Assembly: GCA_945865725.1 (NCBI GenBank)
Contig: CAMBEO010000014.1
Span: forward strand, 1 to 43,597
DNA: 43,597 nucleotides
Source of the DNA: Thermoflexus hugenholtzii JAD2
Lineage (GTDB): Bacteria > Chloroflexota > UBA11872 > UBA12225
Direction of reading: 5' to 3'
Shown piece after piece: positions 1 through 43,597 of the stretch. Position 1 is the first letter of the stretch, and every line of letters begins with the position of its first letter. The position numbers were made by a program, and so were the translations under genes. The notes beneath the pieces were generated by a model. The model did not search any database and was not told the origin of the DNA. It saw only the letters and a program-made list of their open reading frames with translations.

Positions 1-375
1 CTCTCTGGCGTCATCCGTTCCTCCGCCACGGGAGGGGGGACGATCACGATCACCGGGCACGACATGCGCTTCGAGCCGAAGGTCATCACCGCCGTCGTTG
101 GTCGCCCGCTCACGATCACGTTCAAGAACGCGGGCCTCGTCGAACACGATCTCAACGTCGAAGGCCTGGAGGCGTCCGATGCCCGAGCGCGCAATGCATC
201 AAAGAGCCACGCGCACCCCGGCGCCGTGAGTGAACTCCACGTCTCCGCCGATCCCGGCGGAACCGCGACCCTGACCCTCACCCCGACCTCGACCGGCACG
301 TTCACCGTTTGGTGCTCCGTCGCCGGTCACAAGGAGGCGGGCATGGTGGCGCTGCTGACGATCACGCCGTCATAG
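1..375 (+). CDS. Cupredoxin-domain (plastocyanin-like) protein, 5' truncated by window edge
   Basis: Frame is open from base 1 (LSGVIRSSATGGGTITITGHDMRFEPKVITAVVGRPLTITFKNAGLVEHDLNVEGL...FTVWCSVAGHKEAGMVALL). H...C-x4-H-x4-M arrangement typical of type-1 copper sites. Confidence 0.85.
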   Translation, partial: LSGVIRSSATGGGTITITGHDMRFEPKVITAVVGRPLTITFKNAGLVEHDLNVEGLEASDARARNASKSHAHPGAVSELHVSADPGGTATLTLTPTSTGTFTVWCSVAGHKEAGMVALLTITPS

Positions 376-390
376 TTGGCCTGCCTTCGT

Positions 391-442
391 TGTCCGCGAA
401 ACGCCCCCCGGCCTGAAAACTCTCACGGGAGGAGCGGGGGAG
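391..442 (+). repeat. Dispersed repeat, degenerate A+C copy
   Basis: TGTCCGCGAAACGCCCCCCGGCCTGAAAACTCTCACGGGAGGAGCGGGGGAG. Confidence 0.7.
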
Positions 443-488
443 TTCCGACTGCACCGCCGCTGTCGCCAAAGAGAAAGGAACCTATTCG

Positions 489-716
489 ATGCCCCGCGCG
501 ATCCTCTCCGTGCCCGAGATCTCGTGTGCCCACTGCGCGTCGTCGATCGTCGCCGCCCTCGAACCAGAAGACGGGGTCACAAGCGTGTCGGTCAACGTCG
601 ATGCACGGCAGGTGCACCTCGACTTCCACGAGGCGACAATCTCGCTGGAACGCGTGAAGGAGATCCTCCTCGCCGAGGAGTTCCCGGTCGAGGCCGTCGA
701 GATGGTGGCCGGGTAA
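489..716 (+). CDS. Heavy-metal-associated (HMA) domain protein, CopZ-like copper chaperone
   Basis: 75 aa, ISCAHCASSIVAALE metal-binding CxxC motif, full HMA-like length; AAAGGAA upstream. Confidence 0.88.
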   Translation: MPRAILSVPEISCAHCASSIVAALEPEDGVTSVSVNVDARQVHLDFHEATISLERVKEILLAEEFPVEAVEMVAG

Positions 717-935
717 GCGTCGATCGCGGGTCACCGGAGTCGGGCCAGCGTCGCGGCGGGGGGCGCGGGACACCGTGCTACCCTCCGTCGCCGTTGAGCA
801 GGCGCGTCGATCGCGACCAGGTGCCCGGCGAGCGAGGGAGGGAACGTGACCGAAGCCGCCGGCCAACCACGTGCCGATAGCGTCCATGCCCAGTTGAAGC
901 CGAGCGTCCACGTGCCGTGGGAGCCCACGCGCACG

Positions 936-2186
936 ATGCCGACGATCCGCATAACGAACGTCAAGGCGATCTGCACCGCGCCCGACGGGATCCGCCTCGT
1001 CGTCGTCAAGGTCGAGACCTCGGACCCGGGCCTGTACGGGTGGGGGTGCGCCACGTTCACGCAGCGGCCCCTTGCCGTGGTCTCCGCGATCGAGGACTAC
1101 CTGAAGCCGCTCGTCGTCGGGCGCGACCCGAACGACATCGAGGACATCTGGCAGACCTCGTTCACCAGTGGCTACTGGCGTAGCGGGCCGATCATGTTCA
1201 ACGCCATGAGCGGTGTCGACCAGGCGCTCTGGGACATCAAGGGCAAGCGGGCGGGCATGCCGCTCTACGAGCTGTTCGGCGGGAAGTCGCGGCAGGCGGT
1301 CTCGCTCTACGCGCACGCCTCCGGGCGGGACATCCCCGAGCTCGAGGACCGGATTCAGTCCTACGTCGAGAAGGGCTACCGCTACGTGCGGTGCCAGGTC
1401 GCCGTCCCGGGGATGTCGATGTACGGCACCCGGTCAGCGAGCGGCGACGACGCCGTCGCGATCGACCCGACGGCACCGCCGCGCCTCAACCGGTCGCGCC
1501 CGTCGTTCGAGCCCACGCCGTACTGCCGGTTGATCCCGAAGATGTTCGAGCGGGTGCGCGGCACCTTCGGCGACGACCTCGAACTCTGCCACGACGTCCA
1601 CGAGAACATCCCGCCCATCCAGGCGGTGCAACTCGCGAAGGATGTCGAGCCGTATCACCTCTTCTTCCTCGAGGACGCCCTCGCGCCGGAAGACATCGAC
1701 TACTTCCGCATCATCCGCCAGCAGACGAGCACGCCCCTCGCGATGGGCGAACTCTTCGTCAACGTGAACGAGTACGTGCCGCTCGTGCGGGACCGGCTCA
1801 TCGACTTCATGCGGGTCCACATCTCGGACATCGGTGGCCTGACGCCGGCACGCAAGTTGGCGGCGTTCTGCGAGTTCTTCGCGGTACGGAGCGCCTGGCA
1901 TGGCCCGGGAGACGTCTCGCCGATCGGCCACGCCGCCAACACGCACCTCGACATGTCGATCTGGAACTTCGGTATCCAGGAGCAGACCGTGTTCGGCGAA
2001 CGGACGCGCGAGGTGTTCCAGGGCGTGCCCGAGATCCACGACGGTTGCTTCTGGCTCAACGAGAAGCCCGGCCTGGGTATCGAAGTTGACGAGGAACAGG
2101 CCAAGAAGTACCCGTTCCCCGAGCATCCCCTCAACGGCGCGTGGCCGCCACGGCGTCGCCTCGACGGTACGACGATCCGGCCATAG
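936..2186 (+). CDS. Enolase-superfamily dehydratase, D-mannonate dehydratase/RspA-like
   Basis: MPTIRITNVKAICTAPDG...GCATFTQRPLAVVSAIEDYLKPLVVGRDPNDIEDIWQ...FNAMSGVDQALWDIKGKRAGMPLYELFGGKSR matches the ManD/RspA subgroup. The ORF extends to 846; ATG at 936 is the more likely start. Confidence 0.88.
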   Translation: MPTIRITNVKAICTAPDGIRLVVVKVETSDPGLYGWGCATFTQRPLAVVSAIEDYLKPLVVGRDPNDIEDIWQTSFTSGYWRSGPIMFNAMSGVDQALWDIKGKRAGMPLYELFGGKSRQAVSLYAHASGRDIPELEDRIQSYVEKGYRYVRCQVAVPGMSMYGTRSASGDDAVAIDPTAPPRLNRSRPSFEPTPYCRLIPKMFERVRGTFGDDLELCHDVHENIPPIQAVQLAKDVEPYHLFFLEDALAPEDIDYFRIIRQQTSTPLAMGELFVNVNEYVPLVRDRLIDFMRVHISDIGGLTPARKLAAFCEFFAVRSAWHGPGDVSPIGHAANTHLDMSIWNFGIQEQTVFGERTREVFQGVPEIHDGCFWLNEKPGLGIEVDEEQAKKYPFPEHPLNGAWPPRRRLDGTTIRP

Positions 2187-2196
2187 TTCGTTCCCC

Positions 2197-2377
2197 CCTC
2201 CCCCCGTGAAAGCTTTTACGCTAGCCGGGAGGCAGGGGTGGTGCGACCCTCTCCCGCCGCAGCGTGGGAGTTTTCAACCGCGTACGCGGATAACGATGGT
2301 GGGGGCGTCTTTCTCTGCCTCTCCCCCCGTGAGAGCCTTTACGCAAGCCAAGGTGTGGGGGCGCCCGTCAGGGGAGC
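2197..2377 (-). repeat. Dispersed repeat cluster (reverse B-A flanked by reverse C-like copies)
   Basis: CCCTCTCCCGCCGCAGCG...CCGCGTACGCGGATAACGATGGTGGGGGC then CTCTCCCCCCGTGAGAGCCTTTACG. Confidence 0.8.
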
Positions 2378-2381
2378 GCCC

Positions 2382-3467
2382 TCACCGGGCCCTCGGTGTC
2401 GGCCCTGCAGGCGCGAAGCAGTCGCGCAACGCGATCAACGCGAAGATGCCGATCGCCGCGCCGAACCAGACCGTGCAGAGGCGGATGATGAGCGTCGCCG
2501 CTCCGGCGACCTCGTGCGATACCGCCCCGATAAGGACGGCGGCAATCGTGGCATCGGCAGCGCCGGCACCGCCAGGCATCAACGAGATGGCACCGGCAAG
2601 CGTGCCGGCATTCAGTGCCACCAGCGCATAGCCCATGAGCGACCAGTCGGCGGGCAGGCCGAAGGCGATCAGGGCGTACCAGAGGGCGACGCTTTCGGCG
2701 CCCCACGACAGGATCCCCGAACCGACCGCCAAGGCGAGGCTCCGAACGTCGAAAATCGACGCGGCGCCGACGATGACATCGCGGAACCGGTGTTCGAGGC
2801 GGTCAACGAGACGCCTGACGACCGGGATGGCGACCACCCGCGCCTCGATCGGGCGGGCCCACCCGGGCACCGTCCACGAGGCACTGCCGACGACCGCAAG
2901 CACCGCGCACCCGCCGACCGCACCGGCAACCGCCAGTGCTACCGGTGCCCACGAGTCCCAGATGATCGTCAGGCCCCACCCGGTCAGGATGATGATCGCG
3001 AAGCCGTCGGTTGCACGTTCGGCGATGCTGATGGGCGCCGCGCGCCACGCCGGCACGCCCGTGCGCTTGCTCAGGAACCACGCCTTGAGCAGTTCGCCTG
3101 ACTTGCCGGGCGTCACCGTCAGCGCGAACCCCGCAATAAAGATGACGGCACTCTCGCGGACGGTCGGGCGCGATCCGACGCGGTGGCAGTAGTAGTGCCA
3201 CTTGACCCAGCGGATCGAGGCGTTCACGACCGTCAGGCCGACCGCGATGGGGAGCGCGTCCCACGAGAACGTGCGGAACGCATCGGCAAGGCGTTGCCAG
3301 TCGCTCCAGGCGCCGACGGCGACCGCGACGGCCAAGGCGAGCAGCGCCGACCATGCGATCTGGCGCCAGACGCCCGCTAGAGATTGGCTTCCCGGGCTCC
3401 CAGGGGATTTCGGCGCCGGGTCGTCGCCGTCGGGGACGTTCGCCGGGGACGTCACGCCGCGGGACAC
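2382..3467 (-). CDS. Lysylphosphatidylglycerol synthase TM region/UPF0104 flippase-like membrane protein
   Basis: Multiple TM helices; TVTPGKSGELLKAWFLSKRTGVPAWRAAPISIAERATDG motif. Start placed at GTG 3467, just after the upstream gene's stop; the longer ORF to 3932 is antisense overlap. Confidence 0.8.
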   Translation of the reverse strand: MSRGVTSPANVPDGDDPAPKSPGSPGSQSLAGVWRQIAWSALLALAVAVAVGAWSDWQRLADAFRTFSWDALPIAVGLTVVNASIRWVKWHYYCHRVGSRPTVRESAVIFIAGFALTVTPGKSGELLKAWFLSKRTGVPAWRAAPISIAERATDGFAIIILTGWGLTIIWDSWAPVALAVAGAVGGCAVLAVVGSASWTVPGWARPIEARVVAIPVVRRLVDRLEHRFRDVIVGAASIFDVRSLALAVGSGILSWGAESVALWYALIAFGLPADWSLMGYALVALNAGTLAGAISLMPGGAGAADATIAAVLIGAVSHEVAGAATLIIRLCTVWFGAAIGIFALIALRDCFAPAGPTPRAR

Positions 3468-3487
3468 GCGGCCGAGGGGGCGCCCAC

Positions 3488-4831
3488 CTAGAGCGCTCCC
3501 TCCTTCGCCTCGATCTGGAGCCACGACGCCACCACGAAGAGGACGGTGTACACGGCGGTCCACTCTGCGACCAAGGGGTCGCCGGCACGGTCTTGCGCAA
3601 CCGACATCGCCGTGCCGAAGATGAGCGACGTGACCACGAGCAGGGCGCTCAATCCGCCGCGCTCGACGTGCATGCACCAGCGGCGGATGGCAACCGTGAA
3701 CGCCGAGAGCATGCCGATGACGAGCCACCAGAGGTGGCGCTCGGCGGTCCATCCGAAGACCTCGAGCACCGCCACCGCGCCAAAGACGACGAGGAACCCG
3801 AACATCACGTCCCGATGCAGCGTGTTGCCCTCGATGACCTCCCCAAGGGAGTTCTCGGTCTTCGTGTCGCTGACGATCCGGAAGAGCTTGATCGCCCGCA
3901 AGATCCGCAGGCCCTGGAGGAAGACGACCCACGGGGGAAGCTCACCCTCGCCCATGAGGCCCAGGTAGCCCGCCAACACGGCGAAGAACGGGAGGATGGC
4001 GATCAGGTCGATGATGCCCCAGAAGCCGAGGATGTAGTCGCGGGCCCGCTTCTCGTACCGGACATTCAGGGCGTAGTCGATCGTGAAGAGCGCGGCGACG
4101 ATCCCCTCGAAGATGACGAACCCGAAATGGATCCCGTCCTCGGCCTCGATCGGCATCGCGAACCACGGGTCGCGCGTCACCTCGGCGGCGGCGGTCTCCT
4201 CCTCCGCGGTCGGGGTGGCCGTCGGTTCGGCGGTCGGTTGGGGCGTGACGGTCGGCAGCTCGGAGACCCCGGTGCCCATCGCCCGGGACCGTGAAATCTC
4301 TTCCTGGATCAGGGATCGAACCTGGACGAGCAGTTCCGGCGTCGCCGTCGGCTCCACTTCCTCGGTCGGCGTCGCTTCCACCCCGTCGGAGAACGTCCGG
4401 AACTCCGGCGCCCCTTCGACGACGAGGAGGAGGAGCGAGAAGACGACAAGCCATGAGATGACGAAGGCATGCGTGGCGGCGGTAAGCGACCCGTCATGCG
4501 AGTACCCATGGTCGAGGTACGTCCGGATGCGCCGGATCAGCGGCACGCGGGGGGCGGCGGGGGGCGCCGCGCGGACCGGGGCGGGGGCTACCGGTGTACT
4601 GCTCGCAGCCGCATCGACGGGCTTTGGCACGGGCGGCGCCCCGGCGGGCCTCGGCTCGGCCAGGTGTTCGTCAGGCTTCGCTTCCGCTTGCGCGACGGCG
4701 GGCTTCGGCTCGGCCGGAGCGTCGGCGGGCTTCGCCTCGGCCAGAGCATCAGCGGGCTTCGCCTCGGCCTGAACGTCTCCGGGCTTGGCTTCGGGTTGCG
4801 CGTTAGGAGAGGTCGAGTCCATGGGATTCAT
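3488..4831 (-). CDS. Voltage-sensor-domain membrane protein without a recognisable K+ pore loop
   Basis: S2-S3 FEGIVAALFTIDYALNVRYEKRARDYILGFWGIIDLIAILPF and S4 LRILRAIKLFRI; about four more hydrophobic segments but no TxGYG. Start at ATG 4831 supported by GGAGG 11 nt upstream; the ORF is open to 5281 so a longer form is possible. Confidence 0.8.
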   Translation of the reverse strand: MNPMDSTSPNAQPEAKPGDVQAEAKPADALAEAKPADAPAEPKPAVAQAEAKPDEHLAEPRPAGAPPVPKPVDAAASSTPVAPAPVRAAPPAAPRVPLIRRIRTYLDHGYSHDGSLTAATHAFVISWLVVFSLLLLVVEGAPEFRTFSDGVEATPTEEVEPTATPELLVQVRSLIQEEISRSRAMGTGVSELPTVTPQPTAEPTATPTAEEETAAAEVTRDPWFAMPIEAEDGIHFGFVIFEGIVAALFTIDYALNVRYEKRARDYILGFWGIIDLIAILPFFAVLAGYLGLMGEGELPPWVVFLQGLRILRAIKLFRIVSDTKTENSLGEVIEGNTLHRDVMFGFLVVFGAVAVLEVFGWTAERHLWWLVIGMLSAFTVAIRRWCMHVERGGLSALLVVTSLIFGTAMSVAQDRAGDPLVAEWTAVYTVLFVVASWLQIEAKEGAL

Positions 4832-5198
4832 CTCGCTTCGCCCCTCCGTAGACGTCGCTCCGGTCAGGTTCGTCCGCTGATCGCCACCGCGGGCGGGGGA
4901 GGAGGGCATGGCACCCGCGACCGCGGGGGCGGGAGGAGGGGCAGGCGGCGGGGTCACGACTGGTGCGCCCGGCGGTGGAGGGGGCGTCCCGGGCACTGGG
5001 GTCAGCGGCGCGACCGTCGCCGGCTCGCCACTCGACGGCGTGCCAGGCGCCGCTCCGGACGCGGCGTCGCCGCGTCCGGCTTCCGGAGCGGAGGCCTCGA
5101 GACGCTGCCAGCGAGGGGGTTCCACGCGTCCTACTCCGCCTTCCGATACCGCATGCGGCTCCACCGCCACTGAGACACGTCGCCCGGGGTGTCCGGCG

Positions 5199-6125
5199 TC
5201 AACCGGTACTGCCCCGGATCGCCACCTTCGCGGCCACCTTGCGGCCGGTCGGGATGACGATGGCCGAGTCGCGCGGGCCAATCATGTAGTCGTCCGGCGG
5301 GTTGATCCGCACCTGTCGCTGGCCCCGGGCCTCGGCGAGGACGTCCTGGCCGCTCTCGGCCAACATGCGCTCGATGAAGCCGCTCACCCACCCGGTCCCC
5401 GTGCCCATGACGTCATTGACGGACAAGCTTTCGGGGTCGCTGATGATCCCGATGACCAGTTCGGAGCGCGCCGACCGGAACCAGGCGCGTGCCTCCCGGA
5501 GCGGCTTGCTCCACAGTTCGCTCGGCACGACCTCCTTGCGGACGGCCTGCGGGCTGCCGGCGCCGAAAAGCTGGCGGGCGGCGGCGCCGAGTCCCGGCGC
5601 ACGAGAGACCGCCACGATATAGAAGGGCTGCCGGGTGTCGCGGATCTCGATCTCGTTCGCACCGGCATTCTTGATGTAGGTGCCGCGATCAGGCTTGATG
5701 ACCTCGGCGACGATCGTGCCGTCCTTGTTCAGCTCGCGCGTCGCGATGATGTAGCGGAAGGTCCGGTCATCAGCGCCTGCGAGGGGTCCTGCCACCTCGT
5801 CGGCAACGATGATGATCGCCTTGGCCCCGGAGGCCCCAGCGGTCTGAAGGACTTCCTTCTCCGCCGGCGAACCGGGCACATGAAGGAACGTCGGCGCACT
5901 CCGGACATGGCCCATCTGGTCCTTGTCGGAAAGGGCCTCCTTGAGGGCGTCCAGCTCCTTGCCGATCGCTTCGGGGTCCCCGATATTGACGAACACGATC
6001 GGCGCAGACACGCCAGCGGTCGCAATGACCGCGCGCGCGATCGCAGGCACGCCCCGGTGCCATCCGAGGACCAGGAAGTGATCGGTCCAGGCCCGTGGTT
6101 CGCGCTGAAGAAATCGCTGGTCCAT
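5199..6125 (-). CDS. Stand-alone RCK (TrkA-N/TrkA-C-like) protein
   Basis: 308 aa, no TM region. TDHFLVLGWHRGVPAIARAVIA and C-terminal VMGTGTGWVSGFIERMLAESGQDVLA...NPPDDYMIGPRDSAIVIP align with the RCK part of the channel at 6298-7686. Confidence 0.8.
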   Translation of the reverse strand: MDQRFLQREPRAWTDHFLVLGWHRGVPAIARAVIATAGVSAPIVFVNIGDPEAIGKELDALKEALSDKDQMGHVRSAPTFLHVPGSPAEKEVLQTAGASGAKAIIIVADEVAGPLAGADDRTFRYIIATRELNKDGTIVAEVIKPDRGTYIKNAGANEIEIRDTRQPFYIVAVSRAPGLGAAARQLFGAGSPQAVRKEVVPSELWSKPLREARAWFRSARSELVIGIISDPESLSVNDVMGTGTGWVSGFIERMLAESGQDVLAEARGQRQVRINPPDDYMIGPRDSAIVIPTGRKVAAKVAIRGSTG

Positions 6126-6241
6126 GGTGCCGATGCCCCCACGAAGAGCGCGCCGAACGGACGCGTCGCGTTGGCCATTCTACGGTGAAGGCGGAACCCG
6201 TAAGCCGACTGGCATGACCGATCGGCTGCGACGCGACGGGC

Positions 6242-6260
6242 GGGCGCTATCATAGCGCCC
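6242..6260. promoter_or_regulatory. Perfect 19-bp inverted repeat GGGCGCTAT-C-ATAGCGCCC in a divergent promoter region
   Basis: 9-bp arms, 1-nt centre, between divergent RCK and K+ channel genes, 38 bp from the channel ATG. Confidence 0.55.
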
Positions 6261-6297
6261 ACCTGCCGGGCCCAAGGCCTGGCATTCGGAGGGGGCC

Positions 6298-7686
6298 ATG
6301 CAGGTCGCACAGATGCCAGCCGTCCCACGCGGGCCGTCGTGGGTACGGGCGTTCCTCGGCCTCCTCGGGATCGGGCGCGAGACGGTCGTCGCGGCGCCGG
6401 CGGCCAGGCCGGGGGTCAAGGTCGCAGTCGTGCCGGTCGTGCCGACCGGGATAAGCGGTGCGCTTCTGCAGGCCCGGGCAGCGCTCTCCGGCGCCGGCGA
6501 AAGCGCCTCATCGGTCTGGAACCTCGCCAACGACAACCGGCTCGCACGCTACGTGATGCTGATCGTGATCTTCACCGTCGGTCTCGGGGTCATCGTCTAC
6601 ACGGTGGAGCACGTGGTCGCACCAAGCGGCACGAGTGCCGAAGGCGAGGCGATCCAGATCACGACGCTCGAACGGGGCCTGTGGTGGTCGATTGTCACGA
6701 TGACGACCGTGGGCTACGGCGACCTCGTCCCCAAGACGACCCCCGGACGGATCATCGGCTTCTTGACCATGCTCAGTGGCATGGCCCTGACCTCGCTCGT
6801 CACCGCCGCGTTCTCGTCGCTGCTCGTCGCCCAGCAGTTGCAGGCCGCGAGCGGCCACGAGGCGATCACGGACTCGGACCACACCATCATCGCGGGCTGG
6901 AACGACCGGACGGAAGCGGTGATCGGCGGCCTGATCGCCTCGACGGCCGGGGGCAAGCCCGTGATCGTGCTGGTGAACTTGCTCGACGCCGAAAAGCTCT
7001 CGGAACTCAAGTACAAGTACCGCCGGATCAACTTGCGGTTCGTGCGCGGCGACGCCACGAGTGAACAGGCGCTTGAACGAGCGGGGGCCCACAAGGCCGC
7101 GAACTGCATCGTGATGGCCGACACGCAGCAGGCACCGGGTGGCGAGGACTTGCGCTCGACCGTGGTCGTGCTGACCGTCGACAAGATGAACGCGGACATC
7201 AAGATCACCGCCGAGCTGATGCTGTCCGAGAACGAGGCAGACATCCGTCGCGTCGGTGTCGACGACATCGTCCTCGCCGGGCAGGACACGGGGTTCTTCG
7301 TCTCGGCGGGTGCCCTCTCTCCCGGCCTCGGCAATGCCGCCCGCGAGATGTTGAAGGCGTCGGGTGGTGCCGAGATCCGGCGCATCGAGTTCCCGCGCAC
7401 GATGCGCGGACTGTCCTACGAGGAAGTGTTCAGCCTCTACCGGGAACAGAACGTCCTCATCGTCGGAGTCATCTCGGAACGCATCAACGTCTCGCTCGAC
7501 GACCTCCTGGGTTCCGGGACAGGTTGGGTCACCGGTCTGATCAAGCGCCTGATGGCGGAGGCAAGCCAGGAGATCCTCGGGCAAGACCAGGACAAGATCC
7601 AGATCTTGTGGGACCCGGGCGACGACTACACGATCGGTACGACCGACGCCGCCCTCGTCATCGCGCAGCCATTGACCGTCACGTAG
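6298..7686 (+). CDS. Two-TM potassium channel with C-terminal RCK domains (MthK-like architecture)
   Basis: TM1 YVMLIVIFTVGLGVIVYTVEH, selectivity filter TMTTVGYGD, TM2, then DHTIIAGWNDRTEAVIGGLIA (GW-type RCK Rossmann fold) and DPGDDYTIGTTDAALVIA. Confidence 0.92.
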   Translation: MQVAQMPAVPRGPSWVRAFLGLLGIGRETVVAAPAARPGVKVAVVPVVPTGISGALLQARAALSGAGESASSVWNLANDNRLARYVMLIVIFTVGLGVIVYTVEHVVAPSGTSAEGEAIQITTLERGLWWSIVTMTTVGYGDLVPKTTPGRIIGFLTMLSGMALTSLVTAAFSSLLVAQQLQAASGHEAITDSDHTIIAGWNDRTEAVIGGLIASTAGGKPVIVLVNLLDAEKLSELKYKYRRINLRFVRGDATSEQALERAGAHKAANCIVMADTQQAPGGEDLRSTVVVLTVDKMNADIKITAELMLSENEADIRRVGVDDIVLAGQDTGFFVSAGALSPGLGNAAREMLKASGGAEIRRIEFPRTMRGLSYEEVFSLYREQNVLIVGVISERINVSLDDLLGSGTGWVTGLIKRLMAEASQEILGQDQDKIQILWDPGDDYTIGTTDAALVIAQPLTVT

Positions 7687-7752
7687 GATGAAGGCACGCG
7701 GCACTGGCGGGCGCCAGAGCCGCGACGAAGCCCAGTCGCACTGGAGGACGAG

Positions 7753-8388
7753 ATGATCGCCGTCGCAGCCCCCGTGGTCGTCGCGAAGAACGGCCTCAAG
7801 ATGGGGCCCCACCTCGCTGACAACTTCGAGTACTCCAAGATCGAGGAGTTCTCGAAGGACATGGGCCCGGTCATGGCCGACTGGGTCGCCCGTGGCAAGA
7901 AGGCGAACATGCTCGCCGAGCTGACCGACGAGGAGGTCGCCCAGATCTTCTTCGGCGGCGAGTACTTCCACTACGAGCCAGGCGACGTGATCATCCCGTG
8001 GATGGACACGAAGGACAGCATGTTCGTCCTCCTCGCCGAGGGGCGCGTCCGGATCATCACCCCGATCATCCTGCCGCCACCGGTCGGTGACTGGCTCTCG
8101 GGCGAGAAGAGCCTGCTGGAGTTGCCCGCACCCCAGGTCGTCGGCCACTTCAACCTGCTGTCGAGTACCGTGCGGTCGGCGACCGTCGAGGCCATCGTCC
8201 CGATGGACGCGATCGAGGTCCAGAAGGCGTACCTCGACAAGCTGACGAAGGTGAACCTGCACGTCGGGGCCACGCTGTTCAAGAACATCGGCAAGGCGCT
8301 GCAGGGGCAGTTGCGCTTCACGAACAACGACGTGCAGAACCTGACGGTCGCCGTGGCACTCGCGTCGCGCGCCCTGCGCAAGGGCTAG
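7753..8388 (+). CDS. Cyclic-nucleotide-binding-like (cNMP/CRP N-domain) protein without HTH
   Basis: EYFHYEPGDVIIPWMDTKDSMFVLLAEGRVRI...VVGHFNLLSSTVRSATVEAIVPMDAIEV resembles a CNB fold; no DNA-binding domain. SD GGAGGACG before ATG; 66 nt after the channel stop. Confidence 0.75.
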   Translation: MIAVAAPVVVAKNGLKMGPHLADNFEYSKIEEFSKDMGPVMADWVARGKKANMLAELTDEEVAQIFFGGEYFHYEPGDVIIPWMDTKDSMFVLLAEGRVRIITPIILPPPVGDWLSGEKSLLELPAPQVVGHFNLLSSTVRSATVEAIVPMDAIEVQKAYLDKLTKVNLHVGATLFKNIGKALQGQLRFTNNDVQNLTVAVALASRALRKG

Positions 8389-8609
8389 CCGACGCCGGTC
8401 CGGGCCGTGTTGGACCATCGGGTCACGTGCCCGGCCATGGGTCGTGCACGTGATGGGCGGCGACGGCGCGTCCGCAACGCTTGCGGGGATGATGGGCCGT
8501 ATCGACGCTTCCACCGGCGCGCCATGGGTGCGGCGCCGATGGGAGCGGGAAGCATCCACGCTCATCGCGGCGGAGTGAACCTACGCGCCGCGCCGACGTT
8601 AGTTCGAAA

Positions 8610-8795
8610 GTCAGCGCGACACCACGGCGGCGGAGCGGGCAAGGATGCTCGCGGACCCAGTACGCAAGCCCGGTCAGTCGGCTCGACACGGCCGAGGCGG
8701 TCGTCGTGACGGTGACGGACGGGCGCGCACCCGGTACTCGCGGCAGGCAGTCGGTGCGACACCGCGGCGGCAGCGCAGGCACGGATGCCGACGCG
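8610..8795. repeat. Imperfect ~70-bp tandem units with GTCG-N3-CGAC cores
   Basis: GTCAGCGCGACAC (8610), GTCGGCTCGACAC (8677), GTCGGTGCGACAC (8750). Flanks of the first and third units align over ~40 bp. Noncoding gap between convergent genes. Confidence 0.45.
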
Positions 8796-8834
8796 CCCAA
8801 GCGAGCGGCCGCCGCCCCCAAGTGGTCCGCCCCC

Positions 8835-10694
8835 TTACGTGCCGGTGGGTCGGCCGGGTGCCAGGCGCAGGAAGTCGAAGTCGCACCCGTCCGGAGATTG
8901 TAGCACGTGCCGCTCATACAACGAGCGGTAGCCGCGCTCGAACCGCGGCGCTGGCGCCGACCACGCCGCGCGCCGGGAAGCCATCTCCGCGTCGGTCACG
9001 TCCAGGTGCAATCGCCGCGCGTCGACATCAAGCTCGATCCAGTCACCGTCGCGCACGAGGGCAAGCGGGCCACCGATCGTGCTCTCGGGCGCGACGTGCA
9101 GGACGACCGTGCCGTACGACGTCCCGCTCATGCGCGCGTCCGAGATCCGCACCATGTCCCGCACGCCCTCCCGCAGGAGCTTGGCCGGGATGGGCATGAA
9201 GCCGACCTCGGGCATCCCGGGCGCGCCGACCGGTCCGGCGCCCTGGAGCACCAGGACCGAGTCCGCGGTCACCGGCAGGTCAGGGTGGTCGATCCGTGCG
9301 CGCAGGTCATCGATGCTGCAGAAGGTGACCGCCTGACCCCGGTGCTGGCGCAGCCGCGGCGAGGCGGCGACGTGCTTGATGACGGCGCCGTCCGGGCAGA
9401 TGTTCCCGCGCAAGATCGCGAGGCCTCCCTCGGGAGACAGCGGCTCGCCGAGGGACGCCACGACGTCCCGGCGGCGCGAGGCGCGAAAGCGGGCGAGGTT
9501 CTCCCCGACCGTGGCGCCGCTGACCGTGACTGCCTCATGGCGCAGGAGCGGTGCAAGCTCGTGCATGACCGCCGGGACGCCGCCGGCATCGAACAGCTCC
9601 TCCATATGGAAGTCGCCCGACGGCTTGAGGTTCACGAGCCACGGGGTCTCCCGCGAGATCTGGTCGAACCGGTCCAGCGGCAGGCGAAGCCCGAGGCGGC
9701 CGGCGATGGCAACAAGGTGGACGACGGCATTTGTCGACCCGCCGATCGCCATGAGGACGCGGATCGCATTCTCGAACGCCGCCTCGGTCATGACCTGGGA
9801 CGGGCGCAGGCCCGCACGCGCGAGGCGCACCGCCTGCCTCCCGCTCAGCTCGGCGAACTGCAGGCGTCGGCTGTCGGGGGCAGGGATCGCGGCGTTGCCC
9901 GGCAAGGCCATGCCGAGGGCCTCGGCCATGCTTGCCATCGTGGACGCGGTCCCCATCACCATGCACGACCCGGCCGAACGGCAGATCGCGTCCTCGATGG
10001 CCGAGTACTCCTCCGCGTCGATCGTCCCCGCTCGCAGCTCGGCGGTCGCGCGCCCGCAATCGGTGCAGGCGCCAAGGTCGCGCCCATCGTGCCGGCCGTT
10101 CAACATCGGCCCGCCGGAGATCATGATCGCGGGGACGTCGGCCGACGCCGCGCCCATCAGCGCGGCCGGTGTCGTCTTGTCGCACGCGGCAAGGAGCACC
10201 ACCGCGTCCATCGGCTGCGCCCGGATCATCTCCTCGGTGTCCATCGCCATCAGGTTCCGGAACAGCATCGAGGTCGGCTGCACGTGGACCTCCCCAAGGG
10301 AGATCGTCGGGAACTCCAAGGGCAGGCCGCCCTCCTGCCAGACGCCGCGCTTGACCGCCTCCGCAACCTGGCGGAAGTGGGCGTTGCAGTTGTTGAACTC
10401 CGACCAGGTCTGCGCGATGCCGATGACCGGCTTCGCGAGGTCATCCTGGGTGAAGCCCATCGCCTTGGTGAACGCGCGCGCGGTGAAGCCCGACGGTGTG
10501 CCCCGTTCGCCGAAGAACCGTGCGCTGCGCCCGGGTGGCGGTGCGCCACCGGCAAGGATGTCCGGGGGGGTGCCGGCGTCGGACGACCCGATAGGCGGGC
10601 TTGGATGCACGCCCTCCGCGCCGAGCGGCGCGTCACCGCGACCGGGATCGCGCGGGTCGTTTCCCGCCGGCGGCGGGCCATAGAAAATGCTCAT
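8835..10694 (-). CDS. IlvD/Edd-family dehydratase (dihydroxy-acid or sugar-acid dehydratase)
   Basis: KPVIGIAQTWSEFNNCNAHFR...LLAACDKTTPAALMGA...GACTDCGRATAELRAG...CRSAGSCMVMGTASTM...RISDARMSGTSYGTVVLHVAPES. Confidence 0.92.
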   Translation of the reverse strand: MSIFYGPPPAGNDPRDPGRGDAPLGAEGVHPSPPIGSSDAGTPPDILAGGAPPPGRSARFFGERGTPSGFTARAFTKAMGFTQDDLAKPVIGIAQTWSEFNNCNAHFRQVAEAVKRGVWQEGGLPLEFPTISLGEVHVQPTSMLFRNLMAMDTEEMIRAQPMDAVVLLAACDKTTPAALMGAASADVPAIMISGGPMLNGRHDGRDLGACTDCGRATAELRAGTIDAEEYSAIEDAICRSAGSCMVMGTASTMASMAEALGMALPGNAAIPAPDSRRLQFAELSGRQAVRLARAGLRPSQVMTEAAFENAIRVLMAIGGSTNAVVHLVAIAGRLGLRLPLDRFDQISRETPWLVNLKPSGDFHMEELFDAGGVPAVMHELAPLLRHEAVTVSGATVGENLARFRASRRRDVVASLGEPLSPEGGLAILRGNICPDGAVIKHVAASPRLRQHRGQAVTFCSIDDLRARIDHPDLPVTADSVLVLQGAGPVGAPGMPEVGFMPIPAKLLREGVRDMVRISDARMSGTSYGTVVLHVAPESTIGGPLALVRDGDWIELDVDARRLHLDVTDAEMASRRAAWSAPAPRFERGYRSLYERHVLQSPDGCDFDFLRLAPGRPTGT

Positions 10695-10729
10695 CGTCGC
10701 GATCCCTCCGCCGTTCCCGACCCGCCGCG

Positions 10730-11572
10730 TCACGCCTGCTGCCGGATCTCGACGGTCGTGGTCGGCTTCCACCGGCGCCGGAACGACGGGCGCATCACCG
10801 CCTCAGGCGACTGTATCGTCAGGCCCCCGTCGACCATGAGGGTCGCGCCGGTCACCCACTTCGCCTCGTCGGACGCGAGGTACAGGGCGGCGCTCGCGAT
10901 GTCCTCCGGGGTACCGATCTCGCCAAGCGGGTAGCAGTCGAGGTTTCCCGCCCATTCGGCCGCGTCGGCCTGGTTGCGCGGCCGGGTCACGTCGTTGAGG
11001 ACCAGGCCGGGGCAGATGGCGTTCGCGCGGATCCCGTGCGGCCCGTAGTCGAGGGCGAGGTTTCGGGTGAGGCCAAGGACGCCGGCCTTGCCCGCCGAGT
11101 ACCCGCCGAAGTGCGGGTTCGTGACGACCCCGTTCGCCGACGAGATGCTCGTGATCGACGGCCCGGCGGCGCGCCCGACGGCCATGAGGTGCGGCAGGGC
11201 ATGGCGGGCGGTCAGGTAGACCGAGGTGAGGCACCCGTCGATCGTGCGCCGCCATTCGGCCTCGTCAACCTCGTGCAGGTACTTGACCGTCGACATCGCC
11301 GCGCAGTTGACGACCGTCGTGAGCCGCCCGTAGGTCGCAATCGCGAGGTCGACGAGGGCGCGGACCTGTTCGCCATTACTGGCATCCACCCTGAGGGAGA
11401 CGGCGCGTCCGCCCTCGGCGACGATCTCCGCCGCGACGGCCGCCGCGCCCGCCTCGTTCACGTCGCTGACGACGACCGCGCACCCCTCGCGCGCGAACCG
11501 CCGGGAGATCGCATGGCCGATGCCGGCGCCGCCGCCACCGGTCACGATCGCCACCTTGCCTTCAAGTCGCAT
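10730..11572 (-). CDS. SDR-family oxidoreductase
   Basis: MRLEGKVAIVTGGGGAGIGHAISRRFAREG (TGxxxGxG), YSAGKAGVLGLTRNLALDYGPHGIRANAICPG. Confidence 0.92.
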   Translation of the reverse strand: MRLEGKVAIVTGGGGAGIGHAISRRFAREGCAVVVSDVNEAGAAAVAAEIVAEGGRAVSLRVDASNGEQVRALVDLAIATYGRLTTVVNCAAMSTVKYLHEVDEAEWRRTIDGCLTSVYLTARHALPHLMAVGRAAGPSITSISSANGVVTNPHFGGYSAGKAGVLGLTRNLALDYGPHGIRANAICPGLVLNDVTRPRNQADAAEWAGNLDCYPLGEIGTPEDIASAALYLASDEAKWVTGATLMVDGGLTIQSPEAVMRPSFRRRWKPTTTVEIRQQA

Positions 11573-11723
11573 TTCGACCTCCCTCCAGCGACCCCAGTCG
11601 GGCCGCCACGACCGGGCAGGCTACCGCACGGCCCGGCAGGACGTCCGGCCACCAGACTTACAATCCTGCCCGGCCGCCGGGACCCCGGAGGCACGAGGCG
11701 ATACAGGACCGGGGGACGCGAGG

Positions 11724-12509
11724 ATGGCCAGACGGCTGGCGGGCAAGGTGGTCATCGTGACCGGCGGCGGTGCGGGGATCGGTCGGGGTGTCGCCGCCCG
11801 ATGCGCGGCCGAGGGCGCGGCCGTCTGCGTCGCGGATGTCGACGGCGACCAAGGCAGCGCGTCCGCACGCGCGATCGTCGATGCCGGCGGGCAAGCGATC
11901 TTCGCGCTCACGGACGTCACCGACGAGGCGTCCGTCGCCGCGTGCATCGGCGCGACCGAGGCGGCGTTCGGCCCGGTCACGGGGCTGGCAAACGTCGCAG
12001 GCATCTACCCGCGCGCCACCCTCGACGAGACGTCGGTCGCCCTCTGGGACCGGGTCATCGCCGTCAACCTCACCGGACCATTCCTCATGTGCCGGGCGGC
12101 CGTGCCATCGATGCGCCGCGCTGGCGGGGGATCGATCGTGAACGTCACGTCGACGAACGCGTACTCGGGCTTGCCCAACCTGTTCGCGTACTCGACAGCC
12201 AAGGGTGGCCTCCTGACGATGACCCGGAACCTGGCACGGGGCCTGACACCTGACCGGATCCGGGCGAACGCCCTCAACCCGGGATGGGTCATCAGCGACA
12301 ACGAGATCCGCGTGCAGGCCGGAGATGGCCATGACCTCGCCTGGATCGAGGCGGCCGGGACGCGCCAGCCGCTCGGGCGCCAACAGGTGCCGGACGACGC
12401 GGCCTGGGCGGCGGTCTTCTTGCTGTCCGACGAGTCGACGCAGGTCACGGGGACCGAGATGAACGTCGATGCCGGGCGATCGATGCCAGGGCAGGGCGGG
12501 TCGGGATAG
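11724..12509 (+). CDS. SDR-family oxidoreductase
   Basis: MARRLAGKVVIVTGGGAGIGRGVAARCAAEGAAVCVADVD; YSTAKGGLLTMTRNLA; C-terminal VTGTEMNVDAGRSMPG. Confidence 0.92.
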   Translation: MARRLAGKVVIVTGGGAGIGRGVAARCAAEGAAVCVADVDGDQGSASARAIVDAGGQAIFALTDVTDEASVAACIGATEAAFGPVTGLANVAGIYPRATLDETSVALWDRVIAVNLTGPFLMCRAAVPSMRRAGGGSIVNVTSTNAYSGLPNLFAYSTAKGGLLTMTRNLARGLTPDRIRANALNPGWVISDNEIRVQAGDGHDLAWIEAAGTRQPLGRQQVPDDAAWAAVFLLSDESTQVTGTEMNVDAGRSMPGQGGSG

Positions 12510-12515
12510 CGCCCG

Positions 12516-12592
12516 GTGGTGCTTCCCTCTCCCGCCGCCGCGGGGGAGGGATCGCGTACGCGGATTAACGAGGGCTTTCAGCAGCGAGGGGT
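12516..12592 (-). repeat. Dispersed repeat, reverse B-A copy
   Basis: GGTGGTGCTTCCCTCTCCCGCCGCCGCGGGGGAGGGATCGCGTACGCGGATTAACGAGGG. Confidence 0.85.
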
Positions 12593-12667
12593 TTCGCGGG
12601 AGGGCCGGGCATCCGCTACCGTTGTGCGAGCGCAGGCCCTTGCCGTGGCGGGGTTTCGGACGACGAG

Positions 12668-13555
12668 ATGGACCCGCAGGCATTCCTCAACCCGCTTGGG
12701 GTAGACCCGTTCGCGCTGCTGCCCCAGAACCCCGATGCAGGCACCCTGCTCGAGGCGGCCTCGCGCTTCCCCGGCGGGCCAGTCGCGCTCGTCTTCATCC
12801 TCTTCTGGTCACCTTGGATGGCGGCGATCGGCATCCCGGCCGGCCTGCTCCTGGCCCGGCACGCAGACATCCATCCCGTGGTGACCTTCGGCTTGTACGC
12901 CATCACGGACGTGTTGGCGGCGCTCGTCACCCACCCGCTCTACGCCTTCCTGAAGCGCGTCGGGCAGCGCAACCGCATCTTGCGGGCGATCGGCCGGGTG
13001 TATCTGAGGGTCGCGATGCTCGGCGTCCGCCCCCCGCGGATCGACGATGTCCGGAACGGGCCGATCCTGCCCGCGCTCTTCCGGATCGGGGTGATCGCCT
13101 TCGGCTTCGACATCTACCACGGCGGGATGGTGATCGCCGGCCTGCCGGTCCCTCGCCTGCTTGGCTGGCTCGCCGCCATCGCCGGTGACCTCATCTGGTT
13201 CGCGACGCTCATGGCCGCCAACAGCGCCGCGGCGGCCCTGACGAGCGACGACCGGATGGTCACGATCGTGACGCTAGTCGCGATGCTGGTCATCCCGAAG
13301 GTGGCCGAACGAATCTTCCCGGCCCTGAGGGCGCCGGCCGCCCCCGCAACCACCGCGACGACCGATGGCACCGCCAGTCCCGTCACGGACGCCTCACCCG
13401 GCCTGGCGACGACGCCGTCGCTGGCGATGACGACTGGAGCGGGAATCGTTAGCGTCGGGGCGGTGCCGGTGGCACGGATCGCCGCAACCCCTGCAACGGG
13501 GGCGCCTCGGCGGAAGCGCGGACGAGGCGCCCAACCTCCGCCTCGTAGTCGTTGA
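12668..13555 (+). CDS. Hypothetical multi-pass membrane protein
   Basis: 295 aa, several hydrophobic helices; start ATG 12668. Confidence 0.7.
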   Translation: MDPQAFLNPLGVDPFALLPQNPDAGTLLEAASRFPGGPVALVFILFWSPWMAAIGIPAGLLLARHADIHPVVTFGLYAITDVLAALVTHPLYAFLKRVGQRNRILRAIGRVYLRVAMLGVRPPRIDDVRNGPILPALFRIGVIAFGFDIYHGGMVIAGLPVPRLLGWLAAIAGDLIWFATLMAANSAAAALTSDDRMVTIVTLVAMLVIPKVAERIFPALRAPAAPATTATTDGTASPVTDASPGLATTPSLAMTTGAGIVSVGAVPVARIAATPATGAPRRKRGRGAQPPPRSR

Positions 13556-13976
13556 TGTCGATCGAACCGGCGGTGAACCGCTGTTTCAGGTTGGACAGCA
13601 TCGAGTCGCGGAACTGGTCCTCGGTCAGCTCCCCCGCGACGTAGCGGCGCCGCAGCCGGTCCGCGTCTGCATCCACCGGGTCGGTTCGCGCGGCACCGCT
13701 ATCGAGGGGATCACGCGCGCTGCGCCCGTCGCGCGTCGCGCGCCAGGCAAGCCACGCCGGAAGTGCGATGACGCCGGCCGTCGCTGCGATCGCGATTGCC
13801 AAGGCGGCCAGCAAGAACACCATCGCGATGACGACGACGACAAGGATGATCGGTACCGCGACGATCGCGCCAACGATCGCGGCGAGGGCACCGATGAGCT
13901 GGGGCAGAACGATGACGATGATCGCGACGGCCCCAGCGATCCGCCATGGGGTCCAGCCGCCGCGCGGACGCACCAT
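13449..13976 (-). CDS. Membrane protein with C-terminal SHOCT-like domain
   Basis: N-terminal hydrophobic block then DADRLRRRYVAGELTEDQFRDSMLSNLKQRFTAGSIDINDYEAEVGRLV. Convergent overlap with the previous gene. Confidence 0.65.
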   Translation of the reverse strand: MVRPRGGWTPWRIAGAVAIIVIVLPQLIGALAAIVGAIVAVPIILVVVVIAMVFLLAALAIAIAATAGVIALPAWLAWRATRDGRSARDPLDSGAARTDPVDADADRLRRRYVAGELTEDQFRDSMLSNLKQRFTAGSIDINDYEAEVGRLVRASAEAPPLQGLRRSVPPAPPRR

Positions 13977-14105
13977 CGCTTGTCGTCCTCGTTCCTCGGC
14001 GTGTTCGCCGTCGCCTCCAGTCTAGCGCCGTGGGCGTCCTTCGCGGCGCGCACCTCGACGGGCAGGCCGTGGGGGTACCATCCTTTGCCGGGAGGGCCAG
14101 GCTCC

Positions 14106-14336
14106 ATGATGATCGTCGCCGGACGGCTCGTGATCTTTGCGTGGGCGATGCTGATCGCCTATGTCGGCTACCTGCTGGTGGCGGGCGAGATCGGCGTGAT
14201 CACGGCCTCCCTCGAGGCTGACCGCACGCTTGACGTGGCACTCCACGTCGTCTTCACGACGCTGGTTGCGTCCTTCGTCGGCATCACGGTCGGCCTGTTC
14301 CTCTTCGTTGGCGTCTTGAACGAAGGCAGCCGGTAA
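14106..14336 (+). CDS. Small hypothetical membrane protein
   Basis: MMIVAGRLVIFAWAMLIAYVGYLLVAGEIG...VVFTTLVASFVGITVGLFLFVGVLNEGSR, two TM helices. Confidence 0.6.
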   Translation: MMIVAGRLVIFAWAMLIAYVGYLLVAGEIGVITASLEADRTLDVALHVVFTTLVASFVGITVGLFLFVGVLNEGSR

Positions 14337-14374
14337 GGCCCCGGGCCAACCGACCCGCACGCAACCGCTGATCG

Positions 14375-15181
14375 ATGGACGGGTCCTTGTTGGTCGCCGC
14401 CGCGGCGATCGCGATGGGTGGCGTGATCGGCACGTTGCAGGGTGCCCTCGGCGCGGGCGGCGCCATCCTGACCATTCCCGCGCTAGTCCATGGCCTCGGC
14501 GTGCCCCTCGACGTGGCGACGATCACCAGCCTGTTCGTGACGTGCGCGAACGCAGGGGTCGGGAGCCTCCATGCGCTTCGTGCGGGGCGGGCCCTTCCCC
14601 GCACGGGGATCGCGCTGGGCGGGATCGGCGTCGCCGGCACGTTCGTCGGCGCCTGGCTGCATCGCGGCGTTGACGAGACGGTGGTGCTCGCGCTGTTCAG
14701 CCTCGTGATGCTCGCGGCGGCGGCGCTGATGGCGAGCCAGCGAACCGGCGCGGACGACACCGGCCTGACCTCCGAGCGCGTCGACCTTCGCCGCGCCGCG
14801 CGACTCGTTGCCGTCGGTAGCGCGGTGGGCCTGCTGACCGGTTTCTTCGGGGTTGGCGGAGGCTTCCTCCTCGTCCCCGCCCTCGTCGCCGCGCTTGGCG
14901 TGCCGATGCGTTTGGCGCCGGGGACCAGCATGGTCGCGATCGCGCTCAACTCCACGTGGGGCTTGGCGGCCCATGCGCACGGCGTCGCCGCGGACGCAAC
15001 CATCGCCATCCTCTTCGGGGGCGCGGGCGTCATCGGCGTCACCATTGGCGGACGCGTGGCACGGCACGTGCCGGATGCCCGCCTCCGTCAGGCGTTCGCG
15101 GGCCTCGTCGCGGGACTCGCGGTCTTCACCTTCGCGCGCGACGTGCCGGCACTCGCGGCGCTCCTCACGCGCGCGGCGTGA
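14375..15181 (+). CDS. TSUP (TauE/SafE) family sulfite exporter-like permease
   Basis: GGVIGTLQGALGAGGAILTIPALVHGLGVPLDVATITSLFVT and the duplicated GLLTGFFGVGGGFLLVPALVAALGVPMRLAPGTSMVAIALNS. Confidence 0.88.
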   Translation: MDGSLLVAAAAIAMGGVIGTLQGALGAGGAILTIPALVHGLGVPLDVATITSLFVTCANAGVGSLHALRAGRALPRTGIALGGIGVAGTFVGAWLHRGVDETVVLALFSLVMLAAAALMASQRTGADDTGLTSERVDLRRAARLVAVGSAVGLLTGFFGVGGGFLLVPALVAALGVPMRLAPGTSMVAIALNSTWGLAAHAHGVAADATIAILFGGAGVIGVTIGGRVARHVPDARLRQAFAGLVAGLAVFTFARDVPALAALLTRAA

Positions 15182-16472
15182 CCGTCATCTCGTGATGCGC
15201 GAACGCGCCCCGCCACCTCACGGCGATTGGCACGATGGCGAGCGTGGCCGCTCCGAGGGCGACGAACGCCCCGGTCAGTCCGATGGCGTCCGCGGCTAGC
15301 CCGTAGGCGAGCGGGGCAACCGACAGGGCCAGCAGGCTGGTCGTATAGAAGAGGCCGTAGGCGCGCGCGCGACGCGATGGGATCGCCAGCGGTGCGACGA
15401 GGGCGTACAGGATCGACGAGGTACCGTTCAGGGAGAACCCGAACGGCAGGATTGCCCAGAGGATCGCCTCGGGCGGCGCCAGCGGGATCGCGACGAGGCC
15501 CGCGGCGGTCACGACCTCGGTGGCGACGATTGCCGTGGCAAGGCCAGCGCGGGCGGCGAGTGGTCCGCACAGGAACTTGCCGGCGGCCCCCGCGCCGAAC
15601 AGGACGGCGAACGCGATGCCGACCGCGCCGGCGTCCAAGCCCGCACGCGTGAACGCGAAAGGCATGAGCGCCAGCGCCGCGCCGCGCGCCGCCGAGTCCA
15701 AGGCCCCGATGGCCGTCAGGGCCGCAAATGGGCCGGGGCGCGCGATCCCCCAGAAGGCCGCCCGCCACGGCGACCGGGTTCCGTGATGCACGTCGATCAC
15801 GAGGTCCTGATCGCCCGCCACCGTGGGCTCGCCGCGCGGGCCGGGCGACCGGTCCTTCCCCCATCGCGCCGGGACGACAAGTACGTAGGCGGCGGCGAAC
15901 GCGACGCCTAGGATGCCGAGGGCCGCGATGCCTCCGCGCCACCCGGCGATCATGGCCCCGGCGCCGGCGACGAACGGCGCCGCGACCTTGCCGATGTCGC
16001 CGCCCACGTTGAGCGTGCCGACGGCGTTCGATCGCGCCGCGCCGCCGAACCGTCGCGCCACGGCGGCGTTCGCCACCGGGTGCTGCGCGTTGCCCCCGAC
16101 CCCGGCGAGGCCCGCGACGGCAAGCAACAGGGGGAATGAAGCCGCCATGGCCATGGCAAGGAAGCCCGCACCGACCCATGCCGTGCCGGCGGCCAGCAAC
16201 AGGTGCTCGCCCGTGACCTCCACCAGGATCCCGGCGGGCACCTGCAGGAGCGCCGAGGCACCACCGAGGACCGCCTTCAGGGCGCCGACCTCGCCATAAG
16301 AGAGGCCGAGGTCGGCGGCGATCAGGGGCAGGAGAGGGTAGACGCCGGCGAACAGGGCGTCGTTGATGGCGTGCATCGACGTCGCCGCCCCGAGGTGCCA
16401 GTGCGCGCGATCGCGCAGGCGGGGGCCGGATCGTTCCTCGCCGTCGATCAGGACGGCACCGGGGCGACGCAT
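15165..16472 (-). CDS. MFS transporter
   Basis: MRRPGAVLIDGEERSG...HAINDALFAGVYPLLPLIAADLGLSYGEVGALKAVLGGASALLQVPAGILVE, 12-TM MFS pattern. The ORF runs to 17006; ATG 16472 is the likely start. Confidence 0.85.
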   Translation of the reverse strand: MRRPGAVLIDGEERSGPRLRDRAHWHLGAATSMHAINDALFAGVYPLLPLIAADLGLSYGEVGALKAVLGGASALLQVPAGILVEVTGEHLLLAAGTAWVGAGFLAMAMAASFPLLLAVAGLAGVGGNAQHPVANAAVARRFGGAARSNAVGTLNVGGDIGKVAAPFVAGAGAMIAGWRGGIAALGILGVAFAAAYVLVVPARWGKDRSPGPRGEPTVAGDQDLVIDVHHGTRSPWRAAFWGIARPGPFAALTAIGALDSAARGAALALMPFAFTRAGLDAGAVGIAFAVLFGAGAAGKFLCGPLAARAGLATAIVATEVVTAAGLVAIPLAPPEAILWAILPFGFSLNGTSSILYALVAPLAIPSRRARAYGLFYTTSLLALSVAPLAYGLAADAIGLTGAFVALGAATLAIVPIAVRWRGAFAHHEMTVTPRA

Positions 16473-16610
16473 GCCGGCAACGTTACCGACTTGCGGGCGA
16501 CGCGAACGCCATTGTCGGTCGCCTGAGACAGGCGCGAAGGCCAGCCCTTCGCGCACCACGCGGGTGGAGGGATCCACGGGTAAGGGGGCCATGGTCGCCC
16601 GCCGCGATAC

Positions 16611-16640
16611 TTGACAAAGAAACGGGAGATACTCCACAAT
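16611..16640 (+). promoter_or_regulatory. Candidate sigma70-type promoter TTGACA-N18-CACAAT
   Basis: Exact TTGACA at 16611-16616 and CACAAT at 16635-16640, about 390 nt upstream of the carbonic anhydrase gene. Confidence 0.4.
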
Positions 16641-17027
16641 CGCCACCGAGGTTGCGGCCGACTGCTTGGGCGCCTTCCCCTCGGGGCCAGGCACGATGCG
16701 AGGGTGGTGCGGGCACGGTGGAGGCAATCCCTCGTCCGTGTCGCGTGGGGGGCGCTGTTTCGGTCGGGCTTCGCCAGGCACGAAAGTGCGCCAGTCGGGG
16801 TGCGAGCCTTCGCCGTTGGCAGAACGACCCACTCCTACCGCTTCGTTCAAGCGGTCCCATCGCGATCGCCCGCCCAGAGGAGAAGGCGAGGCGAGCAGGC
16901 CGGATCCACGGTTCCGTGACGGCCTGCATGACAGGGGCACCGTGACGCCCGCCGCGCGACCAATGACCGCGGCGCCTTCCCCGATCGGGAGGCCGCCCAA
17001 CAACAACCTGGCCTAGGAGCCACCCAA

Positions 17028-17606
17028 ATGAGCGCGATCCTTTCCGAAGTCGTTCACGCGAACGACGCGTACGTCTCCAGCTTCGACAAGGGCCACTTGC
17101 CACTCCCCCCGGCCCGCCAGTTCGCGATCCTGACCTGCATGGACGCGCGCCTTGACCCGGCGAAGTACGCCGGCTTGTCCGAGGGCGATGCCCACGTGAT
17201 CCGCAACGCCGGGGGACGTGCCAGCGACGATGCGATCCGCTCCCTCGTCATCTCGCACAAGCTGCTCGGCACCCAGGAGTTCTTCGTCGTCCACCACACC
17301 AACTGCGGGATGGAGCTGTTCACCAACGACGTCATCGCCGGCTTGCTCTCCAGCAGCCTCGACACGGCCTCCATCGACGCCAGTGGCTGGCACGACACTG
17401 GCACCTACCCGGGGTCGGACGAGGGCAAGCACATCGACTGGCTGACATTCAGCGACAACGCGCACAGCGTGGCGGAGGACGTGACGCGGATCCGGAACCA
17501 CCCGCTGGTCCCCGGGTACATCCCCGTCTACGGGTTCATCTACGACGTGCAGACCGGCAAGCTGATCGAGGTTCCCGAGGCCACGACGGCGGGTGCGGCG
17601 CGGTAG
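17028..17606 (+). CDS. Beta-class carbonic anhydrase
   Basis: [12 protein letters not shown] and VVHHTNCGM zinc-ligand motifs. Confidence 0.92.
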
Positions 17607-17794
17607 GCCGCACGGGCCACCAGCTGACGGTGCTTCCTGGTCATGTCGATCAGTAAGCACCGGGATGGCGCGGCGCGCGAGCGAATGAAGCGGTGGCAAC
17701 CCGCTGGTCGCCTCCCCGGGATCGGCGGCGCCGCTCAATCCCCTCTCCTGCGAAGCGAGGGCTGGGCCGACCGCGTCATCCTCACCGGTGCCGC

Positions 17795-17868
17795 GTGACC
17801 CACTACCCCCACCATCGTTTTCCGCGTACGCGATCCCTGCCCACGCGCCCGGCGCCCGGGCAGGGATG
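17795..17868 (+). repeat. Dispersed repeat, module A followed by a non-homologous hairpin
   Basis: CCATCGTTTTCCGCGTACGCG then ATCCCTGCCC-N15-GGGCAGGGAT (10-bp perfect stem). Confidence 0.8.
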
Positions 17869-18005
17869 CCTCGACCCCGAAGCGGACGACGTGATCCGTC
17901 ACGAAGCGCTATCGACTTCCCGGGCAGCCGCGCGCAGAGTCGTCCCACCGTGGCTGAGAGGCGAGGAACGGTAGAATCGCCAATGATCTGCACCAGATCG
18001 GCTGC

Positions 18006-18338
18006 ATGCGCCTCGTGCCAAGGAGTTACGACGTGAGTGGTTCGCGACCCGACCCGGGACTAGCGCGGCACGTGGTGGCACAAGTCACCGTCTCCGCGCT
18101 GCCGTACCCGGAGGCCGACATCGCGGCAAACGCGCGACGTGCGCATGACGTGATCAGCGAGGCCCTCAAGGAAGCGCGGGCGGTCCGCGCGTTCCTGAAG
18201 GCGGACGGCGACCCGATCGAGGCATCACGGCGCCTTGGGATCGCCTCGAACGCCATCGGGTCGGCAGCGTTCTTCTTGCGCGAAGCCATCGCAATGAGGA
18301 ACGCCAGCGGCGCCGCCCCGCAAGCGCGTCGCGCCTGA
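18006..18338 (+). CDS. Hypothetical protein
   Basis: 110 aa, coding-like composition; start uncertain (ATG 18006 or a later GTG). Confidence 0.5.
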   Translation: MRLVPRSYDVSGSRPDPGLARHVVAQVTVSALPYPEADIAANARRAHDVISEALKEARAVRAFLKADGDPIEASRRLGIASNAIGSAAFFLREAIAMRNASGAAPQARRA

Positions 18339-18376
18339 CGTCCGATCTCGAGGCGTCACCGAACGAGGCCCTGCCG

Positions 18377-19633
18377 ATGACACCTGGGGTCGTCGAAGCG
18401 CGTCCACCGACTGACGGCTTCCCCGCGCCGGTTGGGCGATCTCGATGGCACGCGTCACCCCGCGACGACGCGATCTCGGTCTTCACGGGGACGTGGCTGG
18501 CGACCGGCCTGTTCGTGGACGGCTGGGCCCACAACAACCTCCGGTCGCTCGAGACCTTCTTCACGCCGTGGCACGGCCTCCTGTACTCGGGGTTCCTCGT
18601 GACGGCCGCGTGGTACTTCGGCTTGGCCGCGCGTGGCGGGCGCCGCCTAGGAAACGCCCCTTCACTCCCTGGGCTGAAAACTCTCACGGCCGGAGGTCTC
18701 ACGGGGGGAGGTCTCACGGGGGGAGAGGGGTGGCGTGGCGCGCGGGCGGCGCTCGACGGTCGCATCCCCGTCGGCTACGGGTGGGGCGTTGCGGCCGTCT
18801 TCCTGTTCGCGCTCGGCGGTCTTGGCGACATGACGTGGCACCTCGCCTTCGGGATCGAACAGGGGATTGACGCCCTGTTCAGCCCCACCCATGTCGTCCT
18901 GGCCCTCGCGCTCGTCGCAATCCTCGCGGCGCCGTTCCGCGCCGCCTGGCTTTCACCAGGGCCGCGGGCGGTGCGATCGCTGCTCGAGATCCTGCCGGCC
19001 ATCATGAGCGCCTCGCTGGTGGCCTCGGTCGTCGCGTTCTTCTTCATGCACGCCTGGCCGACGCTTCGGGTCTTCCACGCCGCGCGTCCGGCCTCGCCGT
19101 TTCCGCTTGCGGGCGGGGACATGCGCGCCGCGGCCATCACCGCCGGCTCCAGCGGCATGATCGTGATGACCCTCGTCATGGTCGGCGCAATCCTGTGGCC
19201 CCTCCTGCGTTGGCGACTGCCACCCGGCGCCGCGACCCTGACGTTCACCGTCATCGCCGCCCTCATGGCGGGTATCGGCGGGTTCGCCCACTGGGCGCTC
19301 ATCCTGCCCCAGATCGCGACCGGGATCGTCGCCGACGTCCTCGTGCATCGCTTCGACCCGTCACCGTCGCGCCCGTTCGCGCTCCGCACGTTCGCCATCG
19401 TGGTCAGCCTCGTGCTTTGGGTGCTCGTCCTCGCGACGGACCTCCAGGGGCGGGGCATCGGCTGGTCCCGGGAGGTTGTCGGCGGCGCGGTGGCCTGGTC
19501 GTGCCTCGCCGCGCTCGCCCTCGCGTTGGCGATGACGGTCCGCCCTCATCCCCCGAACTCTTCAAAGGCCCTCTCCCTCAATCCCTCCCCCGCTGCGGCG
19601 GGAGAGGGAAGCACCACCCCCGCCCCCTTCTGA
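18377..19633 (+). CDS. Hypothetical multi-pass membrane protein with repeat-derived segments
   Basis: Several TM helices with His residues (FTPWHGLLYSG, GGLGDMTWHLAFGIEQGIDALFSPTHVVL). Repeat modules encode LKTLTAGGLTGGGLTGGEG and the C-terminal LNPSPAAAGEGSTTPAPF. Confidence 0.7.
   Translation: MTPGVVEARPPTDGFPAPVGRSRWHASPRDDAISVFTGTWLATGLFVDGWAHNNLRSLETFFTPWHGLLYSGFLVTAAWYFGLAARGGRRLGNAPSLPGLKTLTAGGLTGGGLTGGEGWRGARAALDGRIPVGYGWGVAAVFLFALGGLGDMTWHLAFGIEQGIDALFSPTHVVLALALVAILAAPFRAAWLSPGPRAVRSLLEILPAIMSASLVASVVAFFFMHAWPTLRVFHAARPASPFPLAGGDMRAAAITAGSSGMIVMTLVMVGAILWPLLRWRLPPGAATLTFTVIAALMAGIGGFAHWALILPQIATGIVADVLVHRFDPSPSRPFALRTFAIVVSLVLWVLVLATDLQGRGIGWSREVVGGAVAWSCLAALALALAMTVRPHPPNSSKALSLNPSPAAAGEGSTTPAPF
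18667..18730 (+). repeat. Dispersed repeat, C module with internal amplification, inside a CDS
   Basis: GGGCTGAAAACTCTCACGGCCGGAGGTCTCACGGGGGGAGGTCTCACGGGGGGAGAGGGG. Confidence 0.85.
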
Positions 19634-19657
19634 AAACTCTCACAGGACGAGAGGGGA
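19583..19657 (+). repeat. Dispersed repeat, B then C, overlapping a CDS 3' end
   Basis: CCCTCCCCCGCTGCGGCGGGAGAGGGAAGCACCACC...CTTCTGAAAACTCTCACAGGACGAGAGGGG; the in-frame stop TGA is in CTGAAAAC. Confidence 0.9.
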
Positions 19658-19694
19658 AAGATGGAGGCCTGCGGACCGCTTTACACTAGCGACG

Positions 19695-20426
19695 ATGGAC
19701 GGCGGGGCGACGACAGCGGGTGAACTGCTGCTGCGTGGAGATGAGGTTGCGGCGGCGACCCTCGCCATCAGCGCGGAGGTGCGCGCGCATCTCGCGTCGG
19801 CCATGCAGGGACCGTTCGGCGTCGCCGGAGCCCAGGCGTTGGCGCCGGGCCTTGCCCTTGCGCCCGCGGGCGACGGGTTGCCGCAGCGGTTCATTTCCGC
19901 GGGCGTGGCCTTGTCGGTCGCGTACGCCGCCCTCGCAGACGCGGACGGCGTGCGCGTCGCCGGGGCGCTCCGGTGCGCCGCCGCGACGCTCTTCCCGAAC
20001 GACGACGACGGATTCTCCGACATCGAGCGCGCCGCGTCGATGGCCGTGCGCCATCTCGAACCAATCGCGGACCCCGGCGCCGGCGACTCGGTGGAGGCGA
20101 TGATGGCGATGCAGCGCCGGGTCCATGCCGCCGCCGCCTCGCTTGATCGTGCGTACCTGGCGGCGTCCCCGCGCCTGCAAGGGGCCGCCCTAGCGTCGAC
20201 TTCCTGGCGCCTGGTGTCAGGCGGCGTCGGCCCTGGTTCGGGGCAGGTGGCGACCGCATTCGGTCCGTTCCTGCCGGCTCTCGTGCGCTTCGCGTTCTTC
20301 ACGGCCGCCGCCATCCATTTCGTGCGCCGCGACGACTGGGCGTGGGTGGGCGCCGCCCTCGTCGGCGCGCGGTCGGACGTGCATCGAGGGGCGGACGGCT
20401 TGCACGGCATCCCGTCCCTCTCGTGA
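19695..20426 (+). CDS. Hypothetical protein
   Basis: 243 aa ORF, overlaps the start of the next gene as in an operon. Confidence 0.6.
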   Translation: MDGGATTAGELLLRGDEVAAATLAISAEVRAHLASAMQGPFGVAGAQALAPGLALAPAGDGLPQRFISAGVALSVAYAALADADGVRVAGALRCAAATLFPNDDDGFSDIERAASMAVRHLEPIADPGAGDSVEAMMAMQRRVHAAAASLDRAYLAASPRLQGAALASTSWRLVSGGVGPGSGQVATAFGPFLPALVRFAFFTAAAIHFVRRDDWAWVGAALVGARSDVHRGADGLHGIPSLS

Positions 20427-20665
20427 GCGGACCGCATCCGGGCCGGGCCAGGCGGGTAATCGGCACGCTCGGGGCGATCGCCCGGGTCGGCGTGATGGCT
20501 GGCGGGATGCTCGCCATCGGGTGGGCCCTCCTCGGGGACCGCGGCCTGACTACCCGCCAGTACGTGACGTTTGGTCTCGCGACGACCTGCCTCGCGTGGG
20601 CATGTGACGCGACGATCCGCGTCGCCCTCGCCGGGCCGGAACACGCCGAAGAGGAGGCGGGATGA
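20423..20665 (+). CDS. Small hypothetical membrane protein
   Basis: GTG start overlaps the preceding TGA (GTGA); stop overlaps the next ATG (ATGA); GVMAGGMLAIGWALLG hydrophobic segment. Confidence 0.6.
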   Translation: MSGPHPGRARRVIGTLGAIARVGVMAGGMLAIGWALLGDRGLTTRQYVTFGLATTCLAWACDATIRVALAGPEHAEEEAG

Positions 20666-21663
20666 CGTCGCCCGCGACCGCCCCCGGAGTACCGCCTGCA
20701 CCACCGGCGCGGTCACCGGCGACGACCAGCGTGGTGATCCCGACCTGGCGCGGGCGCGACCTCCTGGACCCCTGCCTGCGGGCCATCGCGTCGCAGTCTC
20801 GCCGCCCGGACGAGACGATCGTCGTGGACGACGGATCTCCGGACGACACGGCGGCTTGGGTGGCGTCAACCTTCCCGTGGGTGCGGGTCGTCCGACTTTC
20901 GGCCAACGCAGGGTTCGCTGGCGCCGCGAACGCGGGGATCCGGGCCAGTCGCGGCGCGATCGTCGTGCTGTTGAACAACGACACCGAGGCCGAACCGGGG
21001 TGGCTCGAGGCCCTCGTGGCACCGATGGAGGACGACGAGGGGGTGGGGGCCTGCGCCTCCAAGATCCTCGTGCATGACCGTCCCGGCCTGTTGCACGCGG
21101 CGGGCGACGGCTACACGACCGGGGGGGTCCCGGTGAACCGCGGCGCGTTCACCGCCGACGACGGTCGCTTCGACGGCGAGGACCGGTGGGTGTTCGGGCC
21201 GTGCGCGGCGGCGGCGGCGTATCGCCGGGAGCTCCTGGACGAGACTGGGGGCTTCGACGAGTGGCTCGTGTCGTACTTGGAGGACGTCGACCTGGCGTGG
21301 CGCGCGAACCTGCTCGGCTACCGGTGCCGGTACGTGCCGGAGGCGCGCGTCCGCCACCGGATCAGCGCGACGGCCGGGCAGGTGCGGGCCAGCTACTGGT
21401 GCGGGCGCAACTTCCTGCTCGTGCTCGCGCGCGACGTGCCGGGCGCAATTCTGAGGGACCACTGGCGCACGATCCTGCGGGCGCAGGTGGCGATCGCCCT
21501 GGACGCGTTGACACACGTGCGCGGCGAGGCGGCGCGGGCGCGCTTGCGGGGCATCCTCGCGGGCCTCGCGCGCCTGCCCGAGGCCTTGCGCCAGCGACGG
21601 TCAGTGCAGGCGACCCGCCGCGTCCCGGTCGCGGACATCGAACGGCTCCTGACGCCCGCGTAG
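20662..21663 (+). CDS. Glycosyltransferase family 2
   Basis: TSVVIPTWRGRDLLDPCLRAIASQSRRPDETIVVDDGSPDDTA...NAGFAGAANAGIRASRGAIVVLLNNDTE...FDEWLVSYLEDVDLAWRA. Confidence 0.93.
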   Translation: MTSPATAPGVPPAPPARSPATTSVVIPTWRGRDLLDPCLRAIASQSRRPDETIVVDDGSPDDTAAWVASTFPWVRVVRLSANAGFAGAANAGIRASRGAIVVLLNNDTEAEPGWLEALVAPMEDDEGVGACASKILVHDRPGLLHAAGDGYTTGGVPVNRGAFTADDGRFDGEDRWVFGPCAAAAAYRRELLDETGGFDEWLVSYLEDVDLAWRANLLGYRCRYVPEARVRHRISATAGQVRASYWCGRNFLLVLARDVPGAILRDHWRTILRAQVAIALDALTHVRGEAARARLRGILAGLARLPEALRQRRSVQATRRVPVADIERLLTPA

Positions 21664-21672
21664 ACTCCACCG

Positions 21673-22563
21673 ATGGTCAGCGAGGTGAACCCGGGCGGGG
21701 GCAACGTGGCGGATGGCCGCCGTGCCGACGCGCGCCCCGACGCATGGAACCCCGACCGGTACGCGCGCTTCCGGAACGAGCGTACGCGGCCGTTCCACGA
21801 CCTCCTGGCGATGGTCGAGGCGCGCCCGGACATGCGCGTGATCGACCTCGGGTGCGGTTCCGGCGAGTTGACGCGCCACCTCCACGACACGCTGGGGTGC
21901 CGTGAGACGATCGGGCTGGATAGCTCGCCGACGATGCTGGCCCGCGCGACCGGCCACGCGGGGAACGGCCTCCGGTTCGTCACGGCTGACATCGGCGAGA
22001 TTCGCGACGGGCACGTCACGGGCGGGATCGACGGGCCGTTCGACCTCGTCTTCTCGAACGCCGCGCTGCAATGGCTCGGCGGGCACGAGGACCTGATCAC
22101 GCGCATCACGTCGCTGCTGGCGCCGGGCGGCCAGGTCGCGGTGCAGGTCCCGGCGAACGAGGACCACGCCTCGCACGTTGTCGCGGCGCGCGTGGCCCGG
22201 GAAGAACCGTTCGCGACCGCGCTCGGCGGGCACGTGCGCATTTTCGGCACGATGGCGCCGGAAGCCTACGCCGAATTGCTCCACCGCCTCGGCGCCGAGG
22301 ACCCGGTCGCGATGACCCGCGTCTACGGCCACGTCATGGCGTCGGCGGCCGACGTCGTGGAGTGGGTGCGCGGGACGCTCTTGACGGACTACCAGTCGCG
22401 CCTTCCTGTCGACCTGTTCGAGGCATTCCTGGCGCGCTACCGCATGGCCCTGCGCGAGGTGCTCGGCGACCGCACGCCATACTACTACGCGTTCAAGCGG
22501 GTCCTGTTCCATGCCCGAGGCGTCTGGGCGCGCGGGAACCCTGCCGGCGTCGTCGCGACATGA
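21673..22563 (+). CDS. Class I SAM methyltransferase, trans-aconitate 2-methyltransferase-like
   Basis: WNPDRYARFRNERTRPFHDLLAMVEARPDMRVIDLGCGSGELTRHLHDTL...FDLVFSNAALQWLGGHEDLI. Confidence 0.88.
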   Translation: MVSEVNPGGGNVADGRRADARPDAWNPDRYARFRNERTRPFHDLLAMVEARPDMRVIDLGCGSGELTRHLHDTLGCRETIGLDSSPTMLARATGHAGNGLRFVTADIGEIRDGHVTGGIDGPFDLVFSNAALQWLGGHEDLITRITSLLAPGGQVAVQVPANEDHASHVVAARVAREEPFATALGGHVRIFGTMAPEAYAELLHRLGAEDPVAMTRVYGHVMASAADVVEWVRGTLLTDYQSRLPVDLFEAFLARYRMALREVLGDRTPYYYAFKRVLFHARGVWARGNPAGVVAT

Positions 22564-23936
22564 TCCCCAATCCTCAAGGGGGCGCGGACGCCCGCGTCCC
22601 CCACCACGGGCGCGACGCGACTGGCGCCTGGGCCGCCACCGGGTGGGGGAGCGGCGGGTCATGGCACCAGGCGACCGACGCGGCGCTCGACCGCCTGTAC
22701 GAAACCGGCGGCTCGCCTTGGGTCGTCACCCGTCCGGTGGCAGGCACGGCGATGGCCGGCGACGCGGCGACCGGCGGGGCTGGCGCGCACGCGCTGGAGG
22801 AACCGACGGGACGCCGGACCGACCTTGTCCTGGCCTTCGTGACGTCGGGCCTGCGCGAGGATTTCGGCCGGATCCTCGGTCACCTCAAGCGCGAGCTCGG
22901 GGCGGCCCACGTGGTGGGTTGTTCCGCCGCCCACGGCATCGCCGGCGGCCGGATCCTCGAGGGGCGCGAGTCGGTGGTGGTCCTGGCCGTGGTCGCGCCA
23001 GGCATCGAGGTCCGCTCGGTCGCCCTCACGCCGGAGGTCGTCGAGCGCGCGGTCGCCCTTCGCACGTCGCCGGAACGGCAGGCGGCGGTTATCCATCGTG
23101 CCCTCGGCGTGATGCCCGGCGACGCGAACGGGTGGATCGTCCTCGCTGACCATGCCTCGGTCGATGCGGCCGACGTCGCCGCGCTCTGGACCGCGGCGTA
23201 CCCGGGCGAGGCGATCATCGGCGCGGTGGCATCGACGACCCGCGAGGACCTGCCGTCGACGCTCTTCCACGATGCCATGCCGGTTCCGGACGGCGTCGTG
23301 GCGGTCGCGATCGGGGGCGCGTGGGGAGTGCAGGCGATCACGTCGCAGGGTTGCACGCCGATCGGTCGCCCATGGACGATCACGGAGGTCGACGGGGACC
23401 GTGCGATCATGACCATCGGAAGGCGCCCGGCGCTTGGTGTCCTGGTGGAGACCGTTCGTTCGCTGCCCGCGGCGCTGGTCGATCGCGCGCGCGGGAACCT
23501 GTTCGCGGGCCTCGCCGTCAACGAGGTCCGGATGACGGGCGGGCGCGATGACCTGATGTCGTGCGCCCTCGTGGGGGCAGACCAGCAGACCGGGGCGATC
23601 ATGGTCCTGGGGCGCCCGGCGGTCGGGCAGACGCTGCAGTTCCAGTACCGCGAGCCGGTAGCGACGACGGCCGACCTTGCGTCCCGCCTGGAGGGTTCGG
23701 CGCACCTTCAAGCGGGAGGGGCGCCGCTGGCGGCGATCCTGTTCGCCGACGACGCGCGCAAGGAGTCGTTCTTCGGCGCGCCCGATCGCGACGCCATCAC
23801 GCTTCGCGAGATCGCGCGCGACCTGCCAGTCGCCGGTTTCGGCTGCCGGGCGGAGATCGGCCCGGTCGGCGGGAGGGTCGTCGCGGTGACGCACGCCGCA
23901 TGCGTCGGCATGATCGTGCCGGTGCCTCGCCCGTAG
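22560..23936 (+). CDS. FIST (FIST_N/FIST_C) domain protein
   Basis: ATGA overlap with the previous gene; DLVLAFVTSGLREDFGRILGHLKRELGAAHVVGCSAAHGIAGG...LAGFGC-like GFGCRAEIGPVGG at the C-terminus. Confidence 0.85.
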   Translation: MIPNPQGGADARVPHHGRDATGAWAATGWGSGGSWHQATDAALDRLYETGGSPWVVTRPVAGTAMAGDAATGGAGAHALEEPTGRRTDLVLAFVTSGLREDFGRILGHLKRELGAAHVVGCSAAHGIAGGRILEGRESVVVLAVVAPGIEVRSVALTPEVVERAVALRTSPERQAAVIHRALGVMPGDANGWIVLADHASVDAADVAALWTAAYPGEAIIGAVASTTREDLPSTLFHDAMPVPDGVVAVAIGGAWGVQAITSQGCTPIGRPWTITEVDGDRAIMTIGRRPALGVLVETVRSLPAALVDRARGNLFAGLAVNEVRMTGGRDDLMSCALVGADQQTGAIMVLGRPAVGQTLQFQYREPVATTADLASRLEGSAHLQAGGAPLAAILFADDARKESFFGAPDRDAITLREIARDLPVAGFGCRAEIGPVGGRVVAVTHAACVGMIVPVPRP

Positions 23937-23974
23937 CGCCTCGCGGACCTTCCCGAACCCTCGCCCCAGTACGA

Positions 23975-24092
23975 CCATCGTTATCCGCGTACGCGCCCCC
24001 CTGCTGAAAACTCTCACGGGGGGAGAGGGGAGTAGGACCCCCTCCATCGTTATCCGCGTACGCGGTCCCTCCCCCGCTGCGGCGGGAGAGGG
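23975..24092 (+). repeat. Dispersed repeat, A-C followed by A-B
   Basis: CCATCGTTATCCGCGTACGCG occurs twice (23975, 24044), first joined to the C module, then to the B hairpin (24067-24092). Confidence 0.92.
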
Positions 24093-24118
24093 AAGCGCAT
24101 TCGTCCACAGACGCGTAC

Positions 24119-24137
24119 TATCCCCCCGGGGGGGATA
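24119..24137. promoter_or_regulatory. Candidate CsoR-family operator TATCCCCCC-G-GGGGGGATA
   Basis: Perfect 9+1+9 inverted repeat with a central G/C tract flanked by TAT/ATA, 6 bp upstream of the P1B-ATPase start codon. Confidence 0.6.
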
Positions 24138-24143
24138 CGCCTC

Positions 24144-26099
24144 GTGACGAAGAACGACGGAAGTGTGGCGCGCCTATGGGAGGCCTACCGGGAGGTCGTC
24201 ACCAGCCCCGAGGCGGTCGCATCATTCGCGACCCTGGTGCTGGCCGCCGGGTCGTGGGCGACGAGTGCGGCATTTGGTGCCGACCCGACGGGAACGGTTG
24301 TCGCGACGGTCCTCGGTTGGGCCGGGGCTCTCGCCGGTGGCATCGTCATCGCGCGCGGCGCCATCACCGGCCTCCTGCGCCGCGAGGTCAACGTCGACGA
24401 GCTCGTGACGATCGCCATCGTCGCGTCCCTCCTGGCGGGCGAGTACCTCGGCGCCGCCCTCGTCGCGTTCATGATGCTGTTCGGCAAGGTCCTCGAGGAC
24501 GCCACGGCGGCGCGCGCCGCCGACGCAATCAAGGGGCTAGGCCGCCTCTTGCCGGACGTCGCGCGCGTGCGGCGGGGTGGGGCCGAAGTGGTGGTTCCCG
24601 TCGATGACCTCGTGCCGGGCGACGACGTCGTCATCCGCCCGGGGGAGCGCATCCCCGCCGACGGCACGGTTGCCTCCGGCCGGGCGTGGGTCGACGAGGC
24701 GGCGATCACGGGCGAGTCCGCGCCGGCGTCGCGTGGTCCGGGCGATCCCGCCTACGCCGGCACCCTCGCGACTGGCGGCGCCCTCGTGGTGACCGTCGCC
24801 CGCACCGGCGAGTCGACCGCCCTCGGACGGATCGGGGCCCTCGTTTCCGGTGCGACCGCGGAACGCGCGCCCGTCGTGCGCGTCGCGGATCGCTGGGCGA
24901 CATGGTTCACGCCGGCAATCCTCGTCCTCGGGGGCGCGACGTGGGCGGCGACCGGTGACAGCAACCAAGCGGTCGCGGTCCTCGTCGTCGCCTGCCCGTG
25001 CGCGTTGACCCTCGCGACCCCGACGGCGATCGTGGCGACCGTCGCACGGGCGGCGCGCGCGGGGATCCTCGTGCGCGGGGGCGCCCGGGTCGAGGCGGCC
25101 GGAATGATCGACGTGGCCTGCCTGGACAAGACCGGCACCTTGACGACGGGCGCGCCGACCGTCGTCGACGTCATCCCCCTGGGCGGGCACGCGCCAGGGG
25201 AGGTGCTGCGGCTCGCGGCCGTCGTCGAGGCGCGGTCGGAACATCCCCTCGGGCGCGCGATCGTCGGCGCCGCGCAAGCGGCTGGCACGCACGTGGACCT
25301 GCCGGTGGCGGGGTTCCTCGCCGAGGCGGGTCGGGGCGTCGTCGCCGACGTGACCGATGGCACGGCGACGCGGCGCGTGGCCGTCGGCCGCCCGGGGTAC
25401 GTCCGTGACTTGGTCGACACCTGGGACGACGCGGCGACGACAGCCATCGCGTCCGTGGAGGCGAGCGGGCGCACCCCGGTCGCAGTGGCGATCGACGGGA
25501 CGGTGGCGGGCATCGTGGCCCTCGCCGACGTGCCTCGTCCCGGCACCGCGGCGGCGATCACGGCCCTGCGTCGCGCGGGCGTGCGCCGGATCGTCCTCCT
25601 GACCGGCGACGCCGCGGGTCCAGCGATCGCCGTCGCGAACGCGGCGGGAATCGCCGTGGCCGACGTGCACCATGGCCTGCTTCCCGAGGGCAAGGTCGAC
25701 ATCATCCGCGCACTGCAGGCGGACGGACACCGGGTGGCGATGGTCGGCGACGGCGTGAATGATGCACCGGCCCTCGCCGCCGCAAATCTCGGCGTGGCGA
25801 TGGGCGTCGCCGGGACCGACCTCGCGATGGCGGCGGCCGACGTCGTCCTGCTTGGCGACGACCTCGAACAGGTGGCACGGGTCATCGGGATGGGTCGCGA
25901 GGCCATGGCGACAATCCGCCACAACCTATGGATCGCCGCGGGGTGGAACCTCGTCGCGCTGGCTGCCGCTGCGACCGGGGTCGCGGGCATCGTGGCCGGG
26001 GCACTGGTCCACAACCTCGGGTCGGTCGGCGTGGTCGCGAACGCCGCGCGCCTGGTCGGCCGGCCTGCCCCCGGGGGGCGGGGCGCCGTTAGCGGATGA
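24144..26099 (+). CDS. P1B-type heavy-metal-translocating ATPase (CPC motif, no N-terminal HMA domain)
   Basis: VVACPCALTLATPTAIV, CLDKTGTLTTG, GESAPASR, VGDGVNDAPALAAANLGVAMG. GTG start. Confidence 0.95.
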   Translation: MTKNDGSVARLWEAYREVVTSPEAVASFATLVLAAGSWATSAAFGADPTGTVVATVLGWAGALAGGIVIARGAITGLLRREVNVDELVTIAIVASLLAGEYLGAALVAFMMLFGKVLEDATAARAADAIKGLGRLLPDVARVRRGGAEVVVPVDDLVPGDDVVIRPGERIPADGTVASGRAWVDEAAITGESAPASRGPGDPAYAGTLATGGALVVTVARTGESTALGRIGALVSGATAERAPVVRVADRWATWFTPAILVLGGATWAATGDSNQAVAVLVVACPCALTLATPTAIVATVARAARAGILVRGGARVEAAGMIDVACLDKTGTLTTGAPTVVDVIPLGGHAPGEVLRLAAVVEARSEHPLGRAIVGAAQAAGTHVDLPVAGFLAEAGRGVVADVTDGTATRRVAVGRPGYVRDLVDTWDDAATTAIASVEASGRTPVAVAIDGTVAGIVALADVPRPGTAAAITALRRAGVRRIVLLTGDAAGPAIAVANAAGIAVADVHHGLLPEGKVDIIRALQADGHRVAMVGDGVNDAPALAAANLGVAMGVAGTDLAMAAADVVLLGDDLEQVARVIGMGREAMATIRHNLWIAAGWNLVALAAAATGVAGIVAGALVHNLGSVGVVANAARLVGRPAPGGRGAVSG

Positions 26100-26660
26100 A
26101 GGTCTCGAGGGCGGCCTTGAGGTCGTCCCACGCGCGATCAGGTTCGCCTTGGGCGGCGCCGCGCAGGCACGACTCCATGTGGTCGGCGAGGACGACGCGG
26201 GCCGCGGCGTCGAGGGCGGCACGCACGGCGGCGACCTGCCGGAGGATCTCGGGGCAGTCGCGGTCGGCGTCCACCATGCGGCGCACCGCCTCGAGATGAC
26301 CGGCCGCGCGAGCAAGGCGCCGCGCGACGTCATCGCGACGGGCATGCGGGTGGGCGTCCGATCCATGCGCGCCGCCAGAGAGGTGTCGGACGTCGCCGTG
26401 GTCCGCGCCGCCATGGGGGGTCGTATTGAGGGTGGGGATGGTGCTTCCCTCTCCCGCCGCAGCGCGGGGCGCTTGCGGCAGATGGACGGGGGTGGTGCTT
26501 CCCTCTCCCGCCGCAGCGGGGGAGGGACTGAGGGTGGGGGCCTTATCCCCCTTCCTGGCACGCGAAGCGGTAGCCGAGCGACGGGCGCGCGCGGCCGACG
26601 CGGCCTGCGCAACTTCGGGAGGCGCGCGCAAGTCGCCGTCGGGTCCGGCGCCAGAGGTCA
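26089..26660 (-). CDS. CsoR/RcnR (DUF156) family metal-sensing repressor with repeat-encoded N-terminal extension
   Basis: RRLARAAGHLEAVRRMVDADRDCPEILRQVAAVRAALDAAARVVLADHMESC; C-x24-H-x3-C spacing matches the copper CsoR ligand triad. Start uncertain (26660 or upstream to 26769). Confidence 0.8.
26447..26540 (-). repeat. Dispersed repeat, two reverse B copies inside the CsoR-like ORF
   Basis: CCCTCTCCCGCCGCAGCGCGGGGC (26447) and CCCTCTCCCGCCGCAGCGGGGGAGGG (26501-26526). Confidence 0.88.
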
Positions 26661-26813
26661 TCGGCGCGAGTGTAGCCCCGCCGACCTCTCTCGCCTCCCT
26701 CAGACGCCCGTGAGTCGGTATCCGGTCCGCGCCGGTCCCGCCCCCGACCAGTGCCGTTTCAATGCGCATCCAGATGGCGCGACAGGCCCTGATCGCCAGT
26801 TACGGTCTGCGTG

Positions 26814-27572
26814 ATGGCAACCCAGATGATCACGCCCCTGCCGACCGTCACGTCGGCGCCGCCTCGTCTCGACTTGATCGTCGAGTCGCGGGCCCTCGTG
26901 AAGACCTACGTCACCGGTGATGGCGCCCGGGACGTCCCCGCCCTGCGCGGCGTCGACTTCGCGGTGCAACGCGGCGAGATGGTCGCTATCATGGGCCCAT
27001 CCGGATGCGGCAAGACCACCCTCCTGAACTGCCTTGCGGGCATCGACGCCTTCGACGGGGGGGACGTCCTGATCGACGGCCGGTCGATCGCGCGCATGGA
27101 CGATGCCGAACTGACGCGGTACCGGGCGCGTTCGATGGGCTTCGTGTTCCAAAGCTTCAACCTGCTACCCGTCCTCACGGCCGTCGAAAACGTGGAGTTC
27201 CCGCTCCTACTCGCGGGAATGCCTCCGACTGAGGCCCGCAACCAGGCGCGTGCGGCGCTCGCGGCCGTCGATCTCGCCGACCGCGAGGGGCATCGGCCGG
27301 CACGGTTGTCCGGCGGGCAACAGCAGCGGGTCGCCGTCGCGCGCGCCATCGTCGCCACCCCGGCGATCGTGTGGGCGGACGAGCCGACCGGCAACCTTGA
27401 CAGCGCGAGTTCCGGCGCCCTCATGGCCCTCTTGCGCGACCTGAACCAGACGCGCGGGCAGACCTTCCTGATCGTGACGCATTCACGCGAGGTCGGACTG
27501 CTCTGCGACCGGATCGTCCACATGCGCGATGGCCTCGTCCTGGGCGAGGAGAGGCCGCGGGCAGGGGTGTAG
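26814..27572 (+). CDS. ABC transporter ATP-binding protein (LolD/MacB type)
   Basis: GPSGCGKTT Walker [15 protein letters not shown] signature, [10 protein letters not shown] Walker B. Confidence 0.95.
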
Positions 27573-27604
27573 CGCCGCACTGGCCCTGGCTCCTCCTTCC
27601 CGGC

Positions 27605-27766
27605 CGTGAAGTTTTCAGGCCGAGTACTCGGATGACGAAGGGTTAGGCAGGAAGGAGGAAGGCCCCCACTATCGTTATCCGCGTACGCGGTCCCTCCCCC
27701 GCTGCGGCGGGAGAGGGAAGCACCACCCCTCCCCTCGCTGCGGCGGGAGAGGGGAGCGATGATGTA
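27605..27766. repeat. Dispersed repeat cluster, reverse C-A variant then A-B-B'
   Basis: CCGTGAAGTTTTCAGGCCGAGTACTCGGATGACGAAGG, then ACTATCGTTATCCGCGTACGCGGTCCCTCCCCCGCTGCGGCGGGAGAGGGAAGCACCACC and a second hairpin copy. Confidence 0.9.
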
Positions 27767-27793
27767 GCCACGACGACGCGGTTGGGGCGGACG

Positions 27794-30700
27794 ATGGAAA
27801 CGTTTTTCGGCATCCCGACGACATGGCTGGCCGCCGGGTCAGTCGCCGTCCTCGCGACCGTCCTGGCTGCCCTCCATGGCGTGGCGCGCCGTCGGCCGGT
27901 CCTCCTTTCCCTCGCCTTGCGCCAGGTGCCAAGGCGCCCGGCCCAGACCGCGCTGATCGTCGTCGGCTTGATGATCTCGACGACGCTGATCACCGCGTCA
28001 CTGGCGACAGGCGACACGCTGACCTATTCGTTGCGATCGGCGGCGGTCGCCGAGATTGGCCGCCTCGACGTCGTCATCACCTACAGCAACGTGGCGCGCC
28101 TCGCAAACCAGGCGCTTGCGTCGGGCGACCCGTTCGCGCAGGTGTCCCCGTTCCCGTTCGCGACGTACGAGCGGTTGCGGGACGCCCGCGCGACCGACCC
28201 GGTCCTGTCGCGCGACGTGACCGGCATGACACCGGCCCTGTGGTTGACCTGTCGCGCGGTCGACCTGACCAGCAAGCAAGGGGCGGGCGCGGCGATCCGG
28301 GGCATCCCGCCTGACCATGACCGCGCGTTCGGCGACCTCGTCTCGCTTGACGGAACGCGGATCGACCTCGGGCAACTGGCACCCGGCGAAGCGGTGCTGA
28401 ATGCGTCAGGTGCGACGACCCTCGCCGCCCGGGTCGGTGACGACGTCACGTGCACCGGTGCGACGACGGCGCACCGGTTTCGCATTGCGGCCATCGCAGC
28501 CGCGACCGGCCTTGGCACGGGGTCGACGGTGGCCTTCACCGTGCCGCTGTCGCACGTGCAGGCAAGCTTGGGGACGCAGGCGGCAGCCGGCATCGCCAAC
28601 CCCGTGAACCAGGTCTGGGTAACCCTCCGGGGCACCGAGTTGAGCAGTGCCGAACTCGCGCCGGAGGTCGCGGCCGCGCTCAGGGGGCATCTCGTCAGCG
28701 AGGACGCGGAACGAGCGCTGAAAGCGTTCGTCCAGGAGTCGGAGTTCCGCGTCTCGCTCGCGAACCGTCGCCCGAACCTCCCGTTGCGCGTGCAAAGGGC
28801 CCTCGACGAACTGGACGTGCTGGTCACCGGACAGCCGCCCGCGATCAAGGACGCGCCGGGCGTGGGCGAGTTCTCGCTGGCCGTGCCGAGGGGCGCCAAG
28901 GAGGCGCGGGAGCGGCTGGACCGCGTGTTGCGGGTCGGCGGCCTGCGCGCGGCGCTGATCCAGGCGGCGCGCGACATGCCGGATGCCACCAAGGGGCCGA
29001 CGCTCGAAGGAATCCTGAGGGAGTCGACCGGCTACCTCATCCTGCCGATCAAGGAACAGGTACTGATCGCGGCCGACCGCGCGGGGAACGCGCTGACGAC
29101 GATCTTCCTCCTGTTCTCGCTGCTGTCGATCGCGACGGGGCTCCTGCTCGTGTTCCTCATCTTCTCGCTCCTGGTCGCCGCGCGCCGCAGCGAGCTGGGC
29201 ATCACGCGCGCCCTCGGCGCATCCGCGGGGGAACTGGTCGCCCTTGTCACCTTCGAGGGAGTGGCCTACGCCGCCCTCGCGACGGCCGTGGGCGTGCCGG
29301 CAGGACTCGCGGTGAGCCGCGGGCTGCTGGCCTTCCTCGTCTGGGCGGTCGAGTCCGGGTGGGCAGGCTTCACCGGGGCCGGCGCGCGCGTCGCCGAGGT
29401 CGCCAAGTGGGCGGCGGAACCGCGGAGCATCGTACTGGCCGGGGCGATCGGCCTGGTCCTGACGATCGCGACGGTCGCCATCGCCGCGTGGCGCGTGACG
29501 CGCGTGACGATCGTCACCGCGATTCGCGACCTGCCGGAACCACCGCGGCGAGCGAAGGGTGGGGTCCATCGAAGCGCAACATCGTCATCCGTGCATGCGC
29601 CCCCTGGCCAGCGTAAAACCTCTCACGGGGGGAGAGGGGGGAATGATGCCGACCTACCCACCCTGGTCACGGCATGGCGCGCGGCGCTTCGCGTCGGCGA
29701 ACATTGGCCGCAAGCACTATTGCCGGGTGGCATTGCCCTGGCCGCCTGGGCCGCGTGGGCCGGGCGGGGCACGTGGTTCACGTCGGGGCTGAGCCTCCTC
29801 GCCATCGCCGCCGGCCTCGCCGTGCGCGACCGTGCCGCCCGGTCACTCGACCACGACGACGCGCGCCGCCTCGGCTTCTCTGCCGGGGCCGGGCTCCTCG
29901 GCGTCCTGTGGATCCTTCCGTTCGATTACCAGGTCGCGATCGGGCTCAAGCCGTTCGATGGGGGCATCGAGTACTTCGCCATCGGGGGCCTCGCCTCCCT
30001 GGCGGCGGCGATGGTCGTCGCGAGCCTGAACGGTGACCTCGCGCACCGCGCGGTCGCGACGGCGCTGACCGCGGCCCGGCGCCCGGCGCCGGCGGTCCGC
30101 CTTGCCCTCGCCCACGTCTCGCGCAACCCGTACCGCACCGGGATGACCGCGATGATGTTTGCGGTCGTCATCTTCATGTTGACGATCATGCAGGTGCTGA
30201 CCGCGTCGATCAGCGACTCCCAGGGCGACCAGGACACGGCGTACGGCGGGTTCGAGGTCCAAGGGCAGACGTCGAACCAGGTCGTCACCTTCGGGCAGGT
30301 CCTGCCCGACGACCTTGCCCAGACGCTCGTGGGCAGCGCAGGCACCACGGCGACGGGGGGGACGGCCCCTACCTCTGCTGAAAGCTCCAACGCCCGGCGG
30401 GAGGGGGGAGAAGGACGCCCAGCGGACGCCGACCGCGCCCGGGCCGACCGCGCCGCGCGCCTGAGTCGCGACCCGTCAAGCCTGGCCGTCGAGGCCGTCG
30501 AGGACCCGGCACTTCGCCCGTACCTGGCCGGTGCCGGCACGAGGGTGACCTCGGCGGTCGCGCTCCTGCAACTGGCGGCGCCGCGACCGGCATGGGGCGG
30601 CTACGCGATCGCCGGGATCGACGAGGGGTTTGCGCGCGCGAACGCGATCCCGCTGGAGAACCGCACCGGCGATTTCCCCACGGATCGCGACGCGTGGCTT

Positions 30701-31555
30701 GCCGTCGCGCGCGACCCGTCGCTGGCGATCGTCGACTCGGGCGTGCTGCCCCGGCCCGAGGTGCGGGGAGGCACGCCTGGTCTCGGCATGATCGGGTTCA
30801 CCTTGGACGGCCTGCCGCCCGCGCCGGGAACGATGGCGCCGCAACGGGTCTGGGTCGCGAACCCGCTCACGGCGGGGGGGCAGGTCGGGTCGCGCCCGGT
30901 CACGATCGTCGGCGTGATCGACCGGCGCACGTCGCCAAACTTCCGGGGGGTGCACGTGTCCCTTGAGACGCTGCGTAGCCTCGGCCAGCCATTCCGGCCG
31001 GCACTGGCGCGGTATTACTACCGCTTGCACGGCAGCGTCGCGATCGGTGACGCGCGGGCGGCGCTTGGCGAGGCGTATTTCGGCGACGGTCTGCAGACGA
31101 CCGACCTCGAGGAGACGTACCGCAACCAGACCGGGCCGGTCCTGCTCGGGAGCGGCCTCCTGCAACTGTTCGTCGGGCTCGGCCTCGTCTCCGGCGTTGC
31201 CGCGCTCGCGGTCGTCGCGACCCGGTCGATCCTCGAACGGCGGCAGCAGATCGGCATGTTGCGCGCGGTTGGCGCGACCCGCCGCCAAGTCGCGGCCAGC
31301 CTCCTCCTTGAGGGGACGGTCGTCGTCGCCCTGGGGAGCGTGGCGGGCACGGCGCTCGGCCTCTGGACCTGCCGGAACGTGTTCGCGGTGCAGTTCTTCG
31401 ACCGCTTCCGGCCCGGCAGCGTGCTGATGGTCGTGCCGTGGGAACAGCTGGCGTCGACCATTGCCCTCACGTGCCTGGTTGCCCTGGCCGCGACCGTCAT
31501 CCCGGCCTGGCGCGGCGCATCGGTGCCCCCGGTGGCGGCGATCCGCACCGACTGA
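27794..31555 (+). CDS. FtsX-like/MacB-like ABC transporter permease
   Basis: Large permease with ...SLLVAARRSELGITRALGASAGELVALVTFEG and ATRSILERRQQIGMLRAVGATRRQVAASLLLEG motifs; directly follows its ATPase gene. ATG 27782 is also possible. Confidence 0.9.
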   Translation: METFFGIPTTWLAAGSVAVLATVLAALHGVARRRPVLLSLALRQVPRRPAQTALIVVGLMISTTLITASLATGDTLTYSLRSAAVAEIGRLDVVITYSNVARLANQALASGDPFAQVSPFPFATYERLRDARATDPVLSRDVTGMTPALWLTCRAVDLTSKQGAGAAIRGIPPDHDRAFGDLVSLDGTRIDLGQLAPGEAVLNASGATTLAARVGDDVTCTGATTAHRFRIAAIAAATGLGTGSTVAFTVPLSHVQASLGTQAAAGIANPVNQVWVTLRGTELSSAELAPEVAAALRGHLVSEDAERALKAFVQESEFRVSLANRRPNLPLRVQRALDELDVLVTGQPPAIKDAPGVGEFSLAVPRGAKEARERLDRVLRVGGLRAALIQAARDMPDATKGPTLEGILRESTGYLILPIKEQVLIAADRAGNALTTIFLLFSLLSIATGLLLVFLIFSLLVAARRSELGITRALGASAGELVALVTFEGVAYAALATAVGVPAGLAVSRGLLAFLVWAVESGWAGFTGAGARVAEVAKWAAEPRSIVLAGAIGLVLTIATVAIAAWRVTRVTIVTAIRDLPEPPRRAKGGVHRSATSSSVHAPPGQRKTSHGGRGGNDADLPTLVTAWRAALRVGEHWPQALLPGGIALAAWAAWAGRGTWFTSGLSLLAIAAGLAVRDRAARSLDHDDARRLGFSAGAGLLGVLWILPFDYQVAIGLKPFDGGIEYFAIGGLASLAAAMVVASLNGDLAHRAVATALTAARRPAPAVRLALAHVSRNPYRTGMTAMMFAVVIFMLTIMQVLTASISDSQGDQDTAYGGFEVQGQTSNQVVTFGQVLPDDLAQTLVGSAGTTATGGTAPTSAESSNARREGGEGRPADADRARADRAARLSRDPSSLAVEAVEDPALRPYLAGAGTRVTSAVALLQLAAPRPAWGGYAIAGIDEGFARANAIPLENRTGDFPTDRDAWLAVARDPSLAIVDSGVLPRPEVRGGTPGLGMIGFTLDGLPPAPGTMAPQRVWVANPLTAGGQVGSRPVTIVGVIDRRTSPNFRGVHVSLETLRSLGQPFRPALARYYYRLHGSVAIGDARAALGEAYFGDGLQTTDLEETYRNQTGPVLLGSGLLQLFVGLGLVSGVAALAVVATRSILERRQQIGMLRAVGATRRQVAASLLLEGTVVVALGSVAGTALGLWTCRNVFAVQFFDRFRPGSVLMVVPWEQLASTIALTCLVALAATVIPAWRGASVPPVAAIRTD
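29578..29642 (+). repeat. Dispersed repeat, A-C copy inside the FtsX-like CDS
   Basis: ACATCGTCATCCGTGCATGCGCCCCC...GCGTAAAACCTCTCACGGGGGGAGAGGGG. Confidence 0.85.
30374..30412 (+). repeat. Dispersed repeat, degenerate C copy inside the FtsX-like CDS
   Basis: CTGCTGAAAGCTCCAACGCCCGGCGGGAGGGGGGAG. Confidence 0.6.
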
Positions 31556-31683
31556 TCGGCGCGACCGCCGCCCGGCAAGGATCCTCTTACCGGTTCCTTA
31601 CGTGCGGTTGAGGCGCGCTTGAGGTTTTGGGCCTACGCTTGGGTCGTGGACGGGCGTTCGTTCCCGTCGCGGAGGCGAAGGTG

Positions 31684-32892
31684 ATGGAAACCACGGCGAA
31701 CGGCGGCAACGCCACCCCTCCCGTCCCGGTGCGCGTCGGACGGCGGGCCTTCATCCAGGGCGTACCGGTCGCGGCGCTGGTCGTCGCCGGCGCCATCGGT
31801 GGCGTCGCGGGCAGTGTCGTCACCGCGGTCCGTCTCGGGTCGGCGCCGCCAGTCGCGCACGCCGGACCGGCCCTCGCGGCACGCGGCGCCGTGGCCGACG
31901 CCGACATCGCCGCCCTCTACCGGCAGGTCAGCGGTTCGGTCGTCAGCGTCCAGACCGCCGCCGCGATCGCCCGCGCGCGCAGTGGTCGCACGCCGCCGAC
32001 GGGCGTCATCCCGGTTGGCGAGGGCACGGGCTTCGTCGTCGATGGCGACGGGACGATCCTGACCAACTTTCACGTGATCGACGGCGCAGACAAGGTCCGC
32101 GTGACCCTGATCGATGGCACGAGCGTGGATGCGCAGGTTGTCGGTTCGGACGCGTTCAGCGACGTCGCGGTCCTGCGCGCCGAGATCCCGGCCGGGCGCC
32201 TCGTCGTCGCGACCCTTGGCGACTCGGACATGGTGCAACCGGGGCAACTGGCCGTGGCGATCGGCACGCCGTTCGGCCTCGACCATTCGGTCACCGCCGG
32301 GATCGTCAGCGCCGTTGGGCGCGAGTTCGGCACGACACCGGGAGGGCGGCCGGCGCGCGGCCTGATCCAGACCGACGCGCCGATCAACCCGGGCAACTCC
32401 GGTGGGCCGCTCTTCAACGCCGCCGGCGAGGTCGTCGGCATGACGACCTCGATCGAAAGCCCCGTGCGCGGTAGCGTCGGCATCGGGTTCGCCGTGCCCG
32501 TCAATCGCGCGAAGACGGTCCTTGCCCTGGTCCGCGCGGGCAAGTCCGCGGACCCGGCCTGGCTTGGGGTCAGCGTCGGCCCCGTGTCGCCTGCCGTCGC
32601 GGCCACCCTCAAGCTCCCGTCGTCCGTGACGGCCGGCCTGGCGTTGTTGCGGGTCGTGCCGAATGGCCCGGCGGCGAGGGCCGGGCTGCGCGGGGCGGTC
32701 ACCGAGGATGGCACGCCCGCGGGCGATGTGGTCGTCGCGATCGATGGGCAGGCGGTCGCGCGCGTGGCCGACCTCACGGCCTACCTCGACCGGAAGGCGC
32801 CGGGCGACGCGGTGACCGTGACGATCTGGCGCGAGGGCCGCCGGTTGGAGGTGGGCGTCATGCTCACCGCCTGGCCACCGGCCGCGCCGTAG
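31684..32892 (+). CDS. HtrA/DegP-like S1C serine protease with PDZ domain
   Basis: TNFHVIDGA, SDVAVLRAE, NPGNSGGPLFN catalytic triad motifs; C-terminal PDZ-like segment; CGGAGGCGAAG SD. Confidence 0.93.
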   Translation: METTANGGNATPPVPVRVGRRAFIQGVPVAALVVAGAIGGVAGSVVTAVRLGSAPPVAHAGPALAARGAVADADIAALYRQVSGSVVSVQTAAAIARARSGRTPPTGVIPVGEGTGFVVDGDGTILTNFHVIDGADKVRVTLIDGTSVDAQVVGSDAFSDVAVLRAEIPAGRLVVATLGDSDMVQPGQLAVAIGTPFGLDHSVTAGIVSAVGREFGTTPGGRPARGLIQTDAPINPGNSGGPLFNAAGEVVGMTTSIESPVRGSVGIGFAVPVNRAKTVLALVRAGKSADPAWLGVSVGPVSPAVAATLKLPSSVTAGLALLRVVPNGPAARAGLRGAVTEDGTPAGDVVVAIDGQAVARVADLTAYLDRKAPGDAVTVTIWREGRRLEVGVMLTAWPPAAP

Positions 32893-32913
32893 GCGCTCCT
32901 CGAAGTGGGCGCG

Positions 32914-34077
32914 TCAGACGGCCAGGACACGGCGTTCGCCGGCGGGCGCGTCGTCCCCGCGCTGGGCAAGGCCACCGGTGGCGATGCCTTGCACCTCCCA
33001 GGCGATGCCCCCGAACCCTGCCGGGTTTGGTGAGGGACCGTCGCGCGCCGGACGGCGCAAGCGGAAATCGAGGACGTGCGTCGCGAGGGCGCGAGGGCCC
33101 TCGTTATCCGCATACGCGCCCCCGGCCTGAAAACTCTCACGGGAGGAGAGGGGGAGACGGGCGGCGCCCGAGATGAGGGCGGCCCCGGCGGCGCCACGCG
33201 CCCGGTACGTCCGGACCTCGAGGGAGAGGCCGGCCAGTTCGCCATCGCGCCACGCCCACCGGTGGTCGGCAAGGACGAGGCGGAAGGCGGCCGACGGCCC
33301 GAGGAGGGCGCGCGGCGCGGCGCCGCGGCCGGTCACGCCCGGGCCGGTCGTCGCGACGAACAGCGCGGATCCGGCGCGAGCCGCCATCGACGCGAGGGTG
33401 GTCGCGGTGGCGGTCGAGAGGCGCGCACCCGCCGGGAACGGGCAGAGGATCGCGTCGAACGCCTCGCTGCGCAAGAGGATGAAGAGGGCATCGACGATGG
33501 CGCGCGGCGTCGTGTCGCCCGGGCCGGTCGGTGGACGCACGATGACCGGGCGGCAGGCCGGAGGCAGGCCAGCGGCAATGAGGGCGGGCGGGTAGAGGCG
33601 CGCACCGTGGTCGACCGGCACGTCGAGGATGGCGAGGAGGTCGGGGCGGAGGGCGGCGGCCCAGGCCAGCATGAAGGTGAGACGCCCGGCACCGGTCGCC
33701 GCGCCCACCTCGAGGATGGGTGGCACGGACAGGGGGCGCCCATCGCGCGACGTCGCACCAGGCCACCATGGCGGCAGGTCTGACGGGCGCGGCGCAATCC
33801 CGGTCGCGTGGCCCGGCGGCGCACCGGGACCGGGAGAACCCTCGTTATCCGCGTACGCGATCCCTCCCCCGCTGCGGCGGACCCGGGAAGCATGACCCTC
33901 CCCCCGCGCCTGGTCAAGGTAGACGAGGCTTCCCGCCCCCCACCGCTGGTGCACGGCGTCGAGGACGCGCGCAAGGGCCTGCCTCCCGGTGGCGGCCGCC
34001 CGAGGCGTTGTAGGGTCGGGCACGGTCACGGTCACGGGCACGGTCACGGTCACGGGCACGGTCACGGTCACGGTCAC
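32914..34077 (-). CDS. RecA/ImuA-like protein with degenerate Walker A
   Basis: ALARVLDAVHQRWGAGSLVYLDQ followed by PILEVGAATGAGRLTFMLAWAAALRPDLLAILDVPVDHGARLYPPALIAAGL parallels the RecA N-terminal and P-loop layout. Two repeat-derived segments in frame; N-terminus from a GTGACC tandem. Confidence 0.65.
   Translation of the reverse strand: MTVTVTVPVTVTVPVTVTVPDPTTPRAAATGRQALARVLDAVHQRWGAGSLVYLDQARGEGHASRVRRSGGGIAYADNEGSPGPGAPPGHATGIAPRPSDLPPWWPGATSRDGRPLSVPPILEVGAATGAGRLTFMLAWAAALRPDLLAILDVPVDHGARLYPPALIAAGLPPACRPVIVRPPTGPGDTTPRAIVDALFILLRSEAFDAILCPFPAGARLSTATATTLASMAARAGSALFVATTGPGVTGRGAAPRALLGPSAAFRLVLADHRWAWRDGELAGLSLEVRTYRARGAAGAALISGAARLPLSSRESFQAGGAYADNEGPRALATHVLDFRLRRPARDGPSPNPAGFGGIAWEVQGIATGGLAQRGDDAPAGERRVLAV
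33098..33155 (+). repeat. Dispersed repeat, A-C copy inside the RecA-like CDS (antisense)
   Basis: CCCTCGTTATCCGCATACGCGCCCCCGGCCTGAAAACTCTCACGGGAGGAGAGGGGGAG. Confidence 0.9.
33839..33890 (+). repeat. Dispersed repeat, A-B copy inside the RecA-like CDS (antisense)
   Basis: CCCTCGTTATCCGCGTACGCGATCCCTCCCCCGCTGCGGCGGACCCGGGAAGC. Confidence 0.9.
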
Positions 34078-34080
34078 GGC
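34021..34080. repeat. Hexanucleotide tandem repeat (CACGGK)10
   Basis: 10 contiguous 6-bp units; higher-order 18-bp pattern CACGGTCACGGTCACGGG. Confidence 0.95.
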
Positions 34081-34130
34081 GCGAGTATAGAACTAATGTT
34101 CCAGATCGCGCCTCGCCTTGCGGCCCAGAT

Positions 34131-34229
34131 CCCTCGTTATCCGCGTACGCGCTCCCTGGACTGCCCCCACCATCGTTATCCGCGTACGCGCCTCCTGGAC
34201 TGCCCCCACCATCGTTATCCGCGTACGCG
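34131..34229. repeat. 39-bp tandem array of dispersed-repeat module A (2.5 units)
   Basis: CCMTCGTTATCCGCGTACGCG begins at 34131, 34170 and 34209, with near-identical 18-nt CYYCCTGGACTGCCCCCA spacers. Confidence 0.92.
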
Positions 34230-34310
34230 ATCCCTCCCCCGCTGCGGCGGGAGAGGGAAGCACCACCTCCACCCCCGGCGCTTGGGTAAAAGCCCTCACC
34301 GGAAGAGGCA
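34230..34310. repeat. Dispersed repeat hairpin module B plus C-like tail
   Basis: ATCCCTCCCCCGCTGCGGCGGGAGAGGGAAGCACCACC then GTAAAAGCCCTCACCGGAAGAGG at the queA 3' end. Confidence 0.85.
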
Positions 34311-35612
34311 GGCGTCGCCGAACGAGTAGAAGCGGTACCGAGACCCGATGGCCGCGGCGTACGCCGCCCGGACGGTGGCCATCCCGGCGAACGCGGAGAC
34401 GAGCATGAGCAAGGTCGATCGGGGGACGTGGAAGTTGGTGACGAGGGCATCGGCAACAAGGAACGGCGCGCCGGGGACCAGGAAGAGGCGCGTCCACCCG
34501 TGCCACCCGGTCGCGGGGAGGTCGGCCCGCGCGGCACCGTGCGCCCGCGCCCACGACTCGGTCGCGCGGACGGCCGTCGTGCCGACGCAGGTCACGCGCC
34601 GGCCTTCCCGACGGGCGCGGGCGATCACCGCCGCCGTGGCATCGGGCACGACGGCGTACTCGGCGTGCATCGGGTGGTCGGCAATCCGGTCGACGCGGAC
34701 GGGAAGGAACGTGTCGGCCCCCACATGAAGGGTGACCGGGACGACCTCGACACCGCGGGCGCGCACGGACTCGAGGAGGGCGGGGGTGAAGTGAAGCCCG
34801 GCGGTGGGTGCCGCGGCGGAACCGGTCTCGCGCGCGTAGACGGTCTGGTAGCGGCTGCCGTCGACGAGACGTTGCCGGACGTAGGGGGGCAGGGGAACGT
34901 CGCCGTGGCGCACCGTCACCTCGTCAACCGGCCGGTCAAACCGGACCGCAATCCCGCCAGAAGCGAGGCGCGGGCCGACCTCGGCACGGGCGGGAGCGGT
35001 CGGCGACTCCCGGATGGAGACGGCGAGCGAAGGACCATCGTCATCCGCGCATGCGCCCCCACTACCCCCACCCTCAGTCCCTCCCCCGCTGCGGCGGGAG
35101 AGGGAAGCACTACCCTCCCCCGCTTCGCGGGAGAGGGAGGCAGCATCCAAGGGCGACTCGATCACGAGGACCTGGCCCGCGCGCAACCGGTTGGCCGGGC
35201 GCACGAGGGCCTCCCACCAGGGCGACCACCCTCCCTCATCCTCACCCTCACCCCCTGCCCCTCTCCCGGGGGGAGAGGGGAGGTGGAGGACCGGTCGCAG
35301 GAGGAGCAACTCGGCGCGACCGCCGGTCGGGCGCCGCGCGTGCAAGCGGGCGGCGATCACGCGGCTGTCGTTGACGACCAGGACATCGCCCGGGTCAAGC
35401 AGGTCGGGCAGGTCGCGGAACGCGCGATGGGTGAGGCCCGCGGTCGCGCAGTCGATGACAAGGAGCCGGCTCGCGTCGCGCGGTTCAACCGGCGCCTGCG
35501 CGACCAGCTCCGGGGGCAGGTCGTAGTCGAACTCGTCGGTCAGGGCTTCGGACTGCGGGCGGGGCCAAGGGACGTCGGCGACCTCCGGCGAGGCTTCGGG
35601 GGCACTGGTCAT
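34296..35612 (-). CDS. queA: S-adenosylmethionine:tRNA ribosyltransferase-isomerase
   Basis: LTDEFDYDLPPELVAQAPVEPRDASRLLVID...DVLVVNDSRVIAARL...PLPPYVRQRLVDGSRYQTVYARETGSAAAPTAGLHFT...NFHVPRSTLLMLVSAFAG. Contains two repeat-derived in-frame insertions. Confidence 0.95.
   Translation of the reverse strand: MTSAPEASPEVADVPWPRPQSEALTDEFDYDLPPELVAQAPVEPRDASRLLVIDCATAGLTHRAFRDLPDLLDPGDVLVVNDSRVIAARLHARRPTGGRAELLLLRPVLHLPSPPGRGAGGEGEDEGGWSPWWEALVRPANRLRAGQVLVIESPLDAASLSREAGEGSASLSRRSGGGTEGGGSGGACADDDGPSLAVSIRESPTAPARAEVGPRLASGGIAVRFDRPVDEVTVRHGDVPLPPYVRQRLVDGSRYQTVYARETGSAAAPTAGLHFTPALLESVRARGVEVVPVTLHVGADTFLPVRVDRIADHPMHAEYAVVPDATAAVIARARREGRRVTCVGTTAVRATESWARAHGAARADLPATGWHGWTRLFLVPGAPFLVADALVTNFHVPRSTLLMLVSAFAGMATVRAAYAAAIGSRYRFYSFGDACLFR
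35035..35137 (+). repeat. Dispersed repeat, A-B-B' inside queA (antisense)
   Basis: CCATCGTCATCCGCGCATGCGC...CCCTCCCCCGCTGCGGCGGGAGAGGG (35079-35104) and CCCTCCCCCGCTTCGCGGGAGAGGG (35113-35137). Confidence 0.92.
35226..35284 (+). repeat. Dispersed hairpin repeat inside queA, second site
   Basis: CCCTCACCCCCTGCCCCTCTCCCGGGGGGAGAGGGGAGG; perfect 10-bp stem 35258-35280. Confidence 0.88.
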
Positions 35613-35765
35613 GGTGTCGGCAATCCTGCGAGCCTCGCTGTCCCCCACCGTGCCGTCACGAATGATGCCGTCCCCCGCCGCGCCGTCATCGCGATCCCGT
35701 CCCGCGACCACCGCATCCTACGCATCGTCGGCAAATGGTAGGGGTCTGAACCGGGACCGCGAAGG

Positions 35766-35820
35766 CTCCCTCTCCCGTCGAAGCGTTGAGGGTGCTTGTC
35801 GCGTCAGACGGGAGGGAGCC
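35766..35820. repeat. Degenerate dispersed repeat between queA and ruvB
   Basis: GGCTCCCTCTCCCGTCGAAGCGTTGAGGGTGCTTGTCGCGTCAGACGGGAGGGAGCC, inverted-repeat ends GGCTCCCTCxC / GGGAGGGAGCC. Confidence 0.6.
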
Positions 35821-35844
35821 AAGGCCAGTCCATGCGGCGCGACG

Positions 35845-36909
35845 CTACAAGAGGCGCGGCTGCGGCGTCCCGTCGGCGTGGGGGAACGGCAGCCCAAGGT
35901 GCTGGGCGGCCAACTCGGTCGCGATCCGCCCGCGGCTCGTCCGCTGCAAGTACCCCTGCTGGATCAGGTACGGCTCGTACACGTCTTGAAGCGTGTCGGA
36001 CTCCTCGCCGACCGTCGCGGCGAGCGTCTCGAGGCCGGCCGGCCCGCCCTTGAACCGCACGAGGAGGAGGGTCAGCAACTGCCGGTCGAGGTCGTCCAGG
36101 CCCTCCCGGTCGATCCCGAGGCCGTCAAGGGCGTCCACCGCCACGGACCGGGAGACGGCGCCATCCGCCATCACCTGCGCGTAGTCGCGCACGCGCCGCA
36201 ACAACCGCAGCGCGACGCGCGGCGTCCGGCGCGACCGCCGTGCGATCTCCGCCGCCCCATCGCCGTCGATCACCACCCGCAACACCCGCGCGGCGCGAAC
36301 CAGCAACCGCTCGATCGCCTCAATGTCGTAGAACTCGAGCCGGAACTGCAGGCCAAAACGGTCGCGCAACGGTGCCGTCAACAGGGCCGCGCGCGTCGTC
36401 GCCCCGATCAACGTGAAGCGCTTGAGGGGCAGGCGCAACACGCTGGACATCGCGCCCCGGCCGGAGACGATGTCCAGGACGTAGTCCTCCATCGCCGGGT
36501 ACAGGGACTCCTCGACGAGGCGGTTCAGGCGATGGATCTCGTCGACGAAGACGACGTCGCGTGACCCGACCTGCGTCAGGACGCTGGCTAGCGCACCCTG
36601 GTGCTCGATCGCCGGACCAGAAGTGGTCTTGATCTGCACGCCAAGTTCCGCGGCCACGATCCGGGAAAGCGTCGTCTTGCCGAGTCCTGGCGGGCCGTGC
36701 AACAGCACGTGGTCGAGCGCCTCGCCGCGGGCACGCGCCGCCGCGATCGCGATCGACAGCTGGTCCTTGATCGCCTCCTGGCCGACGTAATCGGCGAGGC
36801 GCCGCGGTCGCAGCGTCTCGTCATCGTCAGACCCTGACCCGCTGACCAGGCGCTCGGACGTGCCGTCGCCGGTCACCGGCACGCCTCGCGGCGCCTTGCC
36901 GACGACCAC
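35845..36909 (-). CDS. ruvB: Holliday junction DNA helicase RuvB
   Basis: [23 protein letters not shown]...[24 protein letters not shown]...[11 protein letters not shown] start at 36909 chosen just after the ruvA stop. Confidence 0.95.
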
Positions 36910-36916
36910 CGGGCGC

Positions 36917-37495
36917 TCATTCGGGGCGCAAGATCGTGAGGGCGGCGCGAACCCGTTCCTCGACGGGGTGCGCGCGCGTCGATTCAGGCAGGCGCTTGAC
37001 CGCCGATTGCGCCTGCGCCGCCGTGAAGCCCATTGCCTGCAGCCACGCCAGGAGGTCGGCGTCACCCTCCCCGGCTTCTGCCTCCTCATCGACCTGGCCA
37101 AGCTTGTCCTTGAGGTCGAAGATGACTTGCTGCGCGATCACCTTCCCAATGCCAGGGATGCGCGTGAGGGCGGCGATGTTGCCTCGCACGATGTCGGCGC
37201 GCAGGCCGGCGGGCGTCGATCCGGAGAGGAGGGCGAGGGCCTTGGAGGGGCCGAGCTTGCTCACGGTCAACAACCGTTCGAAGAGGTCGATCTCGGCCTG
37301 CGTGGCGAAGCCGTAGAGGGTCAGCGCGTCCTCGCGCACCTGCAAGTGCGTGAGGAGGCGCACCGTCCCGCCGACGGGAGGGAGGGCGGCGGCCGTCGAG
37401 GCCGGCACGAGGACGCGGTAGCCGACGCCCCCCACGTCAATGACGACGGCGCCGGGGACGGCGCGTTCGAGGGTTCCGCGCACGGAGGCAAGCAT
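36917..37495 (-). CDS. ruvA: Holliday junction DNA helicase RuvA
   Basis: [31 protein letters not shown]...[23 protein letters not shown]. Confidence 0.95.
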
Positions 37496-37615
37496 GCGCG
37501 GATGGTACGGCGTCCGGGCGCGCCGCCTCGACCGCCGCTCGATGCTGCCCGGAGCCCGGCCAGTGGCGCGCGGCGGTCGTGATGACCGGCGGCGTCGTCT
37601 CGGGGCGGAGGGCGC

Positions 37616-38245
37616 CTACTCGTCGGCGGCGCGGCGCGCCATGCGTGTCGCGTACAAGCGCACGTGCGCCAAGGCAAGCGCCAGGCCGTCGGCAGCGTCA
37701 TCCGGTCGAGGCGGCGCGTCGAGGGCAAGGAGCGCCTGCACCATCCGCTGCATCTGCGCCTTCGGCGCCCGCCCGAACCCTGCCAAGGCGCTCTTCACCT
37801 CGAGCGGCGTGTACTCCGCGAGGGGCAAGCCGGCCTGAGCCACGGCCAGGAGGATGACGCCACGCGCCTGGCCGACCGCCATCGCGGTCGTCGCATTCTT
37901 CCCGAAGAACAACCGTTCGACGGCGACGGCGTCAGGCCGGTGGTGACGCAGGAGGAGGGCAACGCGTTCGTGGATGTGGGCCAGGCGCGCGTGCGCATCC
38001 GTCCCCGCCGCCGTCTCGATCGTCCCGAAGGCGCGCGCCACGTACGCCCCGTCTCCCCGGGTCGATCCCGAGACCACGCCGTAGCCGGTGGTGGCCACCC
38101 CCGGGTCGATGCCGACCACGACCAGGAGCTTCCCGTCGGGTTCTTCCAAGTCCGGTCCCGCCGTCACGCGCCGGTCAGGCGCGCTAGCGGCGGCGATCGT
38201 CGCCCGGGCACGGGCAGTCAACTCGTCCAGACGCGAGGCGCCCAT
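37616..38245 (-). CDS. ruvC: Crossover junction endodeoxyribonuclease RuvC
   Basis: VVGIDPGVATTGYGVV...AVERLFFGKNATTAMAVGQARGVILL...QMQRMVQALLALDAPPRPDDAADGLALALAH. Confidence 0.95.
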   Translation of the reverse strand: MGASRLDELTARARATIAAASAPDRRVTAGPDLEEPDGKLLVVVGIDPGVATTGYGVVSGSTRGDGAYVARAFGTIETAAGTDAHARLAHIHERVALLLRHHRPDAVAVERLFFGKNATTAMAVGQARGVILLAVAQAGLPLAEYTPLEVKSALAGFGRAPKAQMQRMVQALLALDAPPRPDDAADGLALALAHVRLYATRMARRAADE

Positions 38246-38264
38246 CGCGACGCGCCGCCCTCCG

Positions 38265-39017
38265 CTACTCGGCCAGGGCGGCGAGCAACTCCGGCGTCAA
38301 TTGCACGTTGCTGTATACGTTTTGCACGTCATCAAGGTCTTCGAGGCGCTCGACCATTCGAAGCACCTTGGCCGTCGCCTCGAGGTCCAGGGTGACCTGC
38401 GTCTTCGGCACGAACACCCGGTCGGCAGAGTCGATCGGGACGCCCCGGCCATCGAGGATCCGTCGCACCGTCTCGAGGGCATCGACCTCCGTGTAGACCT
38501 CGATGGACGTGGTGTCGGCAGTGACGTCGACGGCACCGGCATCGATGGCGGCAAGGGTGACCTCGTCCGCGTCAATGCCAAGGGCAGGAATGACGACGCA
38601 GCCACGCGCGTCAAAGATCCAGGCGACGGCCCCCGTCTCGCCGAGGGCGCCCCCGCCGCGCGTGAAGACGTTTCGGACCTCGGCGACAGTGCGGTGGCGG
38701 TTATCGGTGAGGGCCTCGATGAAGACGGCGACACCCCCCGGGCCGAAGCCCTCGTAGGTGATCTCCTCGAAGGAGGTGCCGTCGTCGTCGCCGCCGCTGG
38801 CGCGGGCGATCGCGCGCTGGATGTTGTCGGCCGGCATGTTGAGGCCGCGCGCACGCTGCATCGCGAGGCGGAGGCGGAAGTTGCCGTCAGGGTCGCCGCC
38901 GCCCTGCCGAGCGGCGATCGAGATCTCGCGGGCCAGCTTCGTGAAGACCTGTCCCCGCTTCGTGTCGTTCACGCCCTTTTGGCGCTTGATCTGCGCCCAC
39001 TTGCTGTGGCCAGACAT
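38265..39017 (-). CDS. YebC/PmpR family DNA-binding regulator
   Basis: MSGHSKWAQIKRQKGVNDTKRGQVFTKLAREISIAARQGGGDPDGNFRLRLA. Confidence 0.96.
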   Translation of the reverse strand: MSGHSKWAQIKRQKGVNDTKRGQVFTKLAREISIAARQGGGDPDGNFRLRLAMQRARGLNMPADNIQRAIARASGGDDDGTSFEEITYEGFGPGGVAVFIEALTDNRHRTVAEVRNVFTRGGGALGETGAVAWIFDARGCVVIPALGIDADEVTLAAIDAGAVDVTADTTSIEVYTEVDALETVRRILDGRGVPIDSADRVFVPKTQVTLDLEATAKVLRMVERLEDLDDVQNVYSNVQLTPELLAALAE

Positions 39018-39082
39018 CAGTCCTGACGTTCCTCGACGATGGCGCCCCGGGGCGGTGCCCCACGAGCCGACCCGTCATCCCG

Positions 39083-39090
39083 ATTATAAT
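39083..39090. promoter_or_regulatory. Palindromic AT-rich -10-like element ATTATAAT in a divergent intergenic region
   Basis: Exact TATAAT on + (39085-39090) and its mirror on - (39088-39083), between divergent starts at 39017 and 39104. Confidence 0.4.
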
Positions 39091-39103
39091 CCCGTCCGTT
39101 CCG

Positions 39104-39637
39104 ATGGATTTCAACTGGCAGCCCATGGTCGGCAGCAGTTTCGTCAGCTTCTTGCTGTCGTTCATGGTTGCGAAGGCATGGCGACCGTTCGCCCCGAAGC
39201 GCTCCGAGGATGTCCTCCTCGAAGTGCCCATGGGATGGTTCGAACGGTTGCTGGTCCATCGCACGCAGGGCGCCCTGCTCATCATTTATCTCCTCCTCGG
39301 GAGCATTCCCGACGCCGGGGAAACGTGGTTCCTGGAAGGCACGCCCTCCATCGGCCTCGTCGGCCTCGCCGTCGTCCTCTCATTGCCCATGCGCTACGTC
39401 TTCACCACGACCGGCGTCGGGATCAACAACAACGCGAGTTGGGGATGGAAGACGTTCCGCAAGTACGACGTGCGCCCTGCGCGGTCGCCCTTCGGCGTCA
39501 CCGCCCTTCCGGCCACGGCCACGATCCGGCTGTCGGGACGCGCCGCCGGCCGAGGGCGAGCGCCCGACCGCACGTTGCACTTGCGCGCGGAGTCCGTGAA
39601 CGAGGCGACGCGCATCATCCGCCGCTGCGTGCGCTAG
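39104..39637 (+). CDS. Hypothetical membrane-anchored protein
   Basis: 177 aa with hydrophobic segments SFVSFLLSFMVA, LLIIYLLLGSI, IGLVGLAVVLSLP. Confidence 0.65.
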   Translation: MDFNWQPMVGSSFVSFLLSFMVAKAWRPFAPKRSEDVLLEVPMGWFERLLVHRTQGALLIIYLLLGSIPDAGETWFLEGTPSIGLVGLAVVLSLPMRYVFTTTGVGINNNASWGWKTFRKYDVRPARSPFGVTALPATATIRLSGRAAGRGRAPDRTLHLRAESVNEATRIIRRCVR

Positions 39638-39742
39638 ACCCTCCGGGCGTCCCCTGCCCGGTGAGACGCGGCGACGTTCGCCACGGGTGCCCGTGAGGAT
39701 GCAACGGCGTCCGGAGACCGGTCCCGTGCGACGTCCCTGGCG

Positions 39743-40525
39743 CTAGCCGCCGACGTGGACGACCTGGCGGTCGAACGCCAAGGCCATTCCCGCAGGCAAG
39801 GTCGCGTTCGTCGCCGCGTGTTCGAGGCCGTGCGACACGTGCGTGAAGAGGGTCCTCGGCGCACCGGCGCGGCGTGCGACATCGACCGCCTCCTCGAGTG
39901 AGAAGTGGGTTGGGTGGCGCCACGGGCCAAGGGCATCGAGGATAAGGAGGTCGAGGTCGCAAAGGCTGGCGAACGACGCCTCCGGGATGGCGTTGGTATC
40001 GGTCACGTAGGCGACGGCAGCGCCGCCACCGGACGGCGCAATCCGGAACGCGGTCACCACCGTCGACCCGTGCATCACGTCGAAGGGGGTTAGCTCCAGG
40101 TCGCCGACGGTGAACGGCCCGTCGATCTCCTGCAGGTCGATCTTGGGCTTGCCCCCGCCCTCGTCGCCGGGCTGGAACGCGTACGCGAACCGGTGACGTA
40201 CCTCCGCGAGGGTCGCGGCCGACCCGTGGACGCGCACTGGCGCGCCACCGCGCAGGTTGAACGCGCGCACGTCGTCAAGCCCCATGACGTGGTCGCTGTG
40301 GGCGTGCGTCAGGAGAATCGCGTCCACGCGACGCAAACGTGCATCGATGGCTTGCAGGCGGAACTCGGGGCCGGTATCGATCACGATCACGGTCTCCCGC
40401 CACTCGACCAGGAGGGAGGAGCGCCGCCGGTGGTTGCGCGGGTCGGGCGACGTGCAGGTCGCGCACGTGCACGCGATCATCGGCACCCCGTGGCTGGTGC
40501 CGGTCCCGAGGAAGGTCAGGCGCAT
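39743..40525 (-). CDS. MBL-fold metallo-hydrolase (PhnP-like)
   Basis: MRLTFLGTGTSHGVPMIACTCATC, ILLTHAHSDHVMGLDDVRAFN. Confidence 0.93.
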   Translation of the reverse strand: MRLTFLGTGTSHGVPMIACTCATCTSPDPRNHRRRSSLLVEWRETVIVIDTGPEFRLQAIDARLRRVDAILLTHAHSDHVMGLDDVRAFNLRGGAPVRVHGSAATLAEVRHRFAYAFQPGDEGGGKPKIDLQEIDGPFTVGDLELTPFDVMHGSTVVTAFRIAPSGGGAAVAYVTDTNAIPEASFASLCDLDLLILDALGPWRHPTHFSLEEAVDVARRAGAPRTLFTHVSHGLEHAATNATLPAGMALAFDRQVVHVGG

Positions 40526-40541
40526 CGGCGACGGCCGGACG

Positions 40542-41564
40542 TCACGCCGCGATCATCCGGAGGGGGGTCGGAATGCCCTCGGTGAGGAGATCCCAAGTCG
40601 CCCCGGCATCGGCCGAGACGAAGACCTCGCCGGAGAACATGGCAAGAAAGAAGCGCCCGGGCACGTCAGGATCGGCGACGAGGCCAGGCACCGGTTGGAA
40701 CGCCTCGGGCAGGCCAGTGACGGGTGCCCACGTGCGCCCGCGATCGGTCGTGCGATAGGTGCGCGCGCCCGTGCGCGTCGCGTCACGCCCGAAGAATCCT
40801 GGAGCGCCGTGGGTGGCGACGGTGACGGCGATGTCCGGGTCATCGGGATGGACGGCGACCGGGCGGCAGTAGAGGCGGTCGAGGCCGTCCGATCGAGACT
40901 CCCACGTCGCCCCGGCAGTCTCGGAGACATGGATCCCGTCCGGCGTGGCGGCGTAGATGACGTGCGGTGCCGCCACCGACGTGGCGAGGCCGTGGATGTC
41001 GGGATGGACGGCGAGACCGGGCGTGCCCGCGCCGACCACCGTCCAGGTACAGCCGCCATCTGGCGACATCACGAGGCCGCCAACCTCGATCCCGGCATAC
41101 AGGACGGTCGACCGCGTCGGGTGGGGCAGGAAGGCCATGACGTGGGCTGAATGTGGTGGCAGGGGGTAGGACCACCGGCCAGCGCCCGGGAGGTTGCGCA
41201 ACGGTGCCCCCTCGGCCCACGTGGCGCCATCGTCATAACTATGCAAGATCGCGGCGGGGTCGATACCGGCGACGAAGCCCCCGGCCGCCCATGCAAGGGC
41301 GGTGACGGCCGCGCCCTCGAGGACGCCACCACATGGCGTCCACCGCAGGCCGCCATCGATCGACCGCATCGCCCCTGGACGCGGGCGCGGCATCAAGGGT
41401 GCGCGCATCGGCATCCCGTAGTCGGGCGTGATGGCCGCGACGATCACGTCACCCTTGACGGCGATCGCCTCGACGCTGGTCTCCAGGGGACCGAGCCGCG
41501 TGACGATGCCGCGGTCCGGGTTGACCCGGAAGGCGCCTTGCGTCGTGCCGAGGAAGAGTCGCAT
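40542..41564 (-). CDS. BNR/sialidase-like beta-propeller repeat protein
   Basis: MRSIDGGLRWTP, HSYDDGATW, MSPDGGCTWTVV, VSETAGATWESR, RTTDRGRTWAPV, VSADAGATWDLL: recurrent S-x-D-x-G-x-T-W Asp boxes. Confidence 0.85.
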   Translation of the reverse strand: MRLFLGTTQGAFRVNPDRGIVTRLGPLETSVEAIAVKGDVIVAAITPDYGMPMRAPLMPRPRPGAMRSIDGGLRWTPCGGVLEGAAVTALAWAAGGFVAGIDPAAILHSYDDGATWAEGAPLRNLPGAGRWSYPLPPHSAHVMAFLPHPTRSTVLYAGIEVGGLVMSPDGGCTWTVVGAGTPGLAVHPDIHGLATSVAAPHVIYAATPDGIHVSETAGATWESRSDGLDRLYCRPVAVHPDDPDIAVTVATHGAPGFFGRDATRTGARTYRTTDRGRTWAPVTGLPEAFQPVPGLVADPDVPGRFFLAMFSGEVFVSADAGATWDLLTEGIPTPLRMIAA

Positions 41565-41599
41565 CACGCATCCCGCATCCGCCGGTTGCGGCGGTCCCG

Positions 41600-42538
41600 C
41601 TACTGCTTCATCCGTGGGTCGAGGGCGTCGCGCAGGCCATCGCCCAAGAACGTGAAGGCGAGGAGGATGATCGCGATGCACACCGCCGGCGCGGCGATCA
41701 GCGTGGGTTGGCTGAAGATCGACGCGAGGCCATCCTGGAGCATGTTGCCCCACGACGCGGTGGGGGGGCGCACGCCGAGGCCGATGAAGGAGAGGCCCGC
41801 CTCGCCAATGATCGCCGAGGGGACGCCGAAGGCGAGGGAGACGATCACCGGCGCGAGCGTGTTCGGCACGATGTGGCGCCACATGATGCGAGCGGGCGGG
41901 GCACCAAGCGCGCGCGCCGCCTCGACGAACTCCTTCTCCTTGAGCGAGAGGACCTGCCCGCGAATGAGGCGTGCCAAGCCTTCCCACCCGAACAGGGCGA
42001 GGCTGCTGAACAGGAGGAGCAGGCCCCCCATCTGCTGGCCGAACCACGTGTCCCGGAATGCCGCGCTCATGATGATCGCGAAGAGGATGTCCGGGATCGC
42101 GTAGAAGACGTCGGCGATGCGCATCAGGAAGTTGTCGACCCGACCGCCGAAGTAGCCCGAGACGATGCCGACGACGCCCCCAAGCACGAGGCGGATCGCC
42201 ACCGGGACGAAGCCGACGACGAGCGAGATGCGGGCACCCCAGATGAGGCGGCTCAACTCGTCGCGGCCGACCCCGTCGGTGCCGAGGAGGTACGTCCAGT
42301 CGCCCGTCTCCCAGACCGGCCCGACGTAGACCTTCTCGTGGTACTGGTCATTGAACCCGTACGGTGCGACCACGGGCGCGAGGATCGCGATGGTCGCACA
42401 CGTGGCGATCGCGTAGAGGCCGAGTACCGCCATCCGGTTGCGGCGCAGTCGCAACCAGGCATCCGTCCACAGGCTGCGCGGGGGCGAGGTGCGCCGCCCG
42501 AGGGCGGCGACGGTCTCGGCCGGTGCCGCCGCGGTCAC
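41600..42538 (-). CDS. ABC transporter permease (OppC/DppC type)
   Basis: LGTDGVGRDELSRLIWGARISLVVGFVPV...FVEAARALGAPPARIMWRHIVPNTLAPVIV. Confidence 0.93.
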   Translation of the reverse strand: MTAAAPAETVAALGRRTSPPRSLWTDAWLRLRRNRMAVLGLYAIATCATIAILAPVVAPYGFNDQYHEKVYVGPVWETGDWTYLLGTDGVGRDELSRLIWGARISLVVGFVPVAIRLVLGGVVGIVSGYFGGRVDNFLMRIADVFYAIPDILFAIIMSAAFRDTWFGQQMGGLLLLFSSLALFGWEGLARLIRGQVLSLKEKEFVEAARALGAPPARIMWRHIVPNTLAPVIVSLAFGVPSAIIGEAGLSFIGLGVRPPTASWGNMLQDGLASIFSQPTLIAAPAVCIAIILLAFTFLGDGLRDALDPRMKQ

Positions 42539-43545
42539 TTGTACGAGATCCTCGGGTCCAACCAGGCGTAAATGAGGTCCACCGTCAGGTTGGCGACGGC
42601 GATCAGGCCGGCGTAGAGGACCGTCGTGCCGAGTATCACCGAGTAGTCCCGTTGGCCTATGGCCTGGACGAACATGCGCCCCATCCCCGGGAAGCTGAAC
42701 ATCGTCTCGATGAAGAAGCTGCCGGTGATCAACCCGGCGAGGGCTGGGCCGAGCACGGTCGCCACCGGGATCATGCTGTTGCGCAAGGCGTGGCGGAGCA
42801 TGACGACCCGTGCACCAAGGCCCTTCGAACGGGCGGTGCGGATGTAGTCCTGACGCAAGACCTCAAGCATCGTCGCGCGCGTAAGCCGCGCGAGGAACGC
42901 CGCCAAGCCGATGCCCAGGCAGAACGACGGCAGGATCCATGGCTGCCAGGTGTTCCACGTGCGGGCGGCCACGGGCAACCATTTCAACCAGAGGCTGAAG
43001 ACGATCATGAGGAAGACGGCGAGGACGAACCCCGGCGTGGAGACGAAGACCGTGGAGATGAAGAGGCTGACGTAATCAACCCACGTGTTGTGGCGGACGG
43101 CGGCGATGACGCCGAGCGGCATGCCGATGGCGACGCCGACGATGAAGCCCAGGAGGCCAAGCGTGGCTGTCCGTCCGAAACGACTTTCCCACCACGGGCG
43201 CCCTGGGGAAGGCGGCGCGAAGATGATGTCGGTGACGCCCCGGCCCTTGTACTGGTAGGACGGACCGAGGTCGCCCTGCAGGACGCCCTTGAAGACGGGC
43301 GCCCCCGACTTGTCGATCTCGGAAGGCCACGCACCGACGTAGATCAGGAACTGGGTCCAGTCCGGTTCATCGAGGTGGTACCGGCGCATGAGCATCTCCT
43401 GGACTTCCTTGGAGAGTTCGCGTCCGGAGGAGGAGACGTCGAAGGGACCGCCAGGCGTCACCTTCATCATCACGAAGGTGATCAACGTGATGGAGAGGAG
43501 GACCGGGACGATCCAGAGCAGGCGGCGGATGAGGTACCCAAGCAT
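42535..43545 (-). CDS. ABC transporter permease (OppB/DppB type)
   Basis: MLGYLIRRLLWIVPVLLSITLITFVMMKVTPGGPFD...DYIRTARSKGLGARVVMLRHALRNSMIPVAT; stop overlaps the next ATG. Confidence 0.94.
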   Translation of the reverse strand: MLGYLIRRLLWIVPVLLSITLITFVMMKVTPGGPFDVSSSGRELSKEVQEMLMRRYHLDEPDWTQFLIYVGAWPSEIDKSGAPVFKGVLQGDLGPSYQYKGRGVTDIIFAPPSPGRPWWESRFGRTATLGLLGFIVGVAIGMPLGVIAAVRHNTWVDYVSLFISTVFVSTPGFVLAVFLMIVFSLWLKWLPVAARTWNTWQPWILPSFCLGIGLAAFLARLTRATMLEVLRQDYIRTARSKGLGARVVMLRHALRNSMIPVATVLGPALAGLITGSFFIETMFSFPGMGRMFVQAIGQRDYSVILGTTVLYAGLIAVANLTVDLIYAWLDPRISYK

Positions 43546-43597
43546 CGTGGTGCGTCGTCAAGTGTCGCCGGTCGGGCGCCGCGAGTGCAACCCGGGG

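Follow-up and report, generated by a model that had tools for sequence, protein, structure and literature searches.

The gating ring of the K+ channel MthK includes extra RCKs. The TrkA ring of TM1088A/B is built from two subunits (PMC4380455), and the plant channel CASTOR is a Ca2+ channel (PMC6697748). As for voltage sensing, KCNH channels that have been cut between sensor and pore retain their voltage gating (PMC4389246). The prokaryotic voltage sensors known to date are, according to one review, always accompanied by a pore domain (PMC10377628), and another states that bacteria and archaea have no Hv channels (PMC13095418). Our own search of open-licence papers found neither a bacterial voltage sensor without a pore nor a description of an RCK channel with a separate CNB subunit.

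Here we describe a locus at which parts of this kind are encoded separately. It lies on contig 14 of a Chloroflexota genome bin and occupies positions 3488-8388 of the window, by which we mean the whole stretch of 43,597 nucleotides that was analysed. The initial annotation had listed four adjacent genes, for a voltage-sensor-type membrane protein without a pore loop, a soluble RCK protein, a 2-TM TVGYGD pore with RCK, and a CNB-like protein. All four are present and coding, close to where they had been placed; they do not, however, form a single run but two head-to-head pairs, with the free RCK gene followed by the voltage-sensor gene on the minus strand, and the pore-RCK gene followed by the CNB gene on the plus strand. 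The further claim that the sensor parts sit on separate genes beside one pore gene is borne out by the domain content. The features of the locus and its surroundings are the following:

2382-3467, minus strand: LPG_synthase_TM (flippase-like) gene (PF03706, 2.8e-42), downstream of the voltage-sensor gene
3488-5125, minus strand: voltage-sensor protein, 545 aa, with a disordered N-terminus, S1-S4, four more TM helices and no pore loop
3491-3832, minus strand: C-terminal 4-TM domain of the sensor protein, with an invariant RRW, present in every sensor homolog
3866-3934, minus strand: S4 helix LQGLRILRAIKLFRIV, in which every third residue is basic (R, R, K, R)
4055-4150, minus strand: S2 helix, with the charge-transfer-centre residues E, F and D, aligned to Kv1.3
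5199-6125, minus strand: free RCK protein, 308 aa (TrkA_N, 1.8e-6)
6246-6257, plus strand: near-palindrome GCTATCATAGCG, about 40 bp upstream of the pore start
6298-7686, plus strand: protein of 462 aa that joins a 2-TM K+ channel pore to a single RCK (Ion_trans_2, 7e-14; TrkA_N, 9e-10)
6706-6723, plus strand: selectivity filter TVGYGD, residues 137-142
7753-8388, plus strand: CNB-domain protein, 211 aa, a candidate regulatory subunit
8140-8187, plus strand: phosphate-binding cassette VGHFNLLSSTVRSATV of the CNB protein, with the Arg kept and the usual Glu replaced by His

All four genes are under purifying selection (dN/dS 0.03-0.18 in the pairs compared), which, together with the conserved starts, rules out a pseudogene or a mis-called frame. 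A role in anti-phage defence was likewise rejected: PADLOC returned weak matches for the CNB protein only, and none for the other genes. The flippase-like gene is probably an operon neighbour outside the channel; it holds the same position in four of five relatives and was not found in the fifth (G005). In the divergent region between the gene pairs, a scan for sigma-70-type promoters found nothing. The near-palindrome, which is invariant in five aligned genomes and occurs a single time in the whole genome, is a possible promoter or operator.

The pore protein follows the plan of MthK-type channels, i.e. two TM helices around a TVGYGD-type filter and then an RCK, and its best PDB matches are MthK and KcsA. 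Five of the six filter residues are invariant in the alignment (A2), the valine being replaced by threonine in G005. At the Ca2+ site of MthK, the pore alignment places D275 on D184 and E306 on E210, with a Met at the position of E212; the RCKs of this locus keep the two acidic residues aligned with D184 and E210, not that at E212. The free RCK is a soluble protein with no pore part, as had been annotated. It shares 30% identity with the pore RCK over 279 aa and, judged by sequence, is its paralog. Its structural model matches the MthK RCK at 1.4e-14, and its profile matches the gating-ring RCKs of DMI1 and CASTOR (3e-7 and 8e-4). In a phylogenetic tree, the free RCKs cluster, on a long stem (1.55), with pore RCKs from the same Chloroflexota family, so that their exact origin is unsure.

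Taken alone, the CNB protein of the window falls short of the Pfam cut-off for cNMP_binding (22.0 against 27.5 bits). The CNB fold, which the initial annotation had proposed, is nevertheless settled, because all 16 members of the family match cNMP_binding, the best at 5.7e-21; the family profile also matches CNB structures. A phosphate-binding cassette for a cyclic nucleotide usually has a Glu and an Arg. In alignment A4, the cassette reads GH in the window and five relatives and GE in the majority of the distant relatives. With His in the place of Glu, binding of cyclic nucleotides may therefore have been lost or changed in the family of the window, and may have been kept in the majority of the distant ones. 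In a further genome (G204), a CNB domain is fused to a sodium/calcium exchanger domain, in a gene convergent to that of the CNB subunit (L085:4413-6113, plus strand).

The open frame of the voltage-sensor gene spans 3488-5281 on the minus strand, and translation probably begins with the GTG at 5125 behind GGAAGGCGGAG, since the N-terminus (V-E-P/T-PRWQRL) and this GTG, along with the SD, are conserved in four relatives. Ion_trans is the sole Pfam channel match in all eight sensor homologs, covering only the S2-S4 part in the window protein; neither Ion_trans_2 nor any other pore domain was matched in any of the eight. A hidden pore was looked for and none was found. The description as a voltage-sensor-type protein without a pore loop thus stands, with the S1-S4 residues present and the filter absent, whereas the four TM helices that follow S4, evident from model and hydropathy, had been overlooked. 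The protein has the acidic and aromatic residues of S2, the Asp of S3 and the basic residue at every third position of S4. Among the eight homologs, E147, F154 and D157 of S2, D180 of S3 (numbering of alignment A6) and the first two arginines of S4 (R214 and R217) are invariant, and at least four basic S4 residues are in register. The sensor profile matches the sensor of Kv1.3 at 7e-10 and that of TPTE2, a voltage-sensing phosphatase, at 3e-6. AlphaFold modelled the protein with low confidence (pLDDT 61); in a fold search with this model, Kv and HCN channels came out on top, but none of the matches was significant, and we give them no weight. A search of the PDB found no relative of the C-terminal 4-TM domain, which appears to be a new membrane-domain family without known relatives. 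Whatever its function, the protein is at the level of its sequence an exception to the published statement that the prokaryotic voltage sensors known to date come with a pore (PMC10377628). A second poreless voltage-sensor protein, with zinc-ribbon-like motifs at its N-terminus, is encoded in G005 at a distance from the channel genes (L052:10742-12700, minus strand).

Co-occurrence in relatives had been named beforehand as the test on which the idea of a shared complex could fail; we found the four genes together and in order in five related Chloroflexota genomes (G001, G003, G005, G006 and G007); named relatives are MAGs from lakes and groundwater. The order persists down to 57-59% identity of pore and RCK and 38% of the sensor (G005). 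To describe the wider distribution, 400 Chloroflexota genomes were surveyed with profile searches. The pore-RCK profile matched 17 of the 400 at 1e-25, and the CNB profile 16 at 197 bits or more, the next match having 126 bits; the 16 are the 17 without G255, which has the weakest pore match. In all 16 genomes holding both, the CNB gene adjoins a pore-RCK or RCK gene, and in several pore-CNB pairs the two reading frames overlap. As the profiles were built from these same families, the counts speak for linkage and co-occurrence, not for independent discovery. Two pore-RCK frames carry one in-frame stop each (TAG, TGA), due either to assembly error or to a broken gene (G046, L051 around 8582-8604; G155, C271:278-1282).

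The distribution of the sensor is narrower. Apart from three marginal matches, its C-terminal profile found seven of the 400 genomes; all seven belong to one family, so that the co-occurrence of the sensor with the channel genes is confounded by descent. All seven also have a pore-less RCK gene. In six it is a free RCK of the window's type; in the seventh (G004), it is more similar to pore RCKs. In that genome, an RCK gene and then a CNB gene lie next to each other (L050:5250-6693, minus strand); no pore segment was found in the 0.9 kb before the RCK gene of this incomplete bin. A scan of the genome collection with the free RCK gave matches in the same Chloroflexota family only; two further members of the family, of which one is 94% complete, lack both the sensor and the RCK. 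Two sensor genes lie apart from the channel, namely that of G004 (L049) and the second copy in G005 (L052). Finally, sensor and free RCK are both missing from nine distant genomes that possess the pore-CNB core, so the core does not need the sensor.

The relatives also hold other channel genes. Several genes per genome in the window's family encode tandem proteins in which a complete 6-TM Kv-type unit occurs twice, both units having an S4 and a TTGYGD or TVGYGD filter (L088:3657-5282, plus strand; L089:3193-5928, minus strand; L090:6233-9484, plus strand). In the two proteins scanned with Pfam, there are two Ion_trans and two Ion_trans_2 stretches; we found no bacterial two-domain Kv channel in open-licence papers. 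One further two-unit Kv-like frame is cut by the contig end, and its filters look degenerate (ATHGA and TTTGSG; L091:3456-6686, plus strand). G005 encodes a 6-TM channel with a zinc ribbon and the unusual filter SSIGYEN (L053:589-1644, plus strand).

What these observations support best is a core in which a CNB subunit accompanies an RCK-gated K+ channel; in one family, a second RCK and a voltage-sensor protein are added to it. Tentatively, and with somewhat less than even confidence, we read the whole locus as a K+ channel that is assembled from four gene products and answers to voltage and a cytosolic ligand. The more specific version, a natural split channel whose pore is gated by a poreless sensor to which it is not covalently linked, with a mixed RCK ring and a CNB subunit also taking part, is possible and slightly more doubtful. 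We infer its contacts, stoichiometry, ligand and voltage gating as follows. The 2-TM TVGYGD protein would form a tetrameric pore, and its four RCK domains would combine with four copies of the free RCK into a mixed octameric gating ring, analogous to BK with RCK1 and RCK2, to MthK with its extra free RCK, or to TM1088A/B with subunits from two genes. The CNB protein would be a regulatory subunit bound to this ring. The sensor protein would reside in the membrane beside the pore, with the movement of its S4 coupled to it in the absence of a covalent link, for which the cut KCNH channels are a precedent (PMC4389246), and the resulting channel would respond to both voltage and cytosolic ligand. 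The parts of this scheme differ in strength: the partnership of pore and CNB is strong and well supported, the mixed ring with the free RCK has moderate support, and the voltage coupling of sensor to pore, for which linkage and co-occurrence argue, is the weakest.

That all four products form a single complex had been put forward in the initial annotation on the grounds of adjacency and domain content. Adjacency and co-occurrence speak for it, while the unlinked sensors and the pore-less locus of G004 speak against it. These same unlinked sensors, as well as the pore-CNB core that stands alone in other Chloroflexota, lend some weight to a rival view that we regard as rather improbable, though a serious contender, in which the locus holds two neighbouring units: a channel of pore-RCK and CNB, perhaps with the free RCK in its ring, and a sensor whose S1-S4 separately drives its own 4-TM domain. 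The presence of this domain, with its invariant RRW, in every sensor homolog fits such a view, and the domain may indeed have a separate job of its own. Against two neighbouring units stands the gene order, the free RCK gene being followed by that of the sensor in each of the five syntenic relatives, and also the distribution of the sensor family, every genome with a member of it having a pore-less RCK gene.

In another rival reading, the free RCK regulates the sensor as its operon partner, in a second, small system that shares a promoter region with the channel. The two genes are co-directional, about 70 bp apart and divergent from the pore-CNB pair, and a large distance separates the free RCK from the pore RCK in sequence. 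We nonetheless consider this unlikely: the sensor protein has no recognizable pore, the known targets of RCK proteins are K+ pores and transporters, and in the tree the free RCKs side with the RCKs of pores from their own family. Least likely of all is a chance neighbourhood of functionally independent genes that was kept by descent. Although every syntenic genome belongs to one family, the order has held in G005 at identities down to 38-59%, in a genome that yielded no flippase-like neighbour, and the adjacency of pore and CNB is maintained across the phylum.

The domains of the four proteins are otherwise known, and we place the system among modular K+ channels, the sensor protein carrying a membrane domain that is new. 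If the split-channel reading is true, this sensor would be the first from a prokaryote to lack a pore of its own, and its C-terminal 4-TM domain would be a new coupling module. Two open questions could then be addressed, both so far studied in artificially cut channels: how the movement of a sensor reaches the pore without an S4-S5 linker, and whether complex channels arose by the joining of separate sensor proteins. In a natural four-gene channel, each sensor could be added or removed singly.

The locus resembles several known systems in part. With MthK and GsuK it shares the TVGYGD-type 2-TM pore with RCK and the fold of the RCK (1.4e-14). The extra RCK copies of MthK, however, come from the same gene, whereas that of this locus has diverged and has a gene to itself, and MthK lacks the CNB and voltage-sensor partners found here. 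BK/Slo1 likewise combines a voltage sensor and a K+ pore with RCK-type domains, of which each pore subunit has two, but on one polypeptide, while the same parts are here distributed over three genes, with the CNB protein in addition. The plant channels of the CASTOR/POLLUX/DMI1 group have tandem RCK1-RCK2 on each chain and Ca2+ selectivity; here, the RCKs are split, one per chain, the filter is the TVGYGD of K+ channels, and only the sequence relationship of the RCKs is shared. TM1088A/B offers an example of an octameric gating ring to which two homologous genes contribute (PMC4380455), although as part of a putative Trk transporter and not of a 2-TM channel. The bacterial K+ channels SthK and MloK1 also possess a CNB domain, but within the channel chain, whereas here it stands on a protein of its own, and the usual Glu is missing from its cassette. 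Hv1, the voltage-sensing phosphatase and TMEM266 are voltage sensors without a pore domain as well, but they are eukaryotic and do not have the 4-TM C-terminal domain; moreover, the conserved Trp in the S4 of Hv1 (PMC10377628) is absent from the S4 of the sensor described here. Finally, the split KCNH channels share with this locus the placement of sensor and pore on separate polypeptides (PMC4389246), but while those were made in the laboratory, the division seen here is apparently natural.
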